Assembly: GCA_000403335.2 (NCBI GenBank)
Contig: KE159617.1
Span: 1-64,000, forward strand
Source of the DNA: Lachnospiraceae bacterium MD335
GTDB lineage: Bacteria; Bacillota; Clostridia; Lachnospirales; Lachnospiraceae
Length of the DNA: 64,000 bases
Direction: 5' to 3'
Below, piece after piece: positions 1 through 64,000 of this stretch (the first letter of the stretch is position 1; the number at the start of each line of letters is the position of its first letter). The notes under the pieces are model-generated. The model was given only the letters and a program-made list of their open reading frames with translations, was not told the origin of the DNA and did not search any database. The position numbers and the translations under genes are program-made.

Positions 1-760
<760 letters not shown>

Positions 761-858
761 TGACAAGCATGGTTGGTGCTGTGGGTAAGAGGATAGGAAA
801 AAGAGGTTTATAAGGTTTCTGTGTTCGGTTTTGAGGGAATACTCTCAGCAAAACATTT

Positions 859-930
859 TCCTCGATAGCTCAATGGTAGAGCACGCGGCTGTTAACCGCG
901 GGGTTGTTGGTTCGAGCCCAACTCGGGGAG
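859..930 (+). tRNA. tRNA-Asn (GTT)
   Basis: A complete cloverleaf can be drawn. The acceptor arms 859-865 and 923-929 pair over 7 bp with one G-U, and the discriminator is G930. The anticodon loop CTGTTAA (889-895) carries anticodon GTT at 891-893, and the T loop has TTCGAGC. No CCA is encoded. It follows the 23S gene by about 100 bp and is probably cotranscribed with it. Confidence 0.97.
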
Positions 931-975
931 TTATTTGTATCATAAAATAAGTATGATGCGAATAGAATGAACTAT

Positions 976-1046
976 GGCGACTTAGCCAAGTGGTAAGGCG
1001 TGGGACTGCAACTCCCTGATCATCGGTTCAAATCCGTTAGTCGCCT
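976..1046 (+). tRNA. tRNA-Cys (GCA)
   Basis: Acceptor arms GGCGACT (976-982) and AGTCGCC (1039-1045) pair perfectly, with T1046 as discriminator. The anticodon loop CTGCAAC has anticodon GCA at 1008-1010, and the T loop is TTCAAAT. No CCA is encoded. It is the last gene of the rRNA-tRNA unit before a terminator. Confidence 0.97.
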
Positions 1047-1050
1047 TTTG

Positions 1051-1083
1051 AAAATCTCGCGTTTTAAGACTGCGGGATTTTTT
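1051..1083 (+). terminator. Terminator of rRNA-tRNA unit
   Basis: A 10-bp stem (1051-1060 with 1072-1081, one G-U) with an 11-nt loop runs into a T tract, directly after tRNA-Cys. Confidence 0.8.
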
Positions 1084-1156
1084 ATTTTATATATAATATT
1101 TAGAAAGCTGGCGAATGTATGTGTAAGCTTATTCGATTGAAGTGGTGGAATAGATC

Positions 1157-2104
1157 GTGGAAAATTTAATTTTTAGTCTCAATGCCACAATCCCCATATT
1201 TTTAGTAATGATAGCAGGTTATGTGCTGCGGCGTATTCGTATGGTGGATGACGGCTTTGTAACGACGCTGAATTCATTTAATTATAAAGTGACGCTTCCG
1301 GTCTTGCTTGTGGTTGACATTGCGGAGGCGGATTTTTATGCAGTTTGGGATACAAGATTTGTGATGTTTTGCTTTTTGGTGACGCTGTGCTGTATTTTAG
1401 CGATTAGTATGCTTTGTCTCTTTTTGGTAAAGGATAAATCCATAAAGGGCGAGTTTATACAGGCGTCCTATCGTGGCAGTGCGGCGGTGCTTGGTGTGGC
1501 GTTCATGCAGAATATTTATGGGACGAGTGCGATTGCTCCGCTGATGATTTTGGCGACGGTTCCTCTGTATAATGTGGCGGCAGTCGTGATTTTGAGCGTT
1601 ACATCTCCGGAAAGCGGCGGTTTTGATAAGGACAGTCTGAAAAAGTCTTTGAAGGGAATTGCGACTAATCCGATTATTTGGGGGATTTTGACTGGAATGG
1701 TTATTTCGGTTGCAAGAATGAAACTGCCGTTTATCATTAACAAAACACTGCGTAACTTTTCTGTGCTTGCGACGCCGCTCGCGTTGATTGGACTGGGTGC
1801 GGGATTTGAAGGGAAAAAGGCGCTTGCAAAGATAAAGCTGACGCTTGCTAGTACGCTGATGAAACTTTTTGTAATGCCGGCAGTCTTTCTTCCATTTGCG
1901 GCGGCGATGGGATTTCGCAATGAAAAAATGGTTGCGATACTGATTATGCTTGGTGCGCCGACAACGGTGAGCTGCTATATTATGTCAAGGAATATGGGGC
2001 ATGAGGGTGTGCTTTCGTCAAGCTGTGTGGTGTCAACAACTTTTTTAAGTTCTGTTTTCATTACGCTTTGGCTGTATCTTTTGAAGAATTATAGGTTGAT
2101 TTGA
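1157..2104 (+). CDS. AEC family transporter (auxin efflux carrier type)
   Basis: A 315-residue very hydrophobic protein with about ten predicted membrane segments. The N-terminal segment followed by GYVLRR and the C-terminal glycine/alanine-rich region LGAPTTVSCYIMSRNMG are typical of the AEC/PIN-like permease family (Mem_trans). Family members export or exchange organic anions such as malate, but the substrate cannot be read from the sequence. The start used is GTG at 1157, the only start that keeps the first membrane helix; the ribosome site before it is weak. It stands alone between the rRNA-tRNA terminator and a CDF exporter with its own promoter. Family assignment is firm, substrate unknown. 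Confidence 0.85.
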   Translation: MENLIFSLNATIPIFLVMIAGYVLRRIRMVDDGFVTTLNSFNYKVTLPVLLVVDIAEADFYAVWDTRFVMFCFLVTLCCILAISMLCLFLVKDKSIKGEFIQASYRGSAAVLGVAFMQNIYGTSAIAPLMILATVPLYNVAAVVILSVTSPESGGFDKDSLKKSLKGIATNPIIWGILTGMVISVARMKLPFIINKTLRNFSVLATPLALIGLGAGFEGKKALAKIKLTLASTLMKLFVMPAVFLPFAAAMGFRNEKMVAILIMLGAPTTVSCYIMSRNMGHEGVLSSSCVVSTTFLSSVFITLWLYLLKNYRLI

Positions 2105-2150
2105 CAAATTAATTGTAGTTGCAGCGAACGAAAAATAGTCTGCACTTTTC

Positions 2151-2179
2151 TTGAAATTGCCATATAGTTATAGTAATCT
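2151..2179 (+). promoter_or_regulatory. Putative sigma-A promoter for CDF exporter
   Basis: TTGAAA at 2151-2156, a 17-nt spacer, then TAATCT at 2174-2179, located 55 bp before the chosen start of the next gene. Confidence 0.5.
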
Positions 2180-2233
2180 GATAATTGGTATGGTGAATAA
2201 ATTTTGAAAGATTATTTTGGATTGAGGAATTTT

Positions 2234-3115
2234 ATGGAAAAAACGGATTTCGAAAGAACAGCAATGCGGGTGTCTTTTGTAAGCATTGCGATTAATATTA
2301 TTTTGTCTGTGTTTAAGCTGGTTGCGGGAATTGCGGCGCATTCGGCGGCGATGATAAGTGACGCGGTTCATTCGGCGTCAGATGTGTTCAGCACCATTGT
2401 GGTGATTATTGGAATTAAGATTTCGAGTAAGGCTTCGGATAAGAATCATCCTTATGGGCATGAACGCTTGGAGTGCGTGGCGGCAATTGTGCTATCGACA
2501 ATTCTTGCAGTGACGGGGCTTGGGATTGGATATACGGCAGTAACAAAAATGGCGTCGGGGAATTTTGACGCGCTTGTTGTTCCGGGAATGTTGGCGCTTG
2601 TGGCAGCGATTGTTTCCATTGCTATGAAGGAAGGGATGTATTGGTACACATGGCTGAATGCAAAGCGGATTGACTCAAGTGCGCTGATGGCGGACGCGTG
2701 GCATCACCGTTCGGATGCGCTTTCTTCTGTGGGCGCGTTGGTTGGTATCGGGGGTTCGATGCTCGGATATCCGATTTTGGACACGGTGGCAAGCTTCGTG
2801 ATTTGCTTTTTTATTGAGAAGGCGGCGTATGATATTTTTAGGGACGCAGTGGATAAAATGGTCGATAAAGCCTGTGATGATGAGATGGAGGACGCATTAA
2901 AAAAATGCGCGCTCTCGCAGGAAGGCGTGTTGGGAGTTGATTTGCTGCGCACAAGAGTGTTTGGCAACAAAATCTATGTAGACATCGAAATCAGCGCAGA
3001 TGCAAATGAATCCTTAAAAGAGGCGCACAGCATCGCGGAAAAGGTTCACGAGTCGATTGAGGAGAACTTTACAAAGGTAAAGCATATCATGGTACATGTC
3101 AATCCCATAGAGTAA
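2234..3115 (+). CDS. Cation diffusion facilitator (CDF) family metal exporter
   Basis: A 293-residue inner-membrane protein expected to exchange a divalent metal (zinc, iron, manganese or similar) for protons. The CDF pattern is clear: six membrane helices, the HSAxDxxxD-type site as SDAVHSASDV in helix 2, the matching AWHHRSDALSS in helix 5, and a cytoplasmic C-terminal domain ending VKHIMVHVNP. The HSASD/HHRSD site resembles the FieF-like HDxxD arrangement, but metal preference is not decided. ATG 2234 is preferred over an upstream TTG (2204) because GAGGA precedes it and the family normally begins just before helix 1. It ends exactly where the minus-strand DUF402 gene ends. Confidence 0.9.
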   Translation: MEKTDFERTAMRVSFVSIAINIILSVFKLVAGIAAHSAAMISDAVHSASDVFSTIVVIIGIKISSKASDKNHPYGHERLECVAAIVLSTILAVTGLGIGYTAVTKMASGNFDALVVPGMLALVAAIVSIAMKEGMYWYTWLNAKRIDSSALMADAWHHRSDALSSVGALVGIGGSMLGYPILDTVASFVICFFIEKAAYDIFRDAVDKMVDKACDDEMEDALKKCALSQEGVLGVDLLRTRVFGNKIYVDIEISADANESLKEAHSIAEKVHESIEENFTKVKHIMVHVNPIE

Positions 3116-3601
3116 TCAGTCCGTTTCAACCCATTTATCAATGTGGGAAGAAAGTGTGTCAAATTTATCTTCATAAATGAGGTCTAAGAGCTTGCCGAGT
3201 CTCGATAATGCCTGTATCACGGCTTCGGGTTCGCACAGCTCTTTTTTTAATGCAACGGAAAGCTCTTCAATATCAAGCACTTTCACATATCCGTCAGGAT
3301 AGATTACGACATCTGCAAGCAAATCCGTAACAATCAGCGAATTTTGGGCTTCATCGTAAGTATAATCAACGATGTCGCAATACCAGTACAGAAGAGAATC
3401 ATCCTCGCGGTAAAATTTGCTCACTTTGTATCCAGTTTTTAAAAAGTAGCAGGAATATCCGTGATGGAAATCGCGGCGAGGTTTTAAAGTTTTCCATTTT
3501 GTAATAATAATTTCATCGTTCGCTTCTAAAATGACATCATCTTTTAATAAAATACACTCATCGGGAATGATGCGTTTACGGTAAATTTTTAAAGTTTCCA
3601 T
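3116..3601 (-). CDS. DUF402 domain protein
   Basis: A 161-residue soluble protein matching the DUF402 fold (FomD/YgaC-like). The conserved core YWYCDIVDYTYD, then DLLADVVIYPDG and a C-terminal helical tail, occupies roughly residues 70-150. Some family members are nucleotide phosphatases using acidic residues of this core; that activity is inferred from the family only. The start at 3601 is preferred to an ATG 16 codons upstream because a GGGGGA ribosome site lies just before it. It is convergent with the CDF gene with no gap between stops. Confidence 0.75.
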   Translation of the reverse strand: METLKIYRKRIIPDECILLKDDVILEANDEIIITKWKTLKPRRDFHHGYSCYFLKTGYKVSKFYREDDSLLYWYCDIVDYTYDEAQNSLIVTDLLADVVIYPDGYVKVLDIEELSVALKKELCEPEAVIQALSRLGKLLDLIYEDKFDTLSSHIDKWVETD

Positions 3602-3654
3602 AAAAATCCCCCTTTTTTCTATTCTACCTTTTTTTAATGTTGTATTCAATAGGA

Positions 3655-3682
3655 TTGCAATGTGTTAATAAATTAACATAAT
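3655..3682 (+). promoter_or_regulatory. Possible promoter ahead of structured element
   Basis: TTGCAA (3655-3660), 16 nt, CATAAT (3677-3682). The spacer holds the inverted repeat TGTTAAT-AA-ATTAACA (3663-3678). Transcription would start close to 3690, about 10 nt before the structured element at 3701. Confidence 0.35.
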
Positions 3683-3700
3683 GCGGAAGTGGGATAAAGA

Positions 3701-3837
3701 GTAACGGTTCAGCCTGGGACTTTGCATTTACTGCAAAGTCCGTGAAACAGTGTAGTGATGGAGATGTATCAAGTCACTGCGAAGCAGTTTTGCATGACTT
3801 GATGCTTGTAACAGGAAGCCGAAAGCTGAACTGTTAC
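3701..3837 (+). ncRNA. Candidate structured RNA element, full copy 1
   Basis: A 137-nt stretch that folds into an outer 13-bp stem (3701-3713 with 3825-3837, one G-U) enclosing two hairpins. The first pairs 3717-3726 with 3732-3741 (10 bp). The second pairs 3768-3776 with 3795-3803 and contains a small CTGC-GAA-GCAG hairpin followed by an unpaired TTTTGCA. A rival local hairpin pairs TTGTAACAG (3806-3814) with CTGTTACAA (3831-3839). A second full copy at 13622-13754 keeps the structure with compensating base changes. It lies between the DUF402 gene and the atp promoter and encodes no plausible protein. Function unknown: it could be a small RNA or a mobile palindromic repeat. Confidence 0.6.
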
Positions 3838-3867
3838 AATAAATAGTACAAAAAAACTGACATTTAC

Positions 3868-3896
3868 TGGACAGAAATGGCAATTTTTTGTATAAT
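3868..3896 (+). promoter_or_regulatory. Sigma-A promoter of the ATP synthase operon
   Basis: TGGACA (3868-3873), 17-nt spacer, TATAAT (3891-3896), about 60 bp before the first gene of the operon. Confidence 0.75.
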
Positions 3897-3958
3897 TATT
3901 AAAGGTATTTTAAAGGTTGGATATTTTCTTAATGGTTATGGCATATGGAGGCATACAA

Positions 3959-4225
3959 ATGGGAAAAAATAAAAAGTATAAAAGGTCAGTGTATCAGTCG
4001 CTGGCCGTGATTACCCAGTTTGGAATCAATATGCTTGTTCCAATCTTTTTATGCTCTTTCGCGGGAATGTTTATTGATGAACGGTTCGGTACCGCGTATT
4101 GGTTTGTTTTATTGTTCTTTGTCGGAGCGCTTGCAGGGTTCCGGAATATTTTTATATTGGCAAAGAAGATTTACGAGGGAGACAGTTCGGATGAAGACAG
4201 GCATCAGCAGACTAAGAGAAATTAA
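3959..4225 (+). CDS. AtpZ/AtpI-type F1Fo ATPase accessory protein
   Basis: An 88-residue membrane protein of the small ATPase gene-1 family (AtpZ-like). After a basic N-terminus it has two hydrophobic helices, about residues 17-38 and 45-66, and a short charged tail. It opens the atp operon, where such proteins help c-ring assembly or ion supply; this role is inferred from the family. The start at 3959 is set by a perfect GGAGG at 3947-3951, 7 nt upstream; an earlier in-frame TTG at 3917 lacks a ribosome site. Its end overlaps the next gene by 35 bp. Confidence 0.75.
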   Translation: MGKNKKYKRSVYQSLAVITQFGINMLVPIFLCSFAGMFIDERFGTAYWFVLLFFVGALAGFRNIFILAKKIYEGDSSDEDRHQQTKRN

Positions 4226-4643
4226 CAGCGCATTGCCGGGATTGCTTTTCGGCATTGTCTTATTCGGTGTGTTGTGTCAGGCTGCGGGCTTTTTTCTTGT
4301 AAGCGATAAGACAGACTTCAGTATCGGGCTCTGGATTGGAGTCTGTACTGCAATATTTATGGCTTTTCACATGGCGGTTACATTGAACGCGACGGTGGAA
4401 AGGGATGTAAAGGGGGCGCAGGCGGCAGCAACAAGACAAAATATAATCCGATACCTTGTGGTAGTGGTTGTATTTGCGATATTGATGGTAACAAGGATTG
4501 GAAATCCACTGGCTGCATTTGCGGGCGTTATGGGTTTAAAGGTTTCCGCTTATGTGCAGCCGATGCTCTTGAAAAAAATACGCAGAGCAGATGCTTCGAA
4601 CGAGAGCATCACAGATGTAATTCCAAACAAAAAAACTGAATAG
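4191..4643 (+). CDS. atpI: ATP synthase protein I (AtpI)
   Basis: A 150-residue membrane protein with four predicted helices (about residues 14-34, 41-61, 83-101 and 107-124), matching the ATP synthase I chain family in size, topology and operon place. Known members assist assembly of the c-ring and are not part of the final enzyme. ATG 4191 is used, with GGGAG about 9 nt upstream; a longer frame starting at 4020 would read through the previous gene and is unlikely. It overlaps the previous gene, suggesting translational coupling. Confidence 0.75.
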   Translation: MKTGISRLREINSALPGLLFGIVLFGVLCQAAGFFLVSDKTDFSIGLWIGVCTAIFMAFHMAVTLNATVERDVKGAQAAATRQNIIRYLVVVVVFAILMVTRIGNPLAAFAGVMGLKVSAYVQPMLLKKIRRADASNESITDVIPNKKTE

Positions 4644-4685
4644 GGAAAAGTAGTAAGAATTATTATGAAACGAGGAGGTGAGTGT

Positions 4686-5402
4686 ATGGGAGCAGAACTT
4701 TTGTTATCCGGCGCCGATGACATTGACTTTATGATACACGGCGTGTTTCAATATGAGCTGTTTGGTCAGAAGCTGTGGATAACAACAACGCATGTATGCC
4801 TGTTTATCGTGATGGCGATTATCATTATTTTTTGTCTGTGCGCAAACAGGGCAATCAAGCGTGCAACGGAGGTTCCCGGGACATTCCAAAACGTCGTAGA
4901 GCTTGTGGTTGAGATGCTTGACAACATGATACACGGTGTTATGGGAAAGAACGCAGCGCCGTTTGCCAATTATATCGGTACGCTGTTTATCTTTATCCTG
5001 TTGAGCAACATCTCAGGTCTGTTCGGATTACGGCCGCCGACGGCTGACTACGGTGTTACATTTGCGCTCGGTATCATAACGTTCACTTTGATTACCTTTA
5101 ACAAATTTAAGTATCAGAAGGTTAGCGGTGTAATCAAGGGACTTTGCGATCCGTGGCCAATTTGGGCGCCTATTAATATCATTGGTGATATTGCGGTTCC
5201 CATTTCCCTGTCACTTCGTTTGTTTGCAAACGTTCTGTCAGGAACAGTAATGATGGCGTTGCTCTATGGTCTGCTTGGTTTTATCGCCACGGCTTGGCCT
5301 GCGGCACTGCATGTATATTTTGACTTGTTCTCAGGAGCAATTCAGACATATGTATTTGCAATGCTGACGATGACGTATATCAACAATGCAATTGAAGGAT
5401 AG
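4686..5402 (+). CDS. atpB: F1Fo ATP synthase subunit a
   Basis: A 238-residue membrane subunit that forms the ion half-channels against the c-ring. The conserved arginine region appears as SLSLRLFANVLSG in the penultimate helix, and the C-terminal helix has the usual YVFAMLTMTYINNA. ATG 4686 is chosen because an AGGAGGTG ribosome site lies immediately upstream; an ATG at 4665 precedes that site. It is 42 bp after atpI and 25 bp before atpE. Confidence 0.95.
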   Translation: MGAELLLSGADDIDFMIHGVFQYELFGQKLWITTTHVCLFIVMAIIIIFCLCANRAIKRATEVPGTFQNVVELVVEMLDNMIHGVMGKNAAPFANYIGTLFIFILLSNISGLFGLRPPTADYGVTFALGIITFTLITFNKFKYQKVSGVIKGLCDPWPIWAPINIIGDIAVPISLSLRLFANVLSGTVMMALLYGLLGFIATAWPAALHVYFDLFSGAIQTYVFAMLTMTYINNAIEG

Positions 5403-5415
5403 TTTATTTTATTAG

Positions 5416-5682
<267 letters not shown>

Positions 5683-5829
5683 TTCACAACGTTTACGATG
5701 TTAACCGGAAAAATCTTGGATTTTTTCGCTTTAGTGCGCTGTAAAGCGTCTATATTAAAAAATATGTGAATCATTTCAGCGCCAAAATCTTTGATTTTGT
5801 GTGCAACTTATGATTTACGAAGTAAATCA
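5683..5829 (+). promoter_or_regulatory. Hairpin-filled spacer between atpE and atpF
   Basis: The spacer holds four short perfect hairpins: around AAAATC-TTG-GATTTT (5709-5725), CGCTTTA/TAAAGCG (5727-5748), CAAAATC/GATTTTG (5783-5799), and TGATTTAC-GAA-GTAAATCA (5811-5829). The last ends 4 nt before the atpF ribosome site. ATTCACA near 5682 and TGTGAAT near 5765 could close the first half. No promoter is clear. Such a structure could set the high c-to-b stoichiometry by RNA processing or stability, which is inference. Confidence 0.55.
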
Positions 5830-5848
5830 GAAGGGAGGTACGAAAGGT

Positions 5849-6391
5849 ATGATACTCGCTACCGAAACAGAGGGGTTAAGCCGTTTGTTTGACTTGGACT
5901 TGCAGCTCCTTGCAGACGCGGTTCTTATGATTATCGCAATGTTTGTCTTGTTTTTAGTAGCTTCGCATTTCCTGTTTAATCCTGTAAGGAAGATGCTTGC
6001 TGACAGACAGGCGAAGATTAAAGGCGAATTGGATCAGGCGGCACAGGATCAGAAGTCTGCAGCCGAGACGCGCGCCCTCTATGAAGAGAAGTTAAATCAG
6101 GTAGGCAAAGAGGCAGAGGAAATTTTAGCTGATGCGCGTAAGCGCGGCATGGAAAATGAAGCAAAGATTGTTGCTGACGCAAAGGCGGAGGCGGCAAGAA
6201 TTGTGGACAGAGCCAAAAAAGAGGCGGAGCTTGAAAAGCAGAAGATGGCTGACGAGGTGAAGCGTGAGATGGTTGCAGTTGCTTCGATTATGGCGGCACG
6301 GATTGTACAGGCTAACATTGACACAAATGCCCAGCATGAACTCATTGATAATACATTGAAAGAAATAGGTGATAGCACATGGCTAAGCTAG
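5849..6391 (+). CDS. atpF: F1Fo ATP synthase subunit b
   Basis: A 180-residue peripheral-stalk subunit: one N-terminal membrane helix (about residues 20-42), NPVRKMLADRQ at the membrane exit, then a long charged alanine-rich coiled coil to the end. ATG 5849 is chosen with GGGAGG at 5833-5838; an upstream frame from 5801 would add residues encoded by the hairpin region. The last 13 bp overlap atpH, as usual for coupled stalk subunits. Confidence 0.93.
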   Translation: MILATETEGLSRLFDLDLQLLADAVLMIIAMFVLFLVASHFLFNPVRKMLADRQAKIKGELDQAAQDQKSAAETRALYEEKLNQVGKEAEEILADARKRGMENEAKIVADAKAEAARIVDRAKKEAELEKQKMADEVKREMVAVASIMAARIVQANIDTNAQHELIDNTLKEIGDSTWLS

Positions 6392-6924
6392 TTTCCAGGA
6401 CGTATGCGCAGGCGCTGTTTGAACTTGCCGTGGAAGAGAACAAGACCGCACCTTTTTTGGAGGAGACGGCGGGGCTTCTTGAGGTTATCCATACAAATGC
6501 GGAGTTCGGACAGTTTATGAACCACCCGAAAATTCCGAAAGAGAGTAAAATCGAAGTGGTGAAGAACGTGTTCGACGGTAAGCTAAGCAAGGAGCTGGTT
6601 GGTTTTCTTGTGACGATTGTTGAGAAAGATCGTTATGCTGAGATTGAAGGTATTCTCGGCGAGTTTATCGCGGCGGTGAAGGAATACAGCCATATCGGCA
6701 CGGCTTATGTGACAACAGCCATAGCGTTGAATGATCAGGAAAAACAGGATATTGAGAGCCGTTTACTTGCTACCACCAAATACGAGACTATTGAGTGCGT
6801 TTACAATGTGGACGACGCGCTGATAGGCGGTATGGTTATTCAAATGGGTGACAGGGTTGTGGACAGCAGTATTCGGACGAAGTTGGATAAGCTGCAGCGT
6901 GAGCTGCTTGCAATTCAGTTATAA
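6379..6924 (+). CDS. atpH: F1Fo ATP synthase subunit delta
   Basis: A 181-residue OSCP/delta subunit linking the peripheral stalk to the top of F1. The N-terminal domain begins SRTYAQALFELAVEEN and the C-terminal region has VDDALIGGMVIQMGDRVVDSSIRTKL, the family signature. Its start lies inside the end of atpF. Confidence 0.95.
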   Translation: MAKLVSRTYAQALFELAVEENKTAPFLEETAGLLEVIHTNAEFGQFMNHPKIPKESKIEVVKNVFDGKLSKELVGFLVTIVEKDRYAEIEGILGEFIAAVKEYSHIGTAYVTTAIALNDQEKQDIESRLLATTKYETIECVYNVDDALIGGMVIQMGDRVVDSSIRTKLDKLQRELLAIQL

Positions 6925-6951
6925 AATAAAATAGAAAGGTGCAGATCCATT

Positions 6952-8457
6952 ATGAATTTAAGACCAGAAGAAATTAGTTCTGTGATTAAGGATCAGATTA
7001 AGAGATATGCCGCTGATTTGGAAGTATCGGAAGTCGGTACGGTTATTCAGGTGGCAGATGGTATTGCACGTGTACATGGACTGGAAAAGGCAATGCAGGG
7101 CGAGCTTCTTGAGTTCCCCGGTGAGGTTTACGGCATGGTCATGAACCTTGAGGAGGACAACGTCGGCGCCGTATTGCTTGGTAGTTCCAAGAACATCAAT
7201 GAAGGCGATACCGTAAAGACGACGAACCGCGTTGTGGAGGTTCCCGTAGGCGACGCGATGCTTGGTCGCGTAGTCAATGCTCTTGGTCAGCCGATTGACG
7301 GCAAAGGTCCTATCGCGACTACAAAATATCGTCAGATTGAACGAGTGGCATCCGGTGTTATTACGAGAAAAGGCGTTGATACGCCGATGCAGACCGGTAT
7401 CAAGGCTATTGATGCGATGGTTCCGATCGGAAGAGGACAGCGTGAGTTGATTATCGGTGACAGACAGACCGGTAAGACGGCGATTGCCATCGATACCATT
7501 ATCAACCAAAAGGGTCAGAACATGAAATGTATCTATGTTGCAATCGGTCAGAAGGCTTCAACCGTTGCAAGCATTGTGAAGACTTTGGAGGAGTTTGGCG
7601 CGATGTCTTATACGACAATCGTAGCCGCAACAGCAAGTGAGCTTGCTCCTTTGCAGTATATCGCACCATATTCGGGCTGTGCGATCGGTGAGGAATGGAT
7701 GGAGAACGGAGAGGACGTGCTGATTATTTACGATGATTTGAGTAAGCACGCGGTTGCATACCGTACACTCTCATTGCTCTTAAAGCGTCCGCCCGGGCGT
7801 GAGGCGTTCCCCGGAGACGTATTCTATTTGCACTCAAGACTGCTTGAGCGTGCATGCCGCATGAATGATGAGTACGGCGGAGGTTCTATCACGGCATTGC
7901 CGATTATTGAGACACAGGCGGGTGACGTTTCCGCATATATTCCAACGAACGTAATTTCGATTACGGACGGTCAGATTTATTTGGAGACAGAGATGTTTAA
8001 CTCCGGTTTCAGACCGGCTGTAAATGCAGGTCTTTCCGTTTCGCGAGTTGGTGGTTCCGCTCAGATTAAGGCGATGAAGAAGATTGCGGGTCCGATTCGT
8101 ACGGAGCTTGCCCAGTACAGAGAGCTTGCATCGTTTGCACAGTTTGGTTCGGATCTTGATCCGGATACCAAGGAACGACTGGAGCAGGGCGCCAGAATTA
8201 AGGAAATCCTGAAGCAGCCGCAGTATAAGCCGATGGCGGTGGAATATCAGGTTATTATTTTGTTTGTGGCGACAAAGAAGTATCTGCTTGATGTGCCTGT
8301 CAGCGATATTACAAGATTTGAAGCGGAGCTGTTTGAGTTCCTCGATACGAAATATCCACAGGTGCCTAAGGCAATCAGGGAAGAAAAGGTCATTTCAGAC
8401 GAAACCGAAAAAACGCTTGTTGCGGCAATTGAAGAGTTTAAAGGACGTTTTCAATAA
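6952..8457 (+). CDS. atpA: F1Fo ATP synthase subunit alpha
   Basis: A 501-residue non-catalytic nucleotide-binding subunit. The P-loop GDRQTGKT is at residues 169-176, and the family signature [14 protein letters not shown] is present. Length and all domains (N-terminal barrel, nucleotide-binding core, C-terminal helices) are normal. It is 27 bp after atpH. Confidence 0.98.
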
Positions 8458-8479
8458 AAGAAGGGGGGACTGAATATTT

Positions 8480-9331
8480 ATGGCCTCAATGAGAGATATC
8501 AAACGGCGTAAAGGCTCCGTACAGAGTACGCAGCAGATTACAAAGGCCATGAAGCTTGTTTCCACCGTCAAACTGCAAAGGGCGAAGGGGCGTGCGGAAA
8601 AGTCTAAGACTTACTTTAACTGCATGTATGATACGGTGGTTTCCATGCTTTCCAAAGCAGGGGATATTAATCATCCGTTCTTGAAGCAGAATGTTTCTCC
8701 TAAGAAAGCGGTCATTGTGATTACCGGAAACAGGGGACTTGCAGGAGGCTACAATTCCAATATCATAAAGCTTGTAAAGGACAATGACTGGAATAAGGAT
8801 GATTTGATTATTTACCCGATCGGAAGTAAGGGACGGGATACCTTTGCAAGGCTTGGCTATCAGATGGGAAACGACTACTCGGCGGCGATTGAGGAGCCTG
8901 TTTATGCGGATGCAATGGCAATCAGCAGTCAGGTGCTCAGCGATTTTGCAGGCGGCAGGGTAGGCGAGATTTACATTGTTTACACGGGCTTTAAGAATAC
9001 CGTGACGCATATTCCGACAAGGCTGAAGCTCCTTCCGATTAAGATTGAGGACGAGCGCAGCGTTGACGACAAGGCAGTGCTGGATTTTGAGCCGGAAACG
9101 GAAGAGGCGATTGATTTGATTATCCCGAAGTATATTACAAGTCTGATATACGGGGCGATGGTCGAGGCGGTAGCGAGTGAAAACGGCGCCAGAATGCAGG
9201 CAATGGACAATGCGACCAACAATGCGGATGAGATTATTTCTAATCTGTCGCTGCTCTATAATAGAGCGCGTCAGAGTGCGATTACGCAGGAATTAACAGA
9301 AATTATTGCGGGTGCTCAGGCAATATCATGA
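8480..9331 (+). CDS. atpG: F1Fo ATP synthase subunit gamma
   Basis: A 283-residue central stalk subunit. The N-terminal coiled-coil helix has RRKGSVQSTQQITKAMKLVS and the C-terminal helix ends ARQSAITQELTEIIAGA, both classic gamma sequences. A run of six G residues about 12 nt upstream is the likely ribosome site. It is 22 bp from atpA. Confidence 0.96.
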   Translation: MASMRDIKRRKGSVQSTQQITKAMKLVSTVKLQRAKGRAEKSKTYFNCMYDTVVSMLSKAGDINHPFLKQNVSPKKAVIVITGNRGLAGGYNSNIIKLVKDNDWNKDDLIIYPIGSKGRDTFARLGYQMGNDYSAAIEEPVYADAMAISSQVLSDFAGGRVGEIYIVYTGFKNTVTHIPTRLKLLPIKIEDERSVDDKAVLDFEPETEEAIDLIIPKYITSLIYGAMVEAVASENGARMQAMDNATNNADEIISNLSLLYNRARQSAITQELTEIIAGAQAIS

Positions 9332-9388
9332 CGAAGAGTGGCAGAGCCATTCTTCACATGAGTATTGCGTAAAATATGATTAGTATAG

Positions 9389-10792
<1,404 letters not shown>

Positions 10793-10880
10793 AGAAACTC
10801 TAAAGACGTCCCGCCATTGGACGGGACGCCAAGAGTTTCTAAATTACGCCCGGGAAGAACGCAAGAAATGGCGTTCTTCC
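10793..10880 (+). promoter_or_regulatory. Two strong hairpins between atpD and atpC
   Basis: Immediately after the atpD stop, AGAAACTCT (10793-10801) pairs with AGAGTTTCT (10832-10840), enclosing CGTCCCG/CGGGACG (10807-10813 with 10822-10828). A second stem pairs 10853-10862 with 10871-10880 (10 bp, 8-nt loop). No T tract follows either, so simple termination is unlikely. They could protect the upstream mRNA 3' end or tune atpC expression. Confidence 0.6.
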
Positions 10881-10917
10881 TGATACTTTCAAGAGTTACG
10901 AAAATGGAGGTGCTGCT

Positions 10918-11322
10918 ATGGCAGAGAAGTTCAAGCTTACAATTGTGACACCGGACCGTGAATTTTTTAACGAAGAGGCGGATATGGTGGAATTCAATAC
11001 AACGGAGGGCGAAATCGGCGTTTATGCAGGTCATGCGCCTTTGACGGTGATTGTAAAGCCCGGTATTCTCACGATAACACAGGGTGATACTGTGCGAAAC
11101 GCGGCGCTTCATGCAGGGTTTGTACAGATTCTTCCGGAGGAGATTACCATCCTTGCGGAGATTATTGAGTGGCCGGAGGAGATTGACAAGGAGCGTGCCG
11201 AGGAGGCGAAGCAAAGGGCTGAGGGCAGACTTACCGAGCGCAGTGCGAATATTGACCTTGACAGGGCGCAGACGGCGCTGATGAGGGCGATTGCGCGTAT
11301 TAATGCCGTCGCATTGAAATAA
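10918..11322 (+). CDS. atpC: F1Fo ATP synthase subunit epsilon
   Basis: A 134-residue central stalk subunit. The N-terminal beta-sandwich has FKLTIVTPDREFF and GEIGVYAGHAPL, and the C-terminal part is the two-helix regulatory hairpin rich in Glu, Arg and Ala. A GGAGGTG ribosome site lies just upstream. It is the last gene of the atp operon, followed by a terminator hairpin. Confidence 0.95.
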   Translation: MAEKFKLTIVTPDREFFNEEADMVEFNTTEGEIGVYAGHAPLTVIVKPGILTITQGDTVRNAALHAGFVQILPEEITILAEIIEWPEEIDKERAEEAKQRAEGRLTERSANIDLDRAQTALMRAIARINAVALK

Positions 11323-11340
11323 AGATATTGACTTTGTGAG

Positions 11341-11376
11341 AGCCACTGTCTGAGGGGATTTAGACAGTGGCTTTTC
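11341..11376 (+). terminator. Terminator of the ATP synthase operon
   Basis: An 11-bp perfect stem (11341-11351 with 11362-11372), a 10-nt loop and a short T run, 18 bp after the atpC stop. Confidence 0.7.
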
Positions 11377-11400
11377 GAAAAATAGGAAGGGAGGGCTATT

Positions 11401-12516
11401 ATGAAAAGTGTGAAAAAGGGCATGAGAATTTTGGTGTTTGTGCTGTCGATTGCAATGGCAGCTGCATTTGGTTTACCGGGTAATGTGATGACGGCAGAGG
11501 CAAAATCGAGGTATCAGATTACGGCGAAATCGGCTGCAGGAGGCGGAATTACGGATGAAGGAACGCATACAGTGCGAAAAGGTAAGGACAAAAGCTACAA
11601 TATTTATCCGGATGCGGGATACAGAGTAAATTATGTCACGATTGACGGTAAAAATATTGGGGCGGTTACAGAATATACGTTTGAGGATGTTGATGCCGAC
11701 CACGAAATCTGTGTGTATTTTATATCAGCGTCATCGCCGGATCCCAATGCAGTCAGCAAAAAAACATTGAACGTTTTGGGCAGTTTTTCATTGAAAAACG
11801 GTAACGGTTCCTATGCTCCGAATACGAAAGTTACGGTTGACGCCGGAGCAGTGGCGGGCTTTCGGTTTGCCGGATGGCTTGCATCGGACGGAAAAATTTA
11901 TCCGTCGGCAATATCGACGATCACGATGCCAAACTATGATTTGATTTTATATGCGAACTGGGTTGCTGAAGGAACAGCCGGCGCGCTCAGTCAGATTGCT
12001 ACGACGAACTTAAAAGGAGAACAGGCATTTGGATGGGCGTCAATAACCGAGAAACTTATCACGTTTACGGCAAAGGACCTGCAAAAAGGTTCGGGCTCTA
12101 CAATGAATATGAATATTGGCGGTTTTAATTGCTACGTTGATGCGGCGGCAATTGCTGCTTTAAATACAAGACCGGGTATGGCGCTTAATATTTCGTATGG
12201 CACGGATGCAAGCTTTACGTTCTATGGCGATATGGATAATTCGCTGTTTTTTGGAACGGAGCTTAGCTATATGTGTACGACGAAATCAGTGGGCGCGGTG
12301 CATGAAAAGGAAATTAGCTTTGCGGAGCAGGGGGCAATCGGTACGGCGATTACGGCAAATGTGCTTTTGCCGGAGGCGGCTGTCGGCCAGGCGGCGTATG
12401 TTTATCTTGTTGATGCGGCTGGAAATGAGGTGTTGTATCTTCCGGCGGTTGTAGACGGGGCGAACAGGGTGAGCGTGCCGATGTCGGCGAAGGTGAAATT
12501 TCGGATAAAATATTAA
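11401..12516 (+). CDS. Secreted protein with InlB-type beta repeats
   Basis: A 371-residue exported protein. Residues 1-34 form a signal peptide with a basic N-terminus, a hydrophobic core and an AEA cleavage region. Two divergent InlB B-repeat-like modules follow (about residues 36-104 and 112-188), the second ending in YDLILYANW with the typical GFRFAGW core. The rest (about 190-371) is a beta-rich domain not recognised. No LPXTG anchor or membrane tail is seen, so it is probably released or held non-covalently. A strong GGGAGG site precedes it. It follows the atp terminator and has no obvious promoter in the short gap. Adhesion or surface display is possible but unproven. Confidence 0.65.
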   Translation: MKSVKKGMRILVFVLSIAMAAAFGLPGNVMTAEAKSRYQITAKSAAGGGITDEGTHTVRKGKDKSYNIYPDAGYRVNYVTIDGKNIGAVTEYTFEDVDADHEICVYFISASSPDPNAVSKKTLNVLGSFSLKNGNGSYAPNTKVTVDAGAVAGFRFAGWLASDGKIYPSAISTITMPNYDLILYANWVAEGTAGALSQIATTNLKGEQAFGWASITEKLITFTAKDLQKGSGSTMNMNIGGFNCYVDAAAIAALNTRPGMALNISYGTDASFTFYGDMDNSLFFGTELSYMCTTKSVGAVHEKEISFAEQGAIGTAITANVLLPEAAVGQAAYVYLVDAAGNEVLYLPAVVDGANRVSVPMSAKVKFRIKY

Positions 12517-12575
12517 TTACGAACGAATAATCAAGGAAATGCATATGATAATCATAAAAACGAGGAGCTCGAAAA

Positions 12576-13097
12576 ATGGATTATTATAAAGCATTTCCTT
12601 TTTATATGGGATACCGCGATACACCCTACGCCAGTACGCCTTATCAGGGTTATGGACAATGGAATCAAGCGCCGGCTGGTCAGCCAATGATGCTTCCGGA
12701 AGACAGGATTCTTGAGGATATGGAGTACTTGCAGCAGATGTATCCTACTTATGCAAAAAATTATCAGAACGTAATTAGCAGTGTGGCGGATAAAATGGAT
12801 TACGAGGGTAGTTTTATCTATGACCAGTATCCTGACAAATTGAGCATACAGCGCATGGTATCAAGCGTTATGACAGTGATTAAGACGAATGAGGACAAGG
12901 AGAACGGCAGCGTTGATTCACAGCAAAACCAAACAATGAATGAGAACATGCTTGTGACGGCAGATACGCTAACGGAACGTGCACCGTGGGGTGAGAAAGA
13001 GCCTTGGATCAGGGAGCTTGTCACGGTGCTGATGTATTATGAAATACTTGGGCGCAGAAAGCGCAGACAGAAGAAGCATTGGAATATGTCAATATAG
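12576..13097 (+). CDS. Conserved hypothetical protein
   Basis: A 173-residue soluble protein with a tyrosine/proline/glutamine-rich N-terminus (about residues 1-40), then a helical segment DMEYLQQMYPTYAKNYQ and MDYEGSFIYDQYPDKLSI, a polar linker and a basic C-terminus. The middle segment resembles small uncharacterised proteins common in Clostridia; no function is known to me. GAGGAGCTC upstream is a good ribosome site, and a terminator follows, so it looks like a real gene. It may share the transcript of the preceding secreted protein. Confidence 0.6.
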   Translation: MDYYKAFPFYMGYRDTPYASTPYQGYGQWNQAPAGQPMMLPEDRILEDMEYLQQMYPTYAKNYQNVISSVADKMDYEGSFIYDQYPDKLSIQRMVSSVMTVIKTNEDKENGSVDSQQNQTMNENMLVTADTLTERAPWGEKEPWIRELVTVLMYYEILGRRKRRQKKHWNMSI

Positions 13098-13120
13098 ATA
13101 TATTTATTTTCACAGAAGCT

Positions 13121-13154
13121 TACACCGGCTGGGATTATGCCGGTGTAGTTTTTT
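13121..13154 (+). terminator. Rho-independent terminator
   Basis: TACACCGGC (13121-13129) pairs with GCCGGTGTA (13139-13147), followed by a T run. Confidence 0.85.
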
Positions 13155-13277
13155 TAGGTTAAAAAGCACTTTTTAATAATTATGTGTTTATGGGACATAC
13201 TATGATGGAAAGCGAAATTTTTATGATTTCTTGATTGCGAATCGCATGATAATAATATTAAAAAACAATGAATTTCA

Positions 13278-13306
13278 TTGACTAACTGACATTGAAAAGT
13301 TATAAT
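13278..13306 (+). promoter_or_regulatory. Strong promoter of the SRP RNA
   Basis: TTGACT (13278-13283), 17-nt spacer, consensus TATAAT (13301-13306). Start of transcription would be about 13311-13313, matching the predicted 5' end of the RNA. Confidence 0.85.
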
Positions 13307-13310
13307 ATAA

Positions 13311-13580
13311 GCACCGTGCAGCCGGGGCGGTAGCGGTGCCCTGTACCATCAATCCGCTATAGTTGGGGTGTTGGGCGGCATGAGGGTCTGCGTTGATGCA
13401 GCTGCCCTTTATAAGCGGCGTTGAAGTTTGGGTCTTACGCAATATGTGCCATCGAACCGTGTCAGGATAGGAATATAGCAGCACTAAGGTGGATTTCGTA
13501 TGTGCCGTGAGGGTGCCTGGCGGAGCAGGCTGTAAAGGTAACGTACATGGGCATAGGATTCGAAGCCGTCCGCACGGTAT
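13311..13580 (+). ncRNA. ffs: Signal recognition particle RNA, large Gram-positive type
   Basis: The domain IV signature is clear: GAACCGTGTCAGG, a stem capped by the GGAA tetraloop, then AGCAGCACTAAGG and TATGTGCCGTGAGGGTGCCTGG (about 13454-13522). The upstream half, with GGTAGCGGTGCCCTGTACC, fits the Alu domain of the long Bacillus/Clostridium form. Ends are set by pairing of ACCGTGC (about 13313) with GCACGGT (13572-13578), giving about 268 nt. The RNA scaffolds Ffh for membrane targeting of ribosomes. It has its own strong promoter. Confidence 0.93.
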
Positions 13581-13621
13581 GACAAACAGTTGTCATGAAA
13601 AAGGATATTAAGGGTGATTTT

Positions 13622-13754
13622 GTAACTGTTGGGTCAGGTTTGGGCACTTGCTGCACAAACCGTGGGAAAACGTGAATTGCGTTAGGCATCAAGCCACCAT
13701 GAAGTGGTTTTGCATGGCTTGATGCATGTAACTATGAAGGAACTGAATAGTTAC
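13622..13754 (+). ncRNA. Candidate structured RNA element, full copy 2
   Basis: This 133-nt copy shares the fold of 3701-3837: outer stem GTAACTGTT/AATAGTTAC (13622-13630 with 13746-13754), hairpin 13637-13646 with 13652-13661, and an 11-bp stem 13686-13696 with 13715-13725 holding a GAA-capped mini-hairpin and the identical unpaired TTTTGCA. The rival local hairpin GTAACTAT/ATAGTTAC (13728-13735 with 13747-13754) is followed by GGATTTTTT, so here it could act as a terminator. It sits about 40 nt after the SRP RNA and 28 nt before the DUF3048 gene. Confidence 0.6.
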
Positions 13755-13782
13755 GGATTTTTTAACAAAGGGGAGAAGAATC

Positions 13783-14919
13783 ATGAAAAGAATGAACATG
13801 AAAAAAGGCATGGCTTTGTTCTTGGCAATGACTTTGGCAACGTCTGCAATGACGGCGTGCGGAAGCAAGGACGACAATAACGAGCCTGCGACAGAAATTG
13901 ATTTTAATGATGTTTCCAATGGAGAAAACGGTACGGAAGCTGAGACTGGAGAGACAGAAACGACTCAGGACGCTGCGGAAGAGACACGCGAGGGTATGTA
14001 CCGCAGCGAGATTACGAATGAATGGATTGACGAGAGCTTAAAGGATCAGCGCCCTGTGGCGATTATGGTAGATAATGAGTCCACTGCACTTCCGCATTAT
14101 GGTCTGACGGAAGCAGACGTGGTATATGAGATTATGAACAGTACGGCAAACGGCAGAATTACGCGTCTTATGGCGATTGTGAAGGATTGGGGAAAAATTG
14201 AGCAGTTCGGAAGCATTCGAAGCACGCGTTCGACAAACATTATGCTTGCGGCAGAGTGGAACGCGGTGCTTTGCCACGATGGGGGACCGTTCTATATTAA
14301 TGACTGGATTGCAAAGAAGTATTCCGCAAATTTCAGCGGTGGGTTTTCTCGTGTGAATAACGGAAAATCAAGAGAGTTTACAGAGTATGTCTGCGCCGGC
14401 GATTTGGACAAGATGTTCAGCAATTCAAAATACAGCACGGAATATAATGAATATTATCCCGGTCAGCACTATTTCTTCTCTGATACGGAAATTGACTTAT
14501 CTGAGGTTGGCGATGCGGTTGACTGTACGGAAATTGAGCTTCCGTTCCCGCACAACAGTTCAAGACTGGAGTACAATTCAGAGACAGGGACGTATGATTA
14601 TTACGAGTATGGAAAGGCACACAAGGATCCGCAGCACGACAATGCGCAGCTTACCTTTAAGAACCTTCTGATACAGGATACGACGTTCGCACAGCTGGAT
14701 GAAAATGGTTACCTGATTTATAATGCGATTGATTCCGGACGTGATGCATACTATATTACAAACGGAAAAGCGATTGAGGTAACTTGGATTAAGGCAGACG
14801 AGAGTGAGCCGACAATCTATCTTGACAAAGCAACGGGTGAGCAGATTGAATTGAATACGGGAAAGACTTATGTAGCGCTAGTTCCGTCTGATTCATGGGA
14901 TGATGTTGTAATTAAGTAA
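13783..14919 (+). CDS. DUF3048 (YerB-like) lipoprotein
   Basis: A 378-residue exported lipoprotein. The signal peptide has a hydrophobic core and a lipobox-like AMTAC with Cys26 as the lipidation site. An acidic low-complexity linker (about residues 27-70) leads to the DUF3048 domain, recognised from RPVAIMVDNES, ADVVYEIM, GRITRLMAI and the GSIRSTR motif; the C-terminal DUF3048_C part ends ALVPSDSW. Function is unknown; B. subtilis YerB is the named relative. GGGGAG lies upstream. The gene is downstream of structured element copy 2, which may affect its expression. Confidence 0.85.
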   Translation: MKRMNMKKGMALFLAMTLATSAMTACGSKDDNNEPATEIDFNDVSNGENGTEAETGETETTQDAAEETREGMYRSEITNEWIDESLKDQRPVAIMVDNESTALPHYGLTEADVVYEIMNSTANGRITRLMAIVKDWGKIEQFGSIRSTRSTNIMLAAEWNAVLCHDGGPFYINDWIAKKYSANFSGGFSRVNNGKSREFTEYVCAGDLDKMFSNSKYSTEYNEYYPGQHYFFSDTEIDLSEVGDAVDCTEIELPFPHNSSRLEYNSETGTYDYYEYGKAHKDPQHDNAQLTFKNLLIQDTTFAQLDENGYLIYNAIDSGRDAYYITNGKAIEVTWIKADESEPTIYLDKATGEQIELNTGKTYVALVPSDSWDDVVIK

Positions 14920-14934
14920 TAGTTAAAAAAATTA

Positions 14935-14969
14935 ACGGATACTCAAAGTAAGGGTATCCGTTTTCTGTT
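14935..14969 (+). terminator. Terminator after DUF3048 gene
   Basis: ACGGATAC-C/G-GTATCCGT stem (14935-14961) with a T-rich tail. Confidence 0.75.
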
Positions 14970-14975
14970 TTATAC

Positions 14976-15080
14976 ACACGGGCACCCAAAGGAAATATGT
15001 CATCAAACCGATAAATCGGTTCGCTGACGGGAGCCCGGCGCGACGAGTAGGGGAAGCTGAAACTTCGCTACTCGATTTTA
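14976..15080 (+). repeat. Hairpin cluster ahead of GH3 gene
   Basis: The segment contains ACCGAT-AA-ATCGGT (15007-15020), GGGCACCC...GGGAGCCCG pairing possibilities, and CGAGTAG/CTACTCG (15044-15050 with 15068-15074) followed by ATTTTAT. Order and several words (AAGGAAATATG, CGGGAGCCCGGCGCG) resemble part of the cluster at 58258-58351, suggesting one dispersed repeat family. It ends about 20 bp before the GH3 start. Confidence 0.45.
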
Positions 15081-15101
15081 TAGAAAGGAATGGAGTTTAG
15101 C

Positions 15102-17234
15102 ATGACAAGAGAGGAAGCAAGAAAAAAAGCAGAAGATTTGGTGCGTCAAATGACGCTTGAAGAGGCGGCGTCACAGCTTAGATATGATGCGCCCGCGATA
15201 GAGCGGCTGGGTATTCCTGAATATAACTGGTGGAATGAGGCGCTTCACGGTGTGGCGCGTGCGGGCGTGGCGACGTGCTTTCCACAGGCAATCGGATTGG
15301 GCGCTACATTTGACACGGAGCTTATGCTTACAATTGCAAAAGCAATTGCACTTGAAACACGGGCAAAATATAATACTTATTCTGCGCATAATGACAGAAC
15401 GCAGTATAAGGGAGTGACCATGTGGACGCCCAACATCAATATCTTTCGGGACCCGCGGTGGGGAAGAGGGCAGGAGACTTTTGGCGAAGACCCGCAGCTT
15501 ACGGCGCAGATGGGCTGTGCGATGATTAACGGTTTACAGGAAAAACGAGACGGATTTATGACTGCCGCGGCATGTGCAAAGCATTTTGCGGTGCATTCGG
15601 GACCGGAAGCTTTACGACATGAGTTTGATGCCAAAGTATCGAAAAAGGATTTATGGGAAACCTATCTTCCGGCTTTTGAGGCATGTGTAAAGGATGCGGG
15701 TGTTGAAGCGGTTATGGGTGCTTACAACCGCACAAACGGCGAGCCTTGCTGTGCGCATGAGTATCTGATGAATGATGTGCTCAGGGGCGAATGGAAGTTC
15801 GAGGGTCATTATGTCTCAGACTGTTGGGCAATTCGGGATTTTCATGAGAAGCATCATATTACGGAAGCACCGGAAGATTCGGTGTCGCTTGCGCTTGGAG
15901 CGGGCTGTGATTTGAATTGCGGATGTACGTATCAGAGAATTTTGAATGCATATGAGCAGGGTAAGATAACGAGAGAAGAAATTGACCAGAGTGCGGTGCG
16001 CCTTTTTACGACAAGGTATTTGCTTGGACTGTTTGACAAGTCGGCGCTCGACGAAATTCCATACAGCGTGGTGGGATGCAGGGAACATTTGGAGCTTGCG
16101 TATCGGGCGGCAATTGAGAGCTGTGTGCTTTTGAAAAACGACGGAACGCTTCCGCTGGATAAAAAGAACTATCATACAATCGCTGTGATTGGTCCGAATG
16201 CGGACAGTACGGCGGCGCTTGTGGGAAATTACAATGGAACGCCGCCAAGAGCAATTACGCTTTTGCAGGGAATCAGCGATTTTTGTTTTGAAAATCATAT
16301 TGCGGTTCATTATGCGCAGGGTTGCCATTTATTTGACAATACGCCGCCAAAGAAACCGCATTTGGGGTATTTTGTAACGGAGGGCGTGATTGCCGCAGAG
16401 CATTCGGACCTCGCAATACTCTGTGTAGGCTTAGATGCTGGATTGGAGGGTGAGCAGGGCGACAGGGGAAATCAGTTTCCAAGCGGCGACAAATCGGATT
16501 TGCTTTTGCCTGAGACACAGCGCACATTGATAGAAGCGGTGGCAAAGACGGGGACTCCGTTTATACTTGTGAATGCATCGGGAAGTCCGATTGATTTGTC
16601 GGCTTATGAAGAGCAGGCAAAGGCGATTTTGCAGGTATGGTATCCGGGCGGTGAGGGAGGACGTGCAGTGGCGGACATTCTTTTTGGAAACGCAGCGCCG
16701 CAGGGAAAACTTCCGGTTACGTTTTATTATAATGATAACAGGCTTCCGGAGATTACGGATTATGCAATGAAGGACCGGACGTACCGTTATATGACACAAA
16801 AGCCGTGGAAACCGTTTGGTTTTGGACTTACATATGGAGAGGCGCAGATTGACAGCGTACAGGTTGATGTCGTGGAGGGCGGTAAAGAAAGCTGCTTTGT
16901 CGAAAAAAAGGAACGAGGATGGTGCGTCACGATAGCGGACAAGGTGTTTTATCAAAGAGCGGCTGAGAATGGCGTTGAGATTTCGGTTTCGTGTTCGGCA
17001 AAATATGACACATGTGTCAGTGAAGTAATACAGCTTTATGTTCATGTAAAAGGGACACAGAACGAGGTGCCGAATGCAAAGCTTGCGGCATTTGGACGTG
17101 TGCAGATTGCACCGGATGAGAAAACCGTGCGGCGGTTTTTTATTCCCGCAAAAGCTTTTACGACGGTTAATCATAACGGCGAAAGAAATGCTGACGGAAA
17201 CGGAGCAGATATTTATATCGGATTTTCCGCATGA
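15102..17234 (+). CDS. Glycoside hydrolase family 3 (beta-glucosidase/beta-xylosidase type)
   Basis: A 710-residue enzyme without a signal peptide, so it likely acts on imported oligosaccharides in the cytoplasm. The N-terminal TIM barrel has YNWWNEALHGVAR and FPQAIGLGATFD, characteristic of the xylosidase-like GH3 branch. The nucleophile is the Asp of GHYVSDCWAI (about residue 240). The second domain carries the likely acid/base in LEGEQGDRG, and a C-terminal fibronectin-like domain follows. Substrate (xylose- or glucose-linked) cannot be fixed. ATG 15102 is preferred over 15090 because GGAG lies 6-8 nt before it. The stop codon falls inside a partial copy of the structured repeat. Confidence 0.88.
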   Translation: MTREEARKKAEDLVRQMTLEEAASQLRYDAPAIERLGIPEYNWWNEALHGVARAGVATCFPQAIGLGATFDTELMLTIAKAIALETRAKYNTYSAHNDRTQYKGVTMWTPNINIFRDPRWGRGQETFGEDPQLTAQMGCAMINGLQEKRDGFMTAAACAKHFAVHSGPEALRHEFDAKVSKKDLWETYLPAFEACVKDAGVEAVMGAYNRTNGEPCCAHEYLMNDVLRGEWKFEGHYVSDCWAIRDFHEKHHITEAPEDSVSLALGAGCDLNCGCTYQRILNAYEQGKITREEIDQSAVRLFTTRYLLGLFDKSALDEIPYSVVGCREHLELAYRAAIESCVLLKNDGTLPLDKKNYHTIAVIGPNADSTAALVGNYNGTPPRAITLLQGISDFCFENHIAVHYAQGCHLFDNTPPKKPHLGYFVTEGVIAAEHSDLAILCVGLDAGLEGEQGDRGNQFPSGDKSDLLLPETQRTLIEAVAKTGTPFILVNASGSPIDLSAYEEQAKAILQVWYPGGEGGRAVADILFGNAAPQGKLPVTFYYNDNRLPEITDYAMKDRTYRYMTQKPWKPFGFGLTYGEAQIDSVQVDVVEGGKESCFVEKKERGWCVTIADKVFYQRAAENGVEISVSCSAKYDTCVSEVIQLYVHVKGTQNEVPNAKLAAFGRVQIAPDEKTVRRFFIPAKAFTTVNHNGERNADGNGADIYIGFSA

Positions 17235-17290
17235 CTTGATTTGTGTAAGAGGAAGCCTGAGGCTGAACTGTTATGTATTTCATATGTTTC
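17229..17290 (+). repeat. Structured element, partial copy 3 (3' half)
   Basis: GCATGACTTGAT, then TGTAAGAGGAAGCC-TGA-GGCTGAACTGTTA, matches the 3' half of the element at 3701-3837; AGCC/GGCT replaces AGC/GCT with pairing kept. The GH3 stop codon (17232-17234) is formed by its first bases. The flank ATGTATTTCATA also recurs at copy 4. Confidence 0.55.
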
Positions 17291-17368
17291 CAATCAAATA
17301 CCATGTACAAAAGCAAAATTTATTGATACAATAATCTTTGAGACAAAACACGAAGGAGAACGGATAAT

Positions 17369-20300
17369 ATGGAGTTGGATTTGCATATGACGGATCTTGT
17401 CATGACTTTTGCGATTCTTGGAATCGACGTCACAAAGGATGAAGCGCTCATTCGCAGCGCATACCGCATGGCGCTGCCGGCAAATAACCCTGAGGAAAAT
17501 CCTGAGGGCTTTAAGTCGTTGCGTGAGGCATATGAGAATGCGCTTGCGTATAGCCGTACACCGGATGAGGAGCAGGAACAGATTACGGCAGAAATGATTG
17601 ATACCAGTACACCAATGGGAGCGTTTCAGGCAAAGCTTGCGGATATTTATAATCGTTTGTCCGCCCGGATTAATTTGGCATCTTGGGAGGAGCTTTTAAA
17701 GGATGCGGTGTTTGAAGGGCTTGATACCTTTGATGAGGCGAAGTGGGCGCTGTTTCTTTATCTTGCGGAAAATTACCGGATACCGCACGAGGCGTATGTG
17801 TTCCTGGATGAGCGCTTTCATATACAGGAAAACGAACAGGAGTTCAAGGATCATCTGCCTGTTGGCTTTGTAGATTTTATGATTTCCAATGTAAATAATA
17901 CAAACGGCGGTTACTCATACAATTGGATGCGTCTGCTTGAGGGTGCAGATGATGCGGACTATGATACATTCTTTGGTTACATATATGAGCTTGGCGGGGA
18001 GCTTGGCAATGAGGATTGTACACGTGCCGGAGATTTAATCAAAGCGATTGATGCGCTTGGAATTTGGCATCCCCATTATGCGATTGATAAAGCGGAATAT
18101 CTGCGCAGAACCGGAAAAAAGGATGAGGCGCTGGAAATGGTGCGCGGACTTTTAAGCAGGGAGGAATATCAGGATGATCTGCACGTTCAAATGGCCTGCG
18201 GTTCCATGCTTTGGAGTATGGATGAGAAGGAAGAAGCGTACAAAGCACTATGCCGAAGTTTAGAGATAAACAGTGAAAATTATGCCGGAAATAAATATGC
18301 GGCATTTTATGAGATAGAGCATGGGGAAATCCGTGAGGCTTTGAAGCATGTTTATGCAATCCGCAATCTGAGTGATGATGAGGAGCTGAGTGAAGCGGCG
18401 AATAAGGTAGAAAGAGAATTTATCGCGCTCTGTGAGCAAAACATGAAGGACGGTGCAATTGATCCGGAGGATGTACGTCTGCTTGTGTATGCGTATGGCT
18501 ATCAGGATGAACCCGATAAGGCGATTGCCGCCATTCAGTCAGATCCTTCTTATGAGAATGCGATTAAAGGGTATCATATGCTTCTTTCTTATATGTATAA
18601 GCAGAAAAAAGACTATGATAATGCGGCGGCGCATGGCAGGAAGCGGCTTGAAGTGATACAGGGTAAGCTTGCGGACTTAAAGGAGGGAAAGCCGCTTGCA
18701 GAGGATGATACGGAAGAGTCATTGCTGCGCAGCCTGTCCGACGCGTATCTGCAGCTTGGTCTGATGTTCATGATTCGCGCAAAGGATGCTTCTGCGCTTC
18801 AGGAACGATTTGATTTATATAAGCAGTCCATTCCGATGTTTTTGGAAGCGCAAAACGCAATGTCCGATAATGTAACGGTTCTTTTGAATCTTGCGTACGC
18901 ATATTCGGAGACAAATGACTATCGGAAGGCTTATGAAGTTTATGACAATTTAATCAAAGATCTCGGCGTGCAGAACGGTCTGCTGTTTTTAAAGCAGAGA
19001 GTCTGCTATGAGATGGATAATGCGCAGGAGGTTATCGACCTGTTCTATCAGCTTTTGGATGGAGGCGCACAGGAAGCCGGTATTTATGAATATACGGTTC
19101 GGGTGTTCCTTGATTACAGGCAGCTAGATGATGCAAAAGATATTTTTGAGCGTGCACAGGCGGCAGGCATCACAAGTTTCGGATTGCGAGCGTTACAATT
19201 GGCATATGATTATTATACGAAGTCTGACAGCGCGGATATTGGGATACTGAATAAAGCGCTTGATGCGATGCTGGTTGAGGGTGAGCAGGGGGCGGACGAC
19301 TTTTATATCCGCGATTACCTTGCGGAACTATATTATCTGAAGGCAATGTGCGTTGCGCAGTTTAAGGAAAACAAGATACCGCATTTAAAGAGTGCGATTG
19401 AGGTGAATGACCGCGCAAAGTATCACATGGCGCTCGCTTCATGCTATGCGGAGCAGGAGAAGCCGCAGGATGCGATGCAGGAATACTTATATATTGAAAA
19501 ATTCTTTATTCCGGACACGGAACTTTATGTGAAAATGGCGGAACGCTATCATGACATGGGACAGATTGATAACGCGTGCGCATACATCAAAAAGGCGATT
19601 GACCTGACGCCGGACCGTGTGGGGATTTACAAAGTGGCTGCGAGGGCGTATGACGATATGGCGATAGAACGGCGCTCTCTGTACCTTGATTCGATTGCGT
19701 TTTGGAAAATTTATATTGATTCAGAGCCGGACGACATGGATTTTGCACTTTACCGCCGCGGCTGTGCGCTGATGCAGCTTGGCAGATATAAAGAAGCGCT
19801 TGCCGATTTTCAGAAGGGGTATGAGGTTGCCGACGAGAATGCAAGATATGACATCAATGTCAGCATGGGAAAGGCATACGGATCGCTGGGACAGTTTGCA
19901 AAGGGCGCGGAATATATTGAGGAGGCTCTTAATTCGCTCAAGGAAAAGGAACGGGGTGAACGCTATGCGTATACTGCGGTGCTTGCGCTGAGCCGGACGT
20001 ATATGAAGCTTGGAAGATTTACGGACGCGGAACAGCTTTTGCGCAAGAACCTGCGGTATTTTGAGTCGGAGCGAAGGTCGCATATGGTGCGGGAACTGAA
20101 GGATGTTTATGTTTCCGTCGGCGAGTATGATAAGGCGCTTCATATATTGAAGAGTTATTCGGAGCTTTTTGACGATGCGTACAATGTCTATCTGCGGCTT
20201 TATGTGCGTCACAGGGCATGTACTACTGCGAAGGAAAAGAAGTCGATATTAAAGGAAGTGAAGCGGGCATTCCATAAATATAATACGTACGATTTGCGGG

Positions 20301-20848
20301 AGCTTTATTCGGATATTCTTGTTTATGATTTTCTTATGTTAAAGGAAGCGATTCCGGTAAAAGAAAAGCTGATATGCTATACATCTTCCGATAACAGGGA
20401 AATTGACTGGGAGGACAGTAACGGCTGTGTGCTTGAGCTGATTCGCCTGAATAAATTTTTAGGGCGCGAAAAGGAAGCGCAGCGTTACAGGCAGCTTTTT
20501 GTGAATGCCATAAATAAATACTTTAACTGTACGGGTGAGCAGGCATATGACAGCTTTGTTGAAAGTGATCCGGTTGCGAGGCTGGATAATCTGACGCTGA
20601 TTGTAGATTTTTTGTCAATCACGGGTGAGCTTGCGCTTGCGGAAAAATATGCCGCGATGCTGGGCGACTGCGTGTTGTGTGCTTATTGTAATTACGCGGT
20701 TTGCTGCGACCGGTTTGAGGCGCTTGGCATTTTCTACGAGGCAAAGGGCGATAAGGCGCGTGCGTATGAATACTTTGAGAAAGCGGTCGGTGAGCGCAGC
20801 TATTATAAGGGGCATGCACTGTACCGTCTGATGGAGAAAAAGAAATAA
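17369..20848 (+). CDS. Large TPR protein with degenerate J domain
   Basis: An 1159-residue soluble protein. Residues about 10-60 resemble a J domain (LGIDVTKDEALIRSAYRMAL, then FKSLREAYENAL), but the HPD triad that activates Hsp70 is replaced by NPE in ANNPEENPEGF. The rest is almost wholly helical, with many tetratricopeptide-like repeats, clearest at about 600-900 (for example YHDMGQIDNACAYIKKAIDL and RRGCALMQLGRYKEALADF). The Hsp70 gene starts 26 bp downstream, so the pair is probably one operon: this protein may be a client-binding scaffold for that Hsp70. Function beyond this is unknown. An AAGGAG site precedes the ATG. Confidence 0.75.
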   Translation: MELDLHMTDLVMTFAILGIDVTKDEALIRSAYRMALPANNPEENPEGFKSLREAYENALAYSRTPDEEQEQITAEMIDTSTPMGAFQAKLADIYNRLSARINLASWEELLKDAVFEGLDTFDEAKWALFLYLAENYRIPHEAYVFLDERFHIQENEQEFKDHLPVGFVDFMISNVNNTNGGYSYNWMRLLEGADDADYDTFFGYIYELGGELGNEDCTRAGDLIKAIDALGIWHPHYAIDKAEYLRRTGKKDEALEMVRGLLSREEYQDDLHVQMACGSMLWSMDEKEEAYKALCRSLEINSENYAGNKYAAFYEIEHGEIREALKHVYAIRNLSDDEELSEAANKVEREFIALCEQNMKDGAIDPEDVRLLVYAYGYQDEPDKAIAAIQSDPSYENAIKGYHMLLSYMYKQKKDYDNAAAHGRKRLEVIQGKLADLKEGKPLAEDDTEESLLRSLSDAYLQLGLMFMIRAKDASALQERFDLYKQSIPMFLEAQNAMSDNVTVLLNLAYAYSETNDYRKAYEVYDNLIKDLGVQNGLLFLKQRVCYEMDNAQEVIDLFYQLLDGGAQEAGIYEYTVRVFLDYRQLDDAKDIFERAQAAGITSFGLRALQLAYDYYTKSDSADIGILNKALDAMLVEGEQGADDFYIRDYLAELYYLKAMCVAQFKENKIPHLKSAIEVNDRAKYHMALASCYAEQEKPQDAMQEYLYIEKFFIPDTELYVKMAERYHDMGQIDNACAYIKKAIDLTPDRVGIYKVAARAYDDMAIERRSLYLDSIAFWKIYIDSEPDDMDFALYRRGCALMQLGRYKEALADFQKGYEVADENARYDINVSMGKAYGSLGQFAKGAEYIEEALNSLKEKERGERYAYTAVLALSRTYMKLGRFTDAEQLLRKNLRYFESERRSHMVRELKDVYVSVGEYDKALHILKSYSELFDDAYNVYLRLYVRHRACTTAKEKKSILKEVKRAFHKYNTYDLRELYSDILVYDFLMLKEAIPVKEKLICYTSSDNREIDWEDSNGCVLELIRLNKFLGREKEAQRYRQLFVNAINKYFNCTGEQAYDSFVESDPVARLDNLTLIVDFLSITGELALAEKYAAMLGDCVLCAYCNYAVCCDRFEALGIFYEAKGDKARAYEYFEKAVGERSYYKGHALYRLMEKKK

Positions 20849-20874
20849 AATAATAAGGGAAAGGGCATGTGCAA

Positions 20875-22581
20875 ATGCACGTGTGTAAAAATATGATAAT
20901 TGGAATTGATTTAGGAACAACAAACAGTCTTTGTGCCTATTACAGTGACGAAGGGGCAAAAATTATTCCAAACCGTCTTGGGAAGCCGCTGACGCCGTCT
21001 GTGGTTAGTGTAGACGAACAGGGAATGGTTTCCGTTGGGGAAACGGCGCAGGAATACGCTTTGCTGCATCCTGACAGGGCGGCGGATGTCTTTAAGCGCT
21101 TTATGGGAACGGACAAAAAGTATACGCTTGGAGACCATACATACAACGCGGAGGAGCTTTCCGCGTTTGTGCTGCGCGCGCTCAAGGAGGACGCGGAAAC
21201 GTATTTGAAGGAAGAGGTTACGGAGGCGGTGATCAGCGTGCCTGCGTATTTTGACGACAAACGCCGGAAGGCGACAAAGCGTGCCGGAGAGCTTGCGGGG
21301 CTGAAGGTGGAGCGTATTATCAGTGAGCCGACTGCGGCGGCGATAGCCTATGGTCTGTATGAAAAACGGACAAATACGCGCTTTTTGGTGTTTGACCTGG
21401 GCGGCGGCACATTTGACGTGTCCATTTTAGAGCTGTTTGAAAATATTTTGGAGGTGCGCGCCGTTGCGGGAGACAATTATTTGGGCGGTGAGGATTTTAC
21501 GGACCTTTTGGTCAATGAATTTTTGCAGAAAAATGAGATTTCGCCGGATGCGCTTACGCTGCGGGAACTTGGACGGCTTCACAAGGCGGCTGAGAATGCA
21601 AAGCGTGCGTTTACGGATGAGGATGAGGTCAGTATTGTCTTTCCGTATCAGGATGAGGATAAAGAGTTTCATATTTCACTCAAAGACTATGAGGCGCTTT
21701 GTGAACCCTTGCTTGAGAAAATCAGAAAGCCGGTTCAGAGGAGCTTATCGGACGCGCACATTAAGCTTTCAGATATTGATGAAGTGGTGCTTGTGGGAGG
21801 GGCGACAAAGCTGTCCACAGTGCATAATTTTATTGTAAAGCTTTTCCGGAAGTTTCCGGATACATCAATTAATCCGGATGAGGCGGTTGCACTCGGCGCT
21901 GCCATTCAGGCAGCGATGAAGGAGCGTAACGAGGCGGTAAAGGAGGTTATTCTTACCGATGTGTGCTCTTTTACACTCGGAACGGAGATTTCGGTAGAGC
22001 GCGCAAACGGGATGTATGAGGCGGGACATTTTATGCCGATTATTGACCGGAATACCGTGATTCCCGCAAGCCGTACGGAGCGTGTATACACGCTGCATGA
22101 CAATCAGGACAGTATCCGCGTGAATGTTTTGCAGGGGGAGAGCCGTTTTGCGCAGAATAATCTTCTGCTTGGCAGCATGACGGTGCGTGTGCCGAAAAAT
22201 ACGGCGGGCGAAGAGGCTGTGGATATTACGTATACGTATGACATTAACTCGCTGCTTGAGGTTCAGGTGAAGGTGATTTCCACAGGCGAGGTGAAGAAGC
22301 AGATTATTAAGGGCAAGAGCAATGAGATGTCCGAGGAGGAAGTACAGCAGCGTATGGAGGAGCTTTCGTATCTGAAGGTGCATCCGCGTGACCAGGAGGA
22401 GAACAGACTTTTGCTGCTCAAGGGCGAGCGGCTGTACGAGGAGAGCACGGGTGACACGCGTGTTATGATTGATATGTGGCTGCGTAAGTTTGAGGAGGCG
22501 CTCAATTCGCGCAGCCGCGAGAATATCGAGGATGCAAGGCGCGAGTTAAAGGAACAGCTTGCGGAGTTGGATAATTTGTAA
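20875..22581 (+). CDS. Short Hsp70 chaperone (HscC-like)
   Basis: A 568-residue Hsp70. The ATPase domain has [47 protein letters not shown] and [11 protein letters not shown], all intact. The substrate domain is short (from about residue 375) and ends without the long lid and acidic tail of DnaK, matching HscC-type proteins of about 560 residues. ATG 20875 is preferred because GGGAAAGGG lies 8 nt upstream; ATG 20893 starts closer to the usual N-terminus but lacks a ribosome site. It is partnered with the upstream degenerate J/TPR protein and is not in a grpE-dnaJ context, so it is not the housekeeping DnaK. Confidence 0.88.
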
Positions 22582-22687
22582 CGTTCAGACCAGTATTTTT
22601 CATGGGTAAAAGAGACAAACTTCCGGTGCAGAAATTGTAGAGATTTCATATATATTTTAAATTGTATAAAAAATATAAAATATTCCC

Positions 22688-22716
22688 TTGAATAACAAAA
22701 AATATTGTGATATAAA
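22688..22716 (+). promoter_or_regulatory. Promoter of small ORF at 22780
   Basis: TTGAAT (22688-22693), 17 nt, TATAAA (22711-22716) with an extended TGA just before the -10. Confidence 0.6.
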
Positions 22717-22779
22717 TAGGATAACAAAAGCAAAATTACAAATTTTTTGTGAAAAATGTCTAAGAAAGGGGAACCGGTT

Positions 22780-22977
22780 ATGGAATTTCTTGATGGAAAA
22801 GGAGCAGCTCGGATTGTGGGCGAGTATATTGAAAGGGAAGTGCAGGAGTTCAAGAGAATGACAGAACGGGAACTTGCAGGCAACGGCATTGCACCTTCCG
22901 CGAAGGAGGCATTTAACAGAAAGCCGTATTATAATACAGGGAATACAAATTTCAAATGCCGCCCGGTTGTGCGGTAA
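22780..22977 (+). CDS. Small hypothetical protein
   Basis: A 65-residue charged protein beginning MEFLDGKGAARIVGEYIE, helical in its first half, with a C-terminal polar tail. No family is recognised. It is supported by a good promoter, an AAAGGGG ribosome site 8 nt before ATG 22780, and a strong terminator just after the stop, so it is a complete single-gene unit. It lies between the Hsp70 gene and the fatty acid operon. Confidence 0.6.
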   Translation: MEFLDGKGAARIVGEYIEREVQEFKRMTERELAGNGIAPSAKEAFNRKPYYNTGNTNFKCRPVVR

Positions 22978-22995
22978 AAACGATATAGAAAAAGA

Positions 22996-23039
22996 AACAT
23001 CTCTCAAAACCGAAGAACGGAATTGAGGGATGTTTTTTT
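22996..23039 (+). terminator. Strong terminator
   Basis: A 12-bp stem (22996-23007 with 23023-23034 region, one G-U) followed by seven T residues. Confidence 0.88.
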
Positions 23040-23101
23040 GTTAGCTTATACTAACAATTCCTAAACAAACCATAAACAAAAAGAAAAAGTTAAAAATTTC
23101 C

Positions 23102-23130
23102 TTGACATATGAGAAACAAAGCGTTAATCT
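23102..23130 (+). promoter_or_regulatory. Sigma-A promoter of the fatty acid operon
   Basis: Consensus TTGACA (23102-23107), 17-nt spacer, TAATCT (23125-23130). The predicted start near 23137 is just before the operator array. Confidence 0.85.
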
Positions 23131-23145
23131 TTATCTCGTAAATAC

Positions 23146-23190
23146 TTTGAAAGTCAAAAGATTTGAAACTCAAAATTTTTGACCGTCAAA
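23146..23190 (+). promoter_or_regulatory. Three tandem FabT-type operators
   Basis: TTTGAAAGTCAAA (23146-23158), TTTGAAACTCAAA (23162-23174) and TTTGACCGTCAAA (23178-23190) are three 13-bp palindromes of form TTTGA-N3-TCAAA, repeated at exactly 16 bp. Their arms match the general TTTGA/TCAAA operator form of FabT, the MarR-family repressor of fatty acid genes. A MarR/FabT-like gene closes this operon at 31888. They lie just downstream of the promoter, in the leader before acpP. Confidence 0.8.
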
Positions 23191-23227
23191 CAAATTTTTA
23201 TGTAAAAGGAAAAAGGAGACAATTATC

Positions 23228-23461
23228 ATGTTAGAAAGAGTAAAAGAAATCATCGAAGAGCAGTTAAACGTTGAGGGTGTGGAGATTACAGAGGCTACAC
23301 GTTTTAAAGAGGATTTAGAGGCAGATTCTCTTGACCTGTTCGAGCTTGTTATGGCATTCGAGGAGGAGTACGGCGTAGAAATCCCTTCTGAGGATTTGGA
23401 GAAGATTACAACGGTTGGTTCCGTTATTGATTACATGAAAGCAAAGGGCGTAAACGCATAA
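23228..23461 (+). CDS. acpP: Acyl carrier protein
   Basis: A 77-residue acidic four-helix protein that carries growing acyl chains. Ser34 in [10 protein letters not shown] is the 4'-phosphopantetheine site. AAGGAG precedes the ATG. The stop overlaps the fabK start by one base (TAATG), so translation is coupled. It is the first gene of the fab operon, directly behind the operator array. Confidence 0.97.
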
Positions 23462-24390
23462 TGAAAACAAGAGTTACAGAGATTTTAGGAATTGAATATC
23501 CTATTATACAGGGCGGTATGGCGTGGGTTGCCACGTATCAGCTTGCAGCGGCAGTATCAAATGCCGGCGGACTTGGGTTAATCGGCGCGGGCGGCGCGCC
23601 GGCTTCCTTTGTCAGGGAGCAGATCCAAAAGGCAAAAGAGCTGACGGACAAGCCGTTTGGCGTAAATATCATGCTGATGAACCCTGAGGCGGACGAGATT
23701 GCGAAGGTCATTGTGGACGAGGGCGTGAAGGTCGTTACCACGGGAGCGGGCAATCCGGCGAAGTATATGGAGATGTGGAAAGCGGCTGGCGTGAAGGTCA
23801 TTCCCGTTGTGGCAAGCGTGGCGCTCGCAAAGCTCATGGAGCGCGGCGGCGCGGATGCGGTTGTTGCGGAGGGCACGGAGAGCGGCGGACACATCGGTTC
23901 GACAACGACGATGGCGCTTGTGCCGCAGGTAGCGGATGCCGTGAGCATTCCCGTGATTGCAGCAGGCGGTATTGCGGATGGCAGAGGTTTTGCGGCGGCA
24001 TTTATGCTCGGCGCGGAAGGTGTGCAGCTTGGTACGCGTTTTGTCGTGGCGACGGAGTCGATTGTGCATGAGAAGTACAAGGCAATGTTAATCAAAGCAA
24101 AGGACATTGATTCGGCAGTGACAGGTCTTTCGACGGGACATCCCGTTAGAAGTATCCGCAATAAAATGACAAAAGAATATTTAAAACTGGAAAAAGAGGG
24201 CGCGGACTTTATGGAGCTTGAGAAGATGACGCTTGGCTCTCTGAGGAAGGCGGTTGTCGAAGGCGATGTTATAAACGGTACAGTTATGGCAGGTCAGATT
24301 GCGGGACTTGTCAAGAAGGAACAGCCCTGTAAAGAGATTATCGACGAGATTATGTCGGAGGGCATGGAGTTATTAAACAAAACATTTTAG
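23461..24390 (+). CDS. fabK: Enoyl-ACP reductase II (FabK)
   Basis: A 309-residue FMN-dependent TIM-barrel enzyme that catalyses the last reduction of each elongation cycle. It has the N-terminal YPIIQGGMAWVA, the EGTESGGHIG flavin/active-site motif with its histidine, and AAGGIADGRGFAAAFMLGA. It is similar in fold to the second NPD-type protein at 29821 but lacks that protein's cysteine cluster. FabK replaces FabI in many Firmicutes, so triclosan-type inhibitors of FabI would not be expected to hit it. Confidence 0.95.
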   Translation: MKTRVTEILGIEYPIIQGGMAWVATYQLAAAVSNAGGLGLIGAGGAPASFVREQIQKAKELTDKPFGVNIMLMNPEADEIAKVIVDEGVKVVTTGAGNPAKYMEMWKAAGVKVIPVVASVALAKLMERGGADAVVAEGTESGGHIGSTTTMALVPQVADAVSIPVIAAGGIADGRGFAAAFMLGAEGVQLGTRFVVATESIVHEKYKAMLIKAKDIDSAVTGLSTGHPVRSIRNKMTKEYLKLEKEGADFMELEKMTLGSLRKAVVEGDVINGTVMAGQIAGLVKKEQPCKEIIDEIMSEGMELLNKTF

Positions 24391-24447
24391 GATATATACA
24401 AATATTTGTTTGTGTATAAAACCTTAATAAAAAGAAAGGCACGTAAA

Positions 24448-25356
24448 ATGAGCAAAACAGCATTTATTTTCCCCGGTCAGGGTTCCCAGTACGTTGGCAT
24501 GGGAAAGGATTTTTATGATACATACAGCGAGGCAAAGGAAGTATTTGCGCTCGCGGGCGAGGCGTCAGGGCTTGATATGGAAAAGCTTTGTTTTGAGGAG
24601 AACGAGGACATTAATATCACGGAATATACGCAGATTGCAATGCTTGCGGACGAGGTGGCAATCTTAAAGGTGCTTGAGGCGAAGGGTATCAAGGCGGATA
24701 TTACGGCAGGCTTGAGTCTCGGCGAGTACGGTGCGCTTGCGGCTGCAGACGTTATGGATTTGAAGGACCTGTTTCATATTATCAGAAAGCGCGGTATTTT
24801 CATGCAGGAGGCGTATCCTGTGGGCGGTGCGATGACGGCGGTGCTCGGACTTGACGGCGAGAAAATAAATGAGATATGTGCGGCGACAGAGGGCATTGTG
24901 ACCGTGGCAAACTACAACTGCCCCGGACAGATTGTCATTACCGGAGAAGAAAAAGCAGTGGCGGCAGCCGCGCAGGCGCTTTCGGACGCAGGTGCAAAGC
25001 GCTGTGTACCGTTGAAGGTAAGCGGCCCGTTCCACTCAGAGCTTTTAAAGGGAGCAGGCGAAAAGCTTGGCGAGGAATTAAAGAATATTGAACTGCGCAA
25101 TCCGGCAATTCCATATATCAGCAATGTCAATGCAACGGATGTGACGGACAAAGCGCCCATTAAGGAGCTTTTGCAGAATCAGGTGTCCAATTCCGTGTGC
25201 TGGCAGCAGACGATTGAGAAAATGATTGCGGATGGCGTTGACACGTTTATCGAAATAGGACCGGGAAAAACCCTTAGCGGCTTTATGAGAAAGATTAACA
25301 AAGACGTTAAGTGCATTAATATAGATAAGATTGAAGATTTGGAGAAACTAAGCTGA
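24448..25356 (+). CDS. fabD: Malonyl-CoA:ACP transacylase
   Basis: A 302-residue enzyme loading malonate on ACP. FIFPGQGSQYVGMG opens the protein, and the catalytic Ser90 is in GLSLGEYGAL; the partner His is in VSGPFHSELL. ATG 24448 is chosen with AAGG 8 nt upstream, rather than ATG 24406. The stop codon lies within the first of two hairpins that fill the gap to fabG. Confidence 0.95.
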   Translation: MSKTAFIFPGQGSQYVGMGKDFYDTYSEAKEVFALAGEASGLDMEKLCFEENEDINITEYTQIAMLADEVAILKVLEAKGIKADITAGLSLGEYGALAAADVMDLKDLFHIIRKRGIFMQEAYPVGGAMTAVLGLDGEKINEICAATEGIVTVANYNCPGQIVITGEEKAVAAAAQALSDAGAKRCVPLKVSGPFHSELLKGAGEKLGEELKNIELRNPAIPYISNVNATDVTDKAPIKELLQNQVSNSVCWQQTIEKMIADGVDTFIEIGPGKTLSGFMRKINKDVKCINIDKIEDLEKLS

Positions 25357-25401
25357 AAATAAATTTTCAGCTGGCAAATTTGTGCAGGGGCACAAATTCG
25401 C
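25351..25401 (+). promoter_or_regulatory. Tandem hairpins between fabD and fabG
   Basis: AGCTGAAAAT (25351-25360) pairs perfectly with ATTTTCAGCT (25363-25372). GCAAATTTGTGC (25374-25385) pairs with GCACAAATTCGC (25390-25401) with one mismatch. The two stems are one base apart, start within the fabD 3' end and stop near the fabG ribosome site. No T tract. Confidence 0.6.
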
Positions 25402-25428
25402 AGGTTTATGGAAGGCGCAGGTATTGAA

Positions 25429-26169
25429 ATGTTAGAAAATAAAATCGCTCTCGTAACGGGGGCAGGACGCGGCATCGGGCGTGAAATCGCGCTCACGCTC
25501 GCAAAAAACGGTGCGACCGTCATCGTAAATTATAACGGTTCCAAGGATGCGGCGGACGAGGTTGTCTCCGCAATCACACAAAACGGCGGAAGTGCGGAGG
25601 CGATACAGTGCAACGTATCCGATTATGCCGCAAGCGAGGCGTTCGTAAAGACCGTGTTGGAAAAATACAAAAAAGTAGACATTCTCGTAAATAACGCAGG
25701 CGTTACAAGGGATAACCTTATTATGCGCATGAGCGAAGATGACTATGACGCAGTGCTCGATACAAACTTAAAGGGTACCTTTAATATGATAAAACACCTC
25801 TCCCGCAGCTTCATTAAGCAGCGCGGAGGTAAAATCATTAACATTACATCCGTAAGCGGTGTGCTTGGAAATGCGGGACAGGCAAACTATTCGGCATCCA
25901 AGGCAGGCGTAATCGGCTTGACAAAGAGTGTGGCAAGAGAGCTTGCAAGCCGCGGCGTCAATGTGAATGCAGTGGCTCCGGGCTTTATTGACACGGATAT
26001 GACAAAGAACATGACAGAGGACGCAAAGAAAGAGGCTGCAGGCATGATACCGATGGGCAGGATGGGCAGCACAAAGGACATTGCGGATATGGTACTGTTT
26101 CTTGCAGGCGACAGCGCAAATTACATTACAGGACAGGTAATGTGCGTTGACGGCGGCATGTCAATGTAA
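25429..26169 (+). CDS. fabG: 3-oxoacyl-ACP reductase
   Basis: A 246-residue NADPH-dependent short-chain dehydrogenase. It has TGAGRGIGREIA (cofactor site), NNAGVTRDN, and the catalytic Ser-Tyr-Lys in ITSVSG and YSASKAG. The C-terminal ITGQVMCVDGGMSM is typical of FabG. ATG 25429 fits the usual N-terminus and has AGG about 8 nt upstream; ATG 25408 would add seven residues. Confidence 0.95.
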   Translation: MLENKIALVTGAGRGIGREIALTLAKNGATVIVNYNGSKDAADEVVSAITQNGGSAEAIQCNVSDYAASEAFVKTVLEKYKKVDILVNNAGVTRDNLIMRMSEDDYDAVLDTNLKGTFNMIKHLSRSFIKQRGGKIINITSVSGVLGNAGQANYSASKAGVIGLTKSVARELASRGVNVNAVAPGFIDTDMTKNMTEDAKKEAAGMIPMGRMGSTKDIADMVLFLAGDSANYITGQVMCVDGGMSM

Positions 26170-26200
26170 AAAAGACTGTGAAAGGAGCAAGGTTATAGAG

Positions 26201-27436
26201 ATGAAGAAAAGAGTAGTGGTAACAGGCATGGGTGCAATCACGCCGATTGGAAACAGCGTTGACGCGTTTTGGGAAGGAATCAAGCAGGAGAAAATCGGAT
26301 TTGACAAGATTTCCTATTTTGATGCGTCTGATTATAAGTGCAAAATTGCAGCGCAGGTAAAGGATTTTGATCCTGCCGCGTATATGGACAAAAAGGCAGC
26401 CCGCAGAATGGAGCAGTTCTGTCAGTTCGCGATAGCGGCGTCAAAAGAAGCGCTTGAGGACGCAGGGATTGATATGGAGAAAGAGGACGCGTTCCGTATA
26501 GGCTGTTCGATCGGTAACGGCGTCGGCAGTCTTCAGGCAATGGAGCGTGAGCATACAAAGCTTATGGAAAAAGGACCGTCGAAGCTGTCTCCGCTGTTTG
26601 TGCCCCTCGTGATTTCCAATATGGCTGCTGGAAACGTCAGCATTGCGTTCGGATTAAAGGGCAAGAATATCAATGTCGTAACGGCATGTGCAACCGGAAC
26701 CAACTCGATTGGCGAGGCATTCCGCGCAATCCAGTACGGTGATGCCGACATTATGCTTTCCGGCGGTACGGAAAGCTCAATTACGCCGTTGGGCATTGGT
26801 GGATTTTCAGCGCTTACTGCGCTTTCAACGAGTGAAGATCCCGCGCGCTGTTCGATTCCGTTTGACAAGGACAGAGACGGCTTTGTTATGGGCGAGGGCG
26901 CAGGCATTGTCGTGCTTGAGGAGCTTGAGCACGCAAAGGCAAGAGGCGCAAAGATTTATGCGGAGGTTGTAGGCTACGGCTGTTCTGCGGACGCATACCA
27001 CATCACATCGCCCGTAGAGGACGGTTCCGGCGCGGCAAGGGCAATGTTAAATGCTGTGGAGGACGCGGGTATTGCACCTACGGACATTACATATATCAAT
27101 GCTCACGGAACCAGTACACATCATAATGATTTGTTTGAAACAAGAGCAATCAAGACGGCATTCGGCGATCATGCAAAGAATATTAAAATCAATTCGACAA
27201 AGTCAATGGTAGGACATCTGCTTGGCGGTGCGGGCGCGGTTGAGTTTGTGGCATGCGTTAAGGAAATCGAAGAAGGCTTTATCCACAAAACGGTCGGCTT
27301 GCAGGAAAGTGAAGAAGAGCTGGATTTGAACTACTGCAAGGAGAGCTATCAGGAAGAGATACCCTATGCACTTAGCAATTCGCTTGGGTTTGGCGGACAC
27401 AACGCAAGTATTCTTATCAAAAAATATTCCGGATAA
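26201..27436 (+). CDS. fabF: 3-oxoacyl-ACP synthase II
   Basis: A 411-residue condensing enzyme. The catalytic triad is present: Cys163 in TACATGTNSIGEA, His in NAHGTSTHHND, and His in SMVGHLLGGAGAVE. It begins KKRVVVTGMGAITPIG as expected for FabF. AAAGGAG lies upstream of ATG 26201. In related Clostridia accB follows; here a 129-bp spacer with an 18-bp inverted repeat follows instead. Confidence 0.96.
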   Translation: MKKRVVVTGMGAITPIGNSVDAFWEGIKQEKIGFDKISYFDASDYKCKIAAQVKDFDPAAYMDKKAARRMEQFCQFAIAASKEALEDAGIDMEKEDAFRIGCSIGNGVGSLQAMEREHTKLMEKGPSKLSPLFVPLVISNMAAGNVSIAFGLKGKNINVVTACATGTNSIGEAFRAIQYGDADIMLSGGTESSITPLGIGGFSALTALSTSEDPARCSIPFDKDRDGFVMGEGAGIVVLEELEHAKARGAKIYAEVVGYGCSADAYHITSPVEDGSGAARAMLNAVEDAGIAPTDITYINAHGTSTHHNDLFETRAIKTAFGDHAKNIKINSTKSMVGHLLGGAGAVEFVACVKEIEEGFIHKTVGLQESEEELDLNYCKESYQEEIPYALSNSLGFGGHNASILIKKYSG

Positions 27437-27452
27437 ACAACAAAAGTAAAAC

Positions 27453-27571
27453 TGACACATATGTCATAAATAAACAAACTGTTTATGACATATGTGTCAT
27501 AAATTAGTGACGTTTCATAAAGCAAGATACTTGTTTTAATATTTAATATGAGAAAGGTGACACATATGTCA
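27453..27571 (+). promoter_or_regulatory. Three-arm inverted repeat before fabZ
   Basis: TGACACATATGTCATAAA (27453-27470) and TTTATGACATATGTGTCA (27482-27499) form a perfect 18-bp stem with an 11-nt loop. A third copy, TGACACATATGTCA (27558-27571), contains part of the fabZ ribosome site and the ATG (27566). The middle arm can pair with either the first arm (18 bp) or the third (14 bp), so the two pairings exclude each other. No T tract follows the stem. It might be an RNA switch on fabZ translation or a set of protein-binding operators. Confidence 0.65.
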
Positions 27572-27997
27572 GTTTATACAGCAAAAGAGATTATGGAGAT
27601 TATTCCTCATAGACATCCGTTTATGCTAATCGACACGATTGAGGAGCTTGACGAGGGAGAGCGGGCGCTCGGAAAAAAGTGCGTAAGTTTTAACGAGCCG
27701 TTTTTTGCGGGACATTTTCCGGGGAATCCGGTTATGCCTGGCGTGCTCATTATTGAGGCGCTTGCACAGGTCGGCGCGGTTGCCATTTTGGGGATGCCCG
27801 AATGGAAGGGAAAGACGGCGTACTTTGTGGGAATTGACAAAGCGCGGTTTAAGCAGAAAGTTTATCCCGGCGACGTGCTGATGCTTGAGACAAAAATTGT
27901 CAAAGTAAAAGGACCAATCGGCGTCGGCGAGGCGACGGCAACGGTGAACGGCAAAGTTGTATGCAAGGCAGAATTGACCTTTGCAATAGGCGATTAA
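27566..27997 (+). CDS. fabZ: 3-hydroxyacyl-ACP dehydratase
   Basis: A 143-residue hot-dog fold enzyme. It has [12 protein letters not shown] with the catalytic His, and [17 protein letters not shown] with the catalytic Glu region. ATG 27566 is chosen because AAAGGTG lies 7 nt upstream; an ATG at 27548 precedes that site. The start codon is inside the third arm of the inverted repeat. It is 23 bp from accDA; accC, usual here in relatives, is absent. Confidence 0.95.
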
Positions 27998-28020
27998 AAA
28001 GAAAAGAGGTTTTGTTTATT

Positions 28021-29793
28021 ATGGAAAGAAAGCGGAGATTTCCCATTAATTTATACAACAGATTAGAGGAAAAGCTGAAAAGCAGGTCGGACAATGACGG
28101 TATGGAGGCGGCAAAAGATGATGCTCCCGCGGCGGAGGAAAGACGCATTAAGTGTCCGAAGTGCGGGAAGATGGTAGAGCGTGCGCGCGTTGTAAAGCAC
28201 AAATATATCTGTTATGAATGCGGCGGATATTTCCGCGTTAAGACCAATAACCGTATTCGTATGGTAGCGGACCCCAAGAGCTTTGAGCCGTGGTTTGAGG
28301 ATATGGAGGTAAGCAATCCCCTTGATTTTAACGGCTATGAGGAAAAACTTGCGGCAGCGCGGGAAAAGACAGGGTTAAAAGAGGCTGTCACGGTCGGACG
28401 CTGTAAAGTGTTTGGCGATGACATCGTGCTTGGCATCTGCGATTCCCGATTTATGATGTCCAGCATGGGGCATGTCGTGGGAGAGAAGATTACAAAGGCA
28501 ATTGAGCGCGCGACAGAATTGAAGCTTCCGGTATTTATGTTTTGCTGTTCCGGCGGTGCGAGAATGCAGGAGGGAATTATTTCGTTAATGCAGATGGCAA
28601 AGACGTCTGCCGCAATTAAAAAACATGGTGATGCAGGACTTTTGTACTGTTCCATTTTGACGGACCCCACAACGGGCGGCGTGACGGCAAGCTTTGCCAT
28701 GCTTGGCGACGTGATTATGGCAGAACCCGGAGCGTTGATTGGCTTTGCAGGTCCGCGTGTGATTAAGCAGACAATCGGACAGGAGCTTCCGGAAGGATTT
28801 CAGACAGCGGAGTTTCTTGTAGAGCACGGCTTTGTAGATGGTATTGTGGAACGTGACGAGCTGAAAAAGACCATTCATTTTCTGTTAAGGGCGCATCAGA
28901 GCGCAGCACGTTCACGTGCAGGAAAGAAATCATACGCTGATTTCTGTGAGGACACAGGTAAGAAGTTTGAACTGAGCGAAAGCTTAAAGGAGCAGACATG
29001 GAATTCCACACCGCGCACGGCTTGGGAAAAGGTAAAAGCGGTCAGACAGGTAGACAGACCGTCCGCAGTGGACTACATGGAACATATATTCGATTATTTT
29101 ACGGAGGCGCACGGTGACAGAGCCTTTAGCGATGATAAGGCGTTGATTGGCGGAATCGGTTTTCTTGACGGACAGCCGGTAACCGTGATTGCCGATTTGA
29201 AAGGAAAGAGCTTTGAGGAGTGTCAGGAGCGCAACTTCGGTATGCCGCTTCCGGAAGGCTACAGAAAGGCTTTAAGACTGATGAAGCAGGCGGAGAAGTT
29301 CAACAGACCGATTGTAAGCTTTGTCAATACTTCCGGTGCATTCTGCGGCATTGAGGCAGAGGAGCGCGGACAGGGCGAGGCGATTGCAAGGAATCTCTTA
29401 GAGATGTCCGGCTTAAAAGTGCCTGTCTTATGTATCTTAATCGGAGAAGGCGGCAGCGGCGGTGCGCTTGCCACGGCAGTCGGAAACGAAGTGTGGATGC
29501 TTGAAAATTCCACCTACTCGATTCTTTCTCCGGAAGGCTTTGCCTCTATTCTTTGGAAGGATTCGAGCAGGGCACAGGAGGCAAGCGAGGTCATGAATAT
29601 CACGGCGCAGGATTTGAAGCGGCTTGGTGTGATAGAGCAGATTATACCGGAGTTCGGCGGTGCGGGTGAGGATACCGCAGCAGCGATTGCAGGTTATATG
29701 AAGGATCATATCAAAGAATTTCTGACAAAGTATGACGGCATGAGCGGCGAGGACATTGCAAAAGCGCGTTATCAGCGTTTTAGAAGTTTCTAG
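28021..29793 (+). CDS. accDA: Acetyl-CoA carboxylase carboxyltransferase, fused beta and alpha subunits
   Basis: A 590-residue protein joining AccD and AccA in one chain. The N-terminal zinc ribbon has Cys45, Cys48, Cys64 and Cys67, followed by the beta crotonase-like domain ([11 protein letters not shown] type as [11 protein letters not shown], then [16 protein letters not shown]). From about residue 300 the alpha part follows, with [32 protein letters not shown] and [10 protein letters not shown]. It transfers the carboxyl group from biotin to acetyl-CoA. The biotin carrier and biotin carboxylase genes are not in this operon. Confidence 0.95.
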
Positions 29794-29820
29794 TTCTCTG
29801 TGCAAGGAATGGAGCATTTG

Positions 29821-30858
29821 ATGAAAATAAATGAATTGAAAATAGGAAATCTCACAGCCCGTGTGCCTGTTATACAAGGCGGCATGGGTGTGGGTGTAAG
29901 CCTTTTTGGACTGGCGGGCGCCGTAGCGGCGGCGGGCGGCATCGGTGTCATTTCGACGGCGCAAATCGGTTATCGTGACCCCGACTTTGACAGGCATCCA
30001 ATCGAATGTAATTTTAAGGCGATTGGCGAGGAAATCAGAAAGGCGAGAGCTATCGCAGACGGCGGTATTATCGGAGTCAACATTATGGTTGCGACGAAGC
30101 ACTATGAGGAATACGTGAAAGCAGCGGTTGATGCGGGTGTTGACATTATCATATCAGGCGCCGGACTTCCGATGACGCTTCCGGAGGTTTCGGGCGATGC
30201 GAAAATTGCGCCGATTGTTTCAAGCAAAAAATCGCTGTCCGTGATTGCGAAGTATTGGAACAAAAAGTATAACCGAAAGCCTGATTTGGTCGTGATAGAG
30301 GGACCTTTGGCAGGCGGACATTTAGGTTTTCATATTGAGGAAATCGAAGAATACACGGTTTCTAAGACAAAGGATTATGATGAGGAAATCCGGCAGATCA
30401 TCGCGCTTGCGGATGAAATGGAGGTGCCTGTCGCAGTGGCGGGCGGCATCTATGAGCGTGCAGATATGGAGCACTATTTGGAAATGGGTGCAAAGGCAGT
30501 TCAGATTGCCACACGTTTTGTCACTACCAAGGAGTGTGATGCGTCGGAGGCGTATAAGCAAGCATATATTAATGCAAAGAAAGAGGATATTGTATTGGTA
30601 AAGAGTCCGGTCGGAATGCCGGGGCGTGCGATACATAATGCTTTCCTGGATAAAGTGGCGGCAGGTGAACGGTTTATGAGAGGGTGCAGGCAGTGCATCA
30701 GCACCTGCAACCCTGAGACAACGCCGTACTGTATTACGGAGGCGCTTGTGAATGCGGTAAAGGGCAATCTTGATGAGGGATTGATTTTCTGCGGCAGCAA
30801 TGCCTACCGTGCAAATAAAATCGAGACGGTAGCCGATATAATGGAGGAATTTTCATAA
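29821..30858 (+). CDS. FabK/nitronate monooxygenase-like flavoprotein with Cys cluster
   Basis: A 345-residue FMN-type TIM-barrel protein related to FabK and 2-nitropropane dioxygenase. It has VIQGGMGVGVS at the N-terminus, GPLAGGHLG with His167 at the active site, and AVAGGIYERADMEHYLEMGA. Unlike FabK it has a C-terminal CX2CX3CX7C group (Cys289, Cys292, Cys296, Cys304), which could bind a metal or an iron-sulfur cluster. A relative lies in the equivalent fab cluster of Clostridium acetobutylicum, to my knowledge. Its reaction is unknown; a second enoyl reductase or an unsaturation step are possibilities. Its stop overlaps the fabH start (TAATG). Confidence 0.8.
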   Translation: MKINELKIGNLTARVPVIQGGMGVGVSLFGLAGAVAAAGGIGVISTAQIGYRDPDFDRHPIECNFKAIGEEIRKARAIADGGIIGVNIMVATKHYEEYVKAAVDAGVDIIISGAGLPMTLPEVSGDAKIAPIVSSKKSLSVIAKYWNKKYNRKPDLVVIEGPLAGGHLGFHIEEIEEYTVSKTKDYDEEIRQIIALADEMEVPVAVAGGIYERADMEHYLEMGAKAVQIATRFVTTKECDASEAYKQAYINAKKEDIVLVKSPVGMPGRAIHNAFLDKVAAGERFMRGCRQCISTCNPETTPYCITEALVNAVKGNLDEGLIFCGSNAYRANKIETVADIMEEFS

Positions 30859-31859
30859 TGGCAATAAAAATAACAGGTACGGGGAGCGCCCTGCCTGAAA
30901 AAATAGTGACAAATTTTGATATGGCGGAGATTGTGGAGACTTCTGACGAGTGGATTCGCGAACGCACGGGCATCGCGGAGCGCAGGATTTCGACAGGAGA
31001 TACGGTATCGTCGCTTGCCGCAAAAGCGTGCGAGAAAGCGCTTGCGATGGCGGGACGCGACGCGGCGGACGTGGATTTGATATTGGTGGCAACCTGTTCG
31101 CCGGAGCTTTTACTTCCGTGCTGTGCATGTCAGGTGCAGAGTGCAATCGGCGCGCATAAGGCGGTGGCGTTTGACTTGAATGCGGCGTGCTCCGGATTTT
31201 TGTTTGCACTGAATACGGCATATGCTTATATGCAGACCGGACTTTATAAAAATGCATTAATTGTCGGCAGTGAAGTGCTTTCCAAACTGGTAGACTGGAC
31301 AGACCGGTCAACCTGTGTGTTGTTCGGTGACGGTGCGGGCGCTGTGTTTATGGAGTTTTCACAGGAGGATGAAATTTGTGAAAACGGCAGGAAAGCAGGC
31401 ATTGAGTGTATGGTAATGGGTGCCGACGGCACGAAGGGCATGGTGCTCGCGTGCGGGGAGCGGGGACTTGAGAACCCGTATGCCAAGGAGCAGGAGGCAG
31501 TCCATCCGTATGTTCATATGGACGGACAGGAAGTATATAAATTTGCGACAAGACAGGTTCCGGCGTGCATTAAGGATGCGTTAGACAAGGCGAACTTAAC
31601 GGTGGAAGATGTCGATTTATTCGTGCTGCATCAGGCAAATGTACGTATTATTGAGTCGGTGGCAAAGCGTCTGAAGTCAGATTTATCAAAATTCCCCATG
31701 AATTTAGACAAAATCGGAAATATGTCGTCGGCGACAATTCCGGTGCTGCTTGATGAACTCAACAGAGACAAAAAACTAAAGAAAGGTGACAGACTGGTGC
31801 TGTCAGGTTTTGGCGCAGGACTTACATATGGAGCAAGCATACTCGTTTGGGGCGCTTAA
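30858..31859 (+). CDS. fabH: 3-oxoacyl-ACP synthase III
   Basis: A 333-residue condensing enzyme that starts fatty acid synthesis from acetyl-CoA or branched acyl-CoA and malonyl-ACP. The Cys-His-Asn triad is present: Cys111 in DLNAACSGF, His in VLHQANVRII and Asn in KIGNMSSATIP. TSDEWIRERTGI is the family signature. It is coupled to the upstream gene by a one-base overlap. Its place near the operon end, next to the regulator, differs from the usual first position. Confidence 0.96.
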   Translation: MAIKITGTGSALPEKIVTNFDMAEIVETSDEWIRERTGIAERRISTGDTVSSLAAKACEKALAMAGRDAADVDLILVATCSPELLLPCCACQVQSAIGAHKAVAFDLNAACSGFLFALNTAYAYMQTGLYKNALIVGSEVLSKLVDWTDRSTCVLFGDGAGAVFMEFSQEDEICENGRKAGIECMVMGADGTKGMVLACGERGLENPYAKEQEAVHPYVHMDGQEVYKFATRQVPACIKDALDKANLTVEDVDLFVLHQANVRIIESVAKRLKSDLSKFPMNLDKIGNMSSATIPVLLDELNRDKKLKKGDRLVLSGFGAGLTYGASILVWGA

Positions 31860-31887
31860 AAAGTTTAATTGGGGAATTGGTGCATAC

Positions 31888-32358
31888 ATGGAAAAGAAGA
31901 CGAGCAGAACCTTAAATGAACTGTTGGTGAAGCTTTTTAACAATATGATGGACATGGAAGAGCGGGCAATCATAACGGAGGAATTTCAGGATATTACAAA
32001 CAATGATATGCATATCATTGAGGCAATCGGTATTGATGAGCCGCGCCGCATGTCCGAGATTGCAGCGCGCCTTGGCGTTACGGTCGGCACGCTGACGACC
32101 AATATGAACAGCTTGGAGAGCAAAGGCTATATCCTGCGCAAACGCAGCGACACGGATAAACGCGTTGTATTGGTTGTTTTAAAGGAAAAAGGCAGAAAAG
32201 CGTTCTTTCATCACAGGGATTTTCATAAAAAAATGATAAAATCAATTGTGAAGGACCTGTATGAGGACGAAATGGAAGCGATGATTAAGGGGCTGCTGAA
32301 CTTAAATGACTTTCTGACAAAAATCGATACGGAAAATGCGGACAAGGATAAAACATAA
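31888..32358 (+). CDS. fabT: MarR-family regulator, FabT-like
   Basis: A 156-residue winged-helix protein. The helix-turn-helix is in MSEIAARLGVTVGTLTTNMN (about residues 58-77), followed by the wing LRKRSDTDKRVVLV, and helices at both ends form the dimer. Its position as last gene of the fab operon, plus three TTTGA-N3-TCAAA palindromes behind the operon promoter, suggest that it is the FabT-type repressor of this operon, sensing acyl-ACP, and that it regulates itself. The symbol is by context; FabT and other MarR proteins are close in sequence. A strong terminator follows. Confidence 0.78.
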   Translation: MEKKTSRTLNELLVKLFNNMMDMEERAIITEEFQDITNNDMHIIEAIGIDEPRRMSEIAARLGVTVGTLTTNMNSLESKGYILRKRSDTDKRVVLVVLKEKGRKAFFHHRDFHKKMIKSIVKDLYEDEMEAMIKGLLNLNDFLTKIDTENADKDKT

Positions 32359-32392
32359 AAAGCGGAGAATTGCAATTGATTCTCCGCTTTTT
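32357..32392. terminator. Bidirectional terminator, fab operon versus deo operon
   Basis: A 14-bp perfect stem (32357-32370 with 32379-32392) with A and T tracts at either end, placed between convergent transcription units. Confidence 0.9.
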
Positions 32393-32410
32393 GCCGTTTG
32401 ATAAGGCAGT

Positions 32411-33085
32411 TTAATAACCGGAACCGCTGTCGGTGTTTTTGATAAGCTTGATAATTCTGCTTGTGCCCAATCGGTCCGCACCAAGCTTAATAAACTCCTG
32501 TGCATCGTCGAGGGATGCAATACCGCCGGCAGCTTTTACTTTTACATTTTTTCCGATATGCTCTTTCATTAGCTTTACGTCCGCAAAGGTAGCGCCCGCC
32601 GTGGAGAAGCCTGTGGAGGTTTTGATAAATTCCGCGCCTGCGTTTGTGACAAGTTCGCACATCTTAATTTTCTCTGCGTCCGTCAGCAGGCAGGTTTCGA
32701 TAATGACCTTTAAAATTTTTCCGCCGCACGCTTCATGAATTTGACGGATTTCATCTTCAATCTCCTGATATTTTCCGTCTTTGAGCCAGCCGATGTTGAT
32801 GACCATGTCGATTTCCGATGCTCCGTTTGCGATGGCGTCCTTTGTTTCAAATACCTTTACTGCCGTTGTATGGTAACCGTTTGGGAAACCGATTACGGTA
32901 CAGATTGGCAGTTTACCGTCTACATAATCTGCCGACTGTTTCACGTAAGCGGCGGGTATGCAGGCGGAAGCCGTGCCATAGACAATCGCATCGTCAAGGA
33001 TTTGACGGATTTCCTCCCATGTGGCTGTCTGCGTAAGCAGCGTGTGATCAACGGTTTTTAGAAGTTCTTTCTGATCCATATTCAT
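32411..33085 (-). CDS. deoC: Deoxyribose-phosphate aldolase
   Basis: A 224-residue TIM-barrel class I aldolase that splits deoxyribose-5-phosphate to glyceraldehyde-3-phosphate and acetaldehyde. The Schiff-base Lys155 is in FIKTSTGF, the second catalytic Lys184 is in VKVKAAGGI, and VDHTLL opens the chain. The start at 33085 has AGGA 7 nt upstream. It is last in the minus-strand operon udp-deoB-deoC. Confidence 0.96.
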
Positions 33086-33103
33086 AGTATTATCCTCGTC
33101 TTT

Positions 33104-34306
33104 CTATTTTAGGGTTTCCAGTATGGAATGACCAATCGTATCTTCCGGCATCCGTACATTGAAATTGTCGGCGATGGTAGCGCCGATTACGGCAAAGGAT
33201 GTTTCATCCTCCAGTTTCCCGCTGCCTTTAAAGGACGGCGAATATGCGAGGAACGGGACGTCTTCCCTTGTATGGTCCGTTCCGGTGTGTGTCGGGTCGT
33301 TTCCGTGGTCCGCGGTGATAAGCAGTAAATCATCGTCCCTTAAAAGTTTTAGAAACTCCCCGAGCTTTTCATCAAATTTTTCCAATTCCTGTGCATAGCC
33401 TTTTACGTTGCGGCGGTGTCCCCACAATGCGTCAAAATCCACAAGGTTCACATAACACAAACCATGAAAGTCCCGATTGGCAATTTCAATCGTCTGCTCC
33501 ATGCCGTGAACGGAGCTTTTGGACTTGTTTGATTCCGTAAGCCCTTCACCGTCAAAAATATCAAAGATCTTTCCGACCGAAATGACATCCAATCCCGCGT
33601 CTTTAAGCGCATTGAGCGCAGTCTGACCGTAGGGTTTGAGCGCATAATCGTGGCGGTTGCTTGTGCGCACAAATTCGCCTTTTTTCTTTCCGACATAAGG
33701 TCTTGCAATAACGCGCCCGACTTTCCATTCGTCGCGCAGCGTAAGCTCCCTTGCAATCTCGCAGCAGCGGTAAAGCTCCTCAAGACCAAAAGTTTCTTCA
33801 TTTCCGCAAATCTGCAGTACGGAATCCGCGGATGTATAGACAATCATATGACCGGTTGCAATTTCTTCTTCGGCAAGCTCATCAAGTATTTCCGTGCCGC
33901 TTGCGCTCTTATTGCCGATAATGGTGCGTCCGGTTCTTGCGGACAGTTCGTCAATCAGTTCCTTGGGAAATCCGGTATTGGTAAATGTTTGAAAAGGTTT
34001 TGTGATATGAAGACCCATCATTTCCCAATGCCCTGTCATTGTATCTTTTCCGGTGCTTGCTTCGTGCAGCTTCATAAAATAACCGGACGGATTTTCCACT
34101 GGTGATACGCCGTTTAGGGGACGCAGGTTTGCGATGCCCAGTTTTTGGAGATTCGGGATTTGCAAGTTTTGCGTATGCTGCGCAATATGACCGAGCGTAT
34201 CGGTTCCCGCATCGCCGTAGGAAGCCGCATCGTCTGCAGCGCCCACGCCCAAGGAGTCAATGACAATGGTAAAAATTCTGTTGTATTTCGGTTTGTTTTG
34301 GCTCAT
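33104..34306 (-). CDS. deoB: Phosphopentomutase
   Basis: A 400-residue alkaline-phosphatase superfamily enzyme converting (deoxy)ribose-1-phosphate to the 5-phosphate. Metal and phosphate sites are visible: [24 protein letters not shown] with the phosphorylated Thr, and [19 protein letters not shown]. Length is normal. It lies between the nucleoside phosphorylase and deoC, giving a complete salvage route. Confidence 0.97.
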
Positions 34307-34336
34307 TCCTAAATGCCTCCTTCCGATAGGTTTCTG

Positions 34337-35116
34337 TTATTTTTCACGGTCTGCAGCAATTAATTTGCGAATGGCGCCAACCGCTGTTTTAATGGCGGAT
34401 TCGGTATCATGCACCATCGGGTTATCCATTCCCAGGGCGTTTCGTTCCTGATTGCCGACAACCAAAAAGTTGGAGCCGCAGCGCACTCTTAAATGGCTTG
34501 CCACAATAAACAGCGCCGCCGATTCCATCTCGGACGCTTTGCACCCCATGCGTTTCCATGCCTCCCATTTGTTGAGCAGCTCGTAGCTGACCGGCATCCG
34601 GTCCGGCTCATGCTGTCCGTAAAAGGCGTCTTTACACTGAACAACACCCGTGTGGTAAGGAAATCCTAACTCTTTACATGATGCCACAAGCGCGTTTGTG
34701 ACGTCTAAATCCGCCACGGCGGGATACTCAATCGGCGCGTACTCCTTGCTTGTGCCTTCCATTCGGATTGCGCCTGTTGCGATGACAATATCGCCGCCCT
34801 TCACCTCCAAATCAATTCCGCCGCATGTGCCTACGCGGATAAACGTGTCCGCTCCGCAAAGCACCAGCTCCTCCATAGCGATAGAGGCCGACGGTCCTCC
34901 AATGCCGGTCGAGGTAACGCTCACCTTTTCCCCGTCGAGATACCCCGTATAGGTAATGTATTCCCTGCTGTCCGCAACAAGCTTCGCATCGTCAAAATGC
35001 TTTGCAATTTTTGCGCACCGTTTGGGATCTCCCGGTAAAATGACGTAACGACCGACATCTCCCGGCCGTATTTGTAAATGGTATTGTAATCCTACCTCAC
35101 CTGAATAATTTTGCAT
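34337..35116 (-). CDS. Nucleoside phosphorylase, uridine phosphorylase type
   Basis: A 259-residue PNP/UDP family enzyme. It has [35 protein letters not shown] (phosphate site) and [10 protein letters not shown]. The C-terminal insertion [11 protein letters not shown] fits uridine phosphorylase better than trimeric purine enzymes, so uridine/deoxyuridine are the likely substrates, but this is inference. The start at 35116 has AGGAGG 7 nt upstream; 23 earlier in-frame codons are rejected. It feeds deoB and deoC. Confidence 0.88.
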
Positions 35117-35150
35117 ATCTGCCGCCTCCTTTTCTGTTTTGGTTTTTATG

Positions 35151-36815
35151 TCAGCGCAAGCCCTTGAGCATCCGCTTATTTTCATACATCAGCGCATCCG
35201 CCTCATCAATTGCTTCTTCCAGCGTTTTACCGCCTTTTACCAGAACATAGCCGTGTGCAATTGTCAGCGTAAAGTCCAAATCGGGTTGCTTGTTAAAATC
35301 TTCACAATACTGCATCAGACGTTGAATACACGTATGATAGATTTCGTCCGCGCTGATTGCGTTAATAACGGTAAGAAATTCGTCGCCGCCCGTTCTGTAA
35401 GAGGCGCACTCTTTCTCAAAGTGTACAAATGCGTACCGCAGACCGTCGGCGACTGCTTTTATCATCATGTCGCCCTTTTCGTGCCCAAGTGTGTCGTTGA
35501 CCTTTTTGAGGTTGTTGACGTCAAACTGGATAATTCCAAGCGGCGAAAAACTGTCGATAATATGATTGTACTCCGGAACATGCTCATTGAATGCCGTGCG
35601 GTTGTACAGTCCCGTCATGTAGTCCGTCAGCGCAAGGTCGTGCAGCATATCTGCTTTCATTCCTTTTGAAAACGTTGTCACAATCTGATTGAACTGATAT
35701 ACAATCAGACACATCAGAAAGCACAGCAGCGCGGTGCGCACATAGGAGGAATAATTGCCGTAGCTGCCTTGAATATACTTGATTAATGATATTGCAATGC
35801 ATATGACAAGCACCGCAAGCAGTGGGAAGATAATATGTTTTTTCGAGTTTTCGTTCCCGCTGTTCATATAACTTAAAACTAATGGTATCATAAGCGGAAC
35901 TAGAAATACAAGCAGTATTCGCGTGATAATGAGCGAATAGTGAAAATCCGCTATTCCGAATAGCTGCAAAATGACTGCTCCGATTAAACCAACCGCACTG
36001 ACAAAGCTGAAACCAATGGAAAATGTCCGCAGTTTCCCTTTTAAGCGATGTACCGCCAGCATGCCATAAGATAGCGGGATAGCGGTAAGCGCCGTATAGC
36101 CCAAAAGGTGGATGACCTCGGAGTGTCCTACAAAGAGCTGCCATAAAATGGACTCCGCACTTAGCCATTGTGCGGAAAAAAACGTGGCAAGACCAAGATA
36201 AAGCAGGTCTTTGCCCGCCGTATGTCCGCGGCGCATAAAAAAATACAGCACAATGATGACAACTCCGCAAAGATACAAAAAGGCGCTCACAACAAAGCCC
36301 CAAATTCGTTCAGAGGTTATTTTCCTGTAAATCTCCTGCGTTTTACCCAAATAAATATTGTCAATCAGTCCTTTTGAATCGGAGTAACATGCCGTAACCT
36401 CAAGGCACAGCTGTACGGGTTCCTTAGAGGCATCGAGTGAAAGCATATGCCAGCGGCTGCCGGGGGAACTCCCGTAAAGCGGCGAGTGTATGCGGTAATC
36501 CTCGTGCAGCAGTTCGCCGTTAACATAGAAATTGACATAGCAGTTTCGCGCACGCAGCACAATGGCAGTATCCGGCGCAATCGAATCGGGCATATAATAT
36601 ACACGCTGGCTGTCCTGGCTTCCAAACTCGGAAAGTCGACAGAAATCACCTGCCTCATTTGTCCAAATATGGGAAAGATCGGTTACATTATAATTGCTTA
36701 ACGAAAAAATCCGTATCAGTACGCCCCATATTGAAACCGCTAGTATCAGATAAAATGCAGCGTTTACAATGCGCATTATGAAAGTATTAATATAATTTTT
36801 GACGCTCGTTTTCAT
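35151..36815 (-). CDS. Membrane diguanylate cyclase with extracellular sensor
   Basis: A 554-residue protein: one N-terminal membrane helix (about 14-35), a beta-rich outer domain (about 36-150) resembling a 7TMR-DISM extracellular module, seven membrane helices (about 165-385), then a GGDEF domain from about 400. The catalytic GGDEF is intact at 476-480 (RTGGDEF), so cyclic di-GMP synthesis is expected. The residues where the inhibitory RxxD I-site should be read EKEC, so product inhibition at that site is probably absent. The start at 36815 has AGGCAGGT upstream. It is next to the CheD gene, suggesting motility control. Confidence 0.88.
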
Positions 36816-36855
36816 TTGTATACCTGCCTGTAAACTGTTCGGAAATAAAAATTTC

Positions 36856-36893
36856 AACAGTTCAGCCTTGCCGAACTGTTACGTATTTCATAA
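36856..36893 (+). repeat. Structured element, mini copy 4
   Basis: AACAGTTC (36856-36863) and GAACTGTT (36873-36880) form a hairpin, followed by ACGTATTTCATA, the same flank as at copy 3 (17271-17284). Only the terminal hairpin of the larger element is present. It lies in the leader of the minus-strand diguanylate cyclase gene. Confidence 0.45.
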
Positions 36894-37039
36894 ATAATTA
36901 ATAAATATGAAAAAAAACTGGAAACATATATATATATATGATAAAATAAATTCACAAATATTCCAATAGATAAATGAAAAATTTCTGAAGATTACGTTTT
37001 TTTATAAAAGTTATATCTGTATCAGGGGGGAGCAGAATA

Positions 37040-37279
37040 ATGGAAATGACAAAGGGGACGAAGCTTGTCAAGCGGTATATGTATTTTTGCAGGGAGTGCG
37101 GTTATCTAAGCTTTCACGCAACACGCTGTGAACAGTGCGGTGCGGAAAAAATGGAAGAGACGCCGAAACGCTACGGACTGACAAATCTTGCATGTATCCG
37201 TATGGCAGTGACAGAGTTTGAATTGATGAAACAGGAGTTCCGCCGTAATGTGTTGGGCGGATTGGAAGGAGGGCATTGA
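37040..37279 (+). CDS. Small zinc-ribbon protein
   Basis: A 79-residue protein with two CX2C pairs (Cys17, Cys20, Cys30, Cys33) that form a likely zinc ribbon, followed by a basic and helical C-terminus. No named family. GGGGGGAG lies upstream of ATG 37040. It is 59 bp before cheD and possibly cotranscribed with it; the leader upstream is AT-rich with a short TA repeat and no clear promoter. Confidence 0.6.
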   Translation: MEMTKGTKLVKRYMYFCRECGYLSFHATRCEQCGAEKMEETPKRYGLTNLACIRMAVTEFELMKQEFRRNVLGGLEGGH

Positions 37280-37338
37280 GTCCTCCTTTTGCGTCAAAAT
37301 AAGAATACACGGAAAATGGTTCTAAGGAGGTATGAAAC

Positions 37339-37866
37339 GTGGCAAGCTTGACATTACAGGAGCTTGAGAGCATGATCACCGTCAATATGGGAGATTACAA
37401 GGTGGCACAAGGTGAAAAGAAGCTGATTACAAGAGATTTGGGTTCGTGCGTCGGGATTGCGATCAGAGATCCGAAGACGGACGTGGGCGGGTTAATTCAT
37501 ATTATGCTGCCCGAATATGTGTCATACGAACAGGATGATGCCGTACATAGTAACGTGACAACCGCGAAATACGCTGATATTGGTCTTGATGAAATGGTAG
37601 ACATTTTAGTGGAGAACGGTGCGAAGCGGGATCGGCTTGTGGCAAAAATTGCAGGAGGGGCACACATGATTGCCAATCCGGTCATATCGGAGAGCAGGGA
37701 CATTTCCTCAAAAAATGTAGCCGCAGTCAAGAAGAAGCTGGGTGAGCTGCATATTCCGCTGCTTGCGGAGGAGGTCGGGGAGCATTATCCGCGCACCGTG
37801 GTTTTTGACACGTCAAGCGGTGTACTGCGGATTATCACATCCGGACGTGAGGACAGAATGCTGTAA
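37339..37866 (+). CDS. cheD: Chemoreceptor glutamine deamidase CheD
   Basis: A 175-residue enzyme that deamidates glutamines on chemoreceptors. The catalytic Cys37 is in LGSCVGIAIRD and His54 in GLIHIMLP; KIAGGAHM and NVAAVKKKL are further family marks. It is outside any larger che cluster here, though a chemoreceptor gene lies 10 kb away at 47549. AAGGAGG precedes it. Confidence 0.93.
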   Translation: MASLTLQELESMITVNMGDYKVAQGEKKLITRDLGSCVGIAIRDPKTDVGGLIHIMLPEYVSYEQDDAVHSNVTTAKYADIGLDEMVDILVENGAKRDRLVAKIAGGAHMIANPVISESRDISSKNVAAVKKKLGELHIPLLAEEVGEHYPRTVVFDTSSGVLRIITSGREDRML

Positions 37867-37888
37867 CAAGGTAAAGGAGGCGATTGCT

Positions 37889-38083
37889 ATGGGAACATTT
37901 GACGAATCAAACGAAATGCAGCTTTTGGAGCGCAACATTATAAAAAGTTACAATGAGCTTTTAAAGACGCTTTGGGAGGAGGGTGACATGGATACCCTCG
38001 GGCAGGTGATTATGGATGATAAATACCGGTATGAGCTGATGGAAATGCATACGGGAAGATTAAAGGAAGGACACGAGATATAA
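37889..38083 (+). CDS. Small acidic hypothetical protein downstream of cheD
   Basis: A 64-residue, probably all-helical protein beginning MGTFDESNEMQLLERNIIK. No family known to me. A perfect AAAGGAGG sits 8 nt before ATG 37889, and the stop is embedded in the terminator hairpin, so it ends the zinc-ribbon/cheD transcript. It might work with CheD, but only location suggests this. Confidence 0.6.
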   Translation: MGTFDESNEMQLLERNIIKSYNELLKTLWEEGDMDTLGQVIMDDKYRYELMEMHTGRLKEGHEI

Positions 38084-38098
38084 CCGTGTCCTTCTTTT
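38067..38098 (+). terminator. Terminator of cheD unit
   Basis: AAGGACACG (38067-38075) pairs with CGTGTCCTT (38085-38093), followed by CTTTT; it overlaps the last codons and the stop. Confidence 0.75.
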
Positions 38099-38113
38099 GA
38101 GGCAATTTTTCCG

Positions 38114-38899
38114 TTAATGTTTTAACAATGCGAGCGCGGCACGCCGTTTATGTCCCCTGTAAAGGCTTGCAAAACGGTTGTAAAACCAAAAGCCTTCGAC
38201 AAGAACGTGATTCAGAACGCCGATTTTTTCTTTTACAGTGCCCTGATAGTAGGTTCCGCCGTAATCAAGCGCTTTGCGCTTTTTCACATAGTTTATCAAA
38301 TCATCTTCTGTCTGAATATCTTCTTTAAAAACCGTGTATGCCGTACCAATGCAGTCTGTGCTGTGTGAGTCGCTTCCGCCAAACATGGACAGCTTATATT
38401 CAAACGCAAGGCGCCTTGCGTTCATATTGGAATTGACAGATTCACAGGAATTAAACGCTTCTAGAAAATCAAAGCGCTTCATAATATCCGGATTTTTTTT
38501 GTATGCACGCGTGCGTGTAAAGCTCAAATGACGCTCTCCGCACGGATGGGCAGGTCCGAGAATTCCGCCGTGCCGGTGTACAATGTCAATCAGCAGCTTC
38601 ACGGGAAGCCCCCTGCATTCCATAATAGGAAGTTTTACGCCTTTTGGTAAAATCACTAAGATATGTCCTGCATCAACCGTATCGTATTCAATTCCTTTCA
38701 ATACCACAAAATCCTTGATTTTGTCTTTCAAGTTATCCCTGTAATAACGAAAACCGTTATAGGAATCATGGTCTGTGACGAGCATTCCGCCAAATCCCTG
38801 TGATTTCAACAGCTTTATATAGTCTGCAATCTCAACTTTGCCATCAAGCGAGCCTTCGTCCGTGTGGCAGTGCATATCAAACTTGATATTGGAATTCAT
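38114..38899 (-). CDS. PHP-domain phosphoesterase
   Basis: A 261-residue metal-dependent hydrolase. The PHP pattern includes DMHCHTDEGS at the N-terminus, VTDHDSYNGF, GIEYDT, GPAHPCGERH and FGGSDSHSTDCIGTAYT. Such proteins hydrolyse phosphoesters, for example nucleoside 3',5'-bisphosphates or short RNA; the substrate is unknown. The start at 38899 has GGAGGAG upstream. It stands alone. Confidence 0.82.
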   Translation of the reverse strand: MNSNIKFDMHCHTDEGSLDGKVEIADYIKLLKSQGFGGMLVTDHDSYNGFRYYRDNLKDKIKDFVVLKGIEYDTVDAGHILVILPKGVKLPIMECRGLPVKLLIDIVHRHGGILGPAHPCGERHLSFTRTRAYKKNPDIMKRFDFLEAFNSCESVNSNMNARRLAFEYKLSMFGGSDSHSTDCIGTAYTVFKEDIQTEDDLINYVKKRKALDYGGTYYQGTVKEKIGVLNHVLVEGFWFYNRFASLYRGHKRRAALALLKH

Positions 38900-39167
38900 A
38901 TTGGTTTCTCCTCCAAACATTTTACCAACGCAACATAATTATTGTAATACATCAGAACCATTTAATCAAATACCATTTTATGAAAATTGCGGGAAATTAT
39001 GCATATTTGTGTCAAATCGTCAAAATTCACGATAAAACTGACTGAAAATCAAAAACTTTGTCACTTTATTGAAATTGACTTTTTAACATGCATAAACTAT
39101 AATTACTTGATAATTGGTAATTCCTTGACTTTATTTTTACTTAGTTATGGAAAAAGAGGAGATTATG

Positions 39168-39833
39168 ATGAAAAATAAATTACAGGAGCTTGCCCGCAGC
39201 TATCGCTCACTGCTTGTTATGGCAGTATATGCCGTGTTTTACATGATTGCGTTTGTCTATTTGGAGCAGCGCACCAGTGCGGTTCATGAGATTAATTTTG
39301 GAATAGACGCGTACATTCCGTTTTGTGAAGTCTTTATCATACCATATGTGATGTGGTTCGGATATGTGGCGATTACCGTATTCTATTTGTGTATCAGGGA
39401 TAAGGAGGAAAGCGAACGGCTTGTCGCGTTTTTAATGGCGGGAATGACCATCTTTATTGTTGTCTCGGCAGTTTTTCCGAACGGACACCATTTAAGGCCT
39501 GCCGTGTTTCCGAGAGACAATGTATTTACAAGAATGATCGCGGTTCTTTATGCAAGTGATACGCCGACCAATGTCCTTCCGAGCATTCATGTGTATAACT
39601 CCATTGCGATTATGATTGCAGTGTGGAGAAGCAAATGCTTTCAAGGGCATAAAGTGATAACGGGCTTTATGCTTGCATTGGGTGTAAGCATTATATTATC
39701 AACGGTGCTGATTAAGCAGCATTCCACGCTTGACGTACTTTTGGCGTTTATTCTTTCGGGATGGATGTATTCCATTTGTTATCGAAGGGCAGGCTTTAGA
39801 GTCAGACAAAAAGGAACGGCAAAAGACTGGTAA
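39168..39833 (+). CDS. PAP2-superfamily membrane protein
   Basis: A 221-residue protein with about six membrane helices. Phosphatase motifs are seen as HHLRP, PSIHVYNS (PSxH) and KQHSTLDVLLA (HxxxD), as in PAP2 or inositol phosphorylceramide synthase-like enzymes that act on lipid phosphates. The first motif is not the full KX6RP, so activity is uncertain. ATG 39168 is preferred, with AGAGGAG 6 nt upstream. A bidirectional terminator follows. Confidence 0.75.
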   Translation: MKNKLQELARSYRSLLVMAVYAVFYMIAFVYLEQRTSAVHEINFGIDAYIPFCEVFIIPYVMWFGYVAITVFYLCIRDKEESERLVAFLMAGMTIFIVVSAVFPNGHHLRPAVFPRDNVFTRMIAVLYASDTPTNVLPSIHVYNSIAIMIAVWRSKCFQGHKVITGFMLALGVSIILSTVLIKQHSTLDVLLAFILSGWMYSICYRRAGFRVRQKGTAKDW

Positions 39834-39837
39834 TAAT

Positions 39838-39868
39838 AAAAAAATTGAGCAGTCCGCTCAATTTTTTT
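39838..39868. terminator. Bidirectional terminator
   Basis: AAAAATTGAGC/GCTCAATTTTT, an 11-bp stem with a 5-nt loop (AGTCC) and A/T tails, between convergent genes. Confidence 0.88.
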
Positions 39869-39881
39869 ATTTACACGTTTT

Positions 39882-40085
39882 TTATCTCGTAAGCGTATTA
39901 GCCGATACGCTTTTGATGACAAAGTGGGAAATCTCGTCATAATTTTCTTCCGGCATGATAAAGACTTTTCTGCCGTTTTTCAAGGTGAGGGCAACAGTTT
40001 CACCCTTCCCGTTCACGTCATCACAGACTGCATCGAAATTATTCTTCAGAGATACGAAATCCATTTCCTTAACTGAATTATTCAT
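39882..40085 (-). CDS. Phd/YefM-type antitoxin-like protein without toxin
   Basis: A 67-residue protein with the Phd/YefM pattern: N-terminal strand-helix FVSLKNNFDAVCDDV, then VALTLKNGRKVFIMPEENYDEI. These antitoxins bind their own promoter and neutralise RelE/Doc toxins. No toxin frame is next to it, so it is an orphan or a regulator. AAGGAGG precedes the ATG, and its leader is about 100 nt. Confidence 0.7.
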   Translation of the reverse strand: MNNSVKEMDFVSLKNNFDAVCDDVNGKGETVALTLKNGRKVFIMPEENYDEISHFVIKSVSANTLTR

Positions 40086-40190
40086 ACGGGGTCCTCCTTA
40101 ATCCTGTACTGGGGATGCCGCCCTGTATAAAATCAAGCAGTTGGGGAATTTGGGGAAGGGCGACAAAATAAAATTACCTTTAATGTATCA

Positions 40191-40219
40191 ATAATACCGA
40201 ATTTTGCGGCGTATTTCAA
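40191..40219 (-). promoter_or_regulatory. Promoter of antitoxin-like gene
   Basis: On the minus strand TTGAAA (40219-40214), 17 nt, TATTAT (40196-40191). The leader from about 40184 to the ATG contains a possible GTCGCCC/GGGCGGC stem. Confidence 0.55.
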
Positions 40220-40310
40220 GCAATTTCGAAAAATTTAATAAAATATTTGCAAAAGTCCGTTCAATCATATCAAATCGTATGTAATTGTGCACGCAAATCA
40301 TGTTTTGCCT

Positions 40311-41150
40311 TTAAGAATAGTTAGAAACAGATGGTACAAAGCCTTCAAAAATAAATAAATCAAAGCTCTTGGAAACCCGTTCCAGCTCCTCCTGCGAGCG
40401 CACCGTCCATGCCACGCTTAAGGAATGATATAATTTGCGGCAGAGAATACGCGAGAGCTCGTTTCTGTGCTTGCAGTTGTACGCCACAAAATCAGGCGCC
40501 GCATAGCAGTTTCCAATTAAATGGGACAATAAAAAGTATGACAGGCGCAGTTTTTTTCTTGTAAAGTCCTCCGAGAGCTGACCTCTGACAATATTAGGAC
40601 GGTGTTTCCTGTACCAACGCACGGCAAGCGGATGAAACGATTCAATACAGTAGTGTCCTTTGTAATTAGAAAGAATACGGTCGCAAATGCTGCAAAGCCT
40701 GTTCGCGTTTTTTTCTACCTTGTATTCGATAATCAGCGGTACACGCCCGTCAACTGCCTTTAATACTTCCTCGAAGGAAGGGATTTTTTCGTCCGTGCCA
40801 AGCAGCCGGAAGCGCCGAAGCTCCTCAAAGGTATAATCTCTCAAATATCCTTTGACGCCGCAGACGCGGTTCAAGGTGTCGTCATGGAACACGACAGGGA
40901 CATTGTCTTTCGTCAGATGTACGTCAAATTCAATACCGTAGCCTAAATCGGCGGCGCGTTTTATTGCCGAATAGGAATTTTCAGGTAAAACCGGCTCTCC
41001 GCTTTTTTTTCTGCCATGAAGCCCTCTGTGCGCGTACATATGTCCGAAAAACGGCGTATAGTCCGGTCGATGGCGGATACGCGGTTTAATTGAGATTAAA
41101 TATAAGGCGCAGGCTGCGCATAAAATCAGAAATAGAAATAAGATACTCAT
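40311..41150 (-). CDS. Glycerophosphodiester phosphodiesterase family protein
   Basis: A 279-residue protein with one N-terminal membrane helix (about 1-19) and a GDPD TIM barrel. Catalytic residues are in AHRGLHG, PENSYSAI, and EFDVHLTKDNVPVVFHDDTL; EYKVEK and IESFHP also fit. It likely cleaves glycerophosphodiesters from lipid headgroups at the membrane. Single gene with no partner nearby except the PAP2 protein. Confidence 0.87.
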   Translation of the reverse strand: MSILFLFLILCAACALYLISIKPRIRHRPDYTPFFGHMYAHRGLHGRKKSGEPVLPENSYSAIKRAADLGYGIEFDVHLTKDNVPVVFHDDTLNRVCGVKGYLRDYTFEELRRFRLLGTDEKIPSFEEVLKAVDGRVPLIIEYKVEKNANRLCSICDRILSNYKGHYCIESFHPLAVRWYRKHRPNIVRGQLSEDFTRKKLRLSYFLLSHLIGNCYAAPDFVAYNCKHRNELSRILCRKLYHSLSVAWTVRSQEELERVSKSFDLFIFEGFVPSVSNYS

Positions 41151-41257
41151 GTGAATCGCCTCCTATGAAAATATTATATAAAATTTGAGGAAAATGCAAC
41201 AATATCTCAAAAATCTATAAAGTTTTCAGTGAATTGTTGTACTTTTTGATTTTTTAG

Positions 41258-41263
41258 TATAAT
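41258..41263 (+). promoter_or_regulatory. -10 element for M13 peptidase gene
   Basis: TATAAT at 41258-41263, about 70 bp before the gene; TTGTTG 18 nt upstream (41234-41239) is a weak -35. Confidence 0.45.
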
Positions 41264-41332
41264 ATAAATTTGTATGGACTGATTTCGAGAGGGAGGATGT
41301 AGAAACAGGTTGAACAGGAATGGAGGACGTTT

Positions 41333-43441
41333 ATGAAGAAGAGGATATTGGCATTGGTTTTGGCGGCGGCAATGGCGCTTGGAACGACGGGCTGCGGATT
41401 GTTTACAGTTCAAAACGAAAGTCCTGCCGACGTCGCAAAAGACAGCATTGCGAACGAGTTTCATAAAGGCTCGCAGGAAAGCACAATTGCCGAAGAGGAT
41501 ATAGAAGATGCGGCTGCCGGGGTGGACAGTACGCCTAAGGAGGTGCGGTATCAGGACGATTACTATGAATACGTTAATCAAAACCTTCTTTCCAAAATTG
41601 AGCTTGCGGCGACGGACGCGCACTGGGACTGGTTCGGTGAGCTCAATGCCGTAGTGAGCAGCGAAATGGAGGATATTATACGAGAGCTTGCCGGTGACGG
41701 AAAAACATATGAGAAAGGAACGCCGGAGCAGAAAATTAAGGATATGTATGAGTGCGTATCCAACACCGAAAACAGGGAGAAAACAGGCTTAGGACCGCTG
41801 AAGCCGTATATGGACAGCATCAGAAACGCCAAAAATATCGACGAGTATGTAGATGCGCTTGCGCACCTTTCCGGTGAGTTTGGGTTCAGCAGCATTGTAG
41901 GCGGTTATTATATTTCGCAGGATAAAGCGGATTCGAGCGAGTATTCGGTATACATGATGTATGCGGATACTTTGATTGGTAAGGAATATATTGAAGGAAA
42001 AGAAACAAAAGAATATGTTGACATGTATCTTGACTATGTGAATGACATGCTGGTAGAGTTTGGCATGAGTGCAGGCGAGGCGGCGGCAAGCACGGATTCG
42101 ATTGAAACGCTTCTGCGCGACATCTGTGCATCAACACTCACGACAGAGCAGCTTTATGATCCAAAGATTACCTACAATGTCTACACGGCAAAAGAGCTGC
42201 AGCAGCTTTACACAAACGTGGATGTGGATAAGATGCTCAAAACGCTCGGTGTTTCCGGACAGGATAAATATATTGTGATTGATGTTGAACAGGCTAAAAA
42301 GATTAACTCGCTCCTGGTGGAGGAAAATCTTCAGGCGTTAAAGGATTATTCTAGCTTTGTCATGCTTAATGATGTGGCAGAATATGCCTCGTCAGGCTAT
42401 GTGAAGCTGCACGATAAAATGCAGAATTCCCTGTACGGCATTACGGAGAGCTGGGGCGACGAGAAAATTTGGATGGATCTGACACAGGACTTACTTCCGT
42501 GGGACTTCGGAACAATATATGTGAAGGAGCACTTTTCACAGGAAGATAAAGAGGCTGTGGAAGCCATGATTGAGCTGATTTTGAAGGAATATGAAACGAT
42601 TATCAACAAGCAGGAATGGATGAGTGACGCGACCAAACAAAAGGCGGTCAAAAAGCTTGAAACCATGCAGGTTAAAATCGGTTATCCCGAAGAATGGCCC
42701 GCAGCGAAGGATATGATGCAGGTAACGCCAATATCAGAGGGCGGGAGTCTGATTTCAAACTGGCTGGTCAGCATGCAGGTTGCAATTGAGGCGCAGCTGC
42801 AGCAGCTTGGTACAAAAGTGGACCGTTCCGAGTGGGATGTGACGCCGCAGACGATTAACGCGATGTATGATCCATTAAACAATGAGATTATCTTTCCGGC
42901 AGCAATTCTGCAGGCGCCGTTTTATAACAGCAGAAATTCGGACGGGGCAAATTTGGGCGGTATCGGCTTTGTCATTGCACATGAGGTAAGCCATGCGTTT
43001 GACTCAAGCGGCGCGCTGTATGATGAATTCGGAAATTACAATGTTTGGTGGACGGACGAGGAGCTTGCGGAGTACGAAAGACTTTCCCAGTCCATTGTGG
43101 AATATTACAACAACTATGAGATGATGGGCACAAAGGTCAACGGTGATCTCACGCTTATGGAAAATATTGCGGATTTGGGCGCGATGACGTGTATTACTTC
43201 CATTATTGGCGATGATGAGGATGCGCTTGACGATGCGTTCGGACAGATGACCTATAACTGGGCAAGCGCAGATACGGCGAGCTTTATGATGTATCTGTTA
43301 AACACGGATACGCATTCGCCCAATAAGGTTAGAGTGAATGCCGTGCTCAGCTCATGCGATGCATTTTACGATATTTATGATATTGCGGAAACAGACGGAA
43401 TGTATGTCGCTCCGGAGGACAGAGTCGGCATTTGGAGATAA
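41333..43441 (+). CDS. M13 family metallopeptidase lipoprotein
   Basis: A 702-residue exported endopeptidase of the neprilysin family. Signal peptide with lipobox GTTGC, lipidated Cys21. The zinc site HEVSH lies near residue 550 in VIAHEVSHAFD, and the third ligand is in ENIADLGAM near residue 610. NAMYDPLNNEIIFPAAILQ is the substrate-binding strand. It likely trims oligopeptides at the cell surface. The adjacent secreted protein is 39 bp downstream, so the two are probably cotranscribed. Confidence 0.92.
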   Translation: MKKRILALVLAAAMALGTTGCGLFTVQNESPADVAKDSIANEFHKGSQESTIAEEDIEDAAAGVDSTPKEVRYQDDYYEYVNQNLLSKIELAATDAHWDWFGELNAVVSSEMEDIIRELAGDGKTYEKGTPEQKIKDMYECVSNTENREKTGLGPLKPYMDSIRNAKNIDEYVDALAHLSGEFGFSSIVGGYYISQDKADSSEYSVYMMYADTLIGKEYIEGKETKEYVDMYLDYVNDMLVEFGMSAGEAAASTDSIETLLRDICASTLTTEQLYDPKITYNVYTAKELQQLYTNVDVDKMLKTLGVSGQDKYIVIDVEQAKKINSLLVEENLQALKDYSSFVMLNDVAEYASSGYVKLHDKMQNSLYGITESWGDEKIWMDLTQDLLPWDFGTIYVKEHFSQEDKEAVEAMIELILKEYETIINKQEWMSDATKQKAVKKLETMQVKIGYPEEWPAAKDMMQVTPISEGGSLISNWLVSMQVAIEAQLQQLGTKVDRSEWDVTPQTINAMYDPLNNEIIFPAAILQAPFYNSRNSDGANLGGIGFVIAHEVSHAFDSSGALYDEFGNYNVWWTDEELAEYERLSQSIVEYYNNYEMMGTKVNGDLTLMENIADLGAMTCITSIIGDDEDALDDAFGQMTYNWASADTASFMMYLLNTDTHSPNKVRVNAVLSSCDAFYDIYDIAETDGMYVAPEDRVGIWR

Positions 43442-43480
43442 AAACAAGGGGAACAGGAACGAATTAAGGGGGAAATCAAA

Positions 43481-44377
43481 ATGAAGGGACTTAGGAGAAA
43501 AATCGCGGTACTTGTTATGACGCTATTAGTGCTTACAGGGGCAGCGCCGTTTGCGGCTGATAATATGATGCAGGTACAGGCAGCGGAATTTAGCGTTACG
43601 GAGAGTAAGGCGGTGCTTTACAGCAACGATCATACAAAGGTGTACCGGCTGCCGGATGAGAATTCGGGTGCGGTTACAACCATCGCAAGCGGAATTCCGG
43701 TCAACGTGACAGGTATCACTTCAAACGGCTGGTTTCGGATTTCGCTGAACGGAGTTTATTATGTGCCGGGTTATGGCTTGGAATCCAGAAATTCCGGAAA
43801 TACCAATCCGGTTGTAAACAATACGGATGTATCCATTCTGACACGGGGAACGTTTTCCTTTTTTAAAAATCCGCAGCTTGGCGATTTTACGAAAACCGAA
43901 GTGGAGGACATGGACGAAAATACCTACATTAAGTATCTTGATTCGTATTTAATGGGTTATGCGATGATTGAAAACTGTATCCTGCAGGACAGCGGGGAAC
44001 GGTTAAAGACGGTGTATGAGAGTGAGTCAAGGCTGGATAAAAACGTTGCGGGTATGACGATGCAGGCATATCTGATTAATTACAGGAACAATTATTTAAG
44101 TGACAGTCTTGCGGGACCGTTTCGCTCGGATAAGGATTTGAAGCTTGCGATGAACAGGGCGATACGGTACGAAATCGAAACCTTTGGAGCGGTTTACAAA
44201 AGCTCAAGCGTCGGTGACAGTGAGAGTAAAATGACTAAGTTTTTGGAGAGTGTAATCGACCAAATGAAGGCGGAGCAGGGCGTTTCTTTTACCTGCCGTA
44301 TGGAATACGGGGATTACAAAACGGGCAGCGGTGACGAGGGAAAAGGCTGGATCATTGAATTTACAAGGAAAAAATAG
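43481..44377 (+). CDS. Secreted protein with SH3-like domain
   Basis: A 298-residue exported protein. Signal peptide to about residue 36 (VQAAE region). Residues about 40-105 resemble a bacterial SH3 domain (VYRLPDENSGAVTTIASG, GWFRISLNGVYYVPG). After a polar linker, residues about 115-298 form an unrecognised helical domain. No cell-wall anchor. GGGGGA lies upstream. Likely cotranscribed with the M13 peptidase; wall association is inferred from the SH3 domain. Confidence 0.65.
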   Translation: MKGLRRKIAVLVMTLLVLTGAAPFAADNMMQVQAAEFSVTESKAVLYSNDHTKVYRLPDENSGAVTTIASGIPVNVTGITSNGWFRISLNGVYYVPGYGLESRNSGNTNPVVNNTDVSILTRGTFSFFKNPQLGDFTKTEVEDMDENTYIKYLDSYLMGYAMIENCILQDSGERLKTVYESESRLDKNVAGMTMQAYLINYRNNYLSDSLAGPFRSDKDLKLAMNRAIRYEIETFGAVYKSSSVGDSESKMTKFLESVIDQMKAEQGVSFTCRMEYGDYKTGSGDEGKGWIIEFTRKK

Positions 44378-44391
44378 GAGTAAATCTACCA

Positions 44392-45192
44392 ATGTACAAT
44401 AAGGAGCATCTTGTAACAGCTGATACGGAAGGAAATTTTTACTGCAGGGCGGTGGATGCCGTCCTGAACTGCCATGAAAATCAGCAGGTGTGCGGAATAG
44501 GCTGTCCATGCTTTATTGCGGCGGAAACGGTTGCAGGGAAGGATGGCTGTTTTGTGTGTTTATATGAGGGAGAGCGGTCTGACGAGGGGGCGCCTCTTTT
44601 TCCGTCTGTGCAAGGACTGGATGAACGGCTTGCGAAAGCGTATCGGTTTGCGGCAAATGCACATCGCGGACAGAACCGGAAGGGTACGAAAATACCGTAT
44701 TTTGCACACATTATTACGACAGCGAACTATTGTATGCAGCTTACGGATGATATTGAGATTATTCAGGCGGCGATTCTTCATGATACAATCGAAGATACGG
44801 CTGTGACGCCGGAAGACTTGCGCCGTGAGTTTGGAGATCGTATAGCAGGGATTGTAGAGGCAGACACGGAGGACAAGCGCCGTGACCGGCCGGCGTCCGA
44901 GACATGGGAAATCAGAAAGCAGGAGACGGTTGAGCATTTGTCACATCAGCGCTATGAGGCAAAGCTTGTGATGCTTGCGGATAAAACGGCAAATGCCGAG
45001 TCGCTTGTCAGGGAGTGGGAGCAGCGCGGTGACGTTGTTTGGAATAAGTTCAACATGAAAGATAAGAAAAAGCAGGAGTGGTATTTTCGGTCCGTGGCAG
45101 ACTGCCTTGCGGAATTTTCTGACACGAGTGTCATGAAAACGCTTATGGAGTACATAGACCGGCTTTTTGGAAAGAAGGCGGAGAATGAGTGA
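44392..45192 (+). CDS. HD-domain protein of the (p)ppGpp hydrolase type with Cys-rich N-terminus
   Basis: A 266-residue protein. Residues about 78-220 match the SpoT/MESH1 hydrolase: AHRGQNRKG, His106 in IPYFAHI, and His130-Asp131 with Glu134-Asp135 in HDTIEDT. A small alarmone hydrolase is likely, although related HD proteins with other substrates exist. The first 56 residues contain seven cysteines (18, 27, 34, 38, 40, 53, 56), suggesting a metal-binding or redox module not usual in this family. It overlaps the following methyltransferase gene by 8 bp. Confidence 0.75.
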   Translation: MYNKEHLVTADTEGNFYCRAVDAVLNCHENQQVCGIGCPCFIAAETVAGKDGCFVCLYEGERSDEGAPLFPSVQGLDERLAKAYRFAANAHRGQNRKGTKIPYFAHIITTANYCMQLTDDIEIIQAAILHDTIEDTAVTPEDLRREFGDRIAGIVEADTEDKRRDRPASETWEIRKQETVEHLSHQRYEAKLVMLADKTANAESLVREWEQRGDVVWNKFNMKDKKKQEWYFRSVADCLAEFSDTSVMKTLMEYIDRLFGKKAENE

Positions 45193-46387
45193 GGCAGTGG
45201 TACTGCTCAAAAAGGGCGAGGGACGAAGTCTGAAGGCGGGCGGTCTTTGGGTGTATGACAACGAGATCGACACCATAAAGGGCACGTTTCATAATGGTGA
45301 TATTGTGGCGGTGCATGACTTTGACGGTTATGCGATGGGGCGCGGCTTTATCAACCAAAATTCCAAAATCAGGGTGCGCATGATGACGCGCAGACCAAAT
45401 CAGCAGGTGGACGAGGAGTTCTTAAAGGAGCGGGTACAGGCGGCATGGAATTACAGGAAGGATACGGTGGATACGTTATCGTGCAGGGTGATTTTCGGGG
45501 AGGCGGACTTTTTACCCGGGATTGTGATTGATAAGTATGAGGATGTGCTTGTTGTAGAGTCGCTTGCGCTTGGCATTGACCGATTTAAAGAGACGATTGT
45601 AACATTGCTGAAAGAGGCTCTTTTGGCAGACGGCATCAAAATCCGCGGCGTGTATGAGAGAAGCGATGCAAAAGAGCGTGAAAAGGAAGGATTGCCGCGC
45701 GTTAAGGGCTTTATCGGTGAGCCGTTTGATACGAATGTGGAGATTACGGAAAATGGCGTGCGCTATTTGGTGGACGTGGCAAACGGGCAGAAAACAGGGT
45801 TTTTCCTTGATCAGAAATACAACCGGCTTGCGATACAGAAATTGTGCAGGGGAAAGCGTGTTTTGGACTGCTTTACGCATATGGGGACCTTTGCGCTGAA
45901 TGCGGGCATTGCGGGAGCAGAATCGGTTACGGGTCTCGATATATCGGAATTTGCGGTCAAACAGGCGCAGGAAAACGCACGGCGCAACGGTTTGCAGGAT
46001 ACGGTGCGGTTTCGGTGTGCAAATGTTTTAGATGAACTGCCGCGGCTTGCGTCAGCCGGTGAGCAGTATGATGTCGTAATTCTTGACCCGCCGGCTTTTA
46101 CAAAGTCGCGCAAGGCGACCAAAAATGCAATCAAAGGCTATCGTGAGATTAACAGAAAGGGATTGCAGCTTGTAAAAGACGGAGGCTACCTGGCAACTTG
46201 TTCCTGCTCTCATTTTATGACACAGGAGCTTTTGGCAAAGACGATTAAAGAAGCGGCAAAGAGTGCACATAAGCGTTTACGGCAGGTGGAGTTTCGCACG
46301 CAGGCGCCGGATCATCCGATTTTGTGGGCGGCGGATGAGAGTTATTATTTAAAATTCTACATCTTTCAGGTGTGTCAACTAATGTAA
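45185..46387 (+). CDS. RlmI-type 23S rRNA cytosine methyltransferase
   Basis: A 400-residue SAM-dependent methyltransferase with an N-terminal PUA domain, an RRM-like middle and a Rossmann domain. Motifs include KTGFFLDQKYNR, VLDCFTHMGTFALNAG, VILDPPAFTKS, and the Cys motif TCSCSHFM. E. coli RlmI makes m5C1962 in 23S rRNA; the same target is inferred. ATG 45185 is chosen with AAGG 7 nt upstream rather than an earlier TTG. The stop region is within an inverted repeat. Confidence 0.85.
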   Translation: MSEAVVLLKKGEGRSLKAGGLWVYDNEIDTIKGTFHNGDIVAVHDFDGYAMGRGFINQNSKIRVRMMTRRPNQQVDEEFLKERVQAAWNYRKDTVDTLSCRVIFGEADFLPGIVIDKYEDVLVVESLALGIDRFKETIVTLLKEALLADGIKIRGVYERSDAKEREKEGLPRVKGFIGEPFDTNVEITENGVRYLVDVANGQKTGFFLDQKYNRLAIQKLCRGKRVLDCFTHMGTFALNAGIAGAESVTGLDISEFAVKQAQENARRNGLQDTVRFRCANVLDELPRLASAGEQYDVVILDPPAFTKSRKATKNAIKGYREINRKGLQLVKDGGYLATCSCSHFMTQELLAKTIKEAAKSAHKRLRQVEFRTQAPDHPILWAADESYYLKFYIFQVCQLM

Positions 46388-46422
46388 AAATATGTTGACA
46401 CAAAGGGGATTTTTTGATAATA
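46371..46422 (+). promoter_or_regulatory. Promoter overlapped by inverted repeat
   Basis: TTGACA (46394-46399), 17-nt spacer, TAATAT (46417-46422). The -35 lies inside the right arm of a perfect 9-bp inverted repeat, TGTGTCAAC (46371-46379) and GTTGACACA (46393-46401). The repeat could be a repressor operator. Confidence 0.6.
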
Positions 46423-46549
46423 TAAAGAAAAGTTTAACGCGCTAAATTTTACAAAAATTTAATAAAATTTATTTTCCGAAAATATTCTATCAGAGATGTT
46501 TCGTGAATATTTTAGAAGAAAGATAAAATGAGGAAGGAGAATAGTAAAA

Positions 46550-46774
46550 ATGGATGAAAATAAAAATGTAGTTGACAATGGTGGGTTTTTATGGGGATTA
46601 CTTGGATGCTGTATCCCTATCGTTGGTTTGATCTTATTCCTTGTATGGAAGGATACAAAGCCAAAGACTGCTAAGGCTGCTGGAATCGGTGCGCTTGTAT
46701 CGGTTATTTTAGCCGTTATATATTATATTGTTATGTTTGTCATAATAGGAGCAGGAGCAATGGCGCTTGGCTAA
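46550..46774 (+). CDS. Small two-helix membrane protein
   Basis: A 74-residue protein with two membrane helices (about 13-33 and 45-70) separated by a basic loop WKDTKPKTAK. It has a CC pair in the first helix. No named function; similar short proteins are frequent in Clostridia. GGAAGGAG precedes ATG 46550. It overlaps the next gene by 8 bp. Confidence 0.6.
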   Translation: MDENKNVVDNGGFLWGLLGCCIPIVGLILFLVWKDTKPKTAKAAGIGALVSVILAVIYYIVMFVIIGAGAMALG

Positions 46775-47171
46775 GCGGATTGGCAGGTTTCTGCAGATCC
46801 TTTTTGGATGTCATGCGAGACCGGACCGTTCTTTCTTTTTTCGCGGCAGACAGTTTCCGATTTGTGCACGCTGTACCGGAGAGCTGGTCGGCATGTTGAT
46901 TGGTATTTTCGTTGCTGTTTGTTTTGGCTGTTTGGACTTTTGGGTTACATGTTTACTGATGCTTCCGCTGATTGTGGATGGGTTTACCCAACGGTTGACA
47001 GCATATGAAAGCAATAATATGCGAAGATTATGGACGGGTATATTATTTGGGTTTGCGCTCATATTTATGTTTATTTATTTTCATCGTACCTGTGTTCACA
47101 TTGCGGGTTGGATTTTAAAGCTTTTTAATGATCCGCAGGAAGTGGACAGAGTGATGGAACGCTTTATTTAA
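46767..47171 (+). CDS. DUF2085 membrane protein
   Basis: A 134-residue protein with a CHARPDRSFFF motif and CARCTGE (Cys33, Cys36) near the N-terminus, then three membrane helices. This is the DUF2085 pattern; the conserved Cys/His residues hint at a metal site, and function is unknown. The start is TTG 46767 inside the end of the previous gene, with GGAGCAGGAG upstream. A terminator follows. Confidence 0.75.
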   Translation: MAKRIGRFLQILFGCHARPDRSFFFRGRQFPICARCTGELVGMLIGIFVAVCFGCLDFWVTCLLMLPLIVDGFTQRLTAYESNNMRRLWTGILFGFALIFMFIYFHRTCVHIAGWILKLFNDPQEVDRVMERFI

Positions 47172-47183
47172 ACAAATTAAAAC

Positions 47184-47226
47184 AAATCGGGCTGAACATG
47201 TGTAAGCGGTTTATCCCGATTTTTTA
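47184..47226 (+). terminator. Terminator
   Basis: AAATCGGG (47184-47191) pairs with CCCGATTT (47215-47222), followed by a T tract. Confidence 0.7.
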
Positions 47227-47548
47227 TTTACGATGTACAAATGCGGTATAAATAATGAGAATTTGGGTAAATGGTAAGTTTTGAATGCTATTCCATACTA
47301 CAAAAGGAGAAGTATCGATTTTTACCAGTTTTTTTTAGATGCCGCAATCAACAAAAACATTATACAGAGTATCCGGACTTGTGATATAATGAGCGCAAGA
47401 GAGCAAAGCGGACTTGTACATTTTGCGAACGGCGAATGATGATCATAAATTGAAAATTTATGATATAATAAAAAAAACCCGCTGCATCCGCGCGCCGCCT
47501 GATGCAAACAAGGGGTAGGACAAAAAGCAGCGCAGAAATGAGGTACGG
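47227..47548 (+). promoter_or_regulatory. Promoter region of chemoreceptor gene
   Basis: No gene is seen in this gap. Two extended -10 boxes TGATATAAT occur (TATAAT at 47385-47390 and 47464-47469). The second is directly preceded by a perfect 8-bp inverted repeat CATAAATT-GAA-AATTTATG (47444-47462), an operator candidate. No sigma-D (motility) consensus was found by eye. Confidence 0.5.
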
Positions 47549-49633
47549 ATGAAAAAAACAAGATTTAGCGTGAAATTGGTATGTTATATTGTTATGGTAT
47601 CGCTTGTGGCACTGCTCATCAGTGCATCGATGATAAGCATCCGAATGATTGGCATTCTCGAAAACGACATGCAGCTGACAAGCCGGCAGACGATGGACTC
47701 GGCGATGACAAGCTTTCAGCGCTACACCAAGACGCTGAGCCTGCCCATTGATTTGATGTGCAGAAGCAATGATTTCAAGAAAATCGACGAGGGTTATGAC
47801 GAACGCATCAGCGGGATACAGGATTCGCTCCTGAGCGCACTCAAGGTTATTCCAAACTCCGAACGTACGTACTATTCGACTGCAAGCGGAAGATACATAC
47901 AGGCAAAAATGGTCGTGTCCGAGGAAGGCAAAAAGACGGGGGATTATATCGAGAAGACAGGCATCGACAATACCGCGCAGAACTGGTTTGCCGACTGTCA
48001 GGGGCTTGGTGGGCGCTACACCGTATTTGCGAATTTCACGGAGCCGTACGTCAATGATGACGGCGTTAATGTTTTTACGGTTTCGCAGGATTTAAAGGCT
48101 GCCGACGTGCATGTAGGCGTGGTGGCAATGGACATCAATGTGCAGGTGCTTGAGGAATATATCAACAGCATCGGATTGATGAATACCGGATTTACGTTTC
48201 TTGCAAACGAGTCGGGAGATATTATTGTAAATAACGAGAAAAATGACGTGGTTGGAAACAGCGCGGCGGAAATTCCCGTGTGGAATGAACTGATTGCGGA
48301 GGCGGATGCTTATGCGCAGGCACAGCTTGCCGAAAATCCGGACGCGGAGGTCAATCCGTTTGCAAGCATGACCTGTAAAATCGGCGGGGAAAAATATGTT
48401 GTTACGGTTTTGCAGGATTCCATAACAGGGTGGTATCTCGTGGGAATGATTGGGGACGAGGAGCTTGCGTCAAGCTTTCGTGCAATCACCGTTACTACCA
48501 TAATCTGTGTGGTACTGGCGTTGATTTTGTCCGTACTGGTGGCATTGTTTGTTTCGTATTCTATATCGCGCGAGCTTAAAAAGCTGCAGTCGGCGACAGA
48601 GCGCATGGCAAAGGGCGACCTTTCGACAAAGCTTGAGGTAAAACGGCTTGACGAGTTCGGCGAGCTGGAGCACAATTTCAACACGATGATGGACAGCATT
48701 TCGGGATTGATAAAAGAAGTGGATGCGAATTCCGACGAAATCTTCGGCATTGCAAAATCCGTGACGGAGGTATCCGCAAACACGAAAGAAATCGCCGAGC
48801 AGGTGACGGAAGCAATCGGCAGCGTGGCACAGGGCGCGACCGAGCAGGCGCAGAGCACGGCGGACGCAAACATGGAAATGGAGCGGCTTGCGGAAAGTAT
48901 GGAGGCGTCAAAAGAAAAGACGAAGCATATCGGCGACCGTTCAAGAGATACGGCGGAGCTTGGCGAAAAGGGTATTCGCATTCTTGACGAGCTGATTAAG
49001 AAGTCCGACAAGGCAAAAATTAACGCGTCGGAGTCTATCCGAATGATGACGGAAATGCTCAAATCGATTGACAAGATTAACTATATCGCAGATGTAATTA
49101 CGGATATTACATCACAGACCAATCTTCTTTCCTTAAACGCGAGCATTGAGGCGGCAAGAGCGGGAGAGGCAGGCAAAGGCTTTGCGGTTGTGGCGGACGA
49201 AATCCGGCAGCTTGCCGACCAGTCAAAGAACTCAACGGAAGAGATTAAGCAGATTTTGAACGAAATATCCGGCAATTCCGGTCAGGTGGAGAGCAGCCTT
49301 GAGGAAAGCGGCGCCATTCAGGAGGAGCAGCAGGTATCCATTAAGGAAACGCAGAATCTGTTTGAAGAAATCGGAAAGTCCGTTCAGGAGCTTTTGGCGG
49401 CAGTCGAAGAAATTGAAGCGCTGAATGCGGAGATGAACAGGGAGCGCGACAATGTCGTACATCAAATGGAGGACATCGCGTCCGTTTCCGAAACGTCGGC
49501 GGCAGCCACCCAGGAGGTCAACGCGTCCGCGGAGCAGGTCAACGACACCATGAGCCAAATGGCAGGATATGCAAAGACGTTGGATGAGATTGTAAATAAG
49601 CTGAGTGTGTCGGTGAAGCAGTTTAAACTGTAA
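47549..49633 (+). CDS. Methyl-accepting chemotaxis protein with Cache sensor
   Basis: A 694-residue receptor: membrane helix 1 (about 10-32), extracellular dCache-like domain (about 35-300), helix 2 (about 312-335), HAMP domain ([18 protein letters not shown]), then a cytoplasmic coiled coil. The signalling tip reads [20 protein letters not shown] followed by [11 protein letters not shown]. It binds CheA/CheW and controls the flagellar motor. GAGGT precedes the ATG. Its ligand is unknown; amino acids or small organic acids are usual for dCache. Confidence 0.93.
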
Positions 49634-49665
49634 AAGACATATTTATTTATAAGAAACATAAAAAT

Positions 49666-49713
49666 AGGGCAGTTCGAAGGAATTTTATTTCCTGCGCGCT
49701 GCCCTTTCTTTTT
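49666..49713. terminator. Bidirectional terminator
   Basis: AGGGCAG (49666-49672) pairs with CTGCCCT (49699-49705), with an inner AGGAA/TTTCCT stem and a T-rich end, between convergent genes. Confidence 0.75.
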
Positions 49714-49735
49714 TGCCTAAACAACAGTTTACCAA

Positions 49736-50770
49736 TTACCAAAGCTGTAATAAATGCTGCATCAAAAGACTTACGCCTGTAATCCCCGTCCAACAGCAAA
49801 ATCCCATAAATATTGGCTTTCCGCCTGTTTTCACCAATTTTACAATATCCGTATTCAACCCGATTGCCGACATTGCAAGCACGATAAAGAACTTGCTGAG
49901 CGTCTTAATCGGCGAAAATATTTCGGATTTGACGCCAACCGAAACGGCAATCGTAGTGATAACCGATGCCGCCACAAAGTATAAAATAAACATCGGAAAA
50001 ATCTGTTTTAACGATACTTGCTTTTGACTTTCACTGTTCTTTTCGCTGCGCGAGCGCAGGAAAGCAAGCACTAAAGTAATCGGAATAATTGCAAGCGTCC
50101 GCGTCAGCTTTACCGTTACAGCAGTGTCAAGCGTTGCGGAGCCCAGTCCCCACATCGTATCCCAAGTGGATGCCGCTGCGGTAACTGACGACGTGTCATT
50201 TACGGCAGTGCCCGCAAAAATACCAAACGCCTCGCCCGTAGCGGTGCTGAATCCAAGCAGCTTTCCAAACGTCGGGAAAAAAATCGCGGCAAGCACGTTG
50301 AAAAAGAAAATCACCGAAATCGCCTGTGCAACTTCCTCGTCATCCGCATCAATCACGGGAGCCGTCGCTGCGATTGCAGAACCGCCGCAGATTGACGAAC
50401 CGACGCCGACCAAAGTCGAAATCTTGCCCGGAATATGCATCGCCTTGCACAGCACAAAGGCAATGACAAGCGAAATGGTTATCGTGCTGACAATAATCGG
50501 CAGCGACTGTTTTCCTGTTTCCACAATGACATGCAGATTCAAACCGAAACCAAGCAGCACAACTGCCCATTGCAGGATTTTTTTTGATGTAAATTTAATC
50601 CCCGCCTCAAACGGCGCTTTGTTTTTGAGAAACATCGCAATCACCATGCCCGCAATAATTGCAATTACCGCGCCGCCGATAATCGGAAACATGTTTCCCA
50701 AAAACCACGACGGCACAGCAATACACAGGCAGATAAAAATGCCTTTCCAGTTCTTTGTGATAAAATCCAT
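49736..50770 (-). CDS. YeiH/UPF0324 family membrane protein
   Basis: A 344-residue protein with about ten membrane helices. Family marks are VLLGFGLNLH, SSICGGSAIAA, FGIFAGTAVNDTSSV and a C-terminal AMSAIGLNTD. Members are called putative sulfate or sulfonate exporters; the substrate is not established. AAGGAG lies before the ATG. It is 62 bp downstream of the symporter gene and may share its transcript. Confidence 0.87.
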   Translation of the reverse strand: MDFITKNWKGIFICLCIAVPSWFLGNMFPIIGGAVIAIIAGMVIAMFLKNKAPFEAGIKFTSKKILQWAVVLLGFGLNLHVIVETGKQSLPIIVSTITISLVIAFVLCKAMHIPGKISTLVGVGSSICGGSAIAATAPVIDADDEEVAQAISVIFFFNVLAAIFFPTFGKLLGFSTATGEAFGIFAGTAVNDTSSVTAAASTWDTMWGLGSATLDTAVTVKLTRTLAIIPITLVLAFLRSRSEKNSESQKQVSLKQIFPMFILYFVAASVITTIAVSVGVKSEIFSPIKTLSKFFIVLAMSAIGLNTDIVKLVKTGGKPIFMGFCCWTGITGVSLLMQHLLQLW

Positions 50771-50832
50771 CTTTTGTACTCCTTATTGTATAGAAAATTA
50801 ATAATAAACATCTATACGAGCATAGCACAAAA

Positions 50833-52365
50833 TTACTCCTCTTTCAAATATTCTTTCCGCGAAACGTTAGAAATCGTTTCATCATAGCATTGGAACGTTC
50901 CCTCCAAGAACTTTTTGTCCAGTTTCGGACTTACCAAACTCACAACAGGCGTTACAATCAGCCCTACAATCATGGCGGCAGCGCCCGCATTAATCGGTGA
51001 CGCGATAAATTTAAAGAACATATTGGAAACCGTAATGCCCACACCGCAGATAAAGCTTGCCCAAACGCCTGCCTTTGTCACGCCTTTCCAATACAGACCA
51101 TAGAGGAACGGTGCAAGGAACGCACCTGCAAGAGCACCCCATGAAATGCCCATAAGCTGTGCGATAAACGTCGGGGGATTGAGCGCAAGCACAACGGAAA
51201 TCACGATAAAGAACACGATTAACACGCGGATATAAATCAACTGTTTTTTATCATCCATTTTTTTCACAATCGTTCCCTTAATAAAATCCAGTGTAAGCGT
51301 CGAAGCAGAAGTCAGCACAAGCGATGAAAGCGTTGACATGGACGCTGAGAGCACAAGCACAATCACTATGCCGATTAAAATGTCGGGAAGTGTTGCAAGC
51401 ATCGAAGGAACAATCGCGTCATACACAATGGAACCGTCCGCCTTGTAAATTGCAGGCGAGTCAAAAAGTCTGCCGAAGCCTCCCAAAAAATAGCACCCGC
51501 CCGACACGATAATTGCAAAAAATGTCGAAACAATGGTTCCTGTCTTGATTGCCTTCTCACTTTTAATGGCATAAAATTTATGTACCATCTGCGGAAGACC
51601 CCACGTACCGAGCGACGTAAGGATAATAACACCGAGCAGATTCAGTGGGTCAGGACCGAAAAACGACGTAAATGCACCTTTTTGCCCGAGCGTTACGGGA
51701 ATGTCCGATTCCAGCTCCGAAAGCGTCCGAATCGCCTCCATAAAACCGCCCTGTCCCGAAAGAACAGCAGCAATAACAGCAACAATACCAATCAGCATAA
51801 TAATCCCCTGAATAAAATCGTTAATCGCAGTCGCCATATATCCGCCGAGAATAACGTAAACGCCCGTGAGGACTGCCATTGTAACTACGCAGACCGTGTA
51901 GGGAATGTCAAACGCCATGCCAAAAAGCCTTGAAAGTCCGTTATACACGGACGCCGTGTACGGAATCATAAACACAAACGCAATCGCAGATGCGACCAGC
52001 TTCAACACGTTGCTGCTGTATCGTTTTCCGAAGAAATCAGGCATGGTGGCAACCTCAAGATGGTGCGTCATAACGCGCGTGCGCCTGCCCATGATAACCC
52101 ATGCAATCAATGATCCGATAACAGCGTTTCCAAGACCAATCCACGTCGATGAAATGCCGTATTTCCAGCCAAACTGTCCTGCGTAGCCGACAAATACAAC
52201 GGCGGAAAAATAAGACGTGCCGTATGCAAAAGCCGACAGCCAGGGACCAACGCTCCTGCCGCCAAGTACAAAATCAGTGGTACTTCCCGCACTCTTTCGC
52301 GTGTAAAGCCCCACGCCAATCATACAGCCGAAAAATAAAAGTAATAAAATTATTTTGATAAGCAT
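50833..52365 (-). CDS. Sodium:solute symporter (SSS family)
   Basis: A 510-residue protein with about 13 membrane helices. The LeuT-fold SSS pattern is present: GGRSVGPWLSAFAYGTSYFS in helices 1-2, and SASMSTLSSLVLTSAS in helix 8, which holds sodium-binding Ser/Thr residues. It is closest in look to the PutP (proline) branch, but the solute is not determined. The start at 52365 has GGGAGG upstream. An 18-bp inverted repeat covers its promoter. Confidence 0.9.
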   Translation of the reverse strand: MLIKIILLLLFFGCMIGVGLYTRKSAGSTTDFVLGGRSVGPWLSAFAYGTSYFSAVVFVGYAGQFGWKYGISSTWIGLGNAVIGSLIAWVIMGRRTRVMTHHLEVATMPDFFGKRYSSNVLKLVASAIAFVFMIPYTASVYNGLSRLFGMAFDIPYTVCVVTMAVLTGVYVILGGYMATAINDFIQGIIMLIGIVAVIAAVLSGQGGFMEAIRTLSELESDIPVTLGQKGAFTSFFGPDPLNLLGVIILTSLGTWGLPQMVHKFYAIKSEKAIKTGTIVSTFFAIIVSGGCYFLGGFGRLFDSPAIYKADGSIVYDAIVPSMLATLPDILIGIVIVLVLSASMSTLSSLVLTSASTLTLDFIKGTIVKKMDDKKQLIYIRVLIVFFIVISVVLALNPPTFIAQLMGISWGALAGAFLAPFLYGLYWKGVTKAGVWASFICGVGITVSNMFFKFIASPINAGAAAMIVGLIVTPVVSLVSPKLDKKFLEGTFQCYDETISNVSRKEYLKEE

Positions 52366-52386
52366 AAGAAGATGCCTCCCCATAAA

Positions 52387-52467
52387 AATAGTTTATACTT
52401 TAACACATAGACGCTTTGACGCGTTAAAGTATAAACTATTATAGCGCATTATAGGGAAGGCTGTCAA
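52387..52467 (-). promoter_or_regulatory. Symporter promoter with 18-bp inverted repeat
   Basis: On the minus strand TTGACA (52467-52462), 18 nt, TATAAT (52443-52438). AATAGTTTATACTTTAAC (plus strand 52387-52404) and its complement at 52423-52440 form a perfect 18-bp dyad with an 18-nt centre, spanning part of the -10, the transcription start and the leader to within about 20 bp of the start codon. The -35 overlaps the stop codon of the upstream esterase gene. Confidence 0.7.
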
Positions 52468-53492
52468 CTTAAAAGATTTTTAATGCCTAAAATATCACAG
52501 AGCGCCGCGTATACCTTTTCCGCCATACGCATAAAGCCGAGTGCGTTGGGGTGCGTGCCGTCAACCGTGCATTCCGCCCTGCCAAAGGTTCCGAACAGCG
52601 TTTCGCCGTCCAAAAACCATACGTTTTTATCACCGCGTTTTTTTGCGTTGGCATAAGTGGTATAGATAATTTCTTTTCGCGCCTGCGCATCGTCCTTGCC
52701 GCCGTCGGTATCCGGACGGCTCATCATTAAAATAGGAAGAGCAGGGTGCGCCGTTCTGATTGTTTGGAAAAATGCCTCGTGCGTGTCGGAAAGCTGTTTG
52801 ACATCATTGGCATTGTGGTCGTAATCGTAAACAAATACGCTTATATTTTTCAGGGATGCAATATAGTTTGCGAATGTCTGTTCACCTCTTGCAGATCCGG
52901 AAAAGCCAAAATTGCGGTAATCGGCATCAAGCCAGCGGCACACGATACTGGTGTAGGCGTTGCCCGCGCGCGATGCGCAGCCACCCTCCGTAATAGAAGA
53001 GCCGTAAAAGACAATCGGCTCTGCAATGGTGTACGCAGGCGGTTCCTTGATTGACGCCGTGTCGTCGATGCCGATTTCCATAAAAAGCAGGTGGTCATTT
53101 CGCGGGAGATTTATAGTTACGGTTTCCATTGTATTTTTTTTAACAAATGTTTTTTCCACACTGATTTCTTCCATTGTATGATAATTCGGCGCAATGTAGC
53201 CGAGATATTCGCACGACGGTCCGCTGCCCAAATAAATATCTGCGCCTGCCGAGCCTGACAGCGGGATATTGATGTCCTCTTTGGTTTGGCGCAGCGTCAT
53301 GCGGATTGTGAGATTTGCGGAATCAGTGCAAAACCGCACGCGCCCGCCCGTAGCGCGCCTGCCTAAGTAGTCGTATCGGGGCATTTGTTCGAGCATGGTT
53401 TTTGGGAGTTTATAAAATTCGCGGGTTTGGGCGTTGGCAACGGCAAGACCGTAGATTTTTAGGGGGGGTTGAGTGATGTTATAGTATTTCAT
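52464..53492 (-). CDS. SGNH/GDSL-type esterase
   Basis: A 342-residue protein without a signal peptide. An N-terminal beta domain (about 1-150) is followed by an SGNH hydrolase domain: catalytic Ser in VFYGSSITEGG, the NFGFSGSARGE block, and Asp/His in DGTHPNALGF. The layout resembles two-domain acetyl esterases acting on carbohydrates; the substrate is inferred only. It is upstream of the symporter but has separate control, since the symporter promoter lies at its 3' end. Confidence 0.8.
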   Translation of the reverse strand: MKYYNITQPPLKIYGLAVANAQTREFYKLPKTMLEQMPRYDYLGRRATGGRVRFCTDSANLTIRMTLRQTKEDINIPLSGSAGADIYLGSGPSCEYLGYIAPNYHTMEEISVEKTFVKKNTMETVTINLPRNDHLLFMEIGIDDTASIKEPPAYTIAEPIVFYGSSITEGGCASRAGNAYTSIVCRWLDADYRNFGFSGSARGEQTFANYIASLKNISVFVYDYDHNANDVKQLSDTHEAFFQTIRTAHPALPILMMSRPDTDGGKDDAQARKEIIYTTYANAKKRGDKNVWFLDGETLFGTFGRAECTVDGTHPNALGFMRMAEKVYAALCDILGIKNLLS

Positions 53493-53795
53493 ACGGAGTT
53501 CTTCCTTTTGCTGATTTTGAAAATGTTTTTATTTATACAGATAAAGAATACCATTTCGAAATTAGTGCGTCAATAAGTGCAGGTTAAGTTAGATTCATGT
53601 ATAGATAAAAGAATTAAATTAGGGGATAAATTTAGTATGATATGGAAACCAAAACGGATATAAGAAATTAAATGACAGTTAAAAAAAATATATATTATTT
53701 AACATACAATCAATTGTTATAAACCTTAAATTTTGCTATGCTATAGAAAACGTGAGCTTTAATTTGAGCCCAAATTAATTAAGGAGATAAATATC
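53493..53795. other. AT-rich divergent intergenic region
   Basis: No gene is seen. It separates the minus-strand esterase from the plus-strand XRE regulator. TTGTTA (53714-53719), 17 nt, TATGCT (53737-53742) is a weak promoter for the regulator, and AATTTG-AGCC-CAAATT close to the start codon may be its operator. Confidence 0.45.
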
Positions 53796-54845
53796 ATGCA
53801 AATTGGAGCTGTAATCAGAACATATCGAAAAAAGAAAGGCTTTACACAAGAAGAAATGGCAACCAGACTTGGGGTCACAACGCCTGCCGTCAATAAATGG
53901 GAAAACGGCAATTCACAGCCCGACATCGGCTTGCTTGCTCCGATTGCGAGACTTCTTGGCATATCGCCGGATACATTACTGTCGTTCCATGAAGAGCTTT
54001 CGGCAGAGGAGATTAACAATATAATCAAAGAACTGAATGAAAAATTGGAGACTGTGCCATATGCGGAGGTATTTGGGTGGGCGGAACAGATTTTGCAGGA
54101 GTATCCTAACTGCAATCAGTTAATTTGGCAGATGGCAGTTGTTTTGGACGCAGGACGCATAACAAGGAATATAGAAAATATAGAGCAGTACGACGAGCCG
54201 ATTACGCGGTATTATCAAATTGTGTTGGAAGACAAAGATTCACAAATTAGAAAGCAGGCGGCAGGTTCGCTGTTTGGGTTTTATGTCAGGAAAGAGGAGT
54301 ATGACCGGGCGCAGGAGTGTTTGGAGTATTTTTCAAAGGACGATCCTGCCCGGATGTTGAAGCAGGCGCAGATTTACAAGCAGAAGGGATTGGAGGAGGA
54401 GGCGTATCGGGAGTATGAGCAGTTGATATTCACAAATTATCAGGTGTTTAATCAGGCGCTAAGCATGCTTTATCTGCTTTCGATGGAGAAGGGGGATTAT
54501 GAAAGGGCGAAACGATATTTGGATAAACAGAGCGAGCTTGCAAAAATACTGGAAATGGGGCGCTACAATGAATTGGCAAGGTATCTTGATTTTGCGGCGG
54601 GCAGGAAGGATGCGGCGGAAACAGTAAGAATTATGAAAGAGCTGCTTGACAATATCCATACGCTCGGCGGGTTTACGAAGTCGTTTTTGTATGAGCATTT
54701 GCATTATAAACCGATTGAACCGTCATTTTGTGAGCGGGTGAAAAAAGAACTGCTTGCATGTATGAAAGACAAAGAAGGGTTTGCCTATATGAAAGGCTGC
54801 GAGGAGTGGGAGCAGATGATGCAGGAAGCGGGGACTACAGTGTAA
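53796..54845 (+). CDS. XRE-family regulator with TPR-like C-terminus
   Basis: A 349-residue protein. Residues 1-65 are an XRE helix-turn-helix (KKGFTQEEMATRLGVTTPAV, then NKWENGNSQPDIGLL). The remaining helical part (about 75-345) looks like tetratricopeptide repeats, for example EEYDRAQECLEYFSKDD. Such proteins respond to peptides or protein partners; the target is unknown. AAGGAG precedes the ATG. Its last codons are in a palindrome shared with the convergent DUF4317 gene. Confidence 0.8.
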   Translation: MQIGAVIRTYRKKKGFTQEEMATRLGVTTPAVNKWENGNSQPDIGLLAPIARLLGISPDTLLSFHEELSAEEINNIIKELNEKLETVPYAEVFGWAEQILQEYPNCNQLIWQMAVVLDAGRITRNIENIEQYDEPITRYYQIVLEDKDSQIRKQAAGSLFGFYVRKEEYDRAQECLEYFSKDDPARMLKQAQIYKQKGLEEEAYREYEQLIFTNYQVFNQALSMLYLLSMEKGDYERAKRYLDKQSELAKILEMGRYNELARYLDFAAGRKDAAETVRIMKELLDNIHTLGGFTKSFLYEHLHYKPIEPSFCERVKKELLACMKDKEGFAYMKGCEEWEQMMQEAGTTV

Positions 54846-54867
54846 CAATTGTTACACCGTAGTCTCC
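54831..54867. terminator. Shared palindrome of two convergent genes
   Basis: GGGACTACAGTGTAAC (54831-54846) pairs with GTTACACCGTAGTCTCC (54851-54867) around AATT with one mismatch. It contains the last codons and stops of both genes and probably stops both transcripts. Confidence 0.6.
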
Positions 54868-56159
54868 ACTCCGTTTAAATTTATATGTTCGTTTTCTTCC
54901 ATCGGTATCAGCAGATACTTCTGACCGTCTATGGTCTGCGCTTTAACCTGCTCCGCTTTATCAGGTTTCATGCGCAGAAAGACTTCCGCCCAGTTTTTTG
55001 CTTCCTCGGGATCAAGCGGCGCTTCCATTTTTACAAGTGTTTCGATTTGCTCCGTTTTTTCAAGGTTTTCCTGTTTGGTATCGTTTAGCTCCTGTTTTAA
55101 TGTGGCAACCTCTTCAAGCAGCTTGACCTCTTTTTTTTCTTTATTGTTTTTTTCAATTGCTTTTTCGTTGACAAGATTTTTTACGGCAGGCGGCTGGTCG
55201 CTGAATTCTTCCGTGAAATGGCTTTGAATCAGTGCGACGGCAGCGTCGGGAATTTCGCTGTCAGCAAGCACATCCTTTATCATTTCGGCAGTCAGCGTCA
55301 GCTCTTCAGGGTCAATTACCACCAAATCCTCCATCGCAGCCTCATGTTCCTCCACAATGTCATTGAGCTTTTCCTGAATATTAATCAGCATACCGTCGCT
55401 GTCTTCGATAATCGGAGCGATTGCCGCCTTTACGATACTGCCGAATGTGTTCTGCTCCTCCGTCGCCGTGCGCTTTGCTCCGCAGCCAAGCGCCGTTTCA
55501 ATAAAATCTCTGTGCGAATCCTTTGCATCACGCACATAGTATGTAAGCGAATGGACATCGGCAGAACGCTCCGCGAACGACGGAAACAGAAAGCCCACGT
55601 CAGGCATTCCGACCACCCTGTCCTGAATACGCACACCAATGCGGTTTTCGTCCTCGCGGTATCCAAGTCCCGGCTTTGAGAGATTGACGGGGCAGATGGC
55701 GCACAGAAGGTAATCGAAAACCTCTTCGGATTCGTCGAGTTTGAGGTCATCGTTTGTCTTGGTCATTACGTCGTAGGCGTCATGGAAGACTAGAATCAGA
55801 TAGTTTCCGACGTAATCATAATTTTCAATAATCATATCGTACAGGTGTTCAAGAAGGTCGGGATTTTTCAGACCGCTCTCGCGCAGTCCGAGCAGATATT
55901 GCTGCTTTCCTCCGCTTTCCTCTTCGCTTTTCTCGAATTTCAGTTCGAGCAGGTTGTTTCCGATGGTTCCTGAAAGCGCTTTTTTGGCAATGTCCAAATA
56001 TTTGTGAAACTCTGCTTCATCCAAATTCAGAAAGGTTTCGTTCAGTTCTACAATTTTATTTTTGTTGGAATCCACATAACAGCCGCACATGCGCGTGATT
56101 GTACAGTTTTCCTTTTTAAAACGGCGTTTTAGCTCTAGAATATCTCGGTTTCTCAGCAT
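54852..56159 (-). CDS. DUF4317 protein
   Basis: A 435-residue soluble protein of a family restricted mainly to Clostridia. It starts MLRNRDILELKRRFKKENCT followed by CTITRMCGCYVD, with conserved FHDAYDVMTKTNDD and a C-terminal coiled coil (about residues 330-370, Glu/Lys-rich). Function is unknown. Good GGAGG-type site upstream. No partner nearby. Confidence 0.82.
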   Translation of the reverse strand: MLRNRDILELKRRFKKENCTITRMCGCYVDSNKNKIVELNETFLNLDEAEFHKYLDIAKKALSGTIGNNLLELKFEKSEEESGGKQQYLLGLRESGLKNPDLLEHLYDMIIENYDYVGNYLILVFHDAYDVMTKTNDDLKLDESEEVFDYLLCAICPVNLSKPGLGYREDENRIGVRIQDRVVGMPDVGFLFPSFAERSADVHSLTYYVRDAKDSHRDFIETALGCGAKRTATEEQNTFGSIVKAAIAPIIEDSDGMLINIQEKLNDIVEEHEAAMEDLVVIDPEELTLTAEMIKDVLADSEIPDAAVALIQSHFTEEFSDQPPAVKNLVNEKAIEKNNKEKKEVKLLEEVATLKQELNDTKQENLEKTEQIETLVKMEAPLDPEEAKNWAEVFLRMKPDKAEQVKAQTIDGQKYLLIPMEENEHINLNGVETTV

Positions 56160-56336
56160 AAGTAACCTCCTTCGTCAAAAAAGGAGAAGATTGCTCTTCC
56201 CCGCTCTTTATTTTATAAGGATACCATAAATATGGCGTAAAGTCTATTAAAAATTTCTGCGTTACCAGAACGAAGTGATAGGGTGCTTTGGGTATTTTCT
56301 AATTGAGTAAATTTGATCAATATAGTAAAATAATAA

Positions 56337-56456
56337 AGAAATGAGAAAGACAAAACGAAGCTGGAAGTGTTGCAGAAGGTTTCTCCACAGACAATCCTTG
56401 TCAAAATTCAGGAGCAGTACCATCTAAGTCCTGAAGCGTCTGAAAAGTATCTGTAA
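56337..56456 (+). pseudogene. Possible 3' remnant of a lost gene
   Basis: A 39-codon open stretch, ending in TAA (56454-56456), reads like the C-terminus of a real protein (KLEVLQKVSPQTILVKIQEQ, then YHLSPEASEKYL) with codon use like the neighbouring genes. It has no start with a ribosome site and is preceded by two stops. A perfect 10-bp hairpin follows directly. The parent family is not recognised. Confidence 0.35.
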
Positions 56457-56461
56457 AAAGG

Positions 56462-56496
56462 TTGCCAGTCCTGTATTTGACTTATGGGACTGGCAA
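56462..56496 (+). terminator. Hairpin after the gene remnant
   Basis: TTGCCAGTCC (56462-56471) pairs perfectly with GGACTGGCAA (56487-56496); the following tail is only moderately T-rich (TATTTCT). Confidence 0.55.
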
Positions 56497-56683
56497 TATT
56501 TCTGCCAAAATATAAGATTGTCTTTTTTATTTGTCATTTCACTTCGTTATATTGGACAACCGAAATTTTAGGGTGTAAAAACGTTGGAAATCTGTTATAA
56601 TCAAAAATAAGAAATTGAGCGGAAATTTTGGAAAATAAAAAAACATATAAATCAGCAACAACAATAACGGAAAGGAAACAGAA

Positions 56684-58171
56684 ATGATGATGAAACAGGC
56701 AGATAAGCGAAACCTGACAATGGTAATGGACTTGTACGAGCTTACAATGGCAAACGGTTATTTCAATGGCGGCGATATGGAATCGCGGGTGGCGTTTGAC
56801 GTGTTTTACAGGAAAAATCCCGACAGAGGCGGATTTGCAATCTTTGCGGGACTTGAGCAGATTGTAGAGTACATTGAAAACCTCCATTTTTCAGACGAGG
56901 ATATTGCATATCTGCGTTCCCTCAATACATTTACGGACGCATTTTTGGAATATTTAAAGAACTTTACATTCCGCGGAGACATCTACTCCTTTCCGGAAGG
57001 CACTATCATGTACCCGAATGAGCCGATTATGACAATTGTAGCGCCCTTAATTGACGCGCAGATTGTGGAGACGGCAATCCTCGCGCAGGTCAACCACCAG
57101 TCGCTTGTGGCGACAAAAACGGCGCGTATTGTAAAGGCGGCGGCAGGAAAGCTTGTGTCGGACTTCGGCGCAAGGCGCGCGCACAATATGGATGCCGCGG
57201 TATACGGCGCAAGGGCTTCCTACATAGGCGGCGCTGCGGGAACGGCAACCGTGCTTGCGGGACAGATGTTCGGCATCCCGGTGAGCGGAACAATGGCGCA
57301 CAGCTGGGTGATGTATTATAAGGATGAGTTTGAGGCATTTAAAAACTATGCCGTAAACTACCCTGACAATACGGTGCTTTTGGTAGATACCTATGACACC
57401 ATGCAGTCGGGCGTACCCAATGCAATCCGCGTTGCGCATGAGGTTTTGGAGCCGATGGGCAAACGCCTGAAAGGTATCCGTATCGACAGCGGCGACCTTG
57501 CATACCAATCAATTAAAGTGCGTAAAATGCTTGATGAGGCAGGTCTGAATGACTGTAAAATTATTGTTTCGAACAGCTTGGACGAGCATACCATTTCTTC
57601 GCTGAATACGCAGAAGGCATGTATCGACAGCTACGGAGTGGGAGAGCGTTTGATTACGGGAGCGACAAGCGACTATTCGGACGATACGCTTGCACTGCTG
57701 GGTGCGGTTTATAAGATTGCGGCGGTTGAGGAAAAAGGCACATTTATACCGCGTATTAAGATTTCGGGGACGGTTGAAAAGATTACCAATCCGGGCTTGA
57801 AAAAGGTTTACCGGATTTATGATCAAAACGGAAAGGCAAAGGCAGATCTGCTTGCAAAAGCGGATGAGGTAATTGAAATGGGCGGGGAGTTCCGTTTCGT
57901 GGACCCGCAGATGCCCTGGCGTAATCTGAAGTTTACAAACTGTACTGCAAAATCATTGCAGGTCAAGGTGTTTGAAAATGGAAAGCGCGTATATGAGCTT
58001 CCGACGCTTGAGGAAATACGCGACTATGTGAAAAAGCAGTTGAGCGAGGAAATTTGGGAAGAGGAACAGCGTTTTATTAATCCGCATGTGCATTATATGG
58101 ATATGACGCCGGATTATTATGAGCTGAAAATGAGTCTTCTGCATGAAAGAGGAAAGACGGCAGAAAAATAA
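56684..58171 (+). CDS. pncB: Nicotinate phosphoribosyltransferase
   Basis: A 495-residue enzyme making nicotinate mononucleotide from nicotinate and PRPP, with ATP, for NAD salvage. Motifs: DLYELTMANGYF at the N-terminus, DFGARRAHNMDAA, the phosphorylated His in SGTMAHSWVM, RIDSGDLAYQS and YGVGERLITG. Length fits the long Gram-positive form. Three ATG codons in a row (56684, 56687, 56690) follow AAAGGAAAC; the exact one is uncertain. Single gene with a terminator. Confidence 0.95.
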   Translation: MMMKQADKRNLTMVMDLYELTMANGYFNGGDMESRVAFDVFYRKNPDRGGFAIFAGLEQIVEYIENLHFSDEDIAYLRSLNTFTDAFLEYLKNFTFRGDIYSFPEGTIMYPNEPIMTIVAPLIDAQIVETAILAQVNHQSLVATKTARIVKAAAGKLVSDFGARRAHNMDAAVYGARASYIGGAAGTATVLAGQMFGIPVSGTMAHSWVMYYKDEFEAFKNYAVNYPDNTVLLVDTYDTMQSGVPNAIRVAHEVLEPMGKRLKGIRIDSGDLAYQSIKVRKMLDEAGLNDCKIIVSNSLDEHTISSLNTQKACIDSYGVGERLITGATSDYSDDTLALLGAVYKIAAVEEKGTFIPRIKISGTVEKITNPGLKKVYRIYDQNGKAKADLLAKADEVIEMGGEFRFVDPQMPWRNLKFTNCTAKSLQVKVFENGKRVYELPTLEEIRDYVKKQLSEEIWEEEQRFINPHVHYMDMTPDYYELKMSLLHERGKTAEK

Positions 58172-58194
58172 TAGTAGTAACGGAAAAGTGTAAA

Positions 58195-58225
58195 AGGGCT
58201 GCATCAAATCTGCGGCTCTTTTTTA
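58195..58225 (+). terminator. Terminator of pncB
   Basis: AGGGCTGC (58195-58202) pairs with GCGGCTCT (58212-58219), two G-U pairs, followed by six T residues. Confidence 0.7.
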
Positions 58226-58429
58226 CTTTATAGGAAATTACGTCCTATAAAGTAAAAACCCTCCGGGGGATGCGCACTCCGCGCTAAGGAATATGGTTGC
58301 TAAAGCAACCGCGCTCCGGCGCGGGAGTCCGGCTCGCCGGACTCTTTTTTTGCATATGGAATTGGGACGTGAAGTCCCTGCCGTCCGTCTAATATATAGA
58401 AGCATGAAGAATGCTTTTGTGCGCACAAA
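58220..58429 (+). repeat. Cluster of perfect hairpins before ECF sigma gene
   Basis: Listed in order: a 16-bp perfect stem 58220-58235 with 58243-58258; GGTTGC-TAAA-GCAACC (58295-58310); the terminator-like GAGTCCGG-CTCG-CCGGACTC plus seven T (58325-58351); GGGAC-GTGAA-GTCCC (58364-58378); AGCAT-GAAGA-ATGCT (58401-58415); and the 14-bp palindrome TTTGTGCGCACAAA (58416-58429). Part of it resembles 14976-15080, so it is probably a dispersed repeat. Confidence 0.6.
58325..58351 (+). terminator. Terminator-like hairpin inside the cluster
   Basis: 8-bp GC-rich stem with CTCG tetraloop and a T7 tract. It would stop transcription entering the ECF sigma unit. Confidence 0.75.
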
Positions 58430-58456
58430 TGACAGAAAGGAGATGACCAAAATAAA

Positions 58457-58972
58457 ATGAAAACTTTAATCCTTGAAGCAATAGGCGGCGACGCAGACGC
58501 GTTTACCCGGCTGATGCAGTCACAGCTTCAGAATATGTATAAAACAGCAAGCGCCATACTGCGCAATGATGAGGATGCAGCAGATGCCATATCTGACACC
58601 ATCTTAACCTGTTGGGAGAAAAAAGGGCAGCTAAAAAAGCCTGAGTTTTTCCGTACATGGATGACACGCATTCTGATTAATAAATGTAAGGATATGATCA
58701 GAACGCAAAGCAGCCTTTCATTGGTGGAGGAGCTTCCGGAACAGTCGGTCTATGATACTACTTATGAAAATGTGGAGTGGAAGGCGGCTTTGGACGGATT
58801 GGACGAAAAGCACAGACTTGTCATGGCGCTCTACTATGTCGAAGGATTTGATACGGTTGAAATTGGCAAAATGCTTGATATGCCGGAAAGCACGGTGCGA
58901 AGCAGGCTTGCAAGAGGACGCGAAAAACTGGCAAAAAGCTTGGAAGGAGGCAGCAGCTATGGACGAGCGTGA
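58457..58972 (+). CDS. ECF sigma factor
   Basis: A 171-residue sigma-70 family factor with region 2 (AFTRLMQSQLQNMYKTASAI, then DAADAISDTILTCWEK) and region 4 (LDEKHRLVMALYYVEGFDTV, then MPESTVRSRLARGREKL). The following gene encodes a DUF4179 membrane anti-sigma protein and overlaps it by 14 bp, a typical SigV-like pair. It likely controls an envelope stress response. A GGAATT box with a CGTC word 18 nt further (58358-58385) might be its own promoter, but this is weak. AAAGGAG precedes the ATG. Confidence 0.9.
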   Translation: MKTLILEAIGGDADAFTRLMQSQLQNMYKTASAILRNDEDAADAISDTILTCWEKKGQLKKPEFFRTWMTRILINKCKDMIRTQSSLSLVEELPEQSVYDTTYENVEWKAALDGLDEKHRLVMALYYVEGFDTVEIGKMLDMPESTVRSRLARGREKLAKSLEGGSSYGRA

Positions 58973-60134
58973 TATGATGCGTATGTTACAGTCCGATGTC
59001 GTAATCCCCCAAATTGTACAGCAGAAAGCGGATACGGCATTTGAAAAAATACGCGAATCCAATACAAATACAGAAAATAGCAGGAGGAAACTGCGCATGA
59101 GAAAAAGGGGAATAACAATTCTTGTTGCGGCGACCGTGCTTGCATTAGGCGGCATTACGGCACTTGCGGCATATCAGAATTGGAGCAGGAGCCTTTCAGA
59201 GGACTTGCAAATATCGGAAGAACAAAAAGAGACGCTGCAGGAGGAAGGCGCAGTCGCTTTTGCGATGCAGAGTCAGGTACAAAATGGTGTCACGGTAACG
59301 GCGCAGCAGAGCATTACGGATAATTATTTTGCGCATTTAAGCTTTCGTGTGGAAGGTTATGACCTGCCCAAGGATGATCAGGGAAACTATGCAGAACCGT
59401 GCTTTGAACAGATTAACATAACGGTGGACGGAGGCTCTGACTACAATATGTATGGAAGTTTTTATGACGGCTTGGTAACAGGACCGAACGGCAGGGCAGT
59501 CTATGCGGACGGTTCGCCGATTGACTATGACGCCCCTGGCAGTTTGGCGCGTTATGTGCGCGAGGACGGCAGCCTGGAGTATCTGATGACGCTTTATAAT
59601 GAAAAAAGGGGATATTTTTTGAATAAAGAAATCTGTATCGAATTTGAAAATTTGGGAACGGTTTATAAGACTGAATATAAAAAAGAGCATGAAGTAACCG
59701 GAAAATGGAATTTTCAATGGAACCTGCAAGGTTCTGACAGCAGAAAGGAGTATACTCTGAATGCGCCGCTTGGCGATACGGGGGCAACGGTGATAAAGGC
59801 TGAAATTTCACCGATTTCCATGCATGTGGAGTATCATTTCCCTTATCAGGAATACGTTGAAACAGGATTTGACCAAGACGGCAATACGATAGAAAGCACG
59901 CAGTTTGTGGAAGCGCCGCCGATTGCAGGCGTGCAGCTGAAAGATGGCACAATCTATCAATATCTGTGTGACGGCGGCTCGGAAGGTTACTGCGAGGATG
60001 ATAAGAATACGTACGTTGCAACATATGCAAACGACAGAATTATTGATACGGATGAGGTTGCATATCTTATTTTTAGAAAGAAGATAGACGGATTGTATTC
60101 GGAGAGCGATTTTTATCTGATTTCCGTGAACTGA
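58959..60134 (+). CDS. DUF4179 membrane anti-sigma factor
   Basis: A 391-residue protein. Cytoplasmic N-terminus (about 1-47), one membrane helix (about 50-69, ILVAATVLALGGITALAA), then a large extracellular beta-rich DUF4179 domain (about 75-390). It should hold the ECF sigma factor inactive until an envelope signal. ATG 58959 has GGAAGGAGG 8 nt upstream and lies within the sigma gene end, so translation is coupled; a longer frame from 58752 runs inside the sigma gene and is rejected. Confidence 0.85.
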   Translation: MDERDMMRMLQSDVVIPQIVQQKADTAFEKIRESNTNTENSRRKLRMRKRGITILVAATVLALGGITALAAYQNWSRSLSEDLQISEEQKETLQEEGAVAFAMQSQVQNGVTVTAQQSITDNYFAHLSFRVEGYDLPKDDQGNYAEPCFEQINITVDGGSDYNMYGSFYDGLVTGPNGRAVYADGSPIDYDAPGSLARYVREDGSLEYLMTLYNEKRGYFLNKEICIEFENLGTVYKTEYKKEHEVTGKWNFQWNLQGSDSRKEYTLNAPLGDTGATVIKAEISPISMHVEYHFPYQEYVETGFDQDGNTIESTQFVEAPPIAGVQLKDGTIYQYLCDGGSEGYCEDDKNTYVATYANDRIIDTDEVAYLIFRKKIDGLYSESDFYLISVN

Positions 60135-60148
60135 TAAAGGAAGAAAGT

Positions 60149-60180
60149 AAGGGCTGCTTTGCAAAAGGGCAGTCCTTTTT
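60149..60180 (+). terminator. Terminator of sigma/anti-sigma unit
   Basis: AAGGGCTGCT (60149-60158) pairs with GGCAGTCCTT (60168-60177) followed by T residues. Confidence 0.8.
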
Positions 60181-60247
60181 GTGTGCAAAAACGATGCATG
60201 TGACATCACAATTTTGCAAAAAGCCTGTAAAAGAATGCTTTCGCAAA

Positions 60248-60346
60248 TTGACAAATAATTGGGCGTTTATTATACTATAAAAAAGAGGTCAATAACATTT
60301 TTATAGATAAATTTACTAAATTATTTTTAAAAATTATAGTAAATTT
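60248..60346 (+). promoter_or_regulatory. Promoter and possible operator of LacI-type gene
   Basis: TTGACA (60248-60253), 17 nt, TATACT (60271-60276). Downstream in the leader, AAATTTACT (60309-60317) and AGTAAATTT (60338-60346) form an inverted repeat with an AT-only centre, possibly for autoregulation. Confidence 0.6.
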
Positions 60347-60385
60347 CGTCATTTCCGTGATTTGTATAAAGATAACCGAGGTTTT

Positions 60386-61426
60386 ATGGCAGAAAGGGGC
60401 AGCGAAATACGAATGAGAAAAGTGACAATTCAGGACATCGCGGCGCAGATGGGATTAAGCCGCAATACTGTTGCAAAGGCGCTGAGCGGAGGGCTCGTGT
60501 CGCCGCAGACAAGACAGGCGGTAGTTCAGAAGGCGTGGCAGATGGGATATGCGAAGCTGGATGAAAATTTGGTTGAGGAAGTAAAAAATTATAACAGAAA
60601 AATTAATACGGGTACAATTTTGGTACTCTTTAATCACATGCAGTCCATGTTTTGGACTAGGGCGCTTGCCGGTATCAGCAGTGCAGTAAATGATGAGGGG
60701 TACCGCATGCAGCTGCACGTGGTGGACGAAAATGACAAGGACGGCAGCGAGACGTTACGTCTGATTGCGAATGACGTAAAGGGAATTATTTTCCTGTGCA
60801 TTTTTCCGGTTAAATTTGTGAAAGGAGTTAGTCGTGCCAAACTTCCGATGACCTTTTTCAATACGCCCGTAAATGCGCAGGAATATATTGAGCTTGGCGA
60901 TATTATGAACATGGAAGGATTTTATTCCATGAACCGCATCACAAATTATATTATTAAGGAAAAGGAGTGTGAAAGGCTTGCCTATATCGGCTATGCGGAA
61001 GGATCGCGTATGATACAGGCAAGGTATCTCGGCTTTTTAAATGCTTGCAATTACAACAAGATACAGCTTGACGCAAAGATGCAATACACCAATCCGGGCG
61101 CTCAGGACTGTTTTAGTTACGCAGTGGTGGAGGAAATTGTAAATAATATGCCGTACATTCCGGATGCAATTGTATGCGAGGACGATGACGTGGCGAAAAA
61201 TGTGTCGCTTGCTCTTTTGCAGCGCGATGCGCAGGCAGTGAAAAACACAGTGATTACCGGATTTAACAACACGCTGGAGTCAGACTTTTTCAAGAATGAT
61301 ATCGTTACGGTGGATGTGCGCATTGAGGAGATGGGGCGCCGGCTTGTGAAGTCTGTGGTAGACAGGGTAAATAATCCCACTATGGACTTAGCGTTTCATA
61401 CACTTGCCACGTATCCGCGGTTTTAG
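60386..61426 (+). CDS. LacI-family transcriptional regulator
   Basis: A 346-residue protein. The LacI helix-turn-helix is VTIQDIAAQMGLSRNTVAKA (about residues 13-32), then GGLVSPQTRQAV and a periplasmic-binding-like ligand domain from about residue 70 that ends without the usual sugar-site signature being certain. ATG 60386 has GAGG 5-6 nt upstream; ATG 60413 would start nearer the helix-turn-helix. The effector is unknown; a sugar is usual. It precedes hprK, which also belongs to carbon control. Confidence 0.83.
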   Translation: MAERGSEIRMRKVTIQDIAAQMGLSRNTVAKALSGGLVSPQTRQAVVQKAWQMGYAKLDENLVEEVKNYNRKINTGTILVLFNHMQSMFWTRALAGISSAVNDEGYRMQLHVVDENDKDGSETLRLIANDVKGIIFLCIFPVKFVKGVSRAKLPMTFFNTPVNAQEYIELGDIMNMEGFYSMNRITNYIIKEKECERLAYIGYAEGSRMIQARYLGFLNACNYNKIQLDAKMQYTNPGAQDCFSYAVVEEIVNNMPYIPDAIVCEDDDVAKNVSLALLQRDAQAVKNTVITGFNNTLESDFFKNDIVTVDVRIEEMGRRLVKSVVDRVNNPTMDLAFHTLATYPRF

Positions 61427-61536
61427 ACTGCGCTGCGAAAAAAGCATGACAACCCCGTCAGGAATGTGCTAAAATAAATGCAAATGAACAGGACGCGTAC
61501 AGCAGACTTATTCATAGAAAAAATAAGGAGAACAGG

Positions 61537-61617
61537 TTGAAAAATTATGCGTTTTCAACCGGCAGATTTGTGCTCAAGGGACAGATTTGCAGACTGAGAA
61601 AGGAGCATGGTTGTTAA
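61537..61617 (+). CDS. Possible 26-codon upstream ORF coupled to hprK
   Basis: TTG at 61537 with AAGGAG (61525-61530) 6 nt upstream opens a 26-codon frame (MKNYAFSTGRFVLKGQICRL, then RKEHGC) ending in TAA at 61615-61617, one base before the hprK ATG at 61619. The hprK ribosome site AAAGGAG lies inside it. Its first codons are in a 9-bp hairpin GGTTGAAAA/TTTTCAACC (61535-61543 with 61552-61560). It could be a leader peptide; the protein matches no family known to me. Confidence 0.35.
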   Translation: MKNYAFSTGRFVLKGQICRLRKEHGC

Positions 61618-61618
61618 T

Positions 61619-62557
61619 ATGTCAAGTGTAAGTATTGAAAGAGTCATCGAGAAGCTCAAGCTGACCAATCTCACGCCGGAAATTGATGTTTCCAGCATCA
61701 AAATCCATCAGCCCGACATCAATCGTCCCGCACTGCAGCTTTCGGGATATTTTGAACATTTTGAGGAAACGAGGCCTCAGATTATCGGATTTGTGGAATA
61801 CTCCTATATGGAGCATATTACCGATGAGAAGAAACAGGAGGTCTATCCGCGTGTCATTTCAGAAAAGACACCGTGCATCATTTTCTGCAGAAATTTGATG
61901 CCAGATCCGCTTTTTATCGAAATTGCAATGAAAAATAATGTTCCGCTTTTAAAAACGTCAAAGCCCACTTCGGCATTTATGGCGGAGATTATCCGCTGGC
62001 TCAACGTGGAGCTTGCACCGTGCATTTCGGTGCATGGCGTGCTAGTCGATGTTTATGGCGAGGGTGTGCTGATTACGGGCGAGAGCGGCATCGGAAAGAG
62101 CGAGGCGGCGTTGGAGCTGATTAAGCGCGGGCACAGACTTGTATCGGATGACGTGGTGGAAATCAGAAAGGTGAGTGATGATACGCTGGTCGGCTCGGCA
62201 CCCGACATCACAAGGCATTTTATTGAGCTGCGCGGCATAGGTATAATAGATGTTAAGACGCTTTACGGTGTGCAGAGCGTAATGGATACCACAAATATCA
62301 ACCTCGTGATACGTTTGGAGGACTGGGACAAAGAGAAAAATTACGACCGTCTCGGACTTGAGGAGAATTACACGGAATATCTTGGAAATAAGGTGGTCTG
62401 CCATAATATTCCGATTAGACCGGGCAGAAATCTTGCAATTATCTGTGAGTCGGCAGCAGTCAACCACCGTCAGAAGAAAATGGGCTACAACGCGGCGCAG
62501 GAGCTTTATCAGCGTGTGCAGAATTCGTTGTCAAAGCCAAGAGAAGACAATATGTAA
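61619..62557 (+). CDS. hprK: HPr kinase/phosphorylase
   Basis: A 312-residue enzyme that phosphorylates HPr on Ser46 and reverses it, controlling carbon catabolite repression. The Walker A is GESGIGKS (154-161), a conserved His is at 139 in CISVHG, and the family block HFIELRGIGIIDVKTLYG is present. ATG 61619 gives the normal N-terminus; ATG 61607 is too close to the ribosome site. It is followed 26 bp later by glucokinase. Confidence 0.95.
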   Translation: MSSVSIERVIEKLKLTNLTPEIDVSSIKIHQPDINRPALQLSGYFEHFEETRPQIIGFVEYSYMEHITDEKKQEVYPRVISEKTPCIIFCRNLMPDPLFIEIAMKNNVPLLKTSKPTSAFMAEIIRWLNVELAPCISVHGVLVDVYGEGVLITGESGIGKSEAALELIKRGHRLVSDDVVEIRKVSDDTLVGSAPDITRHFIELRGIGIIDVKTLYGVQSVMDTTNINLVIRLEDWDKEKNYDRLGLEENYTEYLGNKVVCHNIPIRPGRNLAIICESAAVNHRQKKMGYNAAQELYQRVQNSLSKPREDNM

Positions 62558-62583
62558 CATTGAATGTGGAGGATAAGAAACGA

Positions 62584-63531
62584 ATGAGCAAATATTGTTT
62601 TGGAGTAGATTTAGGCGGAACAACTGTAAAAATCGGGCTTTTTACCCCCGAAGGAGAAGTTGTTGAAAAATGGGAAATTCCTACAAGAACGCAGGAGAAC
62701 GGAAGTAAAATCCTTCCGGACATTGCGGACGCCATACTGGCAAAAATGCAGGAGCGCGGGATTGCAAGGGAGGCGGTAATCGGCGTGGGAATCGGCGTTC
62801 CGGGACCGGTTGATGACGCCGGCGTGATTTACCGTGCAGTCAATCTCGGCTGGGGGGTATTTAACATCAACGAAACGCTTGGCGGTTTGCTCGGCATCGA
62901 CGTAAAAGCAGGTAATGACGCGAATGTAGCGGCGCTTGGCGAGATGTGGTGCGGCGGCGGCAAGGGATATAAGGACATTGTGCTTGCGACGCTTGGAACG
63001 GGTATTGGCGGCGGAATTATTACAAATGGTAAGATTGTCACAGGTTCGAAGGGCGCGGGCGGTGAAATCGGGCATATTCATCTTGTGGATGATGAGCCGG
63101 ATGCTTGCGGCTGTGGAAATCATGGATGCTTTGAACAGTATGGTTCTGCGACCGGAATTGTGCGCCTTGCAAAGCGCAGACTTGCAGCTTCAGAAGAGGA
63201 CAGCGTTTTGCGTACCGCGCAGGCGGAAGGGACGCTTAGCGCAAAGGCAGTGTTTGACGCAGTAAAGGGCGGCGACAAGATTGCCTGCGAAATTGCCGAA
63301 GAATTTGGAAGCTATCTTGGAAAAGGGTTTGCGGCAATTGCGGCGGTTGTCAATCCGGAGGTGTTTGTGCTTGGCGGCGGTGTGTCGAAGGCAGGCGAAA
63401 TTTTATTCGGATACATTGCAAAGAATTATGAGAAGTACGCCTTCCACGCTTGCAGAAATGCTGTTTTCAAGCTTGCGACGCTTGGAAATGACGCAGGTAT
63501 TTACGGAGCGGCTAAACTTGTGTTGGGTTGA
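62584..63531 (+). CDS. Glucokinase, ROK family
   Basis: A 315-residue sugar kinase phosphorylating glucose at C6. FGVDLGGTTVKIGLF is the phosphate-1 motif, LGTGIGGGIITNGK the phosphate-2, and the ROK zinc motif CGCGNHGCFEQYGSATG follows. The length and zinc site fit Gram-positive glucokinase. ATG 62584 has GTGGAGGA upstream. Placing it between hprK and murB suggests a carbon-to-cell-wall operon. Confidence 0.92.
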   Translation: MSKYCFGVDLGGTTVKIGLFTPEGEVVEKWEIPTRTQENGSKILPDIADAILAKMQERGIAREAVIGVGIGVPGPVDDAGVIYRAVNLGWGVFNINETLGGLLGIDVKAGNDANVAALGEMWCGGGKGYKDIVLATLGTGIGGGIITNGKIVTGSKGAGGEIGHIHLVDDEPDACGCGNHGCFEQYGSATGIVRLAKRRLAASEEDSVLRTAQAEGTLSAKAVFDAVKGGDKIACEIAEEFGSYLGKGFAAIAAVVNPEVFVLGGGVSKAGEILFGYIAKNYEKYAFHACRNAVFKLATLGNDAGIYGAAKLVLG

Positions 63532-63579
63532 TTGATAAAAAAGTATCAAAAAGAATATGAATTAGCAGAGGTTATGTGA

Positions 63580-64000
63580 TTGAAAAAAGAGTTGGTCAAT
63601 GAATTGTCTTCCGTGATTAAAGGAGGGCGTGTTGCCGCAGAAGAACCGATGTCGGCGCATACAACGTTTCAGACGGGCGGAGCGGTTGAGGTGTTTGCCG
63701 AACCTGCCGATATGGATGAACTAAAGAAAACGTTAGGGCTGCTGAAAAGTAAAGGAGAGCACTTTTATTTAATCGGAAACGGAAGCAATCTTCTTGTAAG
63801 TGATAAGGGACTTCGAGGCGTGGCAATTCACCTTGCCAAGGGTTTTGGTGACATTTGCATCGAAGGAAATACGCTTATCTGCGGTGCATCGGCGACGCTT
63901 TCACAAATTGCGCGGGCGGCATTGGCGCATTCCCTGACGGGTTTTGAGTTTGCGGCGGGGATCCCTGGAAGCTTAGGCGGTGCGATTGTAATGAATGCGG
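63580..64000 (+). CDS. murB: UDP-N-acetylenolpyruvoylglucosamine reductase, 5' part
   Basis: The frame starts at TTG 63580 (GAGG 8 nt upstream) and runs open to the right edge, so about 140 residues are seen. It has the MurB N-terminus with HTTFQTGGAVEVFAEP, the FAD-binding LIGNGSNLLVSD, and FAAGIPGSLGGAIVMNA. It reduces the enolpyruvyl group to make UDP-N-acetylmuramate. It lies 48 bp after glucokinase, consistent with the hprK-murB neighbourhood known in Firmicutes. Confidence 0.93.
   Translation, partial: MKKELVNELSSVIKGGRVAAEEPMSAHTTFQTGGAVEVFAEPADMDELKKTLGLLKSKGEHFYLIGNGSNLLVSDKGLRGVAIHLAKGFGDICIEGNTLICGASATLSQIARAALAHSLTGFEFAAGIPGSLGGAIVMNA

Follow-up and report, generated by a model that had tools for sequence, protein, structure and literature searches.

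REP palindromes are imperfect hairpins that occur in many copies and come with TnpA-REP transposases. For ERIC, an orientation-dependent effect on transcripts has been described and for NEMIS RNA cleavage by RNase III has been proposed, as passages of two reports state (PMC2229807, PMC3049150). BOX, RUP and SPRITE, according to sections of the second of these, are over-represented between convergent genes, with 60.8-63.3% of them on the leading strand, which agrees with the coding bias (PMC3049150). The insertion sequence ISDge4 of the ISBst12 group has the ends GTGACTACTCAGCA/GTAACTGCTCAGCA and an 8-bp repeat in the portion of its description available to us (PMC12898284). The window (the whole stretch of 64,000 nucleotides analysed here) carries copies of a folded element that a first-pass annotation had suspected to be a regulatory RNA upstream of the atp genes. 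We find that this element is almost certainly a MITE of the IS66 (ISBst12-like) kind, and what had looked like a switch becomes a mobile family for which the transposase partner is clear.

Results

The two copies that the first-pass annotation had described as sharing one architecture are both confirmed (Table 1). They can be aligned over their full length, and a covariance model of 24 copies, the window copy 3701-3837 among them, matches in the window exactly 3701-3837 and 13622-13754 and, weakly, a 3' remnant, in which the ORF at 15090-17234 has its stop codon. Copy 1 is flanked by a minus-strand DUF402 gene (PF04167) on one side and on the other by the atp operon, whose genes downstream of the copy we take to be atp genes from their sequences. 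Just upstream of copy 2, the large bacterial SRP RNA (Rfam RF01854) occupies window positions 13314-13577. No Rfam family reaches its gathering score at copy 1 or copy 2 and a permissive Rfam search of copy 1 yields nothing near that score. No literature on it was found in one open-access library, which is weak evidence of absence.

Table 1. Copies of the element in the window and their parts
Feature	Position	Strand	Basis
MITE copy 1, complete, 137 bp	3701..3837	+	cmsearch E 4e-36; TIR and TSD; empty site in relatives
Left TSD GATAAAGA, decayed, 6/8 match	3693..3700	.	flank comparison and empty sites of relatives
Right TSD AATAAATA	3838..3845	.	flank comparison and empty sites
Left TIR GTAACGGTTCAGCC	3701..3714	+	same kind of end bounds other genome copies
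Right TIR AGCTGAACTGTTAC	3824..3837	+	same kind of end in other copies
Hairpin 1, 10-bp stem, loop TTTAC	3717..3741	+	fold; 240/240 cells paired in 24 copies
Hairpin 2, 11-bp outer stem, 4-bp inner stem (family fold)	3766..3805	+	fold, covariation and core alignment
Hairpin 2, GAA triloop	3781-3783	+	family fold
Hairpin 2, bulge TTTTGCA	3788-3794	+	family fold
3' fold-back, inner end repeat GTAACAG facing right TIR	3808..3837	+	local fold of the first-pass annotation
MITE copy 2, other end subtype (right end CTGAATAGTTAC), 133 bp, TSD decayed	13622..13754	+	model E 5e-20
Third copy, 3' remnant	about 17225/17229..17274 (model match 17160-17274, E 0.05)	+	DNA and model search

Both copies fold better than 200 of 200 dinucleotide shuffles each, as RNA (z -6.0 for copy 1 and -3.4 for copy 2) and as DNA (z -7.1 and -5.6). 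The unpaired parts that had been called fixed, namely the GAA loop, the bulge and the GTAAC boundary, do recur, and the RNA fold of copy 2 contains the GAA triloop; the lowest-energy fold of copy 1, as RNA and as DNA, however lacks the GAA hairpin and the bulge, which are replaced by a TGCGAA/TTTGCA pairing. Covariation within the family supports the GAA form over this alternative inner pairing: 3 of the 4 pairs in its inner stem show two-sided change among the 24 copies. The core is common to copies with several different ends. It opens with hairpin 1, which CA...TG closes; about 20-28 linker bases then lead to hairpin 2, which has a 3' bulge and holds a small hairpin within it, and after that comes the inner end repeat, which can fold onto the right end. 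Of 178 distinct cores, 137 have GAA as the inner loop and 102 have the bulge TTTGCAT, in a register one base later than TTTTGCA. Subfamilies differ completely in their stems while keeping the layout, and inner stems look by eye as if they had been swapped between subfamilies as units. The same ends are also found on elements that lack the core (types C and D and forms of 31-60 bp). Type C is a second MITE subfamily, with the same ends, another interior and other palindromes (loci L079, L080, L082, L083, L126, L135, L141 and L146).

The claim that paired bases change together holds up. Among the 24 copies, two-sided change is found in 8 of 39 pairs, which 0 of 500 shuffles match, and slid registers all stay well below it; counting 'further pair types' gives no significant result for the same copies (99/500 shuffles). 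Hairpin 1 is fully paired here (100%, 240/240 cells) and the TIR to 94.6%, the TIR helix having zero two-sided changes. In the larger tree sample of 176 cores, chosen partly by pairing and left after 2 of the 178 had been dropped for linkers >32, 97.8% of the cells are paired versus 71% after shuffling, and two-sided changes occur in 18 of 18 scored pairs versus an average of 14.8 after shuffling. Among the compensations on short branches, many are double transversions (76, versus 45 double transitions), which suggests arm-templated DNA correction or an exchange of modules, besides selection. A pseudoknot between the hairpin-1 loop and the linker looks good by eye in some copies but is not significant, with 73 of 1000 linker shuffles as good.

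The mobility of the element is evident from its boundaries. Type-A copies start with GTAACAGTTCAG and finish with CTGAACTGTTAC. The GTDB matches listed, together with one IMG/VR contig, gave 115 3' ends, 96 of which remained after 19 too near a sequence end were removed. For 73 of these 96 distinct 3' ends a recognisable 5' end lies at 90-450 bp, and in 60 of the 73 elements the 8-bp flanks match in 7 or 8 positions, perfectly so in 39; the flanks GATAAAGA/AATAAATA of the window copy match in 6 of 8. Upstream of atp, three close relatives have an empty site that holds one target copy (AATAAATA in G006 and G011, CATAAATA in G031). TIRs, a TSD of fixed 8 bp, the empty site and many copies without a transposase of their own thus mark the element as a MITE. 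The target duplication and the number of copies go beyond what the first-pass annotation was able to see. Tandem copies exactly 8 bp apart, which look as if one target duplication were common to both, were seen at C1:890586-891009 and C13:420325-420615 of the own genome (G000) and at L204:6967-7246. At L087 (G000:C14:383175-383499) a type-A copy is inserted at the right end of a type-D element, with CTGTGTAC duplicated as judged by eye.

The same anatomy accounts for the two mutually exclusive folds described earlier for the 3' arm. Its far pairing with 3701-3713 comprises 13 bp, as had been stated, and is the pairing of the two transposon ends (TIRs). The local pairing TTGTAACAG/CTGTTACAA, given as 9 bp, also exists and is that of the inner GTAACAG repeat of the end with the right end, but 3838-3839 are target DNA, which leaves 7 bp within the element. 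Since TIRs and an inner end repeat are enough to produce both folds, a switch is not needed. In 6 of the 96 3' ends the inner repeat also forms the left edge of a 31-bp element (GTAACAGNGAAGCCGAAGGCTGAACTGTTAC, with variants) that is flanked by a perfect 8-bp duplication (L159, L167, L203, L205, L207 and L208; L113 matches in 7 of 8). These forms may be transposed mini-elements, the smallest mobile form, or deletions between two GTAACAG repeats.

A search of 35 genus genomes for IS66 transposases and then for ends identified autonomous partners in relatives. They are divergent single-ORF elements of IS66 type (ISBst12-like), 2.2-2.3 kb long, with 8-bp TSDs and the ends GTTACTGTTCA, GTTACTTTTCA or GTTACTATTCA. 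L221/L296 measures 2251 bp (ends GTTACTGTTCA, TSD GCTGCTTT), L233/L298 2323 bp (ends GTTACTTTTCACGGGTAG, 18/18 end bases, TSD TATCAATA) and L307 2304 bp (20/20 end bases, TSD AAGAATAG); L226, of which ends and protein were read, is a further candidate partner of this kind. The partner proteins match PF03050 above its cut-off, and NF033517 is the best match on L221, L233 and L226 at 151-168 bits, below its cut-off of 180. By eye, the ends of the partner elements have the TIR in common with the MITE and lack the core. The left end of one own-genome copy (L027) is of the L233 type. Relatives of the L221-type transposase (E ≤1e-20) occur in 7 of 38 genus genomes and at this threshold none was detected in the own genome, so the window copies may be orphans. 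None of the autonomous elements in this search carried the exact type-A end GTAACAGTTCAGCC. Two candidates were rejected as partners or elements: the own-genome IS66 locus L073 (end-like GTAAGCG) has no end in common, and a 3.4-kb end pair on G032:C73 consists of two separate ends around host genes. Fragments of IS66 transposases lie on contigs C12, C13, C15, C16, C18 and C2 of G000, several of them near contig ends, which suggests that recent IS66 copies broke the assembly of the own genome.

The own genome contains dozens of copies: a DNA search with the window copy gave 51 matches at E ≤10, a count that includes short and reversed matches to the ends, and the covariance model 69 rows at E ≤0.1, some of which are minus-strand shadows. 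Further copies with compensating changes, for which the first-pass annotation had suggested a covariance-model search, are thus many in this genome, and they extend to 31 of 35 genomes of the genus (own included), with 860 matches summed by hand across the 35 and up to 94 candidates scored per genome. Order-wide, under stricter filters and with 16 candidates per genome in the rows shown, 2 of 196 genomes match, one being the own genome. The exact 14-base end GTAACAGTTCAGCC was present in 31 of 60 relatives, all 31 within the genus, and the reversed-pattern control gave none. The last 23 bases of the element occur in at least 113 stretches of GTDB contigs. Among the matches listed, titles are mostly Lachnospiraceae, with Hominisplanchenecus murintestinalis, Mediterraneibacter agrestimuris, a Eubacterium sp. 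and records titled bacterium or Clostridia also present. Two IMG/VR contigs carry type-A copies, L101 (2671-2808), which is flanked by perfect CACTGTAG repeats, and L031 (168-304), and the element may therefore travel between hosts; phage and plasmid collections gave no match.

Copies with the core are oriented preferentially in the sense of their host genes. In 85 contexts (loci of ≥2 kb with ORFs ≤700 bp away on both sides, 8 copies inside ORFs being set aside), 47 copies were tandem sense, 13 tandem antisense, 20 divergent and 5 convergent; of the 60 core-bearing copies in tandem contexts, 47 are thus in sense (p 1e-5). ORFs were called mechanically at ≥90 aa, or at ≥80 aa for the own-genome count and the comparisons with core-less copies. 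Of 34 copies read in the own genome, which overlap with the 85, 25 lie in tandem contexts and 22 of these are sense (p 0.00016). When copies with the same 3' end were classed by one fixed rule, those with hairpin 1 stood at 36:8 sense to antisense and those without at 10:10 (Fisher p 0.015), a comparison that left out 19 ends with too little upstream sequence and one with N and that placed the core-bearing L149, L189, L193 and L214, whose hairpin 1 is lengthened, in the core-less class. Earlier, looser sequence classes gave 38:10 for core-bearing and 9:8 for core-less copies (p 0.06), and the contrast between the two groups depends on how copies are classed. Replication strand was judged unlikely as the cause of the bias, as neighbouring copies on C13 flip with the genes: orientation changes there within 12 kb (875122 minus, 883230 plus, 887368 minus). 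On C1, all rows to E 1e-3 are plus and two weaker minus rows are shadows of plus copies.

An asymmetry between the strands is also visible in the stems. Parsimony on the tree of 176 cores counts 56 changes to G.T versus 28 to A.C (p 0.003), the events not being fully independent, and rates in 40 unpaired columns predict 0.95:1, against which the G.T excess has p 0.001. Bootstrapping over elements places the G.T fraction of cells at 0.59-0.75 (95%; 78 vs 38 cells), and distinct stem variants stand at 33:18 in DNA-found and 37:18 in model-found copies. The TIRs, as a control, give 18:17, where the search expression constrained the first five positions, and positions 6-14 give 14:13. The 3' fold-back (G.T 11, A.C 1) was set aside for this purpose, as the expression allowed change at the 3' terminal base and not at the 5' one; it gives 5:1 without the terminal position, and the 17:45 under a relaxed expression was judged misregistered and not used. 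The whole core is predicted to be more stable on the sense strand in 121 versus 52 cases; taken by itself, hairpin 1 is predicted to be more stable on the minus strand in 156 and on the sense strand in 19 of the 175 cases without a tie. Unpaired sense bases are poor in C (974 C and 1887 G of 6971); judging from these base counts, an antisense transcript would be C-rich and unpaired and could load Rho. G.T beats A.C in single-stranded DNA too, so the strand signal is no proof of RNA. It is compatible with the structured RNA that the first-pass annotation had suspected, while the switch proposed along with it finds no support.

Discussion

Two questions have to be kept apart, how the element moves and what its core does. 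We propose that the MITE is moved by its TIRs through a single-ORF IS66-type (ISBst12-like) transposase, which autonomous elements with similar ends would supply in trans and which would make the 8-bp duplication, as anatomy and comparison indicate. The core is seen as a sense-strand element because of the G.T excess in the stems, the sense bias between tandem genes and the lack of bias in copies without hairpin 1, and it is probably constrained on that strand, most simply as RNA. Conserved as it is in its several hairpins, it would act in cis within transcripts of the genes that flank the insertion. There, the sense RNA might fold up compactly, so that the host transcript stays usable, or, alternatively, be processed as has been proposed for ERIC and NEMIS RNA; sense copies would be tolerated and kept, and antisense copies lost. 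That the core serves as a compact or processed spacer in host transcripts, by analogy with ERIC and NEMIS, is a tentative suggestion. The overall reading, an IS66-mobilised MITE whose core acts on the sense strand in cis, appears likely to us, and the copy at 3701 is an example of such an insertion rather than a regulator dedicated to atp.

The most serious competitor is an ordinary MITE interior whose hairpins are kept, without an RNA function, by DNA-level processes such as template switching between palindrome arms or cruciform and single-strand folding in replication or transposition, and whose orientation bias is due to the purging of harmful antisense copies. It gains from the frequent double transversions on short branches, from the inner stems that by eye appear to have been swapped as units between subfamilies, from the strong folding as DNA and from the C(GAA)G loop, which is famous as a stable hairpin in DNA too. 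Arm-templated correction, however, predicts G.T to equal A.C, and although the TIRs conform (18:17), the stems do not (56:28). Purging by orientation, moreover, presupposes some strand-specific effect, and where hairpin 1 is missing the copies are balanced at 10:10. We regard such an interior as unlikely. Far less probable still is that transposition itself requires the folded sense strand, as RNA or single-stranded DNA that, for instance, the transposase binds. The persistence of the core across several end types and the complete pairing of hairpin 1 in the 24 copies, compared with 94.6% for the TIR, would fit such a role, yet core-less elements (the 60-bp form, type C and the 31-bp forms) also have perfect 8-bp duplications, and the ends of autonomous insertion sequences lack the core by eye.

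An independent small RNA, or a cis-regulatory switch dedicated to the downstream gene, was the reading from which the analysis started. Covariation is what either would be expected to display, and a weak promoter-like match lies at 3655-3682. A simple sigma-70 consensus scan, though, yields 3 such matches in the region, this one included, where shuffles give 1.9 +/- 1.6; this is no more than chance, a terminator-like site was not found there, and the idea of a small RNA with its own weak promoter was not borne out. The element sits before the atp promoter, as had been noted, with the promoter-like match of atp downstream of it at 3868-3896. The copies are moreover scattered and flanked by target duplications. 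As for a link to atp, the position is not conserved before atp in relatives: besides the empty sites in G006, G031 and G011, the model finds the element at only two of 30 atp loci read (own included; for L460 just 261 bases upstream were available), in the own genome and in G030, where it belongs to another subtype and occupies another insertion point. A dedicated switch is already contradicted by these observations, and the two possibilities taken together have very little left in their favour.

If the constraint on the sense strand acts at the level of RNA, it would show that the fold of an RNA can be maintained strand-specifically in a bacterial MITE even while the sequence changes deeply. 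We may even be dealing with a new class, in which one RNA architecture is kept under sense-strand selection while its sequence and transposon ends are exchanged, carried on MITEs of several IS66 transposases and acting in cis in hundreds of Lachnospiraceae host transcripts; we hold this to be a substantial possibility, somewhat short of probable. The family provides a natural experiment, in which a single folded module has been inserted hundreds of times, in both sense and antisense positions. It is also a warning that covariation alone can arise from transposon palindromes, and it offers an internal control in the comparison of TIRs with stems and of G.T with A.C.

Like REP palindromes, as these are generally known, the present element consists of imperfect hairpins in many copies, but its 8-bp TSDs and TIRs point to a DDE transposase. 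With the ISBst12 group it has in common ends of the form GTAAC-G-TCAGC and the 8-bp direct repeat, as far as the available part of the ISDge4 report describes them (PMC12898284), and the single-ORF transposase of the partner elements matches PF03050; unlike members of this group, the MITE is 137 bp long, has no transposase and carries a hairpin core that is absent from the partner ends. BOX, RUP and SPRITE of pneumococcus are likewise interspersed folded repeats, BOX being modular in the sections that treat it (PMC3049150), whereas the present element is rare between convergent genes (5/85) and sense-biased (47/60 in tandem contexts). ERIC and the Correia/NEMIS MITEs resemble it as small (about 100-200 bp) non-autonomous repeats that are folded when transcribed, to judge from passages of the respective reports (PMC2229807, PMC3049150). 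Processing of the RNA of the present element is putative. It differs from ERIC and Correia/NEMIS in its hosts and ends, and in that its stems change almost completely while the architecture stays.
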